Source: Capsaspora owczarzaki ATCC 30864 (lineage: Eukaryota; Opisthokonta; Filasterea). Taken from it: a stretch of DNA of 64,000 nt. The stretch is taken from assembly GCF_000151315.2 (NCBI RefSeq), contig NW_011887303.1:556719-620718 (forward strand), written 5' to 3'. Below, piece after piece: positions 1 through 64,000 of the stretch (positions are counted from its first letter, which is position 1; every line of letters begins with the position of its first letter). Below the pieces are notes generated by a model, which was not told the DNA's origin, searched no databases, and was given only the letters and a program-made list of their open reading frames with translations. A program made the position numbers and the translations under genes.

Positions 1-3000
1 TTGCTGGGCACAGATGTCGTCTCCTCGCGCCCGCCTGCCGCCTGTGCACTGCTGGCCGGTGTGCGCGTGGCCTCGCCAGACTCAGAATTTGACGGCGATT
101 CTGGGGTGTGCCGCGCGACGGGCCTGGGTGCGACTGAGGGGGTGGGAGCAGCGGTGGCGCAGGCGTTGGGTTTTCGCTGACTGTGTTGCTTGCGCTGTTT
201 CTGACCTCGTCAGAGTCGCTGCCTCCTGGGGTAGTTTTCGATGCTGGTTCTGATGGTGCTGCCTGCGCAGGGCGAGGCACTGTCGGGGCGGCCGCAGGAG
301 CCGCGTCGGTGTCAAAGCGCTTTGCCGTTCGCTCGTCGTTGGTGCGCCCGCCACGCGCAGTTCGTGTTGTCTGGTTCTGTCGCAGCCGCGGCGCTGCCAC
401 ACGCTGGGCTGTGAGTGTCGGTGTCAATAACGCGCTGTGGGGAGGCGTAGGGAGGAGGCCAGGGCGACAGCCGGCCGTCGAGGGTGTCGAAGCAGAGGAC
501 TGACTGCTTTGCACAGGGATGTGCATTGTTCGTTGTTTGAAGTCGATTTGAGGGTTGTTCTTTTCCAGCCAGTCCGCCCCAAGGATGAGAGGTACGACTG
601 GCGTCGATGTGATCAGAGGCTGGATCACCTCACGGTGCTTGCCGAGCGAAAGGCCGACTCTGCATTGCTCGCTGATTTTCAATGGTTGCCCATTGACTGA
701 TTGGACTGTGATTGGTGTGGCCATACGTGAACGTTTGACAGACAATTTATTTGCGAACTCGTCATCCATCAACGTTACAGTAGCGCCACTGTCAACCAGA
801 ACGGGCGTGCTCACAGGCTGGGACTCGGGACGGTCCAGGTTGCAAACACGAGCTGGAAAAACAAAGGCGCCGTTTTCTTGCCCACTCGTCAGATGGCCCT
901 GGCGGTGGGCTGGGCTTTTCCCTGCTGGGATTGGCCCTGCTGGCCTTGCTGCTGCGGCTCGTCGTCGTCGTCGTCGTTGTCGTCGGCAGCCCAGTGCGCG
1001 AACAGGGCGGCAGCGAGCTGCTTCTTGGAGAAGCGCGTGAGGCACCTGCTGGCAATGTGACCCGGCTCCCTGCACTTGTAGCAGAGGCCTTTCGCCAAGC
1101 ATTCCGCGCGCTCCTTGTCAGTGATTGGCGAAGAGGACGAGCGCTGCGACGGGCCCGGCTTGTTGTTGTGCGCTGCCCTGTTGCCGTTGCCGTTGCGATT
1201 GCCGTTACCGTTGCCGTTGCCGCGAGCCGAATTGTTGTAAGTCGCATAGTTGCCACCATTGCGACCGGCGTTGTTGCTGTTGTTGCTGTTGTTGCTGTTG
1301 CTGTTGTTGTGACCGCGGTTGTCGCTGTTGTCAAGGGGGGTGTTGTCGCTCACCCTGTTGCCGTTGTTTCTGCGCTTCGGCTCGAATTGCATCGAATACA
1401 GGATCGAGGCCTTGATGTTCGCCAACGTCTCATCCAAGGACCAGTTGAGGGCATGGGTGGCGTACACGACGGGCGGCAGAGCTGCGAGCAAGTCCTGCTT
1501 GATGCCGTCCTCGGTGATGTTGATGCCGCGAATGCGCCTCAGCCTCTCAACCGTCTCGACCACCTCCTTCACGCTGCGTGCCGTGTAGCGCAGGTCGGCC
1601 AGTAGCTGGCGCGCACGCGCTCCAGTCGTTTCGTCGCTGAACTTTCTCTTGAGCGCGGCCAGCAGCTCGTCCGAAGTGCTACCCGGTTTGTCGTCCAGCT
1701 CGTCCATGATGAACTCCAGTGCCGAGTCCGACAAGCAGGTAATGAGGACGGTAACCTTGTCCTTTTCAGTCAGTGAGACCATCTTGCAACGATTCGAAAA
1801 ATTTCTCACAAAACGATCCAGGTTGTCGGCATTGCCATCGAACTTTGACACGCCGAAGAACTTGCACAGGTCGTTAAAACTCATGGAGGCCGTGACGCTG
1901 GTGTCTATCTCAGCCAGGATCTCGGCATTGTTTTGCTCGATACCCTGTGCCATTTGCTCGGGACTGAGCATAGACGTGTTGCTATCGGTGTCCGTGTCGC
2001 CACTGGCGTTCGAGGGGCCAGCGTCGCTCATGGTGAGATCTTGAAGATTGAGAAAAAAGTGCGAGAAAAGTGAAAACCGCAAAGAACTGAAAAAGGAAAA
2101 CACGTGAAGATGTGGGGAAAAGATAACAAAGAAAGACGGCCACAGCAGTGCCGAGTGCGATTGCAGTGCTGGGGTCGAAAAGGGGTCTTGATCACTGCGG
2201 TGTCTCGAACACAGCAGTCGTGGTGGGGAATGTGGAAGAACGAAGCAAAGTGAAAACAAAAATGCAAGGAATGAGGGGAGAAAGAGAAGGAAGCGAAGAA
2301 AAATGAAATGAAATGAGAAAAAAAAATGAAAGAAACGTGGCAGAACAGAAAGAGAGAGAAAACGAGTCGTGATCACTGCGGCGTCTTGAGATGCAGCAGT
2401 CGTGGCAGTCGGGGAGAAGAGTCTGTCGATGAACACTGGGTGACAAAATGTTGATTCGTCAAATTGTCAGAGTCAGTGCAAAGGTACGTCGATTGTCAGG
2501 CAATGTTCATGAATAAAGGTATATTGACGAATGAACCATTCCCCGTATGGGAGACATGACAAACAATACAAGGTAATGCATGCAAGTAAGTAGGCATGCC
2601 AGTGGGGCATGACACGTAGGAGGAATCGGAGCGGAAGGGAGTTGGATGGGTGGCTGAGATGAGGAAATTGCCGGAGTGGCGGGAACTGCCGGAGAGGCAG
2701 ACGATGACGATTGGCTGGGAAGTTGAGAGGGAATTGCCGGAGGGGCGGAAGACGAGGATTGATTGGTAGCTGCTGGAGGAGCAGTGGAGGTTGCCGAAGG
2801 GGCAGGAGGAGTTGCCGAAGGGGCAGGAGTTGGCGTAGACGCAGCGGCGGCAGCGCGCGTTTGGACACCGGGAACAGACGAAGTACTCATAGCGAAGGCC
2901 AAGAGAAGGAGAAGTGAGATAGCAAGAGGGAGTCTAAACTCGTGCTAGGGGCAAGAAGAGCAAAGGGGGACAAGAGGAAGAAGGCAGGAGAGAAGAAAGA

Positions 3001-3627
3001 CTTGAGAAATGAAGACTTGGAAAATGAAGACTTGAGAAAAGAGAAAGATGAAGAAATGAAGACTGATTGATAATCAGAAAAAGGGTTTTGCTTAAATAGG
3101 AAACCAGAAGGGAATTACGCAATTAGCCGAAACGGAGATGATGCAATATTGCGCAATCGGGAATTCCCCAGGTGAAATTTTTCCCCGGCGAATTTTTTTT
3201 TTTTTTTTAGTTTGTCTTCCCTTGTGATGGATGGATGCCGCAGGATGCGATAGAAGCAGGAATGGTAGAAGTACCAACACAGACAGAGTGTGCGTGTGAG
3301 AGGGAGAGGGAGAGTCACAGGACTACCCCTTCGAGAGTCGAAGTTGTGGTAGTGCGAAAATGACGCAAGAAAACGCACGGATTGCGCAATCGAATGAGGG
3401 AGTTCCCCAGCCGTATGTACGCACAAGAAATACCCCAGGAAGTCGACAGATATCGACAGAGAACACCAGACACCGGGGAGATACGGTGTTGATGAAGGAG
3501 AGGGAGAAAGAAGCGAGGAGAAAATTCGAGAAGCGAAGAGAAAATTCGCGAAGCTTGGAAAAGCGAGTGGAAAACGCGAACGGGGATGACGTAAGCGCGG
3601 ACAAGAACTTCTTTCACAGAACCAACA
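1..3627 (-). mobile_element. Ty3/gypsy-like LTR retroelement, 5' part (gag and protease), runs off the left edge
   Basis: A minus-strand element. Its visible parts, from its 5' end, are a long terminal repeat (2449-3627), a leader of about 420 bp, a Gag reading region (about 889-2031) with a retrotransposon-Gag-like core and a CCHC zinc knuckle (CYKCREPGHIASRC), and an aspartic protease region (about 550-870) with the active-site motif DSGAT. Reverse transcriptase, RNase H, integrase and the 3' LTR would lie left of the window, so I cannot say whether the copy is whole. The part seen looks well preserved, which suggests a fairly young insertion. The knuckle and the DSGA-type protease fit the Ty3/gypsy superfamily; without the polymerase this assignment is provisional. 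The leader holds an imperfect direct repeat of about 45 bp (near 2180-2225 and 2370-2413). No clear tRNA primer-binding site was recognised. Confidence 0.75.
2449..3627 (-). repeat. Putative 5' long terminal repeat of the gypsy-like element
   Basis: The segment begins TGTTGATTC and ends GAACCAACA, so its ends form an imperfect inverted repeat of the TGTTGRTTC type with TG...CA termini, as expected of an LTR. It lies just upstream of the Gag leader in the element's orientation. At about 1.18 kb it is long for an LTR, and it holds Ser/Pro/Ala-rich low-complexity reading frames without recognisable function. The partner LTR is outside the window, so the boundaries rest only on the terminal motif and position. 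Confidence 0.5.
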
Positions 3628-4128
3628 GGTGAGTAAGGGGCTGAGTCGTCAAACTGTTAGGATCCCGGACTGGACAGGGAAGGGTACTCAAGTGTTGGCG
3701 CAAGGCAGGACAAGGAATTGGGGATTTTGGGGATTTAATAAAGACAAGACAAGAAAGGATCCAAATCGAATCAGGTTGATCAAATTTTGACGACTGACAG
3801 ACAAACATATTTGTCATCATCAACTCAGAAAATCAGACAAGACAAATCAGAGCAAGATAGAAGAAAAACAGGAAGAAAGACAAGGGTGAGAAAACATGCA
3901 AGAAATCATTCAAAGTGGCAGGTTGCATCCAGAAACCTGACAAGTGTCAGGACCCGCAGGCTCTGCGGTCCCGACTGGGTCGTTCTTTGCTAAGAAGACT
4001 CGGCGTTGATGTCTTTGTATTGTTTGTTTGCATGCATTTGGAATTGCAGTTCAGTCTGCAAAGTGAAATACAGCACACTTTTCTACAACAGCATTGCCTG
4101 GCTAACCCTACCAAGGTCTCATATGATG
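3628..4128. other. Intergenic stretch with possible LTR debris
   Basis: No gene is seen between the LTR and the end of the RI-type LRR gene. Near 3640-3665 a stretch resembles the LTR end at 2450-2475 (about 18 of 24 bases alike). Related TGTYAGGAYCC motifs start near 3651 and 3946, and the second heads a short GC-rich hairpin. This could be an old LTR fragment, but the evidence is weak. Confidence 0.3.
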
Positions 4129-7100
4129 TTAAACATATCCGACATAAAGATACTCAAGTACGTCATCGCTGGGACGCTCGCTGGGTTGAACTTGAACCTC
4201 CCAGCCCTCGCGCATTTGTCGGATGACATGATGCCTCGCTGGCCAGATTGTCGCAAGTCGAATGGTCGAGTCGACGAAAGTCGGCTTCGCAGCACATTCG
4301 TATCGAACAACACCTTGCTCATCTCGAACAGTCAAGTAAAACACGCAGTTCTGTTTCGACTTGCCTTTTGTGCTCTTGTCCCGAAGCACCCGAATTCCTT
4401 TCATGCGGATCGAATTCCCATTGATGCTTTGAGGCACTGTCACTTTCAGAACACCATCGGCGGTCCCGCCAATCAAATTCACTCGCTCCACGCCTTGCCA
4501 ATAAAATGCCTCGTCCATGATGAGATCAGCAATCTCAGCTGGTAGTGCAGGTAGAGATGCGGACTGATTCTCCAGCTCCAACCCGCTGGTCAGCATTCGG
4601 AACACGATCTGCAGGTCTTCAGCAGTTGCCAATCGTGGACGTAAGGCAAACGCAAGTGGGTTTATCTGGTAGTTGAGTCTATGCGACGAACAAGCAGCAG
4701 GATGCATCAGCAGTCAGCGAAGCCGCTCCACTGCTTGGAGAAGCATTGAATGAGCATCAAGGGCTCGAAACACATACTTCAGTTCAGTCAAAGGGCGTGC
4801 GTCCTGAATTGCCTGAGCCGCAACCTTGCCAATGCAATTAAAAGCTAGACTGTTTCTCGACAAGTAAGCAACGAGACAAGAGGCAAGTTCTGATCGATTC
4901 TGACTTAAAGTTCAATACGAGCAACGAGCAGAGCAACATACTTGAGCTTCTTCACCGATGTGTTCACCTTGAGAGCTTCAGCAATCGCCTTCGCTCCTTC
5001 ATCACCAATCTGATTCTCGTACAGACTGTCCATTTTCATAGGTGAGCTCTTTAGTGCCCTCTGTTAAATCACCCAAGCATCTGTCAAAATACATGTAAGA
5101 TGACTTACTTGAGCTCGGTCAATGACGTGTTCAATTTGAGTGCTTCAGCAATCGCCATCATGCCAAGATTGCCGATCTGATTCTCACCCAGGCTGTCCAA
5201 GTCCCATCTCTCATTGAGCACTCTGATTACCCTCTGCTGAATCACCCACTCACATACATCAGTCAAAGTGAGATGCCTTACTCGAGCGCAGGCAACGTCG
5301 TGTTCACCTTGAGTGCTTGAGCAATTGCTCGCGCGCCTGCATCGCCAATCTGATTGTCACCAAGACTGTCCTAGACATCAGCAAAGACTCTGAATTCCCT
5401 CAGATGTACCACCACGCACATTCATCGGATCAAGCGAGATGACTTACTTGAGCGAGTCTTCTTTTTTGTGGTGATTTTTGGGGTCGTCATAGAATTGGGT
5501 GTCAACTACCGCTGCTCCTCAGGACTCGGGTGCAGCGGCATCCCGTCGCCCAATCAGCATGGCGATGTGATGGCCTCGGAAACTGGTTGTCACCATCATT
5601 CAAGCCCCGAGCTGGTAACTCGGGCAATACGGGGTACGCGGCTTCTCTCTCTACCATCTCAACCCATCTCGCCGCCACGCGGCACTCTCCATCGTCCTGC
5701 CCTCGCGGCAGGCCCCGCCCGTCACCGGGCACGTCCTCCCTGTCTTCCAGACAGACCAAACGTCCTCTGCCTTCATGGCTGAACACAGTGGCTGGCCCCC
5801 ACGCCCCTGTCTTCGCGTCGGCGAGCTCCAGCTCGTCACGTTGTTCCGATCTCCATTTTCTTTTCTCCTCTCGTGCTGCTTCCTGCCAGGTCCCGAGGCA
5901 CAGTGGCCCACCTTCAACTCTTCGTTCCCGCTACTGATGCACCAAGGTCTCTCTCACTCCCGAAGAAGTGGTCCACCAGACCTTGGAGATCCGGACCAAT
6001 GAACGTCTTGCCACGCAACTGGTTGCCCTCGCGTACACCTAGTACCCGCGACTTGTGTGGTGAGCGGTTGGTTTCGATCTGAATTGTCGCTCCTTACGAC
6101 AGTGTGCTGTCCCACCGCCTGCCAGCCGTCTACTTGTTAGTGAACCGAAATGGCTAGCAACATGTCTTTCGTGGTGTATAGGTGGGGAAAGCCTGATCCA
6201 TCCACCGTCAGCTAGGCTGATCATCTGTTCGAGTTCCTCTGTGAGCTCTTGAGCACTCCTAAGCATGCCTTTTTTGGTGTGTTATTATGCGACATCCAAC
6301 TGTCTCATATCCTTCCTACGTTCTTTTTCTTTGTTATTCGTAATAAAGCTTTTAGACGAAAAAAAAAAAAAACTTACTTGAGCCAAGTCAGAGTCGTGTT
6401 CACTTTGAGTGCTTCAGCAATAGCTTGCGCTCCAATATCGCCAATCTTTTTGCTCAGACTGGTCGACCCTCCAGCAGTGAGCACTCTCCATGCTCTCTTC
6501 GGAATATTCATCAGTAACTCTGAGATTGCTTACTTGAGCACAGTCAGCGTCGTGTTCACTTTGAGTGCTTCAGCAATAGCCTGCGCTCCAGCGTCGCCAA
6601 TCAGATTCAGCCACAAACTGTCCATTCCTTTCATCAGTGAGCACTCCTGCTGTCATGTATCACCCACTCACATGCATCAGTTAATATGAGATGCTCACTA
6701 GAGCCGAGTGACTGTCGTGTTCACTTTGAGTGCTTCAGCAATCGCCTGCGCTCCAGCATCGCCAATCTGATTTTTGTCTAGACTGTTCATGCCTCCATCC
6801 GTGAGCACTCTGTATTGTCACTGGATGTCTCACTCACATGCATCAGTTCAAGCGAGATGCCTTACTCAAGCGTGGTCACAGTCGCGTTCACCTTGAGCGC
6901 TTCAGCGATCGCCTTTGCTCCAGCTTCACCAATCTGAATGTCCAACAGACTGTCCACTCCCAACTAGTGAGTGCTCTGATTGCCCTCCGATGGATCATCC
7001 TCAGTCAAAGTGAAATGAAATGACTCACTACAGCTTGGTCAGCGTCGTGTTTACTTTGAGTGCTTCAGCAATTGCCTGCGCTGCCGCGTCGCCAATCTGA

Positions 7101-7899
7101 TTTTGGCACAGACTGTCCATCCTCTCCGTCAGCGATCCCACCACTGGATTGCTCAATCACATGCATCAGTTCAAGCGAGATGCCTCACTTGAGCCAAGTC
7201 AGCGTCGTGTTCGCTCTGAGTGTCTCGGCAATTGCCCGCGCGCCTGCGTCGCCAATCTGATTATCACCAAGACTGTCCTAGACATTCAGCGAAGACTCTA
7301 GATTACTGACTTACATGCATCACCAAACGTGATTTTGCCTACCCGAGCGCAGTCACCGACGCGTTCACCTTGAGTGCTTCAGCAATCGCGTTCATTCCAC
7401 CTTCCCGTATCTGGTTCCTCTGTAAGCTGTCCTTTGTCCGTCAATAATGCATCTCAATGCGACTATTGGATCAGCCACTCACATGCATATTCAAGCGAGA
7501 TGCTTTACAAGAGCTGAGTCAGCGTCGTGTTCACTTTGAGTGTCTCAGCAATCGTTCGCGCGCCTGCATCGCCAATCTGATTCTTCCCCAGACTGTCCTC
7601 GACATCAGCGAAGACTCTGTATTGTCACTGGATTACTCGCTCGCATCCATCAGTTTGAGCGAGATGCCTTACGCAAGCGTGGTCACAGTCGCGTTCACTT
7701 TGAGTGCCTCAGCAATCGCCCTCGCGCCAGCATCACCAATCTCTTCCTCTGGCAGGCTGTCCTCCATGCAGTACAGTCAATACACGCGCAGTCACACTGT
7801 TGCAATAGCTTCGGCTACTAACCTCAGTTCTCCTCTCGCATTCTTGACTTTATCATACAACTCGCGCTGTCTCCGAGTCATACTCCGATACGACAGCAT
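4129..7899 (-). CDS. RI/NLR-type leucine-rich-repeat protein, one 28-residue LRR per exon
   Basis: Fifteen exons can be read on the minus strand with all phases agreeing: 7823-7899, 7673-7756, 7509-7592, 7343-7426, 7189-7272, 7029-7112, 6866-6949, 6699-6782, 6534-6617, 6378-6458, 5282-5365, 5109-5192, 4942-5025, 4778-4849 and 4129-4678. Twelve internal exons each encode one ribonuclease-inhibitor-type LRR with the consensus LGxNQIGDAGAxAIAEALKV followed by NTTLTxL. Eleven are exactly 84 nt and one is 81 nt. A shorter 72-nt repeat follows, then a C-terminal region of about 180 residues containing LPAEIADLIMDEAFYW, which I cannot assign. No NACHT, TIR or membrane segment is visible. The protein is about 565 residues, probably an intracellular binding scaffold. 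The intron at 5366-6377 carries a retroposed insertion yet keeps its splice donor, so the gene may still be expressed. Confidence 0.85.
4778..7756 (-). repeat. Array of thirteen single-LRR exons (84-nt unit)
   Basis: Exon-sized repeats recur every 150-180 bp, each ending in a GT donor just after the LxxLxxL part of the LRR and starting after an ACAG-type acceptor. Every intron interrupts the codon at the same phase (phase 2), so units are interchangeable. Introns are 66-92 bp apart from the one that carries the insertion. The identical NTTLT and GDAGA coding blocks point to recent or ongoing duplication of exon-plus-intron units. Confidence 0.85.
5454..6371 (+). mobile_element. Polyadenylated retroposed insertion (LINE-mediated) inside an LRR intron
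   Basis: A 918-bp segment is flanked by a perfect 12-bp direct repeat (ACTTACTTGAGC at 5442-5453 and 6372-6383). It ends on the plus strand in an A-run (6359-6371) preceded by AATAAA at 6342-6347. Target-site duplication plus a 3' poly(A) tail is the hallmark of L1-type retroposition, so this is a 5'-truncated LINE, a SINE or a processed copy of some transcript. I recognise no reverse transcriptase or other protein in it. Removing the insert and one repeat copy leaves an 82-bp intron, matching its neighbours (66-92 bp). Confidence 0.8.
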
Positions 7900-8444
7900 G
7901 TTGGCAAATTAAAAAAAAAAAAAAACCAACGAAAGAAGACTGAAAAACTCAACTGAGCTGGATGGAAAGCTGAAAGAGAAGGCAAAAAGACGAAGCGAAC
8001 ACGTTCGAATGTCGCTTTGAAACTTGAAGAACAAACAGGGGGAAAAAAAAACCAAAGAAGAGCTCCGCATCTAATTTGTCGTTGTCCGATGCTGGGACAG
8101 CCCAACCCATATCTGTTAGCTCAGTGCTCAATTTTTATTTCGTATCTACCTTTTCCTCCCTCGCGGGTGTAATACTCGATGCCGGAACATGCTTTTGTCA
8201 GAGACAAGTAATCTCCCAGGCTGTTGGCCGCCTTTCAATAATTTCTTGCCCCCCCCCCCAAAGCCCTGTCTCGTTTTCTTCGAGGCTAAGGAAACGCAAT
8301 CCGACCCCCGAGCGCTCATCGCGGCTTTTTCAACGCGTTGATTGTTGTCGTTTAAAAGTCGTTGGTTTGGTTTGTTGCTGCTGAGAGGTTTTCTTGGAAC
8401 AATAACGAGGTGTCGCACGGCAACACACAACTATTGAATAGACA
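7900..8444. other. Intergenic region between the LRR gene start and the TANGO2 3' end
   Basis: Contains A-runs near 7910-7924 and 8042-8050 and a C9-10 run near 8250. No convincing gene; short open frames here are not conserved-looking. It should hold the promoter of the LRR gene and the 3' UTR of TANGO2. Confidence 0.5.
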
Positions 8445-9763
8445 TCAGGAATGCATCTCGTCATTCAAGCTGAACGAAAATCGCTGCTGCTTCCACTCTC
8501 CCGTTTCCGAATCGCGCGTATGTTCATAAAAGACGGAGTGGCCGTTGTGATCAACGACCTGCACGGCAATCGAACGTGTCCCGTATGCAGCTTCTGGAAA
8601 TTCGACAAACACGGGTGAAAGCTTGCGTTCCCATTCGATTGGCACACCCGTTTTCGGCAATTGGTCATCCGAGCATCTGAAAATGCACAAGGGGTCACAC
8701 CAGGTCCGTGAAAATGAACGAAAGAAGAAAAGAAGGAGAGTTAGAAAGAAAACACCAGTCCACCAACTACATCCAATTCAACCATAAACATGCACCCATT
8801 GCGTTCGCTCACGCATGCAAGCAACGTACTTTTGTTGATCTCTCATGGCACTGGCCAGGTGAGCTGCTACTTGATCGGCGTCGGCATTGGCACGGTTGAC
8901 GGCAGCATCGATGTTCGCTTTGCCTCGGGTTACTTTTGGCCACGGCTCATCCAGTACTCCGTTGCTGACACCATGCAGCACACAGGGCTGCACACTCTGA
9001 TAATCCTGGTTGACGCGATTGGACACGTATTGGAAGTTTCCGGATTGGATGTCGCCAACCACCAAGTTGAATCCCGAAAACTCGTGTCGCTCGGATGCCA
9101 GCGAGTGTGCAAACTTGTCAGGAGACGCTTGCTGATCTACTAGAAAGTTGGCGCACAGCCCACCTGGCAAGGACAATAATAATAGAACAAAGACCACACA
9201 TTCATTGATTGAGGAATGGGTGTTTGGCCAAAAAAAAAAAAAAAAACCAAAAAAAAAACAAACAAAATAAATAAAAAAGAGCCCTCTGACACCCAGCCAG
9301 CCTGCCCAAAGTGGAAAAAAGGATCACGACATCGTAAAATCAGACGATAATGCAATAATGCGTTACCACGGCCGCGGAGCTCTGGAGGCGGCGATGCTTC
9401 GCGGCAATTTGTGAGGAAGGCTACGCGCCCGTCAGTGGTTGTGCCGAGCCACGTTCCGCCCTCGCGCCCTGGCTCTCGATCGATCCCTATCACCCACACA
9501 TAGACACACACACACACATACATACATACATACACGCAGCGAGTCAGCAAATCCCGACACACTTGGCTCGAGCGATCGATGACAGCGCAGCAACCAAGCC
9601 AAATTTCGCATGACGCACCGCCGAGTACATGCGGCGCCTCCTTCCAGAAGTGCGCAGGATCGGTTGGGCGATTGAAGAACTCGTCGCGATTGGCCGCCAT
9701 CACAAAGCGGAAGCGGCAGCACTGCGGCCCACCAGCGCACGCTTTGAAGAAGACAATGCACAT
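8445..9763 (-). CDS. TANGO2: TANGO2 homologue (NRDE family)
   Basis: Four exons (9619-9763, 9367-9468, 8830-9163, 8445-8676) join in frame into about 270 residues, close to human TANGO2 (276). The N-terminus MCIVFFK and the family signature NRDEFFNRP are present, followed by GGTWLG, a GVSNGVLDEPWPK block and a C-terminal YGTRSIAVQVVD block, in the family order. TANGO2 proteins act at mitochondria or in the cytosol; proposed roles are in lipid or acyl-CoA and haem handling, and the original name came from Golgi organisation screens. The ATG at 9763 is chosen because the family starts with Met-Cys at this point. The gene faces away from the syntaxin gene across about 310 bp, a likely shared promoter region. 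Confidence 0.9.
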
Positions 9764-10077
9764 TGCAGTCAAAAAAAAAAAAAAAAAAAAAAAGAAAGAA
9801 AAAAAAAAAAAAAAAAAAAGACTGGAGCAAATTTCCTCCGCTCTTCATTGCTCTGAAAGGTAGGAGACAAGAGAGAGAGAGAGAGACAAAGGGGAGGGGA
9901 CACTACAAAAATTACACATTGAAGAACACGGCTCACCCCGCTGCCCAAAAAGGGGAATGGCTCAGTTCTCTGTCTCACAATTTCGCGCGCTCTCGTTTTT
10001 GCCAATTTTTGGAGTGCTATCCACATCGAGCAGCCGCCGAGTTCCAACTGTGCTCAAGCCGTCCTGGAGAAGCGAAC
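9764..10077. promoter_or_regulatory. Divergent promoter region of TANGO2 and syntaxin
   Basis: The 314-bp gap between two head-to-head genes contains two long A-runs (about 9770-9793 and 9799-9819) and a short GA repeat near 9868-9888. Long poly(dA:dT) tracts upstream of starts are typical nucleosome-excluding promoter elements; assigning that role here is inference. Confidence 0.4.
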
Positions 10078-11967
10078 ATGGCGAAAGATCGATTGGCCGA
10101 GTTGCGCGAGTTCGCAGTAAGACCAACGCTCAAGAACAATGCTGTGAACACGTCGGGGCGGTTGCGTTCTTTTTTTTGTTTTTTTTTTTTTTCAACTTGT
10201 CGGTTTTGTTGCACGGGGTTGTTGTCAGCTTTGCTTCGAGTTCAGTGTTGAACCTAGCGCAAGCGTTACACTACTTGATGTGCAGTTAGGGTGAATACAT
10301 GTGTGCCTCTGGCTCGCAGAAGCCGGAACCCCGAGTGGTGAGGGGGGTGTGCTGCGGGCGAACCTGTTGAGGTTGCTCACCTGGCTCCCGTCATTTTGAT
10401 TTTGGAGCAGAGTCACGCAGAGCAAAGTACCAACACCACTCCTGCCGGGCCAAATGCACCAGCACCGTCGCCGCCACTTGCATCTCAGCAGCCAATCCCA
10501 GCGACCGGAGTCACTGCCACGGCGCCAAATCCCAGTCAACCCCCAGCTCCGCCAACTGGTCGCGCCGCTCGTGTGCTAGCGCAAATCAAAAGCAAGCTTC
10601 TGCCGCAAAAGCCCGAGGATGCACCTCCTCCTATCTTGATGCAGAATCTACTGACCGACGAGGAGGAGATCATGAATGACTTTATGGCTCGGACCAATCT
10701 CGTGCGGGCCAGCATAGCCCGAATCGACGCCGCGGTTGATCGTCTACAGCAAGATCAAGACGCGTCCCTGGCGAGTGTCAATCATGAGATCACCCTGAGT
10801 ATGACTTTCGCCCCACCGTTGTGTTGGATGTCCTCTCTCTTTCTCAATGCTCGTTTTTCTTTTTGTTTTTCTTTCTGTGCAACGCGCTTGCATTTTGATT
10901 TGGCTCGGTCGACAGATCTTCGACAGAGCATCGACCGAACTACTAGCGCCATTCAGCTGCATTCTTCTGACACCAGGACACAGTTGAAAGGTAAAATGGG
11001 GAGCGAGGATAAGTTCGTTGGTCCGGTCAACTCCGACGGGCATCGTCTCACCATCCTACGGCTGCAATAGAATTGAGCACTTTCAAGTCCCATCCCAGTC
11101 TCAATGAAGCGCGCCGGAAGATTGTGAACAATCAGGTATTGTTCTCAAACAGCTCCGGATGCGCTTTTTTTTTTTGGTTGTTCGGTTGTTCGGTTGTTCG
11201 GTTGTTTGGTTGGTTTTTTACTTCTCTCCATTGCAACTCACACATTCACTGCCGGGATGTTTCAGCGCTCGTTGCTGCTGCAAAAGTTCATGGAGAGTCT
11301 CACCAGGTTCCAGGAATCGCAAGTGCGACACAAGAAAATGTATCGCGATCGCATCCAGCGACAAATGCTGATTGGTACACGTTGCACCTCTCTCGCTTTG
11401 AGAATTGTTCCTCCGTTGCCCAATTGGTCATGCCACTCACCATCTCGTTTGTATGACACTCAGTCAAACCTGATGCATCTCCCGAAGAAGTGGATGCCGT
11501 TGCGAACGATTTGAACGAACCGCCTGCGCTCTTCCAGCAACAGCTCACCGACGAGTTCAAAGACACGCGGGAGGCGCTTGTTGACATTCAAGACCGCCAT
11601 CGCGAAATCGAGCGTCTGGAGCGCAGTATGCTGGAACTCACGGGGCTTTTTGCCGATCTTGCAGTTCTGGTGGAAGAGCAAGGGCAGGCGTTGGACTCGA
11701 TCGAACTCAACATGGCACAAACCGAAGCGGCCGTGTCTCAAGCAACAACCGAGCTTCGAACGGCTCGGCGCATCCAACGCAAAATTCGCACCGTAAGTTC
11801 CGAGAAAGAGAGCGAAACAGGCTCCAATTGATTGCCTCGCTTGCTGACGCTCCAACTTGGCTTCTTCCCTCACGCGCAACACACACAGAAACAAATCATC
11901 ATTGGAATCATCATCCTGTGCATCATTGCCGCGATTGTGATTCCCATCGTGTTGACAGCGACTTGAG
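10078..11967 (+). CDS. Syntaxin-family Qa-SNARE
   Basis: Seven exons (10078-10116, 10411-10798, 10916-10990, 11071-11135, 11266-11374, 11464-11792, 11889-11967) keep frame throughout and give about 360 residues. A Pro/Ala-rich N-terminal stretch precedes helices resembling the syntaxin Habc bundle (VRASIARIDAAVDRLQQD). A SNARE motif (ALVDIQDRHREIERLERSML onward) has the zero-layer glutamine in LVEEQGQALD. The last exon is a single C-terminal membrane anchor (KQIIIGIIILCIIAAIVIPI). The layout is that of a plasma-membrane or endosomal syntaxin mediating vesicle fusion; which subtype I cannot tell. Overlapping AATAAA signals lie at 11993-12002, just after the stop. The second exon could instead start a few codons further downstream. 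Confidence 0.88.
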
Positions 11968-12192
11968 TTTGCTCAAAAGCACCGAATCAACAATAAATAA
12001 ACACTGAGTGGTTCATCCTTCTCATTTGACAATGAATACGACGCTGTCCTCTGCGAAGAAAGAATGTCGTCAAGAACTGTCAATCGATATCACCGAAGAT
12101 ACAACAACCACAACCGCAATCAACAAGCAGAGACGCAGCAACTAACACCCGCGATGTAACCGGCAAAAGCCAATCACAAAGCTGGGAAAGGT

Positions 12193-13400
12193 TTACGAAG
12201 CAGCTCGCATCTTGATAATCTTGTCGAGAAGCCCATTTACTTGGTTGTGGAGCACGGGTTGGCCACGCTTGGTGCGTTGTTTCATGAGCGACGTCGTTTC
12301 CCGTCGCTTGTGGCGCTGCTCTTTTATCCGTTGCTCCCGCTCTGCGCGCTCGCGCTGCCTTTCTGCGAATGCCGCCTCGCGTTCTAACTTGTCCTGCTCA
12401 AACTGTGCTCGTTCCTTGGCAAACCCGACCGGCTGCGAGGAGCAACAACGGCAGCATCAACAAAAAAAACAAAACAAAACGTTCGGAAGCGTGAGCGTGA
12501 ATGGCTTCTGCAAGTGCATCATCAACCGAAAAATAAAAATACGCGCAAACAGACAGACACAACCATACCACAGCTGCCCTGTCCGAGTGCCTCTGATGCT
12601 TGCCGCCAATGGTTGTTCGCGTATCATCGTCATCTTCGTTGTCATCATCTCGATCGTCGTCGACTTCTTGATTGTCGTTCTTCAAGGACCGTGATCCACG
12701 AGCACTGCCATCTAGATCTTCGTCCTCATCATCGTCGTCATTGAGGTCGCCGCCATGCACCGCTGCCAGTGCTGCACGCGCGCGTTCTCGCTCAGCGTTG
12801 ACCACAGCCTGCGCATCGCGCTCTGCGTATTTGTCCTGCCGCTGCTTGCGGTCGAGCTCGACGTCCTTCTCTGCCTCTCGCTCCTCACCACGCAGCGTCT
12901 GCGTTGTTGGGCGACCTTCCTTGCGCAACAGCTTCTTGTACGCAGTGACGGTGCGTTGCTCCATTGCCGAACGTCTTGCCGCGGCTGCACACACACACAC
13001 ACAACAGACATACACACACACTCGTGAGACACACACACACACACAATCAGAGCGACCGACACATCACTTTCAAGCAGTCCCAAGCAGTCCCAAGCAGCAA
13101 AGGGGCAGTCCACGGTCCACATGGAGATGCGAACGCAGTCCCGACTCTCATCTCTCATCGAGCCTCGTGCTGCTTACTCGCTGTCACAAACTGCTGCTGC
13201 GACTTGCCAACACCAGCGCCGCCACGACTGCCGCCACGTCCGAACATTGGCTGGGGACGACCGCCGCCTCCGCCGCGAGAAGCACCGCCGCGAAAGCCAC
13301 CGCCACCACGCCCGGCACCACGACTGCCGCCTCGACCACCGCCTCGACTAAAGCTGCCGCCTCGTCCACGACCACCACCACGTCCGTCTGGTCGGCCCAT
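12193..13400 (-). CDS. Fyv7/CCDC59-like rRNA-processing protein with an RGG-rich N-terminus
   Basis: Three exons (13178-13400, 12569-12984, 12193-12432) join in frame into about 292 residues. The first exon is a run of Arg-Gly/Gly-Gly repeats, as in nucleolar RNA-binding proteins. The middle is a basic helical region followed by an acidic DDDDEDED stretch. The last exon is a charged coiled coil ending in QRTKRGQPVLHNQVNGLLDK, which resembles the C-terminal signature of the Fyv7/TAP26 (CCDC59) family involved in small-subunit rRNA processing. The family link rests on that short block, so it is tentative; the RGG region is not a usual part of that family. Confidence 0.6.
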
Positions 13401-13966
13401 GTTGGGTTAGTATTAAAAACAAAAAAAAAAAAAAAAAAACCCCGCAAGTCAAGAACGATGAAAAGGACGACTGAAGATTGTTGGACGGCTGATTGTGTGC
13501 GCTTCGCTTGGATTCTCTGATTCATTGAGCGCATGATTCAAAATGCGGTGAATAGTTGGAATTGCATGTGCAGAGACTTCCTATTCAGCAGGAGACGATC
13601 ACGGGGAAGCGAGGAGAGGGCAAGGGGCCGAAGGCTGAGAATGGCCAATCTCAGTTGGAGATTTGTGTAGTTTTGAGCTCTACCATGTATGGATCTGCCG
13701 TAAGAGCACGACTAGACCCTGCGTTATGGCTGTTTCGAGACCAGCATCGGACTGCAGGCTGCACGGTTTCGGCTCACTCGTCGTGACTCTCGTTTCATTG
13801 CCTTTTGGATTATCTTTCTCTTCCTCTTTTTCTTTTTGACTCTTCGAACTCGGAAAGCAATCCTGGTTTTTGTTTGTCTTTTTGTTTGTCTTTTTGTTTG
13901 TCTTTTTGTTTGTTTGTTTCTCGTCCTTGAAAATTCTCGTCAAATTGGAGATCTTGAAATTTCCAA

Positions 13967-14000
<34 letters not shown>

Positions 14001-14035
14001 CTTCCATTACGCTTTCGATCTCTTCTTCTTCTTCT

Positions 14036-14082
<47 letters not shown>

Positions 14083-14110
14083 TTCTTCTTCTTCTTCTTC
14101 TTCTTCTACG
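13401..14110. promoter_or_regulatory. Divergent upstream region of the Fyv7-like gene and TRAPPC11
   Basis: A 710-bp gap between head-to-head genes. It holds A-runs near 13420-13439, tandem TTTGTCTT-type units at about 13867-13920, a T-run of about 30 bases at 13971-14000, and a CTT/TTC microsatellite at 14021-14107 that ends three bases before the TRAPPC11 ATG. The open frames here are products of these repeats (poly-Phe/Leu) and are not genes. Confidence 0.5.
14021..14107 (+). repeat. (TTC)n microsatellite abutting a start codon
   Basis: About 29 near-perfect TTC units with one CCT interruption, ending immediately 5' of the ATG at 14111. If transcribed it makes a purely polypyrimidine 5' leader for the TRAPPC11 message. 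Confidence 0.9.
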
Positions 14111-17100
14111 ATGAGAGGCGCAGGTCCAACCTCGGTCGCTGCCGTGGCCGCCTCGTCACAAGCTCAAGCTCAAGCTGCATCGTCGCCGCCCCGCCAACCA
14201 GCTCCTGCTGCTGCTGCTGCCACTGCGCCAACGACCCCAGCCACAACTGCTCCTAGCACTGCTGGCGCCACTACTACTACTGCTGCTGCTGCGCCGGCCG
14301 CGTCCGTCACGCTGTCCGTGTCGATCGCTGCGACGGCGGCTGCGGCGGCTGCGTTGCCGAGCCCGCTCGAGTCCCTGCTGCCGCCCGAGATTGTCGCCCG
14401 CCCGGTGCCGCTGGTCGCGCTGGTCGGCGTGGAGGCAGTCGAAGGCCCCTTCCCGCGCGTGTCGCTGCAGGAAGCCATCCACTCGGAGCGGCTGGTCGAG
14501 CAAATCCCAGTCACCTACCGCCCAGTGTCCAAGGACGTCCTGCTCCTTCTGCCGCAGCGCAAGGAGCGCAGGGATGTCGAGTCGTACTCGCCGCCGGGCA
14601 TTCTCAAGGGCAGCTGGATCCACAAGCACCGCCAGGTTATTCCGGCCGTCGCGGCTTACTTTGTCGAGCTCGAGTGGGACGATCCGCAGTGGGCCGCCTG
14701 CGAGCAAGAATGCGCCGCCGTCTTTGACAAGCTTCGGTATGCCAACTTGGTGCTGAGATTTGGTTTGTCGGGGAGAAAGAGAGGTCGATATTCAACTTCC
14801 CCATTTGACCTGATGTTTCGTTTCCTTTTTTTTTTTTCTGGTTCCCCTTTTTCCGCAGACAAAGCACCGCTGGTCGAGCTACACGACACGTCCTCGTCCT
14901 CGTACAGCGAAAGCACGATCGACCCATGCCACCTCTGTTCGTGGACGAGCGCAGCAACAGCATGCGTCGCGCTTGCCAGATTCCGCTCGTGCTCTCCCTC
15001 TCGTTCGCCAAGCCTGACTTGCCCGCCATCAAGCAAAACGTCGCCAAGCTCGAGAAGGCCCTGATTGACATGGCGTATGCTTACTACCGCGACGAAGCCA
15101 AACGCCTCAAGCAGCGCAAGGAGCGGCTCAACAAGTCCTTGCAGCAAGGCATGCTTGCGCGTCTCTTTTTCAAGCTGGCCTACTTTGCAGAAATGCGCTC
15201 GGATGGCAAGGCTGCAATCAAGTACTATGGCTCCTCGTATGCCTACCTCAAGGAACTCGCAGAGCGAGACAAGAATGGCATGGCAGCAGCCATGCGCGCT
15301 TCGATTGTTGGCACAGACGCTTTGCCGGCAGGACGCGTCAGTCTGGATCTCTCTGGCTCCACCATCAGTACGGGCAGCGCTGGGGGAAGCAACAATAACA
15401 GCACTAGCTTTAGTCAGCCGCCAGCGGCAGGACCAGCAGCACCCGGCATTCCTCATCCGCTGCATCCGCTGGCCGGCTCGCCGCTCGCGCAGCGCTTGGA
15501 CAATCCCTCGCCGGCGACTCCGCCTGTTGGTTTCAACTCTAGCGTTGGAGCCGTCGTGCCAGGTCTGTCTACCGTGCCAAGTGTGACGGCTCAAGCTCAG
15601 CAGCACCAACCTAACGCGGCCCCTTTCATGTACAATGTATCGGCTGGATCAGCCGGTGGTCCCATTCTGATCAACACGGGTCTCGCTCCGCCAAGTGCGT
15701 CCAGCAACCTGGGTATTGCACCGATCGCTTCCCTAACGACCAACCCGGCTTTGTTGAATCCAAACTTTGGCCGCTTCCCGTTGGCAGAGGTCAAGGCTGT
15801 GGCCGGCTTGATCAACTACAAGTTGTGCAGGCTGCATTTCATGTTTAACTTTGCTGATGCGCTGGACCAGTTCCGCAAGCATGTTGCAAACTATCGCGGC
15901 ATTGTCGGGCGTCCCGAACTCGCGTTTGAGCACAGTGCATGGCTGGGTCGTCAGTACCGTGTGTTTGCCGAGCTGTTTGAGAACGCCTTGGCCTACAACT
16001 TGGTCCCGACAACCCAATCGCAGCACCCTGGTTTCTACTACCGCCAGGCGGCAGTCCACGCCATGGACGAGAAGGCACACGCCGCTGTGCAATGCGCTTC
16101 GGTCAAGCCGCTCTTTGATCAGCTTCGCGCATCTGCCCCTGCTGCTTCCTCGACCGCCTCGTCCGCTGATCCGCGAGGACGCGCTGGCTCCTTGGTGAAT
16201 GCCCTTCCTTCGCGAGAAGAGTTTTCCATCGTCGAATATTATGGCCACCTGCCCAAGGTGACGAACACGAGCACTTTGTGCAAGACCGAAGAGGACTCGA
16301 CCGTTCTCAAGGCCATTCTGGCCTCGAGCGACGAAGACCGCCGCAAGCTGGCCGAGCTGCTTGTGGATCACTCTGGCCTCATCATCACCCTGCTGTCGAT
16401 GGCTCGTGAGCATTTCAAAAAGATGCGCTCGGCTCGCATGACCCTCCATATGGCCGTGCACATTGCCCAAGAGTACTGCCAAGCTGGAGAACACGAGCGT
16501 GCTCTCAAGTTGTTTGAGCGAATCGCTGTAGATTACCGCAAGGAGCGGTGGTGGCCAGTTCTCGAGTCGGTGCTCACAGCGTCCCTTGCGTGCGCCTATC
16601 TCATTGGCAGCGTGCAAGATTTTGTCGTTCTCTCGCTCGAGCTGATTGCCAGTCTGACAAAACATGCGCCGCAGCGCTCGATTCGTGCTCAGGAGAGTCT
16701 CATGCGCGTGCTGTCCAACCAGGTGCCATTCCCGCCAGAGCCTTCCGAGCTGGTGCTCATGCCTCTCGCCCTGAACGACACGCCTCCGAGCCTGCCTGCT
16801 GCTGCGGGCTCTGTCCAACCTCCGTTCCGAGGCTCCTTGGCATCGCCGCAAGCTCTCGCAGCTGCCGGAGAGAAGTGGACTGCGCTGCTCAACAAGCCAG
16901 AGCACGTTGACATGGGTCTTGCAGGCGTGATTCCATTTATCGAGTGCAAGGTGATTTTTGCCGCGCCGACCAGCCCCAGCGACGCGCCCGTAGTCATGCA
17001 CCTGGCCGTCGTTTCTCGATGCCCACTGGCTGTCGAAGGCTCTCGCCTCAATCTCAAGTTCAATGTTCCAGGCTACGCCGTCTCCATTGTGAACGAGACA

Positions 17101-19373
17101 GATCGCGCTCAAGCCAGTGCCGTTCGCGATGCAGCTCGAACCAAGTCCCGCAGCGCCTCGATTGCTAGTGAAGGCGCGCGTCGCCGGCACGAAACGCAAG
17201 TGTTTGATCTTGCGGTGCCGTTCGTCGATCAGGACACTTCCATTCCCACCACCATTGCTGCCGACTTGACCTTCAGTCCCGATCAACCCAAGCTTTTCCG
17301 CTTGCAATTCCTTCCCCTCGACAACTCCGACCGTACTCTTGAGGTATGTCGCATTCATGTTCTGAGTTTTTTTTTTGTTTGTTTTTGGGTTTTTGTGCTG
17401 TAGCTTGGGCGATGCCACCGCTCATTTTGATGGTTTTTTTCATATTTTTTGGACGCGCTTCTTCTCATCTAGTGCATCGAGGCCAGCATTGTGATTGGCT
17501 CGGCCCAACGGAGTGTGACCCTGCGCTTCAACATCCTCGAGCGCATCCAGCGCGCTCTTCAGGCCGCACCAACGCACTGGACCACGGCCGAGTTGGAACG
17601 TACTCCCTGGCCCGAGCTTGTAGAGCGGCCATCCACGAAAATCGCAACGCGCGAGTCGCAGATGGACATATCCATCACGCATACGCCTCCGGCGTTGGTC
17701 AACGAATTCTACCCAGTCAAGCTTGTGTTTACCAGTCGCGAAAAGCTCCCAATTTACAACGTGTCGGTCCATCTTGAATTTTTGCAACATCGCGATGCAA
17801 CGCAAGGCTGGACATCAGGTATGCAGCTGATGCGATTTGGGGTTGGATACAGATTTCGGGTTGCCCTTTCTCACTTATCTCTTCGCCCCTTTGCTTTGTC
17901 ATGCTTTTCTTTTTTTGGCACACCGTGCATGCCCAACACAGATGGCTCCATTTGCTTGACCCCAGAGCTTGCCAAAGGCGAGTCGTACCGCACTCGGACT
18001 ATTGCCCTGGAAAAGATGGAGCCTGAGGCTAGTCAAGAACAGCTAGTGTACTTGTTCAGTCCGAAGGATATTGGCGAGCAAATCCTGACTGTGAAGGTGC
18101 GTTCAGTTGAAGTAGAGTTGCGCCCTGTCCTTTTTTTTTTTCTTTTCTTCTTCGCCTTTTCCCAAATGCTTTGGCTGATTTTCGTTTTGGTGCCCGGAAC
18201 GCAGATGAGCTACAGCGTGGACGCTGTTGCAGATGGCAAGCGCATGTTTGCATGCACTTGCCAGAAGGAGCACTTGCTGCGAGTTCCGTTTGTGCTCCCT
18301 TTCACGCTGCTCGTCAAGCTCGCCACCGCCAAGTTTGAGCCGATTGACGTCAAGCTTGACTCGGTGTCTCCCCGCGACGCACTCTTGCTCACGACCGAAA
18401 CCCAGTCCGTGACACCTTGGCCCATCTCGATTGTCAAGACCGAGCTCATTGTGGTATGTTGAGGGGTCGATGCAAACAAGCAGATGGTTTTTTTTTTGCG
18501 GGAGTCGACCGTGCAAGAAAATGCCGAGCATTCATGCCCTCTTCATCTCTTTGCCGATTTGACAGGATACAAAGGCGTTGCGTTTGGAGGGCGCGCTTCC
18601 TCGCAACGAGCCCACTTCCCTCAATCAAGGCGACACAATGTCCGAATCCTTTGCCCTTCGAGTCGGCAATCCCAGCGTTGCGTCTATTTCTTTGGGCTAC
18701 TACAAGATTCATTGGCTCCGGTGAGTGTCGTTGCGTTTGTTGCTTCTGGTTGTCTTCCCCCCACAACCAAGTGGCTTTGACGGTCTTGGACCTTGCTATT
18801 CACTGTCGTCATCCCAATTTTCTCTAGACGTGATCGGAATCCAATGCTTGCCGATCAAGGCGGAGTGCAATCAGACCCATCACCTTCGGTCACTGCTATT
18901 GCTCTGCCTCCGGTCAATGTTGCCTACAAGGCCATCTCGATTGTTCCTCGTGAGTAGCAGCCTTGTTTGCATTCCTCGCCGACGTTCAACGCACTCACAT
19001 GTTTCTTGTCGTCTTGTCCAAATCCCGGGGTACAGAAATTCCCGCAAGCGGCCACCTTAACTCGCCTCTCGAGGTCTCATATGCTATTGTCAATCACACT
19101 CCCCTCACCCAAGAAATTGAGCTGGTGATGGAGTCGAATGAGTCCTTCATGTTCTCTGGCCTGAAGGCAACGCACTTCCGCGTTCTGCCGTCTGCATCCA
19201 CTTCGGTGACGTACAACTTGTACCCTTTGCAGCCTGGCCGGCTCCCATTGCCTCATCTTTCCGTCAAGTCTGTCCGTCAAGACGCCGAGTTGACCTTCCG
19301 AGCCATGCCTGAGCATGTGTTCATCTTGCCTCCTCGTCCTACCAATGCTCCAGCAGCGGATTTGGCGCGATGA
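14111..19373 (+). CDS. TRAPPC11: TRAPP complex subunit 11 (foie gras homologue)
   Basis: Eight exons (14111-14736, 14859-17343, 17473-17818, 17942-18096, 18205-18453, 18566-18720, 18828-18949, 19036-19373) stay in frame and give about 1,491 residues, versus about 1,130 in human. After an Ala/Thr-rich leader come PLVALVGVEAVEG and a conserved region with SYSPPGILKGSWIHKHR, then the foie-gras helical repeat region including LINYKLCRLHFMFNFADALD and EHSAWLGRQYRVFAELFENA, and a C-terminal beta-rich gryzun-like part. TRAPPC11 belongs to the TRAPP III tether acting in ER-to-Golgi traffic and autophagy. The extra length is mostly a Ser/Gly/Pro-rich insertion in exon 2 (about 15345-15770). Its stop lies 86 bp from the convergent MTHFR stop. 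Confidence 0.9.
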
Positions 19374-19459
19374 GATGCATTTCATGGAGATGAATGGATT
19401 TGAATAGAATTGTTTAAAACTGTTGATTCCTCTGGCATTTCGGGTGTCATTGATTTCAT

Positions 19460-22362
19460 TCATGCCATCACCACCTGATCGAGAGCATCAAACAACGTGC
19501 TGGCCACAAAGTTATTGTCGACAACCGTCACAAGCCAGTAAGAGTGGGCGATCGTCGAGAGCAGTGCACGTTCCGTGCTACTCGCCGGGTACAACCGAGC
19601 CCAGTGCCGTTGCCAAAGCGTAAACGCTTCAGTGCTCCACACGCGGAAGCTCACAGGATCCATGATGGTGGGTTGCACAATCTCGCGGTTGGGAAACACA
19701 CCCCAGGTCAGTGCTGTGGTGTGGTTTGTAGCGCCGACACGTTCGGTACCCTGCGACGAGTTCGAGTTCGGGTTGACAGATGTGTGAGTGAGGCATGCGA
19801 GCTGCTTGCTGCTTGCTGATAACAATCACACACTTACATCTGCCCGAATGGCATGCAGGGTCAGGTGGCGGTGCGCGCTGAGCACGCGTTCTAACTTGTC
19901 CAGCCGCTGAGAATCGCAAAAGAATTCGACGTAGGCCTTTTGATAGACCAGACCGTCTGCAGGACCCCAACCAAACACGGAATCTGTCGACGGCACTCCG
20001 TTAACGGCTGGCTGGCTATTGATGGTGAGGATGCCATGGCGGTTGAGGTTGGCGAGACGCTGGGAGATGCTCGATGTTTCTGCAATGCAACCTGCCGTTA
20101 TCCCAAAATCCGAGAAGAACACCATCTCACGCGCCAAAAGCAAAAAGCAAAGAGTCATACCGGAATCGAGAGGGTTGCTACACCATGGGATCATGGGAAT
20201 ATCACCTTGAACATACTTGGCGAAAACCTCAAACACATCTTGCTCTGTCTTGAGTCTACCTGCATGCTGCAGGAAGCCCTGTGCCAATCAACGACAGATG
20301 GTTATGTCAGTGTCAAGCTCCTTTTGGATGATGGCATGCCGAGGACTCACAGTTGGTGGGTGAACAGCAGCCAAATGAAAGTCGGACAAGTCACCGAACG
20401 CAGGCGATTGGTGATCACCCCATCTATGACAAATCCAAGACACCGTAAGACTTTTTTTTCTTCAATTCCAATAGCGGGTTGAATCGAACGTCAATATGCA
20501 CACACCTTCCATTCGGGAATTCACTCCAATCGCTGGTGCGAACCATGTAGCTCGTTGGACGATGCTTCCTGAGTTGTGCAAACGCGAAAGTGAGCAGGTG
20601 CCATTCACAGCCATCTACAAAACAACCTCGCAAGCAACTTGCCAGTAAATCGGACGCACTTCACCAGCGAGTTCCTAGCAAACGAAAACAGACACGGATT
20701 TTTTTTTTCGTTGAGCACCCATTCTCTCACATCTATCGGCGTGAAAGCAATCCCGGCTCAAAGATGAGCATACCTGTTGCTCGCTCGATCGAATTTTCAC
20801 ACTCGCCGGGTCAAGGAGTCCAGCGGTCTCCGCAAGCCCAACGACAGGCTCTTCCAAATTCATTGTATAAAAGTGCACTCCGAAAACGCCAGCGTTTTGG
20901 AACTGTTGGATTAGTTGCAGCACAAAACTCGAGCCAATATCTCGAACGGCCGCATCGTCGTGCTACCAGACCCAGACGAAGCCAATGTTCAGAGGACTTT
21001 CACAAACAAACACAAAACAAAAGCCAAACAAAAACACAACCAAAAGCCAAACCAAAACCAAAAAGTTACCTTGACGGCTCGAAGTGCGTCCAGCAAGTCA
21101 TCTGGGACCATGACCTTGGTCAAGGAAATGATGCGGATAAATTGCTGGTAGTTGGTAATCGGCATAATTCCTGGAATAATTGGACAAGTGATGCCTGGGC
21201 AAACCGCCGGTTCAAAGAAGACGAGTGTGTGAGCCACCGCGGCTACTTGCAGCCAAATTCCGATGGCGTCACGACTTACCAATTCCGCGACAGTCTTGCA
21301 AGAACTGCAAGAAGACTTCAGCATTGTAGACCATTTGAGTGATGATAAAATCTGCTCCTGCATCAACCTTTTCCTTCAGGTGCTTGAGATTGACTGCGTA
21401 TCCAATTCCTCCGTGGCCTTCCGGATACCCTGCGAAACAACCAGCGAGATGGTCCATGCAGTGAGTAAGCAACGGGGTTCTAGCGCCCTTGCATCACATC
21501 GGAACAAGCCTCGAAGTAAACAAACCTGCAACCGCCACGGTAAACTTGTTGGTGAATTCGCTGCGGATGAGGCGAACGAGGTCGATGGCGTACTTGAACG
21601 GGGCGTTGTTTTGCTCTTCAAAGTCGTCCAGATCATCTGCATACCCCCCTCAGGGTAGAAGCGATCAGCGAAGGCTGGCCTTTTGAGAGAATTTGACACA
21701 CAACCTATTTCCACCTTACCGCCTCGCAAGGCCAAAATGCACTGGACACCGGCCGCAGCAGCTGTAGCCAGATGGCTCACAAGAGTGGCTTTCGAAGCGC
21801 CGGCGCACGTCATGTGCAGCATGACTCGATCTGGGCCCAGCAGCTGTCGTGCGGCCTTGGCGATCGCGAGCGAAACGGCGCTTGTTTCGCCTCCAGATCG
21901 CCATGTCACGTCGACAAACAGTGGTCCTAAGCGTGCAAACACGTTCCACAGTGAGTACAATGATATCAACAATCAACGAGTCCATCGCCGTCGTGGAGAT
22001 GACATCACGTCGAATTTTGGGATTGAATCACGACCGTTACAATCGGTCTCACCTGCAGCGACCATACGCTCCATGCGCTCCATGAGATTAGCGACGCCTG
22101 CGACCATGCCGTATCAAACCAAATTGAGCCATGAATGCGAGCACAACGTGAGATTCCGTGTGCGCGCGGACATGTCAAACTCCAGACAATCCAAACACAC
22201 CTGCGTCGGTCTTTGGAGGGAAGAACTCGAACGAGCAGAAGCCGCGACGGGGCTGCGACGAGATCAAAAAGCAGCATTCACATCAGCGAACGTGGCACTC
22301 GACGACGACGACGGCGGCGGGTTGCGGGCAGCGGATTCAGCGGCTTGAACGAGATTGAGCAT
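19460..22362 (-). CDS. MTHFR: Methylenetetrahydrofolate reductase
   Basis: Fourteen exons read in frame to about 592 residues: 22282-22362, 22201-22252, 22053-22097, 21720-21926, 21526-21636, 21280-21429, 21070-21194, 20774-20962, 20639-20674, 20506-20564, 20351-20423, 20161-20278, 19838-20079, 19460-19750. The catalytic half shows SFEFFPPKT, VDVTW, HMTCAG, ALRG followed by Asp, GYPEGH, DFIITQMVY, CPIIPGIMPI and HFYTMN. The regulatory half shows RTSDWSEFPNGRWGD, SPAFGDL, LNRHGILTINSQPAVNG, GWGP, TWGVFPNREIVQPT and DPVSFRVW. The enzyme reduces 5,10-methylene- to 5-methyl-tetrahydrofolate with FAD and NAD(P)H. The regulatory half marks it as the eukaryotic form, which is S-adenosylmethionine-inhibited in animals. 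The donor of the 36-nt exon (GTTGCT) is weak. A longer first exon is possible. Confidence 0.95.
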
Positions 22363-22814
22363 TGAGAGAAACCGCCAATCCGAAAGTCAAAAAAACAAAA
22401 AAGACTGCTGCAATGGGGTGGGTGTGATTCTGATTGGATCCGTGCATCAGTACTTGTCATGGAACGTCAAGAACAAAAAAAAAACTGCGACATGAAACGG
22501 GATGGCGGTGGATGAAGGCTGGGCTGGATTTGTGATTGTGAATGTTGGAGAAAAGACGGTGATGAGCCTCAAAGAAACCAAGACAAAGATATACACTGTC
22601 ACATGATAATCACACAACTCTTCGTTGACAACGCCACAACACGTTCGCAATCGAACAAAAACGCACAGCTCGAGTGCTCCCCAAAAAACACAAAAACACA
22701 CCAACACACGCACTGAAATCAAACCAAACAGGCTAGCATGATACGTCACTCAAAGTAGAAACCAGGCAACAGATAATGTACAATCAGACAAAGGGGACCA
22801 ACGACAAGGTCGGG
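22363..22814. other. Intergenic region, MTHFR 5' side to MFS 3' end
   Basis: About 450 bp without a supported gene. It would contain the MTHFR promoter and the MFS transporter 3' UTR. Only short, unconserved open frames are seen. Confidence 0.5.
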
Positions 22815-24443
22815 CTACACTGAAATGTGCTCCAACACCACGTTCGCAGTCTCCGGAAGGAAGCGCCAAACGCCGAGAAAGCACAAGAAGAACAACAATC
22901 CATAGTAGAGGAATGTGCCTGCAACACCAACCGCATCGATTGAGCTGAGGAAGGTGATGGTGATGATGAGCGAGCAGAGCGCGAGCAACAGCGAGAGCAT
23001 GCCGTTGGCAGCGCCACGTATCCGCTGGGGGAAAATCTCTGGCACAACAACAAAGAAGAGAGGCCCTACTCCCATTTGGAAGGCCAGGATTGTCACGGCC
23101 TGGCCCGTGATGAGCAAGCCCAGACGTGAGCTGCCCGGCTCGAGGAATTGGAAGCCAGCGGCCATGACCAGCGTGCCAATGGTCACGCCGAGCGCCGTGA
23201 TGACAAGCAAGAAGCGACGCGAGCAGTGGTGAATCACCGGCAGACTGATGAGCGACAGCACGATGGAGACGCCGCCGGCAATCGTGGCAGCGAGCACACC
23301 GTCGTCGTTCGAGTATCCGGCCGCTTTGAAAATCTGCGGGCCGTAAGAAACCACTCCCTGGACCGAGTTGTTGAGAATGCACAGCATAAATCCGAGCATG
23401 ACACTCCGAACGGACAGCAGCGAGAAGAACTCGCGCGCAGAGAGGTGGACAATTTCGTCGTCCTCGGGCTGCTGGTTCTCGACGCCCGCTTCGCCACCCG
23501 CGTCATCGTTCTTGAGCTGCAGACTGCTCGCCTGAATGTTGCGATGTCGGTTGATTTTGCCGGACGACCGAGTTTGGGGTGTGTGGCCCGCGGCAATTCT
23601 GGATCGTGGCCCCAGCAACTTTGCCGTGTCCTCTGCCTCATCATCATCACCATCACCGTCAATTTCAGCGTTATCATGCTCATGATAGGAAGACCCGATT
23701 GCACCGTGCCCGTCCGACAGGCTGGACGAACGGCGCGCTCGCTGTGGCGCAAGCTTGGACAAGAGATAGCGGGGGCTTTCCGGCAGCCAACCGGCGACGA
23801 GCAAAATGACAAGGAGGCCAGGTGCAGCGCCGACGCCGAGGGCCCATCGCCAGCTGAGGATGAGCTGGACGCCATACGAGAGCGCGAGGCCCGTGTTGAT
23901 GGACAGCTGGAAGACGGCGACGAGCAGGCCGCGGGACTTGGCGGGAGCGCACTCGGCAACGTACACGGGGACAATGAAGCAGATCACGGTCGACCCGATG
24001 CCCAGGACAAGCCGGCATGCACACAGAAACCAAAAGTCGTTGACGACGGCCGAGACGACGCTGGCTGCAGTGGAGAGCACGCCGCAGAAGAGGGTCGTCC
24101 AGATGCGCCCGAGCCGGTCGCCCATCACGCCCGCGACCGGCGAGAACGCGAGGCCGCCGACGAGCGTGGCAGAGTTGAGCAGCTCGCTGGAGGTTGTCGA
24201 GTTGACAAAGTCGAGGTCGGCGCTGATCGGGTCGAGCAGGCCTCCCAGCGACGCCGTGAATCCGTACACCATCCCAGACACGGCGCACAGCAGGAAGAGC
24301 AGCACGAGCGTCCGCCGCGACTCGTCGGCAGGTCGGTTGTGCGAGTACGTCCATCGTGTGAGACGCAGCAGCGACTGCACCACACGCTCACGATCGGCTG
24401 TTTGTACAGCAGGAGGAGGGGGAGGGGCCGAATCGGAGGACAT
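22815..24443 (-). CDS. Major facilitator superfamily transporter, sugar-porter type
   Basis: A single uninterrupted frame of 542 residues from the first true ATG (24443); the frame stays open for about 90 codons further upstream, but without an ATG. Twelve membrane segments can be traced. Sugar-porter signatures are present: GDRLGRIW after segment 2, PVYVAECAPAKSRG after segment 4, LPESPRYLL after segment 6, PEIFPQRIRGAANG after segment 10, and a terminal LPET. The central cytoplasmic loop is long and acidic (DGDGDDDEAEDTAK). The family moves hexoses, inositol or similar solutes by facilitated or proton-linked transport; the substrate cannot be told. It is intronless, unlike its neighbours, which suggests retroposition, intron loss or transfer. 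Confidence 0.88.
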   Translation of the reverse strand: MSSDSAPPPPPAVQTADRERVVQSLLRLTRWTYSHNRPADESRRTLVLLFLLCAVSGMVYGFTASLGGLLDPISADLDFVNSTTSSELLNSATLVGGLAFSPVAGVMGDRLGRIWTTLFCGVLSTAASVVSAVVNDFWFLCACRLVLGIGSTVICFIVPVYVAECAPAKSRGLLVAVFQLSINTGLALSYGVQLILSWRWALGVGAAPGLLVILLVAGWLPESPRYLLSKLAPQRARRSSSLSDGHGAIGSSYHEHDNAEIDGDGDDDEAEDTAKLLGPRSRIAAGHTPQTRSSGKINRHRNIQASSLQLKNDDAGGEAGVENQQPEDDEIVHLSAREFFSLLSVRSVMLGFMLCILNNSVQGVVSYGPQIFKAAGYSNDDGVLAATIAGGVSIVLSLISLPVIHHCSRRFLLVITALGVTIGTLVMAAGFQFLEPGSSRLGLLITGQAVTILAFQMGVGPLFFVVVPEIFPQRIRGAANGMLSLLLALCSLIITITFLSSIDAVGVAGTFLYYGLLFFLCFLGVWRFLPETANVVLEHISV

Positions 24444-24519
24444 GTTTGGATGCGCACGCGCGGTGTGTGGATCGATGAGGGTGCCGCGGTGCGTCGAGGC
24501 AAGCACTGGGTGGAGCCGA

Positions 24520-24557
<38 letters not shown>

Positions 24558-25101
24558 AGCGTTGATCGTGTTGGTTGGCGGCGTGGTGTCGGTCGGGTTG
24601 CTTGCAGGGAACGAGCGGGGGAAGTGAGGAAAGGAGGAGTGAGGAAAGGAGGAGTGAGGGAAGGAGGAGTGGCTCTGAGAGGGACCAAGTGCGGAAGGCG
24701 CGGTGCTTTCCGTTCTCAAATCAGATCAGATCAAGTCCGATCAAAAGACGTAATGACAACCGACTTGGGTAGAAGCACGACTGAAGGTACTGTAGCGTCA
24801 GAACATTGAACTGTGTACTGTATCCATGCCGCCCTCGGCTTGCCCCCCGGCTTGCCACACGAGAGCAGTCCGAGTATGATACTTGCTTCCAAACACGCTT
24901 CATTTCGTTTTCGGTTGCATTCATGAATCAGATTTTGACAGATTTGTTCAAATTCATTCATTCAATTTCTCAGTTTGCTCAGTTTTTCTCAACCATCATC
25001 GCTTCTTCTCAACTATTCAAGCTTCAGGAGTGTGAAAGAGCAGCAACAATACTTGCAGCAGCAGCAGCAGCAACAGCAGCAGGAGGAGGAGGCGAAGGAG
25101 G
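24444..25101. promoter_or_regulatory. Divergent upstream region of the MFS gene and HPS1
   Basis: Contains a (GCT)n microsatellite at about 24522-24557 and three direct copies of GAGGAGTGAGGRAAG at about 24635-24672. The segment next to HPS1 is A/T-rich around 24900-25020. No gene is supported here. Confidence 0.45.
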
Positions 25102-28100
25102 ATGCGGACGCTGGTGGTGAGCGATGACATGGGGACGCTGGTCTTCTGGGACGGCGACGAGGCGCCCTCGGTGCTCCAGGCAATGCAGCGCCACGAAGCC
25201 GCGCGGATCAAGAAGGAGAGCCAGAAGCAGCAGCGGCGACAGCAGCGCCTGAACAGCGGCCTCGACCCGGACGACGGGAACGACAGCAGTGATCAGGACG
25301 AGGACGACGAGATTGAGCTGACTGCGGCCGAGCTGGTGGGCGCGGACGGTCGGCCGCTGGACGCCGCCGCGCGCGAGGCACTCATCGAGGAGCGCCGCGA
25401 AGCCCGTCGCGAGGCGGCAGCGATGGCCGCGGCGATCGAGGCAGAGGCAAACGACTATGTCAGCCGCAAGATGATGCTGATGCCGCCGTTCGCCATGTCG
25501 CAGGCCTTCTTCAGCGAGACGTTCAACGAGGTCCTGCTCTCCATGCGCTGCAAGAACGGCGAGCTCCTTGTCTTCCAGCGCGTGAGTTTTGGTTGTTGCT
25601 GGTGCTGCTGGTGCTGTTCGAATCACTTTCCATTGGGGCAGATTGTCGCGTTCGTTCGTCCCCCCCTTCATTCTGCCCATGGTTTGAGGGCCCACGCCAT
25701 CCATCCGACAAAGTGCCAGGGTTGCAATTCGGGTGCAGGCGGGTGCCGGGGGTGTGGGGGGTGAGTGGGGCGTTGAGATGAGCGATTTTGCTCTTTGTGC
25801 AGCACGAGACCTGGTCGTGATGTGACATGAGAGGGTGGTGCACGTTCTGTGTGTGTGTGTGTGTGTGTGAGGAACAAGTGCTGATGAGCATATCCAACGA
25901 GTTGTTGTTGTGATTGGATTTTTTGGTTTGACTGGATTGGAATCGCTTGCTCCATACTTGACAGTTTGGCGACCTCCTCTACGTGCTGTTGAGCGACACG
26001 GAGACGTCCGAGCACTTTATGATGTCGCAACTGCAGATTCTGCATCAATTGTTTACCATGAAGTTTGGCCCTCGCGTCGAGCTGATGCTCAGGTTTGTAC
26101 TCTTTGTTGCTTTTGAAAGGCTTTGTTGTGCTGCGTAACTGACTCGCATTTTGTCAAACACAGGAGCTCCAAGGATGTTCAGCTGAAGAATTTTGCCCGA
26201 ACTATCGACGATCTCTACAGCACACAGCAGAGCTACTTGGTGCAGTCCATCGAGCGGATTGAGGTCAACCAGGAGATTCGCGGTCGATGTCTGAAAGCGC
26301 TCGAGGCTGCCATCAAGTCGCTTCCCAAGACACACGGAGCTGCGCATGCTTTGATTTTCGTCGACACAAAGGTCCGTTTTGAACTGGTTGATGAGGCTGT
26401 GGTGGTGGTGGTGATGGTGGATGAATCGGTGCGGAGCGCAACTCACTTTTGATTTTCGTTTTTGTTTTTTTCACACACTTCGCCTTGAACAGCTGTTGGC
26501 TCACTACTCGCGGGCCAAAGCCTTCGAACTACAAGCATCAGACATCTTCCTCATCACACTGTACATTAAAAGCTGTTTTGCCAATTCGGTCTGGGATGAA
26601 GAGCCCGGCCCCAGCTCGTACCGTGGCTATGCAGGTTATGGCTTCCCCGAAACGGAGAGCGGCGGTTCCTTCACTACGACAACAACTACCCCTGCTAATG
26701 CCGAGCCTGTTGCAGGTATTTTTTCTCGCAGTTGTGTGCGTTTATGCGGTTGCGAGAGTCTCACTTTCTCCTTTTTTTTTTCTTTTTTTTTTCCCCCGGT
26801 TCTGCGCGCCTGTCCGTATGGTCAGAGGAAGGCTCACAACGCTTCCGATCTCGCACAAAGTCAATCAGCTCAATCGATGGGACCGATGACGGCGACCAAT
26901 TCGTCTTGGCACGCGAGGATATTAGCGAGGAAGAGCGCCCCAACGGCTCGACCAACAGTCTTGTGCGCGCTGAACTGGGTCCGCTCGAAGCAGACAATCC
27001 ATCCGCTGGAGAGGCTGGGCAAGACCTCGTCGTCGCCTCGACCACCGTGTTTGACACCCTTCCGGCAGGTTCGGCACCCAGTGCTTCCGTTCGGCAGGAT
27101 TCCATCACGCTTGCAGCTCACTCACCTTCGCCCACGACGCCGCTGGTATCCTCGCCATTCTTTACGACAGCGCGTGTGGATGAGGGCATCGAAACAGAGG
27201 AGTCCTCGTCCATGACACTAACCTTGGACTCTGACGGCAGCACGAGATCGACTGCTCGACCCAAACCATTGCAGATCGGCTTGGAAGACCACGCCTCCCT
27301 CCCGCGCTCGTCGCCTCTGGTCTTGAAGAACACTCCGGCGCGGCTGCCGCCGGTGGACAGCGAAGAGGCATTCTTTACGCCCCAAGTCGAGTCGCCGCTT
27401 CGCTCGCGACTCAAGCTCGACACCTTGGCCGCTGCGCGCAACAGTTACGGACTGGACGGCGCCTTCTCGACGTCATCTATGGACACGGCCACCGTGGTGC
27501 CGAGTCTCGATACCCCTGAGGAGAATGCCTCAATGCACTCTGCCACCTCGGTGCAAGCCAGCCCTCTATTGTCGCAATCCCTCGCCCACTCGTTTGAGTC
27601 GGACCAATTCTCTCTGGCGCACTCGACATCGTCTTCCAGCTCGCATCCCACGGCCCCGAAATCTCCACCCTCCACGTCCCACCCGCTGCCGTTGGAGCTG
27701 CATGCCGACAAGGCGTTGGACGGCAGCGACTACCTGCTTCCTCAGCAACGTCAGCCGTCCTTGTCAAGGCTGAGCGACTCGTCAAACAGCAGCACCCCGG
27801 GTAGCTTTGTCGATGCACAACAGACCCACAGCTCCACCGCAGAGACCCTCAGCGGGTCGCCCCTGACTGCCGACGGTAGTGGAGGCATGATTTCGCATTC
27901 GAGCTACAAGCCACCGCCGTTCGTTTCGGCGCCCCAAGATTCCGCTCTAGAGACTTACAAGTTTGAGTATGTCTACTTTAATAGCCCTCAGCTCACACCG
28001 TACCTCATGTATTGTGCCGAAGTCGCCCCGTCCACGCTTCTCGTGGTGATTAGCAAAAACACGGTAAATAGTGGTCGCACACACTCTTGCTTCGCACCAT

Positions 28101-29287
28101 CATCGCTTGCGAGTTGTAAATCGAGAATGCACGTTCTGACATGTTTTGCATGTCTTTTTTTTTTTTTTTTTTGATTCCAGGAGAAAAACGATCGGGAGCT
28201 GTCATTGATGATGGCCATGAAGGACAAGGTTCGGTCGGAACTGGATGACTTTATTGAATTCCTGATGGTCAAGGGTCGACAGAACATGACAATGCTATCA
28301 TATCGGCACGTTGCTTTGATTGGGTTGTGGTTGCCCACGTTGCATTGAGTGTGGGGTGTGCGTGTTCAATGCCTGCTGCTGCTGCTACTGCTGCGTACCT
28401 GCTTTGATGCCATTGCTTCGTTTCAGCGTTATTTTTTTCCACCTTGACGTCGTCGTCGTGTTGTTTGTTATTGTGCTGTTTGTTTGGTTTGTCTCGCTTT
28501 CTGGGCTTTCTCGATTTGCACGTTCCTCAACTTTTTCCCAGGTCTGGTGCACTTTATCTACGTCGACCGATCTCGAGACCAAGTCGTAGCCCCGGCCGTC
28601 ACGTCGCTCCGGGCCGTTCACGAAGCTGCAGGCCAGCAGTACACGTCTGCTCAAAGCGACGACGAGACTTGCCGTTTGCTAAAGCGCAAGGTACAGACAC
28701 CAAATGCGTGCAACTTGTTGGGGTGAATGAATGCGTGCGCGCCAACCATCATCTGACATGTTGCTCTGGCTACTTGCGTGCCTGAATTGTTCTCAGATTT
28801 GGGAGATGGTGGGACGAGCGCGTGAGCGCCATGCGCAAGGGTACACGTCGAGTATTGTCAAGCACGAGAACTTTACCTACTCGTACTTTTTGTGGTTTGA
28901 GGACGACGATGGCAATCACTTGATTGTGGACCAAACACTACCCAAGGTAATGCTTGTTGAGTGCAAGCACGCGTCGAGTGCAGAGTCACAGTTGGGTGCT
29001 GGGCAACTGTTGCTGATTGTGCGGGTTTTCCCCTCATTGCCTTTTTGGTGTCCGATTGCCTTGTTTGTTTCTCCATGACCCTCCAGCTCCCGCACATGTT
29101 CAGCGGAAACTACTACAAGGAACTTGTCCGCCAACTCTTCCGAACGCTGCGACCGGGCTCGGTGCACTGCTACGAGTTGTTCACGCTGCACCTTGCCCAT
29201 GTTCCCTTCAAGCACCTGTTGTCTCAACAACGGCGCCTGATTCGCAAGCTGCGAGAAAACCGCTCCTTCCGTGTTCCCCAGAACTGA
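25102..29287 (+). CDS. HPS1: HPS1 homologue, BLOC-3 subunit
   Basis: Exons: 25102-25581, 25965-26092, 26164-26371, 26493-26715, 26826-28063, 28181-about 28309, 28542-28690, 28797-28946, 29087-29287; about 970 residues versus 700 in human HPS1. Conserved blocks: an N-terminal longin-like region (MRTLVVSDDMGTLVFW, then GDLLYVLLSDTET), LIFVDTKLLAHYSRA, SELDDFIEFLMVKGRQNMTM, GLVHFIYVDRSRDQVVAPA, GYTSSIV, SYFLWFEDDDGN and a C-terminal RCYELLALHL-like block (HCYELFTLHL). With HPS4, HPS1 forms BLOC-3, the exchange factor for Rab32/38 in lysosome-related organelle biogenesis. The extra length is a Ser/Thr/Pro-rich insertion in exon 5. The donor after exon 6 is uncertain: the next exon needs phase 1 and no good GT gives it. 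Confidence 0.88.
25849..25869 (+). repeat. (GT)n microsatellite in HPS1 intron 1
   Basis: About ten perfect GT units inside the first intron of HPS1. Confidence 0.85.
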
Positions 29288-29709
29288 GCACGCACGCATC
29301 GTCGTCGCAACATTGCAACATTGCATGAGCAAGGTCGATCAAGTGTATCGGGAGTGGGGCAAGGCTCTCGCTGTCTCAGTCAGCCCATTGTTGTACTCTC
29401 ATCCGACTACAACATTGCTGTTGACCGCTCGAGCAAACTGGCTGCGACATTGTTGAATGCGACATTGTTGAATTTTTGAATTTGTTTCTTTCACGTTTTT
29501 GGACTGCTTTTTTTTTTGGCAGAATAGAATCCTTCTTTTTCACGCTTTTCCCGATTCACTGCTCTTCTTCACGCAATCTTCGATTCGGAAACGAGACATT
29601 GAAGCGCAGCAGTTTTCGTTTTGTGTTTCAATTGTCGCTCACTCTTTTTTTTTTTTTTTTTTTTTCCATTTTTTTCTCCGTTTTCTATTGCTTTCTATTG
29701 CTTTTCCAC
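29288..29709. other. Intergenic region, HPS1 3' end to the giant ankyrin gene
   Basis: About 420 bp, T-rich toward the downstream gene (T-run of about 20 at 29645-29666). It includes a repeated GCGACATTGTTGAAT-like motif near 29445-29475. The giant frame is open through this stretch, but the residues are poly-Phe-like and look untranslated. Confidence 0.5.
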
Positions 29710-32700
29710 ATGGCTCGTCCTGGTCGCGGCCGGCCAACGCACCCTCCAAGCAACCGAGGCAATGGCACGACTCCCAATGCCACCAGTACTGCCACCACGT
29801 CACAAGCACAAGCACAAATACCAAGCGCAGAAGCGATCGCCGCTGCTGCAGGCGTTTATCGAGCTGGTCTTCTTGCTTCAATCGATGCTACTGTTGTTGC
29901 TGATGCTGGTGATGAAACGCACTCGACGGACGATGACGATGACGGCGACGACGACGACGACGACTATGAAGACGAAGACGAAGGCCGCCCCGTGATCAAC
30001 TATGGGTACGACGACGAGGAGGACTATGAAACCGACGAGGATGACGAGGACGAGGACGACGACGACGACCATCACCACCACCACGACTACGACGACGACG
30101 AGGACTATGAAACCGACGAAGACGACGACGACGAGGACTATGAAACCGACGACGAAGACGACAACACCTCCGTGCGCCGGCCAGTCAACACTCAAGAGAG
30201 AACGACGCAGCAGTTCCTCGCGCAGGTGCAACGCCTATTCCAAGACCACCCTCCCATCACCGACGAGGAGGATCAGCACGTTCACAATGAGGCTGATGTG
30301 ACCCACTGGAGGATGTTGGCAATGGTGCTCGGTGTCGGGCCCCTCTCCGCGCACGGGACGGATGCTACCATGCTCGTAGCAGCCAAGGCCATCGTCGGCT
30401 CGTTGCTCTACCCATGCGATGCATCCCGGGTGGGCCCGCCCGGACTGCGGTTGCAGAGTCGTATTCATGTGGACCACAGTCATCATGGTCATCATGATGA
30501 TCCTTTGGACCCAGCTGGCACCGTTATCGACGACGACGATGATATGGACGAGATGAGCGACGCGGGCGATGACCGCGACAATGATGGTTCGGACGGGATG
30601 AGCGACGCAGACGACCACGACGACCACGACGACCACGACCACGACCACGACCACGACGACGACCACGACCATCCCTCCGCGACTCGCATTCCGTCGGCTT
30701 GGGCGTCGCTCGAGTACGAAAGCAGCGCAATTCATGCTCCTCACCACGAGTTCCCGACCACGTTGAGCGCACACGAGCTGTCCGACTTTGACACGTTTCC
30801 GCGATTGACCGACTACCACATGGATGCCCAAGAGCTCGAAACTGACATATTCTTGCCACAGCTGGCGCTGCAGCCTCCCTCATACCAAGCCTTGCAGTAC
30901 GACAGCACCCGCCTTGAGGTCCGTGATGTCCATGGTGTCCGAGTCGAGTGGAAAGACGAGGCTTACGAGAGTTTGGTTCGGCCCACGTCGCTTGAGGCCA
31001 GGCCCATTCTTGCCCGTCGCGTTCTCTTTGATCCAAGCGAGGCCGATCCGGCTGCCATTCCAGCGTTAGATCGAGAAAACACCACTGTTTTGTCCATGGC
31101 ACACCGCGATGCCCTTGAGCTGCGGCCATTCGAGCCCAGGTATTCCTACATGAATGCTCTTTGCCGCGATACCCGCGGCTCCATCCTGCAGCCGCTCTTC
31201 CGCCTCATCACAGAACGGGCGACACCACTTGCCATCACCTCCTTCCTCAAGAAATGGCATTCTCGCGCCTTGCCGACGCAGGTTGAGCTCAAAATGGCTC
31301 GTGACCGCTTCTTGCAAAGGTCTGATCGGCATGTTGCTTTTGCTGAGTCCTCGGCTGCCGTAGAAGGGCCGCAGCTCGCAGGTCCGGTCGCGGTCGTCCC
31401 CATTCCTCTTCCCGAGTACAACCTCGAGTCCGACCTCTGCGTCGAGTTGCCGTACGCGCTCGCGGGCAATGTGTTGGCGTCGCGACTTGCAGCAGTGTTT
31501 ACAACAGGCGCGCGCTATCTCGAGCCCAGCGCTTGCCTCAACTTTGCCAGTCCGTTCGGCGTTCCAATCTCAGTCGCCAATCCCAATTATGTGATTTCTC
31601 CCATGCAATGGGCTGCTGCTGTCGGCACTGGAGCCATCATTGAGGCTCTGGCTGATTTTGGGTGCGAGATCGAGCCTGAGGTGAATGCCGTCGTCGCTTC
31701 GTTGTCGCCAGATGACCAATACTTTCCGTTCTTTGCCGGCGGCCATTCTTCTGCATTCGCCCCACTTCCAACAACCAGCGCCCAGCTTCCAACTAACTAT
31801 GCCTTCCATCGTCTGTCCGACCGCGCTAGTCGGTCCATTTTCGCTGACCTGAGTACTGCGGACGGTGCTCGGGCGATGGTTCCCAGTCTGCTTCCGGCAT
31901 CACCACTGGCCATTGCTATTGCAACGCATAACGCATCGGCTACCCGTGCTCTGCTTGCGCGAGGCGCTTCGTTGTCGTCCTTGCCGTTGTTTGCCGTGCC
32001 CTCCTCGCTGCCAAATACCAATCTCGCCCATTCTGTCGCAGGGCTGTTGGAGAATTCTGGCGCAGCCGCGGTTGTCATGCGCCATTTGGACTCGCGCGGG
32101 TGTCCAATCCCTTCCTTGAGCAACGCTGTTGATTTTGCCAGCAACTCGTACACGACGCTTGAATACGTGTACCAGGCCAGAAAGTTTACGCTTCCTCCGG
32201 GGCTACCACCAAACGCGCGCGGACTGACGTTCCTGGCCAGCAAGGCGGTGGCGCGCTTGCTGGTTGATCCCGAATACTCGCTCCGCAATGTTCCTCCCAG
32301 CTCCACGACGCGCGCCCAATACCATCGGCACCTCCGCACACGCATCTTCCACCAGCACTTTGATGAGCATCTCCAATACGCGCTGGCGACGGTGCCGGAT
32401 TTGCAGTGGAATCTTCTCGCCTTTGGTGTCCCTTCAACAGAGTGGAAAAGCCCCCTGGAGACTTTGAGCCTGCTGGCGCGAGTGGTGGGCAGCCCGCGCG
32501 ACCTTTGGGGCAGCCTTTCGTACGACAAGCCCTTTGTTGTGCCGACCGGTGCCGAGGCGCTCTCGTCTGCATCCAACAAGGCCCAGATCGCATTCCCCAA
32601 CGAGAGCGCACCCGATGCAGTCTCAGACCCACTCACGCGCCCGTCACTGCAGCTGGATTTCGGCCGCCTGAAAGTCTCAACCGAAAAGAAGTCGGCCCTC

Positions 32701-35700
32701 ATCGCCCACCGCGACCCGCTCGATTTGCGCGACCGCGAAGGGTCGTTGGCGCTCCGTCAAACTGCCGCTCGCTTGGCCCGCGTCGCCTCATTCATAGAAG
32801 CGTACGACGACGCTACGATCGATGCGCTGTTCGACGCGCTTCGAAAGAAGAATTATCATATTCTGGCTCTCGAAGAGTTGCTTTTGCCGCTGGCTGCCAG
32901 TTCCCTGACGACACGCCCGCCTCGTTTTATTATTGCAGCCGAGTTCCAGTCGATGGAAGATGTGTTTCTGCTCATGTCTGCAGTGACTGGCTTTATGTGT
33001 TCGTATCTTGCACGCACAAGCCAAGCCGGCATCACGATTCTTCGCGCCACACGCTTCACCCCTGCCCGGCTTGTTCAACGCTCCGACCACTCTGAGCGAG
33101 CAGACAAGCGTTCGGCCCATGCGATCTTTGAGCGGTGCAACCGTCGCTTCATGGATGCCATCATTTACAGCATTGACATCATCGACGCCCTTTCAGCTTC
33201 TATTGCCTTCTCTGGCAAGGCAGGCGTGCTCGCCACCGAGCTGTCAGGGGCTCTGGCGGAGTGGGACCAAACCGTTGACATGTTCTTGCAGCAAGCGGAG
33301 GAGGACACGAGACCCCCTTGCTTGGCCAAGACGTTGCTCGCTGGGTCATCGATTGGCGAGTACCGCAACCACCTGCTTCGCGTTGTTTCGCTGCTTCGGC
33401 GGCTCAACGACGACGAGATGCTGCCCGACTTTTGCCACGTGCCGGCTGACATTCGCTCTCCCTTCCCCCGGCGAAATCTTATCAAGGCGCTAACTGCAAC
33501 GCTCGAGCGAGCTTCAATGTACGGGGGGTTGCCGGAAGATCGCACCGTGCTCGTCCAGGACTATGTCCGTCTCGTTGCTCACGGCACGCCCGTGCCTAGC
33601 AATGCTGACATTAATCGTGTGGTCAGCTCAGTGAGTGTCGGGACGAGTCGCTCCTCCCAACGAGGGTCAACAACAACGACCGACGACGCAGCCGAGGTTG
33701 TTGATCCTGCAATGCAGGCAAGCTACTTTCAGGCATTCATGTCGGGAGGACCCCTCACAACGCCGCTCACAATGGCTGCCGTCAACAACGACTATGACGC
33801 CGTCGCTGCTATTCTTCAGTCGTCCTTGCCCGGAGGGCAACGCTTGCGTTCGACGTCCAAGCTGCTGACGCCCCTCCACCTCACATCTTCGCCACGAGTG
33901 GCGCGCTTGTTGGCGACCCAGTTCTATATCAACACGCGAACGCCGTTCTGCAACGTCAGCGCCTGCCAAGATGACGTCTGGAACATTGAGGATCTCATGC
34001 AATCTTCGCGTAGCGGGCACACTCCGTCCGCTGCCATCGTCAAGGTTCCTGGCCAGCCTCCATTTGATGCTGCCTCGTGTCTGTACGGTTCGACTCCACT
34101 GCACATTGCGTGTGCCTTTGGACACTTGGATCTTGTGCGTACCTTGGTCGACCTTGGGGCGGACTTGCACATCTTGGACGCTTGGCGCAGAACGCCATTG
34201 GACGTCGCAAAACACCGCCACCACGAGGAAGTGTCAGCGTTCATCGAAAGTGCGCTTGGTCTGACGCCCAGCGCCTCCAGCAATGATCACCAGGACTCGT
34301 TGGAGGATCAACTCTTGCAATACGTGACAACAAGTGGTGACTTGCCTTGTGTCGACAATTTGCTGGCACAGCTGCTTGCTCTGACAGCCGACTGTCCCGA
34401 TCGGCTTGCCCAGCTGCTTGCGCGCAAAATTCTCCTCACTCAAGTCCGAGGAGCAGCAGTTCAGCAGCGTATCCAGAGATGGCTGCGTGATGCCACCCCA
34501 CAGCTTGGCTACGCGCTTCTGGCCGTTGCGTTTGCATCGCTGTGCGCGCCCCTCGCCGAATTCGTCCTTCAGCATCTTCCACCGAGTGCTGAACGCCCAG
34601 TCCCGGCACTCTTGTGGCTGCTTCAAAGTGTCTGTCGAGCGCCTGCCGCTGCACAGTGCAGCATGCTGCCCTTGTTCCGTACCTTGTTAGCTACAAGCAC
34701 GCTGGAAACCGAACATTTAGGTCTCCTTTATCTCGCTTGCAACGGATCCTTCTTTGAGGCAGTGATCGAGCTGCAGCCTTCATCCTTCGAACGAGACGAC
34801 TTTGAGTCGCGAAAATTTTATTTTGCATATTGCTTGCATGCGTGGGAGCTGGTAGGCATATCCATGTTGCTTGACAGCCCTTCGACCAGCGCGGCGAAGC
34901 ACGCTTTCTCCTGTCTCCAGCGTCAAGCGCCTTCGCGTGCCGTTTTTCGGGACAAGCTATTCCGAATGGCTGTGCTCACAGTATGCTGTCCTGCGATGCA
35001 ATTTGTGATTGACATGTACCGCGAGGATGACGCGCTCTCCTCGATTGCGGGCGACTTTATCAAGCACACTGTGGAGACAGCGCAACACCGGGATCAGTTT
35101 TTCAAGGTCGCGAAAGGCGTGGATTTTCTAACAAAGCCCATGTCGTATGGTTCCGCCGAGCTGCCTGATCGTTTCGTCCCAACTCTTGACTGGAGTGCGC
35201 TTTATGATTTGGTGAAGGCGTATGGTGTTGACCTACAACACAAGTGCGCGATTCTCCCCGAGCTGCTCCCCCCCGAGCTTCGTGCCGACCCTCGTACCGG
35301 TACTCCTTTCCGATGGACAGCCTTGACGCTCGCTCTTGTCTTGAAGGACGACTTGGCGTCCGTGGCCTCGCTTCATGCGGCAGGAGCTCCTGTCGTGGAC
35401 AATGCTCCTGCTGCTGCTCCTGCTGCTGACGGGTCATCCATCTCCTTCTCCATCCCGGTTCCGCTTGGCAGGCTCTGTGAGTCAAGCACCCTTCGGTCTG
35501 CTTTGCTGCCCGACCCCGCTCATCCGGCCAACCACCACCCCCAGTTGTTGACCGACGTTCTTGCAGCTTATGCTGCTTTACCCGGCGACGAGCACTATGC
35601 GGATTCGATTGACTTGAACAATTTCTTCAATTTGTTCAACGACACAATCATCACTTGGAGTGATGCCAACACCTTTACGATTGCATGCAGCATTTTCGCC

Positions 35701-37593
35701 AAAGTCGTGTCCACTTTGCAGACTCCTCTCACTCGTGAGGCGTTTCCGTTTCTGACCCAGCTCTTCCCGCTGGTTTCCCGCATCACCAGTAACGTGGCGG
35801 TCAAACTTCCTGCCGACTTTCTTCTGCTCAACGAAGACTGGTGCATTCACAATGAACATCCGAGTGCTCCACTGCAGCTGTACAAGCTCCGCGAGCTGCT
35901 CAAGCTTTTCCGCGTGCTTGGCGCGTCGGCAGCTGACATGGCCCAGGCCAGCCTCATCACGGGCGAACAGCTTCTTGGCCAGTTGTACCAAGTCTACCGA
36001 CCCTTGTCGTATCTCTGGGCGCTCCTTGACTGGGGCGTTCCCATTTCGGCTGCCGCGATTCTCTCTCCCCTGACCATTCGGTTGCTCTTGTTGACTGATG
36101 AGTCTGTCGACGGTGTTGATTTGCATCCTCTAAACCACGCGGTCGAGCGGAACGAGCCGCTGACGGATGGATGCCAATACCGAATTGTGCAGCATTTTCT
36201 GCAGGTTCTTCGTCTAGAGAATCAGTTGGCCACTTGGTCTCAGCTTGCCTGGCAATGGCTCGAGCCTGCTGTCCGGTGTCGGGCGGCGCCTGCCATCATC
36301 CCGATGATTCTGGATGCGATTCCGATCATTTATCGTGAGCGTTTGGCGGCGCGCCCACCACCGACCATTCTCGACTCGCTGGTGTTTTGCGAGCAAGGAC
36401 CTGAGGTTTTCCGTATCCTTGTGCAGTTTGCGCCCTCCTTGAAGGGCCTGGTGTTTGCGTCGCTCACCAGAGCGCTCCACCAGCCGACTGTTGTAACTCC
36501 CAGCCGGCTGTCTCATTTGAGTCGCACCGAACTGACGGATCTCTTTGTGGAAATGCTGACGACTGCTCGTGGCGCGCGCCAAATCCTTTCCGATGATGAA
36601 CAGGCGAGCGAGCCGCTGCTCACGACGAGTTTGTTGCGTGGGTTGCCCAAAGTTGCAAAGGCTGTCATGGCGTTTAGACACGTCAACCGCAGCGAGCTTC
36701 ACATGCCCAATGCACACGTGCTGATGGACGCTGTATTGCAGCGCCTGGCGGTCGCGATGCGCGTCTGTCACCTTAGCAGCGCCGACGACAGTGCCAGCGT
36801 CAATCTAGTCAGCGAGCAGTTTGGCGTGCAATTTTTGTTCGAAATTCAAGAGATTGTCTCATTGCTAGGGCACCGACAAGGCCCTGTGGCGATCGGAGCC
36901 GATTCTACCACCCAACGGCGGGCCATGGACTCGAATGGCTACTCTTCCTTGATTCAACGCGTTGTGGCCGAGTTGCATCCGACCAATCAGCGGATTGCGA
37001 TGGACCTCGAGTGGGACCGTGGCATTGAAGCAATCAACTTGATTTTCGACGAGTTGCCGTTGCTCGGACCTTCCTTCATGAAGGACTTGTGCTGGGTCCA
37101 GCACCCTGTAGAAGCCATGCTCCAAATGGCGTTCGTCCGCAGCGACTTTATCCAAGTGATGCTGACGCGGTACTTGTGTTTGGAGCCAAATCATCGCACT
37201 ATTTCGGGGCATGATCTTGGATACATGCTGGAGGCTCTGCCGCCTGCTGGGCCCGTCGTGGGTTGCTTCGCCATGGTCCTCATCGACCTGCAAAGCTGCA
37301 TCCGGTTTGAACATCGCGCCAGTGACTACGAATGCATGACTTGCATCTCTGTGACAAGCTGGGCCGATGTGGTTGCGCGCATGCTCGCTGTTACGCTTTG
37401 CGTTGCATCCCTTCAAGCCGAAGACCTTGATCTGGATCCAGGATTTTACGACGAGCCCGATCATGTTGCAAGCAACACACTTGCCATCCGCCAACTCTGT
37501 CAAGCTGTGGCAGTCTCTCGAGCCGATCTGCTCCGGGCTTGTCAACGATTCGGCGAGGCTGTCCATTTTGCGCCCTTCCTCAAGTCGATTTGA
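29710..37593 (+). CDS. Giant intronless ankyrin-repeat protein with Asp/His-rich repeats
   Basis: One open frame of 2,627 residues from the ATG at 29710. An earlier in-frame start would add a poly-Phe leader encoded by a T-tract, so I reject it. Residues about 70-160 are extremely acidic with repeated DYETDED units. Residues about 300-320 alternate Asp and His (DHDHDHDHDDDHDH). Ankyrin-type units appear at about residues 629 (SPMQWAAAVGTGAIIEALAD), 730 (SPLAIAIATHNASATRALLA), 1351 (TPLTMAAVNNDYDAVAAIL), 1460 (TPLHIACAFGHLDLVRTLVD) and 1870 (TALTLALVLKDDLASVASLH). The rest looks helical and may be degenerate ankyrin or other solenoid repeats. No enzyme domain or membrane anchor is seen. A scaffold role is the most I can infer. 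Being intronless at 7.9 kb is odd in this intron-rich region. Confidence 0.85.
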   Translation: MARPGRGRPTHPPSNRGNGTTPNATSTATTSQAQAQIPSAEAIAAAAGVYRAGLLASIDATVVADAGDETHSTDDDDDGDDDDDDYEDEDEGRPVINYGYDDEEDYETDEDDEDEDDDDDHHHHHDYDDDEDYETDEDDDDEDYETDDEDDNTSVRRPVNTQERTTQQFLAQVQRLFQDHPPITDEEDQHVHNEADVTHWRMLAMVLGVGPLSAHGTDATMLVAAKAIVGSLLYPCDASRVGPPGLRLQSRIHVDHSHHGHHDDPLDPAGTVIDDDDDMDEMSDAGDDRDNDGSDGMSDADDHDDHDDHDHDHDHDDDHDHPSATRIPSAWASLEYESSAIHAPHHEFPTTLSAHELSDFDTFPRLTDYHMDAQELETDIFLPQLALQPPSYQALQYDSTRLEVRDVHGVRVEWKDEAYESLVRPTSLEARPILARRVLFDPSEADPAAIPALDRENTTVLSMAHRDALELRPFEPRYSYMNALCRDTRGSILQPLFRLITERATPLAITSFLKKWHSRALPTQVELKMARDRFLQRSDRHVAFAESSAAVEGPQLAGPVAVVPIPLPEYNLESDLCVELPYALAGNVLASRLAAVFTTGARYLEPSACLNFASPFGVPISVANPNYVISPMQWAAAVGTGAIIEALADFGCEIEPEVNAVVASLSPDDQYFPFFAGGHSSAFAPLPTTSAQLPTNYAFHRLSDRASRSIFADLSTADGARAMVPSLLPASPLAIAIATHNASATRALLARGASLSSLPLFAVPSSLPNTNLAHSVAGLLENSGAAAVVMRHLDSRGCPIPSLSNAVDFASNSYTTLEYVYQARKFTLPPGLPPNARGLTFLASKAVARLLVDPEYSLRNVPPSSTTRAQYHRHLRTRIFHQHFDEHLQYALATVPDLQWNLLAFGVPSTEWKSPLETLSLLARVVGSPRDLWGSLSYDKPFVVPTGAEALSSASNKAQIAFPNESAPDAVSDPLTRPSLQLDFGRLKVSTEKKSALIAHRDPLDLRDREGSLALRQTAARLARVASFIEAYDDATIDALFDALRKKNYHILALEELLLPLAASSLTTRPPRFIIAAEFQSMEDVFLLMSAVTGFMCSYLARTSQAGITILRATRFTPARLVQRSDHSERADKRSAHAIFERCNRRFMDAIIYSIDIIDALSASIAFSGKAGVLATELSGALAEWDQTVDMFLQQAEEDTRPPCLAKTLLAGSSIGEYRNHLLRVVSLLRRLNDDEMLPDFCHVPADIRSPFPRRNLIKALTATLERASMYGGLPEDRTVLVQDYVRLVAHGTPVPSNADINRVVSSVSVGTSRSSQRGSTTTTDDAAEVVDPAMQASYFQAFMSGGPLTTPLTMAAVNNDYDAVAAILQSSLPGGQRLRSTSKLLTPLHLTSSPRVARLLATQFYINTRTPFCNVSACQDDVWNIEDLMQSSRSGHTPSAAIVKVPGQPPFDAASCLYGSTPLHIACAFGHLDLVRTLVDLGADLHILDAWRRTPLDVAKHRHHEEVSAFIESALGLTPSASSNDHQDSLEDQLLQYVTTSGDLPCVDNLLAQLLALTADCPDRLAQLLARKILLTQVRGAAVQQRIQRWLRDATPQLGYALLAVAFASLCAPLAEFVLQHLPPSAERPVPALLWLLQSVCRAPAAAQCSMLPLFRTLLATSTLETEHLGLLYLACNGSFFEAVIELQPSSFERDDFESRKFYFAYCLHAWELVGISMLLDSPSTSAAKHAFSCLQRQAPSRAVFRDKLFRMAVLTVCCPAMQFVIDMYREDDALSSIAGDFIKHTVETAQHRDQFFKVAKGVDFLTKPMSYGSAELPDRFVPTLDWSALYDLVKAYGVDLQHKCAILPELLPPELRADPRTGTPFRWTALTLALVLKDDLASVASLHAAGAPVVDNAPAAAPAADGSSISFSIPVPLGRLCESSTLRSALLPDPAHPANHHPQLLTDVLAAYAALPGDEHYADSIDLNNFFNLFNDTIITWSDANTFTIACSIFAKVVSTLQTPLTREAFPFLTQLFPLVSRITSNVAVKLPADFLLLNEDWCIHNEHPSAPLQLYKLRELLKLFRVLGASAADMAQASLITGEQLLGQLYQVYRPLSYLWALLDWGVPISAAAILSPLTIRLLLLTDESVDGVDLHPLNHAVERNEPLTDGCQYRIVQHFLQVLRLENQLATWSQLAWQWLEPAVRCRAAPAIIPMILDAIPIIYRERLAARPPPTILDSLVFCEQGPEVFRILVQFAPSLKGLVFASLTRALHQPTVVTPSRLSHLSRTELTDLFVEMLTTARGARQILSDDEQASEPLLTTSLLRGLPKVAKAVMAFRHVNRSELHMPNAHVLMDAVLQRLAVAMRVCHLSSADDSASVNLVSEQFGVQFLFEIQEIVSLLGHRQGPVAIGADSTTQRRAMDSNGYSSLIQRVVAELHPTNQRIAMDLEWDRGIEAINLIFDELPLLGPSFMKDLCWVQHPVEAMLQMAFVRSDFIQVMLTRYLCLEPNHRTISGHDLGYMLEALPPAGPVVGCFAMVLIDLQSCIRFEHRASDYECMTCISVTSWADVVARMLAVTLCVASLQAEDLDLDPGFYDEPDHVASNTLAIRQLCQAVAVSRADLLRACQRFGEAVHFAPFLKSI

Positions 37594-37752
37594 GCTGTGG
37601 ACTTTGGTTTTTGTGTGTGTTCCTTTGCTTATTTCACTTGTTCTACCTTTTTTTCTTCTTTTGTAACTCGATTGGAAATCTTTGTTATTGGGCCCCCATG
37701 AAATACAAAAAACAACGACGACATGTTTTGCAAAATTGACTTGAACAGCAAC

Positions 37753-38790
37753 TTATTGACCCTTGCTTGCTGCTTCACGAGCTCTGCGCTCGGACTCTTG
37801 AACAGCCGCGTCGTACTCAAAGCGGAGAATGTTGGGAATGTGGGACGAGTCGCGAATGTAAAAGTAGCGTGCAATTCGCCACCGCTGAATGTGCGGAAAG
37901 CAGGGTCGAAGCCACCGATTGGTGATGTGATGCCACGCCGCCGCAGCTGCCGCACCCACAAACGCACCAACAACCACCTGCAGACTCGTGTGATACCAGA
38001 GATAGACACGTGCGAACGCAATCAAGGCTGCCCCAGCCAGCAGCAGGACGCTGATCAGGTGGCGCCAGTGCGGGTTGGCAAACGAGGCGGCCTGATGCCG
38101 CCGCGAGGCATACATGAAGAGGATCAAGTAGACGGCCACAAAGAAGGCAAACTGCGCATGGCTGGATGGCATCCCAAACTCGGTGAACTGGGTCGAAATC
38201 TGAGGCGTCGAGGACAAGACTTGCGCCTCTGCCACCGCCTCCGCCGTCCGCGCGTCCTCCGAGTCTGCCGTGATCATTTCCTGCAATGTGCCCAGCAAGG
38301 CGCCTCCAGCGCGTTTGCCCAATGCGGATGCTTCTTGGTGGTGGTGGTGCTGCTCGCGGGTCGGGCGCGGCTGGGCAATCAGACGCTTCAGACCCCAGCT
38401 CAGGACCTCGTTCAGGACGATTCCAAGTGCAATGGTAGCTGTGTGGAGCTCGCGTCGGAAGAGCAGCAGGGTGGCGAGTCCGACCAGCGTTGCGAACGGG
38501 GTCAGGCAGACCAGCGCGAGGACCAGTCCCATCGCATCGCCGTGCTCGTACTCGACATGCGTGAGCGCGAACGCAACATAGCGCGCGTCCTTGGCAGTGG
38601 GGCGTTTCAACGAGGGTGGCGAAGGCGCGGACGACTTGTCTGGATCCGCAGCAGCCGAAGCCTGAGCGACGGGCACCACCACCACCACCACCACTAGTAG
38701 TAGTAGGAGTAGTAGTAGTAGCAGTCGTTGTAGGATTGGTGTAGGTCGGGATGTCCCGTGTACGAGTGACGACGACGACGATCGTGTCAT
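37753..38790 (-). CDS. DOLPP1: Dolichyl pyrophosphate phosphatase (PAP2 family)
   Basis: A single exon of 345 residues, longer than human DOLPP1 (238). The family order is clear: TLTHVEYEHGD-like start (ALTHVEYEHGD), FRRELHTATIALGIVLNE, the PAP2 motif 1 KRLIAQPRP, motif 2 GMPSSHAQF, motif 3 ARVYLWYHTSLQVV, then YFYIRDSSHIPNILRFEY. The enzyme removes one phosphate from dolichyl pyrophosphate on the ER lumenal side, recycling the carrier for N-glycosylation. Extra pieces are an N-terminal poly-Leu/poly-Val run encoded by a trinucleotide repeat, which may act as an additional signal anchor, and a 50-residue insertion with HHHHQ between motifs 1 and 2. It converges on the ankyrin gene with 159 bp between stops. 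Confidence 0.92.
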   Translation of the reverse strand: MTRSSSSSLVHGTSRPTPILQRLLLLLLLLLLVVVVVVVPVAQASAAADPDKSSAPSPPSLKRPTAKDARYVAFALTHVEYEHGDAMGLVLALVCLTPFATLVGLATLLLFRRELHTATIALGIVLNEVLSWGLKRLIAQPRPTREQHHHHQEASALGKRAGGALLGTLQEMITADSEDARTAEAVAEAQVLSSTPQISTQFTEFGMPSSHAQFAFFVAVYLILFMYASRRHQAASFANPHWRHLISVLLLAGAALIAFARVYLWYHTSLQVVVGAFVGAAAAAAWHHITNRWLRPCFPHIQRWRIARYFYIRDSSHIPNILRFEYDAAVQESERRAREAASKGQ

Positions 38791-39311
38791 CTCAACAATC
38801 TCCTCAACGTCTCAGATTTCAAGAATCTCTCGGTTTGTGGACTGAGTTTGTTTCCATTGCACTGCGTTTTCAATACAGAATTGATCTCTGTTTCGCTGCG
38901 CCTTTTCCCTCCGCGTTCAACGATGACCTCAACAGTCTCAGATCTCAGCAATACATGTACAATACTGTCACAATACAGTACTGCTTTCCATTGGAGTTTC
39001 TATCCAGAATTGATCTCTGTTTCGCTGCGCTTTTCCCCCTCCGCGTTCAACGATGACCTAACAATTCTGTTATAGTAATGTACCACTTTTGGTTGTCTGA
39101 GTTAGTTTTCCATTGAATTTCCCATCCAAATACAAAAAAACCTCCGCTTCCCTGCGCTTTTCCTCCGCGTTTGCTTTATAAATTCGCTTCAGATTTATCA
39201 CTTCGCGTTCACTCTCTCTTCCTATTGCGAGTAAAGTTTTGCTTGCTTCACAACAACAAGAAGAAGAAGAACATTCAACCAAAAACATCAACTAAAACAT
39301 CAACAAAAACC
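38791..39311. promoter_or_regulatory. Divergent upstream region with three tandem repeats
   Basis: This 521-bp gap between DOLPP1 and the SDR gene holds about three direct copies of a unit of roughly 125 bp (starting near 38855, 38985 and 39105, the third degenerate). Each has a CCATTG...CAGAATTGATCTCTG part and a TCCGCGTTCAACGATGACCT part. An AAGAAGAAG stretch and CATCAACWAAAAC repeats lie just before the SDR start. Confidence 0.6.
38855..39175 (+). repeat. Tandem repeat, about 2.5 copies of a ~125-bp unit
   Basis: The blocks GAATTGATCTCTGTTTCGCT and CCTCCGCGTTCAACGATGAC occur twice almost unchanged (near 38879-38931 and 39009-39058). A third, diverged copy of the TTTTCCTCCGCGTTTGC block lies near 39158-39174. 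The spacing between copies is about 125-130 bp. Confidence 0.75.
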
Positions 39312-40100
39312 ATGCACCTGCGTCTCGACGGAAAGCTCGTTCTGGTGACGGCGTCGACGGGCGGGATTGGCGAGGCGATCGCGACTTCACTGGCGCGGGA
39401 GGGCGCTCGCGTCATTGTGAACGGCCGGTCGCAGGCGTCTGTGGATGCGGCCATCGCACGCATTCGTGTGGCTGTGCCCGGGGCGCTGCTCGAGCCGCTC
39501 GCTGCCGACAATGGCACTGCGGAGGGCAACGCGGCGACCGTGCGCCACTTCCCCGACGTGGACATTCTGGTCAACAATCTGGGCATCTTCAACGCGGTGC
39601 CGTTCTTTGAGCTGTCGGACGCCGAGTGGACGGACATGTTCCAGGTCAATGTCATGAGCGGCGTGCGCCTGTCGCGGCACTATCTCAAGCGGATGATTGC
39701 CAGGAACGAAGGCCGGGTGCTGTTTGTCTCGAGCGAGTCTGGCGTGTCGCCCGATCCGGACATGGCCCACTACAGCGCGACCAAGACGACCCAGCTCTCC
39801 CTCTCGCGCAGCCTCGCCCAGCTCACCCAGGGCACCAATGTCTCGGTGAACACGGTGCTCCCGGGCCCGACGCGCACCGACGGCGTCGTGCAATTGGTGA
39901 AAAACCTCTTTCCCGACGTCCCGTACGCCGAGGCTGAGAGGAAGTTTATGCACGAGAACCGCCCAAACTCGCTCATTGCGCGACTCATGGCTCCCGAGGA
40001 AATTGCCGACGCGGTCACGTTTCTCGCCAGCCCGCTGTCGTCCGCCATCAACGGAGCAGCAATTCGCCTGGACGGCGGGCTGGTGCGCACCATTGTGTGA
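39312..40100 (+). CDS. Short-chain dehydrogenase/reductase, bacterial-like
   Basis: A single exon of 262 residues, the classical SDR length. The NAD(P)-binding glycine motif is TASTGGIGEA, followed by INVNGR-like VIVNGR, DILVNNLG, the catalytic serine in VSSESGV, the catalytic pair in HYSATK, PGPTRTDG and a C-terminal INGAAIRLDGG typical of the family. It resembles FabG-type or other bacterial oxidoreductases; the substrate cannot be told. Lack of introns, compactness and the clean bacterial-type pattern make lateral acquisition possible but not shown. The start is fixed by the first ATG before the glycine motif. Confidence 0.9.
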   Translation: MHLRLDGKLVLVTASTGGIGEAIATSLAREGARVIVNGRSQASVDAAIARIRVAVPGALLEPLAADNGTAEGNAATVRHFPDVDILVNNLGIFNAVPFFELSDAEWTDMFQVNVMSGVRLSRHYLKRMIARNEGRVLFVSSESGVSPDPDMAHYSATKTTQLSLSRSLAQLTQGTNVSVNTVLPGPTRTDGVVQLVKNLFPDVPYAEAERKFMHENRPNSLIARLMAPEEIADAVTFLASPLSSAINGAAIRLDGGLVRTIV

Positions 40101-40418
40101 AGCTGCGGTGCCACAGAGTTTGACGCGAGAGTGCTTTGTTGTGCTTTGAGCGTGTGTGCGATTTGTGTGTGTGTGCGTTTTGTGTGCTGTACAAAGAAGA
40201 GCGCTTTCAGAAACTATCAAACAGGTGCAGTTGTTTGAAGCTAATCCGGCTTCAAAGCGGTCTCGATCTACAGATGTGATATCTCGAAACTCTGCTGTGG
40301 ATGACATTGCTCACATTCAACGATCCGTATCTGAGACACACTGAGACTATGATTCACGATTGTAGTCTTCTTTGTTTGTTTGATTCAATCTTAATCCGAG
40401 TCCCACTCCCACACACAA
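40101..40418. other. Intergenic region between SDR and the PH-domain gene
   Basis: About 320 bp with a GT-rich stretch near 40140-40190. Nothing else recognised; it should carry the SDR 3' UTR and the PH gene promoter. Confidence 0.5.
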
Positions 40419-42255
40419 ATGTCTGTTGCTGCGGGTCTGCCATCGCCCAACCACGTCCAGCGCGGGTACCTGTACAAGGAGGGCGGCTCGATTGTGAGCT
40501 CGCGGTGGCAGCGGCGCTGGTTTGCGCTCGAGTCGAACGAGACGGCGATCAGCTACTGGAAGTCGAGCGCAGCCACCGCCGAGGCCGCACCGCTCGGGAC
40601 CATCTACATTGAGGACGTCGTCGCAGTCACCGACCTCTCGGCCACGGGCGACAAGCGCGTCCTCCTCAGCAGCGGCGCAGCAGCATCATCGGGTGGAGCG
40701 GCAGGCTCCAATGCTGCTGCCACCACTGGCTCTGCTACTGCTGCTGCTACTACTACTACTACTACTACGACTACTACTGGCTCTGCTGCTACTGCTACTG
40801 CTACTGCTGCCGCGGCTGGGTCGACGGCGACGTTGGCGCCTCGCGCTGGTCCAACCACCCCGAATGCCTCGTTCACGAGCTCATCATCCGTGGCTGGGCT
40901 GCCATCGGAAGCTCAATTCCCTTTCAAAATCACATGTACGAAGAAGCTCCGTTGGTTTGATGTTGATTTTGAGTAGTTTTGGGCATGCTGAGGTGGAAAA
41001 GGCGGGTGACCAATCTCTCACTCAGATTCTCATTCACTGACTCAAAACCGAATCCTCTTGTGCTCGATGGTGGTTCTTCAAACCCGTCATCAACAACAGG
41101 CGTCAATCGTGATTACGTGCTTGCTGCGGAAACCGCGGAGGACAAGAACGAGTGGGTTCGCGTGCTGCGCGAGGTCTGCCTCACGAAAGCCGAAATGTTC
41201 CCCGTGGCCGGAGGCGCAAGTCGCGCTGGATTTGATCCGCCGCACTTTGTCACTGCAGAATGCTTTGTGACGCGGGGTGTGCGCATTCACGGCCGGGTGA
41301 GTTGATACGGTGTTGATGGTCGTGCTTTTTTGTTTTTTGTTTGTTTTTGTGTTGTTCTTGCTTTTTCGAGAATGTGAGCCCGCTCCTCATTATCTCATTT
41401 CCCCCAACCCCAACGAACGAACGAACAGGTACCAATCTCGTTGCTCGGAGCACTGGCACCCGGATTGCATCCTGATAAGAAACGACGCGACGAGCGAGGC
41501 TGGTTTGCCGACATTCATGTCCCAGTCGCCCGCTTGGTCAATATTTTCGTTGGGTTTGGGTTTCAGCTGACCACCTTGTTTGCAACCGAGTCCATCAACT
41601 CGCTGGATCCGACGGGTCCCACAGTTCCGTCCACGATCGCCGTCTTCACCATGCCGCAGCAACGGGCGCGAGGGTTTACTGTTGTCGCATCTACACCCAT
41701 GTAAGTGCGCGGTCTAAGTGCCACCTTGGTGGAAGTGTTTTTGGCTCCCCCCTCTCATGCTTTGTGTTTGATTTCGGGCTCGTTTTTTTTTTTTTTTTTT
41801 TTTTTGTTTCTTCTCTCTTTCTTTCGGGGCCCTGTTGTAGGAAACGGCCGCCGCCTCCGTCGGTCGCCCCAACAACTGCCAACGCCTCAACTCCACCTCC
41901 GAAGCCTGCACCCATCGGAGCACAGCGTTTGCCGCCTGCTTCGCCTGTCGCGCTCAAAGCGACGCCGGCACCTGTAGCCCGGCCGCCTCCACCGGCACAA
42001 TCCCGCCCCACCAAGCCCGTACCTCCAGGCTCTGCACCACTGTCGCCATCACCCACTGCTGCAGCTGCTACTTCGCCTGCTGCTGCCCTTGCTGCTGCTG
42101 CTGCTGCTAACACACGACCAGTCGTTAAGCCAGAGCGACCACCAGCCGCTCTTGCCTCCAATCGCATGTCCACCACTTTCCAGCTCACCGATTTGATCGA
42201 CGAAGAGCTCGAGTCGCTAATGCGCAAGTTTGAAATGTCTGCGGATTTCGTGTGA
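40419..42255 (+). CDS. PH-domain protein with proline-rich C-terminus
   Basis: Four exons (40419-40935, 41100-41296, 41429-41700, 41841-42255) give 466 residues in frame. The N-terminus is a pleckstrin-homology domain: GYLYKEGGSIVSSRWQRRWF, then LGTIYIEDVV, FPFKIT and the last helix AETAEDKNEWVRVLRE. A low-complexity Ala/Thr/Ser/Gly insertion of about 75 residues, partly encoded by ACT/GCT microsatellites, sits in a loop of the domain. The next exon (FADIHVPVARLVNIFVGFGF and beyond) is an unassigned region, followed by a Pro/Ala-rich tail with PPPP and PxxP motifs that could bind SH3 or WW domains, and a terminal helix LTDLIDEELESLMRKFEMS. It is likely a phosphoinositide-binding adaptor. Confidence 0.8.
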
Positions 42256-42625
42256 TTTCGCAGTGTGTTGTCTAGTTGCGAGCCGTTTTTTGAGTTTTTC
42301 AAGTACCTTGTCAAGTTCGTGTTGTTATTTTTTGCTATTAGAATCAGCGGGTTGCCTTTTCATCTGAAATCAGCGGTTTCTTTCAAAAATATACACACCA
42401 ACAACAACACCAACAACACCAACAACACCAACAACAACAGCAACAACAACAACTACAACAACAAAAACAACAACAACTGCAACAACTACAACAACAAAAA
42501 CGATAGAGCAACAAACAAAAATCTAGAGAAACTAATCAGAAGCAAGGATACAAGAATCGCGCAACAAGAAACACGGAATCAAACCAGGACAAGAACGCCG
42601 TAAAAAAAAATTGCGAAAGGTAGAG
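42256..42625. other. Convergent 3' region with an (AAC)n-rich stretch
   Basis: Between the stops of the PH gene and SNRK lies an AAC/AACACC repeat-rich stretch at about 42400-42500, then A-rich sequence. No gene is seen. Confidence 0.6.
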
Positions 42626-45600
42626 CTACATGACGACACAGGAGCCCCCAGGACAGAACAACTGGGAGCGAGCGCCATCTCGTTCCGGATTACCCAGCAC
42701 CCGCAATGCTTGCTTGCGGCGCCGTTGGTTGAGTTCTGGTTTGGAGATGAGGTTGGAGCTGTCTGGATTGTCCAGGGCGTAATTTAAGCGTTCGGTGCTA
42801 GCACGAGTGGATGGGGTGTGCTCGCCAGAAGAGTGATGATGCAAGTCCGACGTGGAGGAGGCCAAGCTTGAACTAAACGCGCCAGGTACACGAGCGTCTT
42901 CAAAGTCTAAACCGCCAGGCGCTTCTTCTTCCAGGTGGCCAGGTAAGGGGTCGATGGCGAACGGTGATGAGGTGCCTGCGTCGTTTGCCTCGATGTGCTC
43001 ATCCGTGTTATCCAGCAAACTGGTTCGATCGACAGAGCGGTCTTGCTGCTTGTTTGCGCGGGAACCCAGGAAGCTGCCGCGGTGTACGCTGAGTCTCGAG
43101 CCTCCCGCGACGGAAGCGTCCTTGGCCTTACCGCTCAGCCGCTCAGCACTGCTAGGAGAAGCAGCACTCGGTGAAGAAGGGGCAGCGACAGGTGCTGGGC
43201 TGCTGTTTTTGCGATGCACTGCGAGCAGGAGCGATGGAGCAGAGTTTGGAGACGAAGGAGCGGCTTTCATGGATGGGTTGTGCTGAGAAAATGAACCATG
43301 CGGCTGCACTGGCGAGGCTTGGCCAGCAGGAAAGTCTTCACCCCAACCCATGGAACCGGCGCGACGGTCCGAAACCAGGTTGGTCATTGTGATGCTGCCG
43401 AGACTGTCTGACGAGTCGGAAGCCGTCATGGACAAGGAGTCAAATGGAGCTAACGCCAACGCGCTGTGTCGATGGGATGTGCTCGGCTTTCCAAATGGAT
43501 CGACCAGTGCGTGGTTTTGAGTGGGAGGAGGGAGAGTGGTGGACGGGCTACTTGCGCTATCAGCACTTCCATGACTCGATTGTCGCGTTGCAACAGTCGT
43601 GGACAATCGCAGCGGGTGAGAGGTGTTGCTTTCATTGGAAGGCGAGCCTGCGTTGGCGTGGTGTGGCAAAGTGCCGTGTGCCGGTGCAGCAGTGCCCACG
43701 TCTGGGAATGGATCCGAGTGTCGGAACGAGTTCTTCGAGTCCTGGACGACGACCGCAGCGGAAGAAGACATTGCAGGAACAACCGCCGCACCAGAAGCAG
43801 GGACGGGCGTGGGCAGCAGCGGTAACGAACTTTGCGAGAGCAGCGGGATGTCGAGATTGGGCGTCGGCGCCTGCCGAGCTTCCGGCTTGGTGTCTGCACC
43901 GCCAAGCCGCATGCTAAAGGCCGAATGCGCTGGACTTGGGGCTGACTGGCTCGAGTCCGGTTCAAGCGTTGACTCTGACGAAAGGGCCGTGGCGCTGGGG
44001 GACGATGTGGCGTGTGTGCTTGCGGGCGAGACGCCCACGCTCGCCTGAAGAATCGGGGCTGGCGATGGGGTGCCCGAGAGGTCCAAGCCTAGCGGCACTG
44101 ACGACGCCTTGGCTGACGATGCCACGGGTGTAAATATGTGATTGGTGGGCCGTCCATGGGCTGCGACATACGCTGCATAGGTTGTCGTTGACGGCGACTT
44201 TGCAGCCGCAGTCTCGGCGGAGGCGATGCGTGACGGGGAAGCCGGCGGATCTGCATTGTTGACAACAGCAGAAAGCGGCGAGCCGTTCACGAACGCATCC
44301 GCTGACGGAGTTAAGGACGGCGTCAGTGTTGGGCTTTTGGGGGACGGAGTTGCGACAGGCGATGGTCGGTTGTCAAAGCTAATGGACGCGCTGGACGCTC
44401 GGCGCACAAAGATGGGCGAAGCAAGGCCGCTTCCACTGCTGGCGCCAAACGCCTTGAAGGAGCTGAGCGGTGTGACACGCGTCGCTTTGATGTTGAGCGG
44501 CGCCGAGGCGCCACCCTGTTGCACAGCAGCTGACAAGTGTTGCGCTGAGAGGGACATGCGCGACTTTTGGGCATTCGCACCCAAGGGACTGAACTGGGTG
44601 GCGCTTGACTCATCCTGAGGACTGGCCATTTTTGCAGCGCCGGGCTGATCACTGGACGCCAGCGCAACAATTCCACTGAGAGACGTGCTACGAGGGAATG
44701 TCCCATTCGACATTTTCGAGCTGCTTGGGGCAGAGCTGGCGAGGACAGTCTCGATGGAAGTGTCGGCAGACGATGGCGCTGAAGGCGGAGCAGCGCCCGG
44801 TTGGCGACGGAAGGTGCCGGTTTCGCGCGCCCCCGCCGTGCTGGTTGGCCATTTTGTCGTGCTGTCCAAAGTCAGCGGCGGCGTTGAATCCGACTCGTCG
44901 TCATCGCCGCCGGCTTCCGATGCCTTTTCCTCTTCTTCCGCCTCGTCTTCTTTTGCGTCCTCTTCTGCTCCTTCCTCGTCACTGGCTTCCTCGGCGAAGG
45001 AAGCGACTGCCGGACGTCCGATCAGCGTTAGCGACCCGCGACGCTGTGGCAGCAAGCTCTGGGCCAGACTTGTGACTGCAGGCGCTTGAAGAGGCGCCGG
45101 AGCGGCAGGCGACTCGGACGAATGGTGGTTGTCAAACTCAAAATTGAAAATGGCGTCGGGAGTCATGCTGCGCCGTGGCTGAGGGAGAGGCTGCACGGGT
45201 CCTCGGGTGGATGGAGACTGCGGCGCACTGCCATAGCCTCCGTGGTCTGAAACATCGAGCCGTACGTCCGGCGATGCATGGCCAAGGAATCCCTTGCCGG
45301 CGAGCAGGTGGCTCGCGTTCTTGGACGGCGATGTGCTGATGGACGGGAGATTGGTTGCTTCGCCGAGTCGGCCACCAGCCCCGCCGCTGCTCAAACCGCT
45401 CGACAGTCCACCGGAAAGCGGTGATGGCCCAAGCGACGACGAGTTCAGAGTGTGGGAGCGAACACGAGAAAATCCAGGCGAGCCTAGCGCGCCTGATTCA
45501 GGGGTGCTTGGCTTTCGCGGGGACGCGAACGGCGAGGATGAGGGTGAGGCGTTTCGATTGCGCGAATCGAACAGGCCGCCGCTGGAATTGCGGGCGCTCA

Positions 45601-47005
45601 GACGAGGGGCAAAGCTGCCACTTTCTGATGCAAGTCCTCTGGGCGAAGGCGCGTCGTCCGCACCGTCCTCCTCGAGGCGGGCTCGCAGCTCAATCAATCC
45701 ACTGTCGGTGGATGGAAGCCGGTAGGGTAGCGAGTTTTTCCGCTTCAAATTGTTCAGCATGGGCGGCGGTTTCTTTTGCAACCGCTTCATGTGCTGGTGC
45801 GCGAGCAAGTAGAATGTCGCAGTGACGTGGTCATAGGCGTCGGACGCAAGTGACTTGAGCACAGTTTCGCGATCAATATCAATTTCTTTGAGGCGCTGGA
45901 AGACGAGCTCCTGCTCGTGCGGAGGCAAGTTGGCAATGTCAAAGACGGGTTCCTTGACCTCAATGGGGGTGTCGTCAGCAGCAGTAATCCACGCTGTTTG
46001 CTTGATCACGCTCAGTGACATGCGCTTCGTGGGTTCGACAATCAACATGCCTCGAATGAGGTCTGCGCACTCGCTGGACACGTGAGCGGGGATGGTAAAT
46101 CGTCCTTCCATAATGTGCACGATCGTTTCCGAGGCGCCCGCTTCTTGAAAGGGCAGAGATCCGCACACCATCATGTACAATATGACTCCGAGGCTCCAGA
46201 TATCTGGGGCGTTGAAAAAAATGGGGGAAGGTGGTGGTGGTGGTGGTGGAGCAGAGTGAGATCGTACGTTCAAACCAAATTTCCGGACCAAAAACAAACC
46301 CTCAGCCAAAACTCGAATTAGAGAAAAAAAAAACTTACCCACAGCTGGACCGTCATACTCGTCGCCAAGAAGCACTTCGGGAGGAGAGTATGCGAGCGAG
46401 CCGCACGCGGTTTGCAGCTTTTGCCCTTGCTCGTACGAGTTGGAAAACCCAAAGTCGGTGATTTTGATGGAGCCGCCGCTAAAGAGAATGTTTTCGGGCT
46501 TGAGATCGCGATGCACAATGTGCAGCGAGTGACAAAACTCGATGGCCGACAGAATCTGACGAAAGTACGACCTGGCCACGTCCTCCTCGAGCTTGCCGTT
46601 GCGCGTGATTGTTTCGTAGAGGTCGCCGCCGGCGCCCCATTCCATGATAATGTACAGTTTGGCTGCCGTGTCCATGACCTCAAACAGGCGAATGACGTGG
46701 GGGTGATTGAGGATTTTCATGCACCGCACTTCCTGGAAGAGATGGCGTTTGGCAACGTCGTCGAGCTTTGTCTTGTCGATAATCTTGACCGCGACCTGCT
46801 CGCCCGTGAACACGTGCTCGGCCAGCTTGACAACGGCAAAATGGCCACGTCCGAGCGTTTCCTTAAAGTCATACAATCCGACAAACTCGCCCGAGCTCGA
46901 TCCCAGCGGCCGCATGCCCGGAACGCCCGTTCCGCCAGCGACGCCTTGAGCAGCACCGGTCGAGCCCATCATTCCACCGGCAGCCGCCCCGACACCGCCG
47001 CCGCC

Positions 47006-47037
<32 letters not shown>

Positions 47038-48118
47038 TACTACTATTACTGGCAGTGTTTGCTCCACCACCGGCAGAGTACGGGCGCGAGCTGTTGACCT
47101 TGGCAATTTTGGCGACTGCCTCGGCGTTGACGCTGCTGCTGATGGGCGACTGTGCCGCCAGCAGCGAGGCCATCGTTGGAGACGCCAAGTTGGAGGATGA
47201 TGGAGACGGCGTGGACGACGAAGGGCCCGCTGCTGATGCTTGGGCAGTCATCGAGGATGGAGGATGCAGTGGAGCAATGGAGGAGCTCCGGTCCCGCGTC
47301 GGCCGCTGGTGAGCGTCGCCCGTGGATGCCAGTGTGATATTCGCTCCACGGGATGCCGATGCCAGTGCGGACGGAGGCACAGCAGCAGCAGCAGCAGCAG
47401 CAGGAGCGGTGGCAGACGGAGCGGTCGGCTCGGGCTCGGCAGCGCCTGACGGTGCAGCACTGGCAGCAGTCCCTCCCAGAGACGCAAGCAAGCTGGCTCC
47501 AGACCCAGCTGATGCGAGGACGGGCGAGCCGGACGCAGACGAAGGGGAAGAGCCGGCAGCAGCTGCAGCAGCGACTGGGCTACCCGACATGACTGCTGCT
47601 GCTGCTGCTGCTGCACCAACTCCAGCAGACGATGCAGACGATGCAGCCGACGCTGGTGTCGATGTCGATGTCGATGTCGATGTCGATGCTCGTGCAGCGA
47701 TGGCGGCCTGCTCAATGCTCTCTGCAGCGGCAATCGCCTCTTCGTCCTCTTCCTGCAGCTGCGACTTGCTTGTCGTCCTCCGCCGCCGTCGCGATGCTGT
47801 TCCTGCTGTTGTTCCTGTTGGTGCTGATGCTGGTGCTGATGCTGAGGCGGTTGTTGGCTCTGTGATTGGATTGTCGCTGAACGAGACGGTTGCTTTGCGT
47901 CTCCTGCTGCTGGCTGTTGGCGAGGCGAGCAAGCTGCCCACCGCTGCTGCTGCTGCTGCTGCATCGTCACTGCTGATCGATTGAGACTGAGTCGCAGCAG
48001 CAGCAGATGGGACGGATGCCGGTCGCTGCTGCTCAGCTCGAGCCGCGCCATCCTCGCTCTCCTCGTCCTTCTCCTCAAAGACGGTCAGCGACGGGGCTGC
48101 GGATGCGTGTCCAGCCAT
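42626..48118 (-). CDS. SNRK: SNF-related serine/threonine kinase (SNRK)
   Basis: Two exons (46339-48118, 42626-46203) encode about 1,785 residues, against 765 in human SNRK. After a Ser/Ala-rich leader of about 400 residues comes the kinase: GRGHFAVVKLAEHVFTGEQV, VAVKIIDKTKLDD, LFQEVRCMKILNHPHVIRLF, the catalytic loop HRDLKPENILF, DFGFSN, CGSLAYSPPEVLLGDEYDGP and DIWSLGVILYMMVCGSLPFQ. A UBA-like segment follows (DRETVLKSLASDAYDHVTAT). All catalytic residues are present. These blocks match SNRK rather than AMPK or MARK. The roughly 1,050-residue tail is Ser-rich and disordered and ends in CVVM, a CaaX box. The intron at 46204-46338 is 135 bp, a multiple of three, and free of stops. The start at 48118 (MAGHASAAPS) is preferred; upstream codons look like untranslated T-rich leader. 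Confidence 0.9.
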
Positions 48119-48486
48119 TTGTGGTGTTTGGTGCACGTCGCCCACACTCCCCGCGCTTTTGGTTGGCTGTTTGTTGTGTTGCCTGTGTTGACGGATGAAG
48201 AAGAAGCTGTGGGGTCGAAGAAAAGGGAGAACAATTGAAAAAGAAAAAAAAATGAATGGAGTTGCATTGGGATTTTGTGTTTGTGTTTGGTGGTGCATGT
48301 TCACAAACGCAAAACGCCGGAACACCGGTTCAAGTTGTAAACAATGCAGAAAAGGGCCTGCGAGTGAGTACTGGCGAGAAATGGAATCGGAACTCATGAA
48401 GCTTCTACGTGAAAAACCAAGAAAGTGCAGTTTGGACAAAACAAAAAGAGGGCTGCATTTGCATCTTGTAGAAAAACGAGGCCCAT
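48119..48486. other. Upstream region of SNRK / 3' flank of DDX47
   Basis: About 370 bp between two same-strand genes. It has a T-rich run on the coding strand just upstream of SNRK (near 48238-48252). No gene is supported. Confidence 0.5.
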
Positions 48487-50957
48487 TTAACGATAGCCAC
48501 GACCACCGTTGCCGCCACGACCTCCGCGCGAACCACCACGACCTCCGCCGCGGCCGCCGCCCTCCGAGCGCGGCTTCTTGTGCAGGTGCTTGCCAATATT
48601 GTGTTGTCGCTCTTCCGTGTCGTCGTCTCGGTCGTGTCCGCGTCGTTTGCCATTTCGTGGATCGTTCTCATCTCGCATTTGCTAAAGATAGAATTGAGGC
48701 GGGGGGGGGTGGAAGAAGCGGAGCAACGTGAGCCAAGCAGAAGAACTCGCCTTCCACAAACCCAAACCCAAAGCAACTTACAGTGATGGCCATCCGCTGA
48801 GCTTCGCTTGTGCGCTCCAACAACATCAACACTTGCTCTTCTTCGCTTTCGTACAACTCCATCTTCTTGTTGATCAGCTGTTCGATGCGCTGGAAAAGCT
48901 CAACGTCGTACCTAAAGACCCAAAGCAAAATACATCAGATGTTGGGATCGCGCATATTAAAATTGAAACGCAACAAAACACAAATCTCCCCCAACTTACT
49001 GAGTAACCATTGTGATGCTCCTGCCAGACCGGCCTGCACGGGCCGTTCGACCAACGCGGTGAATATAATCCTTGGAGTGGGTGGGAATGTCGTAGTTGAT
49101 GACCAAATCAACGTGCGGGATATCGAGACCACGGCTCGCAACGTCGGTGGCCACCAAAATGGAGCGAGACTGCTCCTTGAACTTGTTCAGCGCACCGAGA
49201 CGCTTGGGCTGAGTAAGCTGGCCGTGCAGTGGAATGGCGGGGAAGCCGAGGTTGCGCAACATGAGCGCCACTCGCTGCGCATTTGCGCACGTCATGGTGA
49301 AAATGATGGTCGAGTTGCCGGCAAGTTGGTTGAGAGCGTACGTCAAATAGCAGTCCTTGAAGCGCGCTGGAATGAAGAGGTACTGCTGAACCAATGTGCC
49401 GACCGTTTGATATCTGTGTACATTTTTGCCAGCGACAGGTTTGTGAATGAGCAGATGGAGGGATCGAATGAGCAGATGGAGGGATTGATCGTCAAACCAC
49501 CACCAACAACCACAAGCAAAACCCAAAACGCAACAAATCACATCAGTTTGTCGTCCAAAACTGCTTACTTGGTGGCCACTTCGATCTTGACAGGATTGCG
49601 CAAAGAGGCACGCTGCAATTTGGCAACCTTGCTGGTCATCGTTGCCGAGTAGAGGTAGGTGTTTCGCTCCTTCGGAATGGCCTTCAGGATTTTGTCGACT
49701 TCTTCTTCGAAATCCATGTTGAGAATGCGATCAGCTTCATCCATGATCTGGCGGCGGCGCACCGCATGGGCAGCAAAATGACGAAAACAAAAACAAAAGC
49801 GATGAGCACAATGGAAGAAAGCAGAAAAACCTGCTCGCAATCCCGATTCTCACCAAAAACTTGAGGTTGCGCAGAGAAAAGCCTTTGGTGTTTTCCAAGT
49901 GGTCCACAATGCGACCAGGGGTAGCGATGAGAATGTGCGGCTTCTTGGACAGGGCAATGGCTTGGGTGGTCATGTCCATGCCACCAACAATAACGCAGCA
50001 CTTGACGCCGATCGTCGAGCCCAACGCTTCAAATTGCTCTGAAATCTGGTATGCGAGCTCACTGCAAGATGGTTTTGGGGAGTGAGAATCATATTCGCGC
50101 AAAAAACAAAGCAATTTGGCGCATCTTACCGTGTCGGTGTCAAAATCAGCGCAAACAGAGGCTGTGGCTTCTCCAGCAGCTTCTGCAGGACGGGAAGGGC
50201 GAATGAGGCAGTTTTGCCCGAGCCGGTCTCGGCCAGGCCGATAATATCGCGGCCAGTGAGGGCAACCGGAATGGACTGTCGCTGAATTGGTGTCGGAGCT
50301 TTGAATCCCATTCGGGAGCACGCCTCCACCAACGATGGCACAATACCCTGAAAGCAAAACACAAAATAGAACAGTCATAGCAAAGACACAGGGATGGAGG
50401 GCGGGGGGGGGTGGTGGTGGAAACGAAGCGCAATGAGTGTTCAAGTCTGAGCAACTGAGCGCTTTTGAATGTGTCAGGCGTGTGAATTGCCTCGATCGAC
50501 CTACAAGTGCCTGGAATGTCGTTGGGGCTTCCTCTGCCTGCTCTTCCCCTGCAGGTGCGGTGATGACGCGAGTGGCAGCCTCGTCATCGTCCTCAGCTTG
50601 AGCTTCGTCGTCGTCGTCGTCCAGTTCCTCGTCGCCGTCTTCGAAGGCTTCTTCATCGTCAATGTCTTCATCGTCAATGTTTTCATCGTCTTCCATGTCT
50701 TCATCGTCGTCGTCCTCGTCGTCGTCGTCGTCCGAGGCTGGTCGCTTGCTTCCACGTGGAGCAGCGGTGCTCTGGCTCGCAACGCCGCCGCGTGCACCCA
50801 CTCCGCCATTCGCAGGGCGCGCGTCACGCTTGGCAACACCACCGGCAGCAGACGCAGCAGCGGCGGGGCGCATCGAGGGAGCAGCCTTGCCGGGCGCTGG
50901 CTTTGCGACGCGGGCAACTGGAGCGGCGGATTTCGGCTTGTTGGTGAACTTGCTCAT
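48487..50957 (-). CDS. DDX47: DEAD-box RNA helicase DDX47 (Rrp3)
   Basis: Seven exons (50505-50957, 50130-50347, 49854-50061, 49569-49747, 49000-49413, 48782-48911, 48487-48681) keep frame and give 598 residues, against 455 in human DDX47. Helicase motifs in order: Q motif [14 protein letters not shown], motif [51 protein letters not shown] in [36 protein letters not shown] and [13 protein letters not shown]. The block [20 protein letters not shown] distinguishes DDX47/Rrp3 from other DEAD-box proteins. It acts in nucleolar 18S rRNA maturation. Extra parts are an Ala/Gly-rich then very acidic N-terminus ([18 protein letters not shown]) and a C-terminal RGG tail, both typical of nucleolar proteins. 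Confidence 0.95.
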
Positions 50958-51243
50958 TGGAACTCGCAATAAGAAAAAAAAATGAATGAGCCAGACCATG
51001 CTATGGTACTGTATCATACAGTAGATCGGTATGGGGTGGTTAGAGCGACAGGCGCAGTGCTATTGGGAAATCACTGAAGGAGAACGACCCAGCTGAGCTC
51101 AGAAATGGCAACAACCCCCACGACGCTCAGACTCTACATTTAATGTGCTGGACCTTGACAAAGAAAGATTCAACATTATCATGCGACCAAAATCATGCAA
51201 CTATTTACAAAAGCAAACGCTCTCAGAGAGCAAAAGTGGCCAT
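50958..51243. other. DDX47 promoter side and LRR-A 3' flank
   Basis: Under 300 bp between same-strand genes. An A-run lies near 50975-50982. No gene seen. Confidence 0.4.
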
Positions 51244-54200
51244 CTACACGAGCAACGCAAACATTGCCGCAACGGCTCCAAGGGCGGCCAGACTGGGAAG
51301 TGCAGCGGCATTCAGACCAGGAGCACTGTTTCCGGCGATATTGGCGCCAGAAGGTGCGACAATCGAACCAGAAGGTGCGACAACGGCACCCGAGGACGCC
51401 CCAGGAACGACCGACGGCGGGCTAGTCAGGCACAGATTGTTCGTGTCGCAGTACAGGCAGTTTGCATCACAGCAAGAGGTAGATCCAGCATCGTAGCAGG
51501 TAGCACATGCGGGGTCGCAAGCTAAGAACACGTTCGAGACAGAGAACAACGGTGAGCAGACTGCGAGTTCAAACCGAAAAGTCGGTGCGATATTTTGTGG
51601 ACGTACGCAACGGGTCCTCGGCCGTGCCAAAGGTGCTCGGAGGTGCCGCGGCGCCAACAAACTCGTTCGGCACAAGGCTCACAAAGGTCAAGTTGTTCAA
51701 GCCAACGAACAGACCGGGAGGCAGCGTAGTCAGCTTGGTCGAGCTCAAGTACCTAGCAAATGTTGTCTGCTGAGTCAAAGTGCCCACCCAACGAGCATTG
51801 TGTGGCCCACGAGCTAGCCTTACAGGGAGCTCAGGCTTTGCAAACCATTAAAGACGTTCGCGTCGAGCGTTGCGATTGGAGTCGAGTCCAGGTACCTGAC
51901 AGAGAGAGTGCTCATCAATATTCCATTCTTGTAGACCGTCCATGCTCAGCTCGAACGGATTGCTTACAGCGTTTCAAGATCAACAAGGCCAGTGAACCAA
52001 CTCGCGGTCACGGTGGTGATCTGCGTGTAGCCCAAGTCCCTGCTCCCCCAAATACAAAACACTCCATGAATAACGCGGTGAAGGAGCATGCACACAAAGC
52101 TCAAAGGCGCGTACAAATAGGTCAGTTCTTTCAGGCCAGCAAAGGCGTTTGACGAAATTGCCGACAGCGACGTGTTGTACAAGCTCCTGGTGACAGAAAG
52201 CATTCAAAAACAACAACAACCGTGAGCAGCGAAGCCGCGAGCCACTCTCGCATCATCCAAGTCACTCACAAAAGCTCAAGCTCAATCAGGCCGCCAAACG
52301 TAGTGTCGGAAACGCTTGTAATCGCCAGGTAGTCCAAGTACCTGCCATACACAATCAGCAAAGTGAGAACACTGTGGAAGCGCCGTCGCTGTCACAAGAC
52401 CTCATTTTTAGTTTACAGATTCTCAAGATCAACGAGCGCGCTGAACGCATTGTCTGGAACAGTGTTGATGAGCGTGTTATCCAGATACCTGCGGAAACGT
52501 GGACAAGGCCATTTCAGCGCAGTTAGCCTTCAAACTTGGGTCCAAACCCACTTTACGCGTTAAAACTCACAAAGTTTCAAGGCTGGTGAGACCAGAGATT
52601 TGGGTAACAGGAACTGCATTGATCTGAGTTGATCCAAGATCGCTGTTTTCACGGAAAGGTCAGTAACTAGGCAATTGTGCAGCAACTCCACACGCTCTCT
52701 GGCATACAGGTATTCCAGCAGCGTCAGTCCAGCGAAGGCAGCGTCCGAAACGGAATTCACTGACGAGTTGTAAAAGCTCCTGAAACGTGACCAGATTCGT
52801 GAGCGACTCTGAACATGCCTTCTCTTCACAGCGATGGTTTGATTCAAGCTTACAGGCTCAGGAGATTCACCAGGCTGTTGAAAGCATTGTCCGAAATCGA
52901 GGTGATTGGAGTGTTGTCAAAGAAGCTGGCAAGTTGCAGAAACGGAAAAGTAAGCGTGCTTGTTTGTACAAATAACACGAACCGCAATTGTTGATCATAC
53001 AGCGCCTGCAGAGCGGCAAGGACGGTAAATGAACCGCTTGGAACGGCAGTGAGCTGAGTCGAGCTCAAGTGCCTATCGTGAGTTGCATCAGGTGAGCAAA
53101 GCGAGAACCAGCAAGGGTAGGCTCATATCATTTGTTTCTTGGCTTACAAGGATTGAAGCTGAGTCAAGGAGGCGAACGCGTTGTTGGCAACGTTTGTGAT
53201 CGGGGAGCCGTCCAAGTCCCTGATTTCAGACACAAAAAGGTTGGTTGTGAGAGGGCGAATTGCACACAGGCAACTCCGTTTCTTTCAAAGCCGCCGCCTT
53301 CTTACAGATACGTCAAACTCGAGAGCCCATCAAACGCATTGTCCGGAAGATCTGTGATTTGCGGAGACCTCAAAGTCCTGTTGGGGTAACAAAGGCATTT
53401 TCCTACGGTCAATCTCGCGATTGCTTCTAGGCTCCATTGCTATTGCCCGCGTCACACTTACAAAAACTCCAAAGTGCGAACGAGCGCAAGTGAAGCAGTC
53501 GGGATACCCGTGACGAGAATCGATGACAAATGCCTGCGACAACGCAGTTGAGGTCAGTCGCCAGGTTCAATGCTCGTCAAAACTGTTCGAATCATACAAT
53601 GACTGCAAGGAGCTGAGGCCACCGAATGCGTTGCTCGAAATGGTTGTAATGGGGCACGAGTCCAGGTCCCTAGAGCCAAACGAATTCAAGGTTAGCACGC
53701 CGTTGAAAAGGAGACGGCACTCACACACGCACAAAGCTGGCAAATCGCTTCCTTACAAGTAAAGCAATGTTGTCAGACCATTGAAACTGAGATCGGGAAG
53801 CGAAGCCACCTTGGCATTGGACATGTACCTACCCAAGAGCACAATCGAGGTCGACAGTCAAATTGCTTGGGAAAGCATGGCAGAAAGTATCCAAAGAAAC
53901 AGGTCAGCGACTCACAAGTACTGAAGACTCGTCAGAGCGGCAAAGGCGGTCGTGGGGATTGCGGTCAGTTCAGTATACGAGACGTCTCTGTGAGCAACTC
54001 AAACGGCGTGACGGCAGCAGCACGGTGAGAAACAGTCTCGGCTTTCCCCCCTGTAAAACAAGCGCTCGTCACTACGCCGTACAGAGACACTAGCTGGGAC
54101 GCGCCGGTAAATGCGCTGTCAGTGATGGCATTGATCGGGCAGCTGTTCAGATCGCTGGACAAACAAACGGTAGGGTCAGCCAAATATGAAACTAGACTGC

Positions 54201-55323
54201 GTTTCAGTGACGCCTGAGGCTTACAGATACTGCAGGCTAGAAATGCCGGCGAGCGCGTTGTCGGGAATGCTTGAAATCAAAGTGAATCCCAAGTAGCTGC
54301 AAAGTTCCGTCAGATGTGCCAACGCACTGCCACGCGTCAAGCTCGCAAGACACGTACAGAGACTGCAGGGAAGTCAAGCCATTGACAGCGTTGCTTGGAA
54401 TGGCTGTCAGCAAGGTCAAACTCAGATCGCTACGAAGCAAACGGGTGAGACGGGGGAACCTCGACTTCCCTCGTAGATCACACGCATCGATCCGGCGTAC
54501 ATTGTGTTCAGGGAGGTCAAGCTGGTGAACGCGTTGTCGGGAAGGCTTGCAATCGAGGTATTCACGAGGCGGCTGGCAGAAAAAACACCATCAACTAGTG
54601 AGCACGACATGAGACAGCATTTGAACTGTCTCAACCGAGATCTTACATGTGCTGCAAGGACGTCAGGCCTGCAAAGGAATTGACGGTGACGGTTGCAATG
54701 GGGCAATAGTCCAAGTACCTAAGCAGCAGCAGCAGCAGCAGCAGCAGCGAATGCACATGAGCCAAGCCAACCGCGAGCAATCAAAACACAAATGTCTGAT
54801 CCGAACAAACTCACAAGAACTGGAGCGACGGGAGCCCTGCGAATGCGTTGTCCGGAATGCTTTTGAGCAGCGTAAAGCTCAGGTCACTACAAGCGCGCGT
54901 TCCCACATACGTTCCAAGGCAAAGAGGTGAGCATGAATCTCATGACACACTGATCGTGGTGGCTGCTGTGACGTACAGGCTTTGAAGAATGGTCAGGCCG
55001 GCAAACGCGTTCGGTGCAATGTCCGCGATTGAAGTTCCAGACAAATCACTAGTTTCAAGGAGAGGAGCTCATGAGAAAACGTTTCAAGTTGCCAACGTCA
55101 ACAAGAGAACCAGATTTGACCAAGCGTACAGGGCGACAGTGTTTGAGGGGATGTTGGTTGGAACGGTGGTGATGGTGCTCGAGCAGTTGCTGACGAACGA
55201 GTTCTGGCAAATGCACACGGTGCATGCGTCCTCGGCGTAAACAGGTTTCATTGACGTGCACGCAAGTAACACCCCGAGCAGGATGAATGCGCGACCTCCA
55301 GCCGCCAAATTGAGCTTCATCAT
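51244..55323 (-). CDS. Secreted, probably GPI-anchored LRR protein A: 22 consecutive 72-nt LRR exons
   Basis: Twenty-five exons join perfectly into 733 residues. The first exon (55130-55323) holds a signal peptide and a Cys-rich N-cap (DACTVCICQNSFVSNCSSTI then TTVPTNIPSN). Then come 22 exons of exactly 72 nt, from 54977-55048 down to 51824-51895, each one 24-residue LRR of the form LDLSxTxIxxIxxNAFxGLT followed by xLxS. A C-cap exon follows (51607-51752; YLSSTKLTTLPPGLFVGLNN, LVPNEFVGAAAPPSTFG). The last exon (51244-51521) carries a Cys cluster (CDPACATCYDAGSTSCC then CDANCLYCDTNNLC), a Pro/Ser stalk and a hydrophobic end LAALGAVAAMFALLV with no cytoplasmic tail, as in GPI-anchor signals. 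It is likely a cell-surface recognition or adhesion protein; the ligand is unknown. The paralogue lies immediately upstream. Confidence 0.92.
51824..55048 (-). repeat. 22-unit single-LRR exon array (72-nt exons)
   Basis: Exon starts (low coordinate) are 51824, 51968, 52115, 52270, 52417, 52571, 52708, 52854, 53001, 53148, 53306, 53462, 53598, 53757, 53916, 54083, 54225, 54358, 54501, 54647, 54815 and 54977. Each exon spans exactly 72 nt, starts one base into a codon and ends two bases into the next, so all are phase-matched. The introns between them are 61-96 bp. Donors read CTGTA/CTGTG or similar, and acceptors end in AG before the YL/DL codons. Confidence 0.92.
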
Positions 55324-56232
55324 AGCGTTGATTTTTTCGTATTTGCTGATCTCTGTGGCGTCGTGAACAGAGCGCAGAGACAGTGGCAAAATAAAAGCAA
55401 CAGCGACAACAGCAACAACAGCAACAACAATAATCAGTCAAAAACCAATTGGACGAGGGAGTGCAAAGTGCGGCGTTCTTTTGAGGGTTGGCGAGTTTTG
55501 GTTTTTTTTTTTTTTGTTTGGCTGGCCCCTCGACACCGTTCTTCCGCCCCACACCTAGCCGTGATGTCCCCAGCCTGCCCATTGCCTAGAAGAACAGACT
55601 TCAATGCAGCGCGGATGAGGGGATTGATCAGTCCGACTTTGCCTTAGCGACGCAGATTGAAAAAAGCAAAAAAAAAAAAAAAACAAAGTTCGTTGAAGAA
55701 CGCACGGAATTTGGTTTTGACGACTGAGCTGCTCGTGTTTGACGACACGAGGTTTGATGTTCAAATTCGACACGCAGCACATCTCTCATGTTCGGACTAC
55801 ATTTGGCAGGTGCACATCTCATACCTCGGCACATCCCACTCCACGCTCAACCCCGCAACCCAACCAAATTTCACTCAAGCGATCGAGTTTGCGAATTTTC
55901 TCTCGTGACTCGCCGTCAAGCACTGCGATGCAGTCGGAATAAATTGAACAATTGAACTTTTTTAACCGTAAGCGATGAGCTCACAACGAGGGGTTCAAAT
56001 GACGCGTTGAAGTGTTCGACTTGTTTACCGCTTGTATTTGGAAAGTACGCTCGTCAAAAAGCGCGCAAACAACATTTACTCAGCATGCAATCTCAATACC
56101 TGTACATGTCAACAACAAAGCTGACCACTTCCCCCCGTCAAGAAACCATCCACTGGGACAACAGAGACGGTCTTCAGCTCTTCAGTGGCTCCAATAATGA
56201 ATGAGCTGGAAATCGAGCGTTTTGACCCGCGT
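55324..56232. other. Intergenic region between the two LRR paralogues
   Basis: About 900 bp. It holds an AAC/GCAACA-type repeat near 55390-55435, T- and A-runs (55501-55515, 55668-55683) and no supported gene. It should contain the promoter of LRR-A and the 3' UTR of LRR-B. Confidence 0.5.
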
Positions 56233-58281
56233 TTACACAAGCAGCGCCCACGCCGTCACCACAACGCTGGCAAAGGTCATCAGTGCAGTCGTAGAATCGG
56301 CGGCCGTCTCCGAAGCACCGTTGCCGTACGGAACGTATGGAGAGTCGATCGGCGGCGGCGGGACGTACACGGAGGACTCTGCGGGAGGAACATACACGGA
56401 GGACTCTGCAGGGGGAACATACACGGAGGACTCGGCCGGTGGGATGTAGGTGGAGGGCTTTTCGACGGACGAAGCATAGTACGAGTAGCTCGGAGGAACG
56501 GTCAAGCACGGGTTGTTTGTGTCGCAGTACAGGCAGTCTGTGCCGCAGCAGGCTGTGGCAGAGCCGCCGTAGCAAGTCTTGCACGTGTAGTTGCAAGCTA
56601 ATCGTTGGCGACAAGCAAGTCCAGCGATGAGATCAACCAATTTGAACCGGACAAGCAACCAGTGCCTACAAAGTGAAACTCACGAAGCGGAGATGCCGGG
56701 GGTCCATAGGTGCTGGGAGGCGCAGCATATCCCGTAAAGTAGTTGGGCTCAAGCTTGACGAGCGTCAGGTTGGTGAGACCGTAGAACAAGCCCGGGGGCA
56801 GGGTGGTCAGGTTGTAGGCAGAGTACAGGTACCTGCCCAAAAGTAACAAAGTGTGGATCGCCATTTTAGTGCGAGAATGGACTCGGCAATGTCAATGCGA
56901 TGATACGTACAGTTGGTACAAGCCGGTCAGCCCGGTGAAAGCATCAGCGGGGATGCTCGTAATGTTGGTCCACGACAGGTACCTAGGGTTGTTTTGTGCA
57001 GTCAACATCAGCCAAGGCTCAGGAGCTCAGGGCGTTTTCAAAGTCACGTTGGCTCCGAACTCTTACAGAATCTGAATCTTCTTGGTGTTGGTAAACCACT
57101 TGGGCCAGACGTGCTGAATCTTGGTGTAGTTGAGGTTGCTGTCCCAAAAAACCGAAAAAAATGAACAAACAATCAAGACCATTTCATTGCCAGCCACTGG
57201 AGCGACACGTACAGATACTCGAGGTTGGTCAGGCTTGAGTACGCATTCTCTGAAATGTTTGCGACACTGCTGTTGTAGCAAGACCTGCGGGGAACCAACA
57301 TGTGAGGGTGAGACTGCAGAACTGAATGCGATAATTCCAAGCCAGACTAAAAACGCACAGGAAGGTCAGCTCGCCGAGACCAGTAAAGCAATTGTCGTTG
57401 AAGACCTTGACCTTGCAGTAATCCAGCCAGCTACATTGCAGAACGGTTGAAAATGAGTACGAAAGCTTTTGCTCTTTTCCCCACACATGTTTTTTGTTTT
57501 TCGCCAATTCCTACAGCGCCTTCAGCTTGGGGCACGGAGAATAGACATTGTCAGGGATGGTCTCAAATGTCGTGTTAATCAAACGCCTGTGGAAAGAAAT
57601 CAGCAATGAGCACGACGAGTGGCAGCGAAGTTGGGGTTTCTCGCTCGGCCATCTTACAAGACACGCAGTTCCGAGAGACCGGCGAATGAGTTTGTCGAGA
57701 GCTGGGAGATCGGGCAGTGCGAAAGGTACCTAAGGGCATGCCAGCACTGTTAGCTCAAGCTCGAGAGCAAACAACAGGCCAATACAAGAACGTACAGATT
57801 CTCCAGAGCGCTGAGGTCGGAGAACGAGTTGTCCGGAATCGATGTCAGCTGCGTAAAGGTGAGGTTCCTGTGCGGAAGCGAAACGGAAGGTGAGGACTTC
57901 TTCCAGACCAGCCGAGCGTTCGCCTGCACCACTTACAAGGTCTTCAAAGCGGTCAGGCCGGCCCAGGCGTCGACACCAATCTCGTTGATTTGAGTGTTGG
58001 ACAAGTCACTTGATTGGTGGTCCAGAACGATGCAGTTCAGTAAATACTTGTCGATGAACTTACAAAAAAGTGCAAAACTAAACAAACAAAAACACTCACA
58101 GCAACACGGTCGTCGAGGGAATGGCCGTCGGAATGGTCGTGACTGTGCTCTGGCAGTTGGTGACACTGTCGGCGCCGCAAACACAGACAGTGCAGGCGTC
58201 ATCGGCGAGCGCACGTCCCGAAAGACACGCCAGACAGACAAGCAAGAACAGCGCAAAGCGCGTGGAAGATTTAGAGTTCAT
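56233..58281 (-). CDS. Secreted, probably GPI-anchored LRR protein B: eight 72-nt LRR exons
   Basis: Eleven exons give 423 residues in frame: first exon 58100-58281; eight 72-nt LRR exons at 57937-58008, 57796-57867, 57658-57729, 57515-57586, 57359-57430, 57213-57284, 57067-57138 and 56911-56982; C-cap exon 56684-56832; last exon 56233-56597. The signal peptide is followed by DACTVCVCGADSVTNC, matching paralogue A. The C-cap reads NLTTLPPGLFYGLTNLTLVK and TGYAAPPSTYGPPASPLR, and the Cys cluster ends CLYCDTNNPCLTVPP. The stalk has three copies of PPAESSVYV before a hydrophobic end (MTFASVVVTAWALLV) with no charged tail. It is a tandem paralogue of the 51-55 kb gene with fewer repeats and a different stalk. 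A surface role is inferred. Confidence 0.92.
56911..58008 (-). repeat. Eight-unit single-LRR exon array (72-nt exons)
   Basis: All eight exons are exactly 72 nt and in the same phase as those of the neighbouring paralogue, with introns of 66-84 bp. The LRRs are more diverged from each other than those in paralogue A and include residues such as WPKWF in place of the NAF block. Confidence 0.9.
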
Positions 58282-59098
58282 GGACGAAGCGTTTCTGAAA
58301 TCAACGAAACCGGAAAACGAGGTGAGCCTCCCCAAAATTACTACTTGCGCTGCGAAACGTGCGCACAAAAGGGGTGTGTATGTGTATGTGCATGTGTGCG
58401 TGCAGTTGTGCGCACTCTGTTCGAAGCGAAAAGGTTTTTTTGGTCGTCGACGTGCTAACTTTTTATCACACATCAACTCAGGTTTCCAAAGTCGGAAAAC
58501 TTCCCGGCGAGAATGGCAAACCTTGACGACACGCCCCTCCACATGGTTGATGTGGAGCCAACGGGTGGCGTTGATTTGTTTGTCAAGAAAACAAACAAAA
58601 CAAAAGCATGGCGATGGAAAACCTTTCGTCAGCCAGCGAAAAAGCGAGAATAAGGGGCGTTTCGGATTTCGGTCTCAGGTGTTTTTTGTTGCCATTCAGG
58701 TATTGGGCACCATCGCCCCATGGACCGTGCATTGAACACCACACTCACCACAATATAACACGACAAAGATGGTGTTCAGGCCTTTCCCAAAAAACAAGAC
58801 TGGCGTTTCTCCATTGCGCATGTGTTGATGTCGACGGGTGCGAAAGCGCAACGATTCAACCGGGGTGGCGTGGATTGCGATTTTTCCAGCGTTTTACTTT
58901 GGTGAATTGATTTTGAACATTCACCCTTGCTGTCTGAGTTTTTTTTTTTTTTTTTTTTTTCCCATCGTTTTGCCACATCTCTCTCGCGTTTTCCCTTCCC
59001 TGGTTTGTTCCTTTCCCTTTCGTTCCTTGGCGTCCCGCCTCAATCAATATTAACGCAAGTACCAAACCAATCTCAGCGCATGCTCACTTCTCAATATC
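58282..59098. promoter_or_regulatory. Divergent upstream region of LRR-B and EMC5
   Basis: About 820 bp. A GT-rich stretch lies near 58375-58410 and a T-run of about 22 at 58939-58960, close to the EMC5 start. Small open frames here show no recognisable product. Confidence 0.45.
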
Positions 59099-59934
59099 AT
59101 GCTGACTCGGGTTGCCTTTGTGCTTGGCGCGCTGCTGCTGTTCAATGCCGCGTACTCGACCGTGCAATGTAACCCAGCGTCGCTCCATCTTTGATTCGAG
59201 TGATTCGCCCAAAGCACTCAACTCACCTGAATCTGACTTGAAACTGCTTTTAGATCGCAACTTCCTGAAGATGGCCGAGAAGGACCAGAGCGGGCTTCCC
59301 ATTGACGTGAGTGTGTCGCTCTGCTGCCGGACGATGACGCCGCGACGAGATGGCCCGAGTTGCATGTCACATTGCAGTCCACACTCAAAAGTGGCGCATG
59401 CAACAGTGGAAGGGCGCAGGGAGAAGAGGAGAAGGAGAAGGGGGCAATGGAGAAGGGGACGACTCTGGACTCGAGCCCCTTCTCTGCCCTGCTCTGCCCT
59501 TGCTGGAGCGAAGGCGCAATGATGGATGACAATATGCGAGGCATTATGCAATATGGACGCGGATGTCGATTGGATGGGATAGCGGGGTTCGTCAAAACGG
59601 CTGCTCTCCAATGCACCGCTCGCTCATGCACGCTGACCATTTGCACAGATCGTGCTGCAAACATTGGCCGCCATGGTTCTCGCTACATGGGCAATCGTCG
59701 AGTACACTGCGCCATTCAAGAATATTCACGGATCGAACGAGCGAGTGTACGTTGCTTTTTCGGTCGATGCAAAGCTTTTGTATTTCAACTCGCTCACTCT
59801 CTCGCTCGCTGCTGCCAAATCCCTTCGCTTGCATGTTCGGGTGCTGTAATCACAGACGGTACGACGCTGTCGACAATCGACCAATCTTCTACTCCTTCCA
59901 ACATCGTGGGGCTCTCTTGTTCAAGAAGCAATAA
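59099..59934 (+). CDS. MMGT1: ER membrane complex subunit 5 (MMGT1)
   Basis: Four exons (59099-59168, 59254-59306, 59649-59746, 59856-59934) make 99 residues in frame. The first exon encodes a membrane segment (AFVLGALLLFNAAYSTVQ). The next reads YRNFLKMAEKDQSGLPID, and the third begins IVLQTLAAMVLATWAIVEYT, reproducing the family block SLPIDIVLQTL. The C-terminus FYSFQHRGALLF matches the family's FYVFNHRGRVLF. EMC5 is a core subunit of the EMC insertase, which places transmembrane segments into the ER membrane; it was earlier named a magnesium transporter. The protein is shorter than human (131) because the C-terminal tail is missing. Confidence 0.9.
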
Positions 59935-60244
59935 GAAAATGTTTGCTCGACCAAACTGTCCCGTCTATTGTCACATTACATACAAATCACATTTACAGGA
60001 GCAGGGAAAAATAACACACGATGCGCGCATTTCGGGGTGCAAAGGCACTCGAGCAGGGAATCAACTACAGAGTACAAAAAAACGTCTCAAACTTAAAAAA
60101 AAAAAGTCTTCCCGCTCTCCAAAAGCAACGGCAATCGCAAAGAAATAGCAATAAGCGTGACACAGCAGCGATCAAGCAATTGAAGTGAAGAAAATCAAGC
60201 AGAAAAAAAACAAACAGCGCTTCAACAAAAAAACATCGAGCGCA
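59935..60244. other. Convergent 3' region of EMC5 and GOSR1
   Basis: About 310 bp, A-rich with several short A-runs. No gene is seen. Confidence 0.5.
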
Positions 60245-61242
60245 TCAACGACGAAGCGCGAACAGCAGCAAGAAAATTAAGCATGCTGCAATGACCAGAC
60301 CAAGAATAATAGCGTCACGCCGTTTGCGCAAGTTGATTTTCTGCATGAGGTTGTTGAGCTGGGGAAAGCGGTCTGTTATGCGTGGCGACCAAGTGAGTTG
60401 AAGAAACTACAACAAACGAACAAACCACCAATCCAAAACGTCAAAAAATGCGGCGACTCAAACTTACTGAAAACATTGCCCATTCGGTTGTTGATGTTTT
60501 GAAAGGTACTTCGCTGCTGAGCCATCGACTCCTTGGCGTTAATGGCGATACTAAATGCAGAACAGCCAAAATATATGGTAAAAAATGAGCGCTTTTGCTG
60601 TTTCAAACAGCGCATCAAGCGCACGCCTTACCCAATGGCATCATCGGCCACACGCTGGGAATTCATAAGATGCTCATTCTCTTTGGCGAAATAGTCGGAG
60701 CGACGTTGGAGACCCGAGCTTGCCTTGAAGGACGAAATGTCCCGTCGGACCGAGTTTAGCAAGTCGTCGCGCTCTCGATTGGCCAGGAGCGTGGACTTTG
60801 TTTTTCGAAACTCTTGGGTGTAGTCTGTGAGGATGTCGCGATGCCGCTGCAGCGTGTGCACGAGCGCGGGGTTTGAAAACTGGCTCATGTTGACATGTTC
60901 GGTCATGGCCTCGTTCACATTGGACAGTTTCACCAGCAACTGCTCCAGCTCAATTGCCATCGTGTCTGCCACATGTTCGCTTGTCGACGCCGCCAGCAGC
61001 GGGACGCCATCCGCCTGCGACGACGATCTGAGAGAGTTTGATTTCAAACAAGGGGGTGAGTTTGACAAACCCCCAGGCAAACGTTCTCCTTCACACTGTA
61101 CTTTTTTTTTGCTTTGTTCGATCTTCTTCAATAATATCTTACGTTGCATGATCGAGCCCTGAAAACCCAGCAGCGAGCTTGCCGAACGAGACGAGCTTTG
61201 TGTCAATCTCGTTTTCCAGCTGACGGGCTTCCCGTCGCAGTT
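60245..61242 (-). CDS. GOSR1: Golgi SNARE GOSR1/GS28 (first exon not found)
   Basis: Four exons (61143-61242, 60632-61027, 60468-60550, 60245-60372) read in frame and cover all but the extreme N-terminus. They show LRREARQLENEIDTKLVSFG, MAIELEQLLVKLSNVNEAM, HTLQRHRDILTDYTQEFRKT, a Qb-SNARE motif with its central Gln in SMAQQRSTFQNI, the basic LMQKINLRKRRD and a C-terminal anchor ILGLVIAACLIFLLLFALRR. GOSR1 drives ER-Golgi and intra-Golgi fusion with syntaxin-5-type partners. The start Met should lie in a short exon further right (up to about 61700) that I could not place; the phase requires it to end one base into a codon. Confidence 0.88.
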
Positions 61243-61848
61243 CTGCCAAGTGTTCAAAACAGCGGGTACGCGTTAGTGAGTTTGTTGCATCTGAAGCATC
61301 CCTCAACGCTGCCGCGAGGAGCTGGAGACGCTCACTGTGCCGCCATTGCAACAGGGCCAAAGCAAAGTTGTGACGTGGATGCGAAGCGCGTCTTGCCCCC
61401 ACTCTCCCAGACGCTCGGCGCCACCTTCCACTCAAGCCTCAATCCAATGGCCGAAGCATTGCTGATCGCAAAGGGGTCCTTCGGGGGTTTATTGCCGCTC
61501 GCTCGGTGGACGACAACCAAGTTCCATTCACTTCAGCCAACACTTCAGCCCTCCGGACTGACCGACCCCTCCGACCGACCGTGCGTTCTCACAACAAGAG
61601 CAACGCTGCCTCTTGCCAAAAGCAAAGCCCCAATGAGGCGGGAGTTTGATCAGAGGAGATGAAGAAACTCGCTGACCTTCAGCCCAGTTTCCACTCATTT
61701 GCTTAGAACTTGAACTGAGCCAAAGCCAAAGTCAGCCAAACAACACAAAGACAATAATACACACGTTCAATGGTACATGTCTCTTTATTATAATGTGGAT
61801 TTCTGAGCACCTCAGTCTCACTTTTTTTCCAATACAAACACACACACA
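61243..61848. promoter_or_regulatory. Region holding the missing GOSR1 first exon and the SmG promoter
   Basis: About 600 bp between the first recognisable GOSR1 exon and the SmG ATG. No confident coding exon was found. The genes are divergent, so both promoters should lie here. Confidence 0.4.
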
Positions 61849-62761
61849 ATGTCCAAGCCTGCGAATCCGGAGTTGAAAAAGTGCGCCTTTCCCCGAACCC
61901 CCAACCCCCAAATCGCTTGCAGTGTTGCCTTGTTCTCTCCATCGACCATGCCGGCGGCAGAGTTGAGCAGAAGCGCGCGCGAGAGAGGGAGAGAGGGAGA
62001 GCAAAGAGGGAGCAATGGAAGGCGAGATCTCGGTTGCTTTCTATTGCTCGTCGATCGAGGACCGGCCTTGGAATGAGGCGGGGCGGATGACTGGATGTCC
62101 TTCTTGAAGTTGATTGGACCTGGATGTGAGCCTTGAGCTGCGGGGGTTGTAGGGGACGGTTGGTCTATGCAGCATGGATGGCAATGGTCGTCCTATGGTC
62201 GTCCTATGGTCGTCTTCCCCATATCCCTCCGCTCTGACTGTGACTCTCGACACTTTGCTCATTCAATAGTTGCAACATTTCTCACTCATCTTTTGATTTT
62301 CTGATCTTGTTGGCTTTTTTTAGGTTTCTTGACCGACGTGTCATTCGTACGTTTTTTGTTTCACGCTCAAGGCTTTTTGAACATCGTTGCAAGCGCACAT
62401 TACAAGTGCGAGTTAGAATGTTGCTGACTTACTGTGGAACGTTGGTTTGTATTTGGAATGCTTTGTTGTTTTTGTTTTGGTTTTGTGGGGGTGATGCAGT
62501 CAAGCTGAACGGAAACCGTAAGGTCAGCGGCATTCTGCGTGGTTTCGACCCCTTCATGAACGTCGTCCTCGACGAGACCTTTGAGGAGGTGTCCGAGTCA
62601 GAGCGTCACGAAATCGGCATGGTGGTGAGTGGCCTTGTTTGCTGTTGACACTTGCTTGTTGACTGCACATCATAAAACTCATCTCGTGTGTGTGTGTGTG
62701 TCAACAGGCCATCCGAGGAAACAGTATCAACATGGTCGAAACCGTAGACCGGTCAGGCTGA
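61849..62761 (+). CDS. SNRPG: Small nuclear ribonucleoprotein G (SmG)
   Basis: Four exons (61849-61880, 62324-62346, 62500-62624, 62708-62761) give 77 residues; human SmG has 76. The product starts MSKPANPELKKFLDRRVILK and continues LNGNRKVSGILRGFDPFMNV, with Sm2 motif AIRGNSINMVE. SmG is one of seven Sm-ring subunits of spliceosomal snRNPs. Exon 2 is a microexon of 23 nt (coding FLDRRVI with flanking split codons), and intron 1 is unusually long for this window (443 bp). The start is fixed by the MSKPxxPELKK family N-terminus. Confidence 0.95.
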
Positions 62762-62998
62762 GGAAGGTTGTTGTGCTGCCACTTTTGCTTGTATGATGAA
62801 TTCAAGTTTGAATTGCTGTGCGTTGTGTTGTGCTTCCTGCTTCCCCCCCCCCCATAAACATGTTAAGTCCTTTTGGGTGGTCTTTGATACTTGCTTCTGG
62901 CAACGCTTGTCTGTTTGCACGGAACTGAGAGCGCTGCTTGAACAACAACCATAAATCATTTGTACTACCAACAAAAACAAATCTCTGTGAATCACCCA

Positions 62999-63304
62999 TC
63001 AAGCCCGCGATTTGCTCTTTTTCGATGACTTTGGCGTAGAAGCAGCAGGAGCAGACTGTTCCGTGTCCATCTCCATCACATCCGCGCTCTTGCTGCTGCT
63101 GCTGCTGTGCTTGGAAGGGGTCTTGGCTGTGCCATTGTCACTGCTGACGCTGTCGTCCGCAGACGCGCCTGAAACACGCTGCTGGTGACTTCGGATGCCT
63201 TGCTCGAGCACGCCCAGTTGGCTGGCGGTGGTTGCTGGCACGTTCAGTGCGTTCGCATGGCGCAGGAACGTTGCGAGCTGGCGACCAGCCTGCGACGCGG
63301 ATAT
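62999..63304 (-). CDS. 3' terminal exon of an unrecognised gene
   Basis: An open exon of 101 codons, after a good acceptor (TTTTTGTAG) at 63305. It begins ISASQAGRQLATFLRHANAL, continues with NVPATTASQLGVLEQGIRSH and ends in a Ser/Lys-rich tail (SSKKSKSRA). I do not recognise the family. A helical segment followed by a disordered, possibly nuclear-targeting tail is all that can be read. Upstream exons would lie to the right, toward or beyond the assembly gap. It is partial and could be wrong in detail. Confidence 0.45.
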   Translation of the reverse strand: MSASQAGRQLATFLRHANALNVPATTASQLGVLEQGIRSHQQRVSGASADDSVSSDNGTAKTPSKHSSSSSKSADVMEMDTEQSAPAASTPKSSKKSKSRA

Positions 63305-63886
63305 CTACAAAAACAAAACCGAGCGCGCCATCACTCGTCAGTCACATGTGCTCTCTGCTACTACAATACGGGATGAGGAGTGTGAGTGAGGGGGTAGCGG
63401 AGGGGGGGGGCGTTGGATCATCGTCCTCATGGCACACACTCACACACATGGTGCACTCACTCTACCCCCCCCCCTTCAAGAGGCTCAGATCAGGTCATCC
63501 CCGCCGCTCACACACACACTTGTTGTTGGCTCTCCTTATCGACTATCAGCATAGGCGGGCAAGGCGGGCAGAGTTCACTCACAGGGGTCGAGTTCAAGAC
63601 TTCCATTCGAATTTGTGTGTGTGTGTGTATGAGAGATTCAGTGAGTCAATTGTCAAACGAGGAATATAACTGGACTGAATAGTAATAGTAGTAATAGTAA
63701 TAGTAATAGCAATCATGTCCATGAAGCGTCAGTAGAAACCGAGTAGCTGAGAACTCCCGCGCTCAACTTCCAAATCATCATCATCCTGGGCCCCCCCCCC
63801 TTCTCAAGTACGCTTCCCATGTCACATCATGATTGACTGCATGAATCCCTTTTGTGATGATGCACTTCAGTCTCTCTTCTTTCGTC
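63305..63886. other. Low-complexity stretch before the assembly gap
   Basis: Contains G9 and C9-10 homopolymers (near 63401, 63470, 63791), CA and GT repeats and a TAGTAA repeat near 63681-63708. It is possibly intron or intergenic DNA of the unrecognised gene. No coding exon is supported. Confidence 0.5.
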
Positions 63887-63986
63887 NNNNNNNNNNNNNN
63901 NNNNNNNNNNNNNNNNNNNNNNNNNNNNNNNNNNNNNNNNNNNNNNNNNNNNNNNNNNNNNNNNNNNNNNNNNNNNNNNNNNNNNN
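63887..63986. other. Assembly gap of 100 N
   Basis: Exactly 100 consecutive N, the conventional length for a gap of unknown size. The 14 bases after it cannot be assumed to be close neighbours. Confidence 0.99.
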
Positions 63987-64000
63987 AGGGTCTCCAAGCC

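Follow-up and report, generated by a model that had tools for sequence, protein, structure and literature searches.

The minus strand of the window, a 64,000-nt stretch of the Capsaspora owczarzaki ATCC 30864 genome, carries an LRR gene of 25 exons and 24 introns running from 55323 to 51244, together with a tandem paralog (Table 1). The initial annotation had described 22 consecutive same-phase 72-nt exons with introns of 61-96 bp, and exon mapping bore this out: all 22 measure exactly 72 nt and encode one LRR each, and all 24 introns, which do span 61-96 bp, run from GT to AG. Introns 1-23, flanking the 72-nt exons, lie in phase 2, while intron 24 is not in phase 2; each 72-nt exon opens with the third base of a codon and closes with the first two bases of another. 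The exons sum to a coding sequence of 2202 nt, or 734 codons including the stop (733 aa plus the stop), unbroken as had been claimed. The proposed modularity is likewise supported by the 22 symmetric exons between phase-2 introns, and since each of them is symmetric, skipping any one leaves the frame intact.

Table 1. Positions in the window of the exons of the 22-repeat LRR gene and of its tandem paralog.
Feature	Position	Strand
Exon 1 (194 nt, phase-2 end): signal peptide followed by the cysteine N-cap (CTVCIC...NCSSTITTVP)	55130..55323	-
LRR exon 1 (72 nt)	54977..55048	-
LRR exon 2 (72 nt)	54815..54886	-
LRR exon 3 (72 nt)	54647..54718	-
LRR exon 4 (72 nt)	54501..54572	-
LRR exon 5 (72 nt)	54358..54429	-
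LRR exon 6 (72 nt)	54225..54296	-
LRR exon 7 (72 nt)	54083..54154	-
LRR exon 8 (72 nt)	53916..53987	-
LRR exon 9 (72 nt)	53757..53828	-
LRR exon 10 (72 nt)	53598..53669	-
LRR exon 11 (72 nt)	53462..53533	-
LRR exon 12 (72 nt)	53306..53377	-
LRR exon 13 (72 nt)	53148..53219	-
LRR exon 14 (72 nt)	53001..53072	-
LRR exon 15 (72 nt)	52854..52925	-
LRR exon 16 (72 nt)	52708..52779	-
LRR exon 17 (72 nt)	52571..52642	-
LRR exon 18 (72 nt)	52417..52488	-
LRR exon 19 (72 nt)	52270..52341	-
LRR exon 20 (72 nt)	52115..52186	-
LRR exon 21 (72 nt)	51968..52039	-
LRR exon 22 (72 nt)	51824..51895	-
Exon 24: final LRR and linker (146 nt)	51607..51752	-
Exon 25 (278 nt): cysteine tail (CDPACATCYDAGSTSCCDANCLYC) and stalk, then a hydrophobic, charge-free C-terminus up to the stop (GPI-type)	51244..51521	-
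Tandem paralog: 11 exons, 423 aa	56233..58281	-
Tandem paralog exon 1	58281-58100	-
Tandem paralog 72-nt LRR exons 1-4	58008-57937, 57867-57796, 57729-57658, 57586-57515	-
Tandem paralog 72-nt LRR exons 5-8	57430-57359, 57284-57213, 57138-57067, 56982-56911	-
Tandem paralog last two exons	56832-56684, 56597-56233	-

A scan of the window for AG-72-GT exons whose phase-2 frame is open and whose hydrophobic residues are spaced as in an LRR returned 28 on the minus strand (22 in the LRR gene and 6 in its neighbour). Chance is excluded for the 22-exon array because the plus strand gave a single exon and the reversed window, on both strands, none. The exon-length spectrum, taken over the 22-repeat gene, its neighbour and ten stretches with relatives, is led by 72 nt with 222 matches, followed by 60 nt with 20; matches shorter than 72 nt are taken to be mostly cryptic acceptors within the same exons. 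The window also has an array of 84-nt single-repeat exons, which belongs to another LRR class. The genome as a whole holds four integrin-beta loci and four T-box loci, a content that suits the filasterean Capsaspora, if imperfectly, as three T-box genes are reported for it.

The 22-repeat protein consists of a signal peptide, a cysteine N-cap, 24-residue LRRs, a cysteine tail and a GPI-type C-terminus, the latter and the signal peptide being assigned by hydropathy only. The tandem paralog has the same kind of N-cap, cysteine tail and C-terminus, though a single charge falls among its final 22 residues, and Gaa1, a part of the GPI transamidase, is encoded in the genome. The product is probably a secreted LRR ectodomain with a presumed GPI anchor, and these signals speak for the surface location that had been claimed. 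A Pfam scan (E up to 0.1) of the protein returned LRR families and a few others below the cut-off, with no ROC, COR or kinase domain and no LRRCT family, a different cysteine tail following the LRRs. Among solved proteins, IGFALS, LGR4/5 and the TLRs come closest.

Within the 22-repeat gene, exons are at most 67% identical to one another, and mean intron identity is 0.527 against 0.516 for shuffled introns (maximum 0.604 against 0.625, five shuffles). Because the introns are no more alike than shuffled ones, we reject recent amplification of this gene. Recent duplication is not supported here, as 0 of 378 exon-plus-intron unit pairs from the gene and its neighbour reach 80% similarity in the exon and also in the intron. 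The 22-repeat gene itself is old and now static, and the divergence among its repeats is too great for a rate test. Exon similarity has a lag-3 periodicity whose mean was reached by none of 5000 order shuffles and whose best diagonal was reached by 6 of 5000. The paralog differs from the 22-repeat gene by whole units, with 8 LRR exons against 22; its exons 1-4 and 5-8 best fit exons 1-4 and 19-22 of the longer array, a score reached by 0 of 20000 shuffles. As these eight exons fit the end blocks, about 14 internal exons would have been gained or lost, in a block whose inner border is uncertain.

Elsewhere in the genome lie three near-identical relative arrays of 45, 39 and 35 exons, counts that carry the caveat that such arrays are prone to misassembly, and they differ by whole exon-plus-intron units. 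The 45-exon relative is a single run in which stretches of 639 and 418 bp recur exactly at a 12-unit offset, the 39-exon relative includes one unit of 68 nt, which would put it out of frame, and the 35-exon array is followed by a gap of 100 N. Between the 45- and 39-exon arrays, identity is 95% or higher in 24 of the 35 units aligned. Duplicated exon-plus-intron units, which the initial annotation had proposed to look for, were thus found in the relatives as exact copies of up to 639 bp, and these sister genes look as if copying and loss of whole single-repeat exons were still going on in them. For the LRR-exon family, the data support germline unequal exchange as the presumed mechanism; of the earlier idea of unequal crossing-over, whole-unit gain and loss is supported in the paralog and relatives, and recent activity is not supported in the 22-repeat gene.

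Two of the three near-identical arrays are followed by a tyrosine-kinase region, and of 9 relative genes followed to their ends, 7 carry a kinase domain. Among 61 LRR clusters, hand-picked among the matches listed, with exon structure checked for a minority (at least one, C3:428678, departs from one repeat per exon), 23 have a match to PF07714, a model that spans tyrosine and serine/threonine kinases, no more than 7 kb downstream in the same orientation, compared with 1 in the opposite-strand control. These counts use 133 of the 152 PF07714 matches as kinase places, and the 61 clusters leave out the 22-repeat gene and its neighbour, as well as LRR genes that lie in long frames without introns.

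Replacement changes in the relatives are concentrated on the concave face, whose residues change faster than other residues and than introns, and outpace silent sites in only one of three comparisons. In 28 of the 35 collinear unit pairs of the 45- and 39-exon arrays, concave positions 2, 4, 5 and 7 gave 20/282 for replacement against 51/2313 for intron plus silent sites (ratio 3.2, p=3.5e-5) and were far above other replacement sites (p=1e-7), p-values that are optimistic because units share history. Against silent sites alone, with the same 28 pairs for the 45- and 39-exon arrays, the ratio was 3.56 (p=0.0005) in one of five comparisons, whose remaining four gave 1.37 (p=0.18), 1.45 (p=0.13), 1.14 (p=0.09) and 0.94 (p=0.64). 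For units at least 97% alike, in an analysis that covered all 35 collinear pairs and stricter subsets, it was 1.27 against pooled neutral sites (2/180, p=0.5). The ratios only suggest positive selection on the concave face of the relatives, and weakly, since the comparison with silent sites weakens the signal.

We think it somewhat probable that the 22-repeat gene encodes a GPI-type LRR ectodomain built of germline-recombining units, old in this gene and recent in relatives with a varying concave face. Because a single symmetric phase-2 exon encodes each 24-residue repeat, exon plus intron would serve as the unit of germline recombination, and unequal crossing-over or conversion could lengthen, shorten and reshuffle arrays by whole repeats with the frame unbroken. 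The gene and its tandem paralog would have changed long ago in blocks of 3 and about 14 exons and be static now, and the relatives, several with a tyrosine-kinase domain, would have gained and lost units recently. Their concave face, presumably ligand-binding, would vary most, and each allele may give one invariant product. A more speculative extension, which we hold to be unlikely, is that a single-celled animal relative keeps germline-diversified LRR receptors, a germline counterpart, outside animals, to the lamprey VLR strategy, with binding faces that evolve as single-repeat exons are added, deleted and shuffled for the recognition of microbes, prey, host or kin. The postulated repertoire would comprise receptor tyrosine kinases, transmembrane partners that lack the kinase, and GPI-type decoys or co-receptors. 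If confirmed, the recombining arrays themselves would show how such an organism could arrive at many receptor specificities ahead of animal-type tyrosine-kinase signalling, and the LRR-exon family would be a concrete place to seek self or non-self recognition in the unicellular relative of animals.

The layout could instead have been left over passively from old duplications of LRR exons, as in the gonadotropin/LGR receptor genes of animals, with modularity that has no selected role in an ordinary adhesion or surface protein, a reading that we find doubtful but to which we give an appreciable chance. The old, static units of the 22-repeat gene are consistent with it, as are the identity of the nearest solved proteins and the lack of a significant replacement excess over silent sites in 4 of 5 comparisons. 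The 84-nt array in the same window also fits, and with it the single-repeat-exon layout is common in LRR genes here. However, the exact unit duplications in the relatives and the concentration of replacement changes on their concave face suggest that for part of the family the layout does matter.

Skipping of the symmetric 72-nt exons might also yield many receptor isoforms from one genome. All 22 exons would keep the frame, several splice variants are described for brown-algal ROCO genes whose exons are of this type (PMC11378527), and regulated skipping in Capsaspora is enriched in kinase genes (PMC3870316), some relatives of the present gene carrying tyrosine kinases. Nevertheless, published exon skipping is scarce in Capsaspora, with only 191 cassette exons at a PSI under 95% (PMC3870316), and skipped exons of unicellular holozoans have no 3n bias, that is, no bias to frame-preserving skipping (PMC6142364). 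The introns are also short, and the donors of the array exons have a purine at +3 in 22/22 and G at +5 in 21/22, and we consider this explanation quite improbable. Somatic assembly, in which the gene would receive copies of single-LRR cassettes within the cell's lifetime, is rejected as extremely unlikely: the genome sequence already contains the whole gene, which leaves nothing to assemble, APOBEC_N (PF08210), the sole deaminase model searched in the genome, had no match at E up to 1, the LRRCT cap is absent, and the introns bear no sign of homogenising exchange.

Lamprey VLRs have 24-residue LRR modules between caps, a GPI-type end and a variable concave face, and are assembled somatically by cassette copying. 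The 22-repeat protein is superficially VLR-like in its 24-residue modules between fixed caps and its GPI-type end, and a VLRA chain matches it at E 2.5e-31, behind many other LRR proteins. The VLR comparison made at first is an analogy only, given the differing C-terminal cap, a gene already complete in the genome and no match for APOBEC_N, the sole deaminase model searched.

Germline recombination of whole units, the reading we favor, has parallels in other lineages. LGR exons are 72 nt long and exon number is fixed in the gonadotropin receptors and LGR4-6, which are seven-transmembrane receptors, unlike the GPI-type 22-repeat protein that has LGR4/5 among its best solved matches. Brown-algal LRR-ROCO genes were reportedly studied by Zambounis et al. 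in 2012. Exon-per-LRR arrays recombining by whole units are already published for brown algae (PMC11378527) and Tetrahymena (PMC6564038). According to the former, the LRR-ROCO genes of Ectocarpus and Saccharina likewise have one 72-bp phase-2 exon per LRR, their exons shuffle, and diversifying selection is reported on the concave face; gonadotropin receptors likewise have single-LRR exons and phase-2 introns (PMC11378527). The brown-algal proteins are LRR-ROC-COR GTPases with reported splice variants (PMC11378527), whereas the 22-repeat gene has no ROC or COR, and the Capsaspora family, from another lineage, consists of secreted GPI-type or transmembrane/tyrosine-kinase proteins. A literature search that covered few subscription papers and not the Capsaspora genome paper found, in the text available, no such arrays reported in a unicellular animal relative or as receptor tyrosine kinase ectodomains. 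LRR genes of Tetrahymena also have exactly equal exons with an extreme phase-2 bias, 1 to 51 per gene, and unequal crossing-over is proposed, with recent and old age classes, the youngest genes being pericentromeric and subtelomeric (PMC6564038). The exons of this ciliate are 90 bp long, in contrast to the 72-nt exons of Capsaspora, and a link to a LINE-like element is reported (PMC6564038).

The array of the 22-repeat LRR gene is best read as a germline recombination module, in which misaligned exchange between units (one 72-nt single-LRR exon plus its adjoining intron) would still give a legal solenoid, longer or shorter, since each repeat of the array is encoded by one symmetric exon between short introns. 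Exchange of units would account for the fixed length and phase of the exons, for the periodicities by block, for differences of whole units and, in young members, for duplicated introns, and it would place diversity between genes and alleles rather than among the transcripts of one gene. The 22 array exons follow one another, all exactly 72 nt and in phase 2 on both sides, each opening with base 3 of a codon and closing with bases 1 and 2 of the next. The exon length, shared phase and intron range described in the initial annotation are borne out by our exon reading. In a scan of the window for 72-nt LRR exons, 28 were found on the minus strand against a single one on the plus strand, and the reversed sequence of the window yielded none. 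LRR families matched along the whole protein in a Pfam scan, and its hydrophobic C-terminus abuts the stop, with no charged residue in the last 22. This gene and its tandem paralog appear to be the kinase-less, GPI-type form among the relatives, and Gaa1 is encoded in the same genome.

Coordinates and composition of the 22-repeat LRR gene, its tandem paralog and their relatives (C, contigs; L, fetched stretches of the same genome)
Feature	Location	Strand	Description
22-repeat LRR gene	55323-51244	minus	CDS 2202 nt; 24 introns of 61-96 bp
Its exon 1		minus	194 nt; signal peptide and cysteine cap
Its final two exons		minus	146 + 278 nt; last LRR, cysteine-rich tail, stalk, hydrophobic C-terminus
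Tandem paralog	58281-56233	minus	directly upstream of 22-repeat LRR gene; 11 exons, 423 aa
45-exon array	C18:156.7-162.8 kb		72-nt LRR exons
39-exon array	C16:9.1-3.7 kb		72-nt LRR exons
35-exon array	C16:39.9-35.1 kb		72-nt LRR exons
9-exon LRR array	C18 end, C18:166.8-168.0 kb (L072 5279-6506)		within 0.1 kb of contig end
Relatives with transmembrane segment and kinase	L062, L064, L065, L067, L068 with L072, L069, L070
Kinase-less transmembrane relatives	L063, L066		short cytoplasmic tail with several tyrosines

The 22-repeat LRR gene itself is old, as the best nucleotide identity between any of its 22 exons is 67%. A search for duplicated intron sequence was negative in this gene, since its introns resemble one another no more closely than shuffled ones do (mean identity 0.527 vs 0.516). 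Exon similarity has a three-exon period: none of 5000 order shuffles gave as high a lag-3 mean, and 6 of 5000 matched its top diagonal, exons 1-15 against 4-18. The tandem paralog has eight 72-nt LRR exons and an N-cap, Cys tail and C-terminus like those of its neighbor. When its exons 1-4 and 5-8 were set against exons 1-4 and 19-22 of the 22-repeat LRR gene, the score was matched by 0 of 20,000 shuffles. The ends of this match are firmer than its inner boundary, because an unconstrained mapping scores slightly higher (412 vs 408), sending paralog exons 5 and 6 to 7 and 16. As their end exons match, the two genes differ by about 14 middle exons, a frame-keeping difference that possibly arose as one block.

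The genome that holds the gene (27.46 Mb in 29 contigs) was searched for relatives, with 95 matches in the protein search, including the gene's own exons, and 157 in the LRR_8 search. At least two 72-nt LRR exons were present at 15 of the 31 distinct places found by these searches, counted by hand and excluding the 22-repeat LRR gene and its neighbor. The 45-exon array contains blocks of units duplicated without a mismatch (639 and 418 bp), the copies lying 1629 bp, or 12 units, apart, over an underlying four-unit period. Pairs of units with 80% or higher identity in the exon as well as in the intron numbered 45 of 946 in this array, 18 of 55 in L063 and 1 of 105 in L062, and none were found in L064, L065, L066 or L067. 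Three dispersed copies (L018, C6:980 kb; L021, C1:1768 kb; L026, C15:581 kb), 97-98% identical over 2.0-2.7 kb, each hold four 72-nt LRR exons, and C11:330071 may be a fourth.

Unit-by-unit alignment of the three near-identical arrays showed 35 units common to the 45- and 39-exon arrays (95% identity or more in 24) and 30 common to the 45- and 35-exon arrays, the remainder being whole units without a partner. The 35-exon array lacks any equivalent of units 13-20 of the 45-exon array, and its own units 20-24, absent from the 45-exon array, are 89-100% identical to 39-exon units 24-28; the breakpoints are uncertain because the 45-vs-39 alignment puts the difference elsewhere (four unmatched units). 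The proposal of unequal crossing-over is thus supported in the relatives, by whole-unit differences and exact unit duplications, and not by the introns of the 22-repeat LRR gene. Between 72-nt exons 32 and 33 of the 39-exon array lies a 68-nt unit (L070 reverse strand, near 4772), whose splicing in would shift the frame; this copy may be damaged or misassembled there. A gap of 100 N follows the 35-exon array. The 45- and 39-exon genes sit close to contig ends, and the two end stretches examined showed no telomere repeats. The LRR array at the C18 end halts in a CA repeat, and the C18 assembly seems to stop inside a gene.

Variation was examined at LRR positions 2, 4, 5 and 7, which we take to line the concave face, a set fixed ahead of the test. 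In the main comparison, 28 of the 35 collinear unit pairs of the 45- and 39-exon arrays, concave-face replacement sites changed at 20/282 vs 51/2313 for intron plus silent sites (ratio 3.2, Fisher p=3.5e-5), and other replacement sites changed at about 1%, below the concave face (p=1e-7); 24 of 8855 four-position sets, this one counted, reached its rate. With all 35 pairs the pooled ratio was 1.86 (p=0.00025), and restricting it to units of 97% identity or more gave 1.27 (two changes, p=0.5). Six disjoint neighboring pairs in L063 gave 18/56 vs 77/490 (ratio 2.0, p=0.0033; rate reached by 253 of 8855 sets), the remaining two array comparisons 1.91 (p=0.01) and 2.08 (p=0.003), and units within the 45-exon array 1.64. 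Against silent sites alone, the ratio was 3.56 (p=0.0005) in one comparison and elsewhere 1.37 (p=0.18), 1.45 (p=0.13), 1.14 (p=0.09) and, in L063, 0.94 (p=0.64). The concave face is therefore the part that varies in the relatives, at or above the neutral rate, and positive selection on it is supported in one comparison but not established.

In seven of the nine relative genes whose ends were read, the LRRs and shared cysteine tail are followed by a transmembrane segment and then by a kinase domain, located from the matches of a kinase search. The tyrosine-kinase motif HRDLAARN is present wherever the sequence read from these extends far enough. The kinase-less L063 and L066 proteins could be partners of the kinase members. 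For the 35-exon array, neither a transmembrane/tyrosine tail nor a kinase was found within the stretch fetched. Among 61 LRR clusters picked by hand, a same-strand PF07714 match lies no more than 7 kb downstream in 23, vs 1 of 61 in the opposite-strand control. Tyrosine motifs recur in the L063 and L066 tails (for example NPTYEAL...LYEAV) and resemble paired phosphotyrosine docking motifs.

The principle of an exon-per-LRR array is already known. According to PMC11378527, brown-algal ROCO genes likewise have 72-bp phase-2 single-LRR exons, with exon shuffling, splice variants and concave-face selection, and gonadotropin receptors are cited as an animal case. Tetrahymena arrays also use phase-2 exons, but of 90 bp and from 1 to 51 per gene; they are ascribed to unequal crossing-over, possibly with retrotransposition, by authors who knew of none like them elsewhere (PMC6564038). 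Within the partial texts covered by our literature search, no prior report was found of such arrays in this lineage, in a cell-surface setting or joined to tyrosine kinases. Alternative splicing would be compatible with the frame whichever array exon were skipped, but the published Capsaspora catalogue lists 191 cassette exons whose PSI falls below 95% (PMC3870316), and skipped exons in unicellular holozoans are without 3n bias according to PMC6142364. Tetrahymena is the sole non-animal named there with such a bias, which, we would guess, stems from its 90-bp LRR exons.

The solved proteins nearest by sequence to the 22-repeat LRR protein are IGFALS, LGR4/5 and Toll-like receptors. Elsewhere in the window, a second single-repeat exon set of another LRR class (28 residues, ribonuclease-inhibitor type) lies at 7756-5109 on the minus strand, with nine exons of 84 nt and one of 81 nt in a shared phase, and a tandem-repeat finder reported a repeat at 6376-7278 with 71% matches. 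A 1937-aa open frame at 42626-48439, also on the minus strand, has a protein kinase domain and short tandem repeats.
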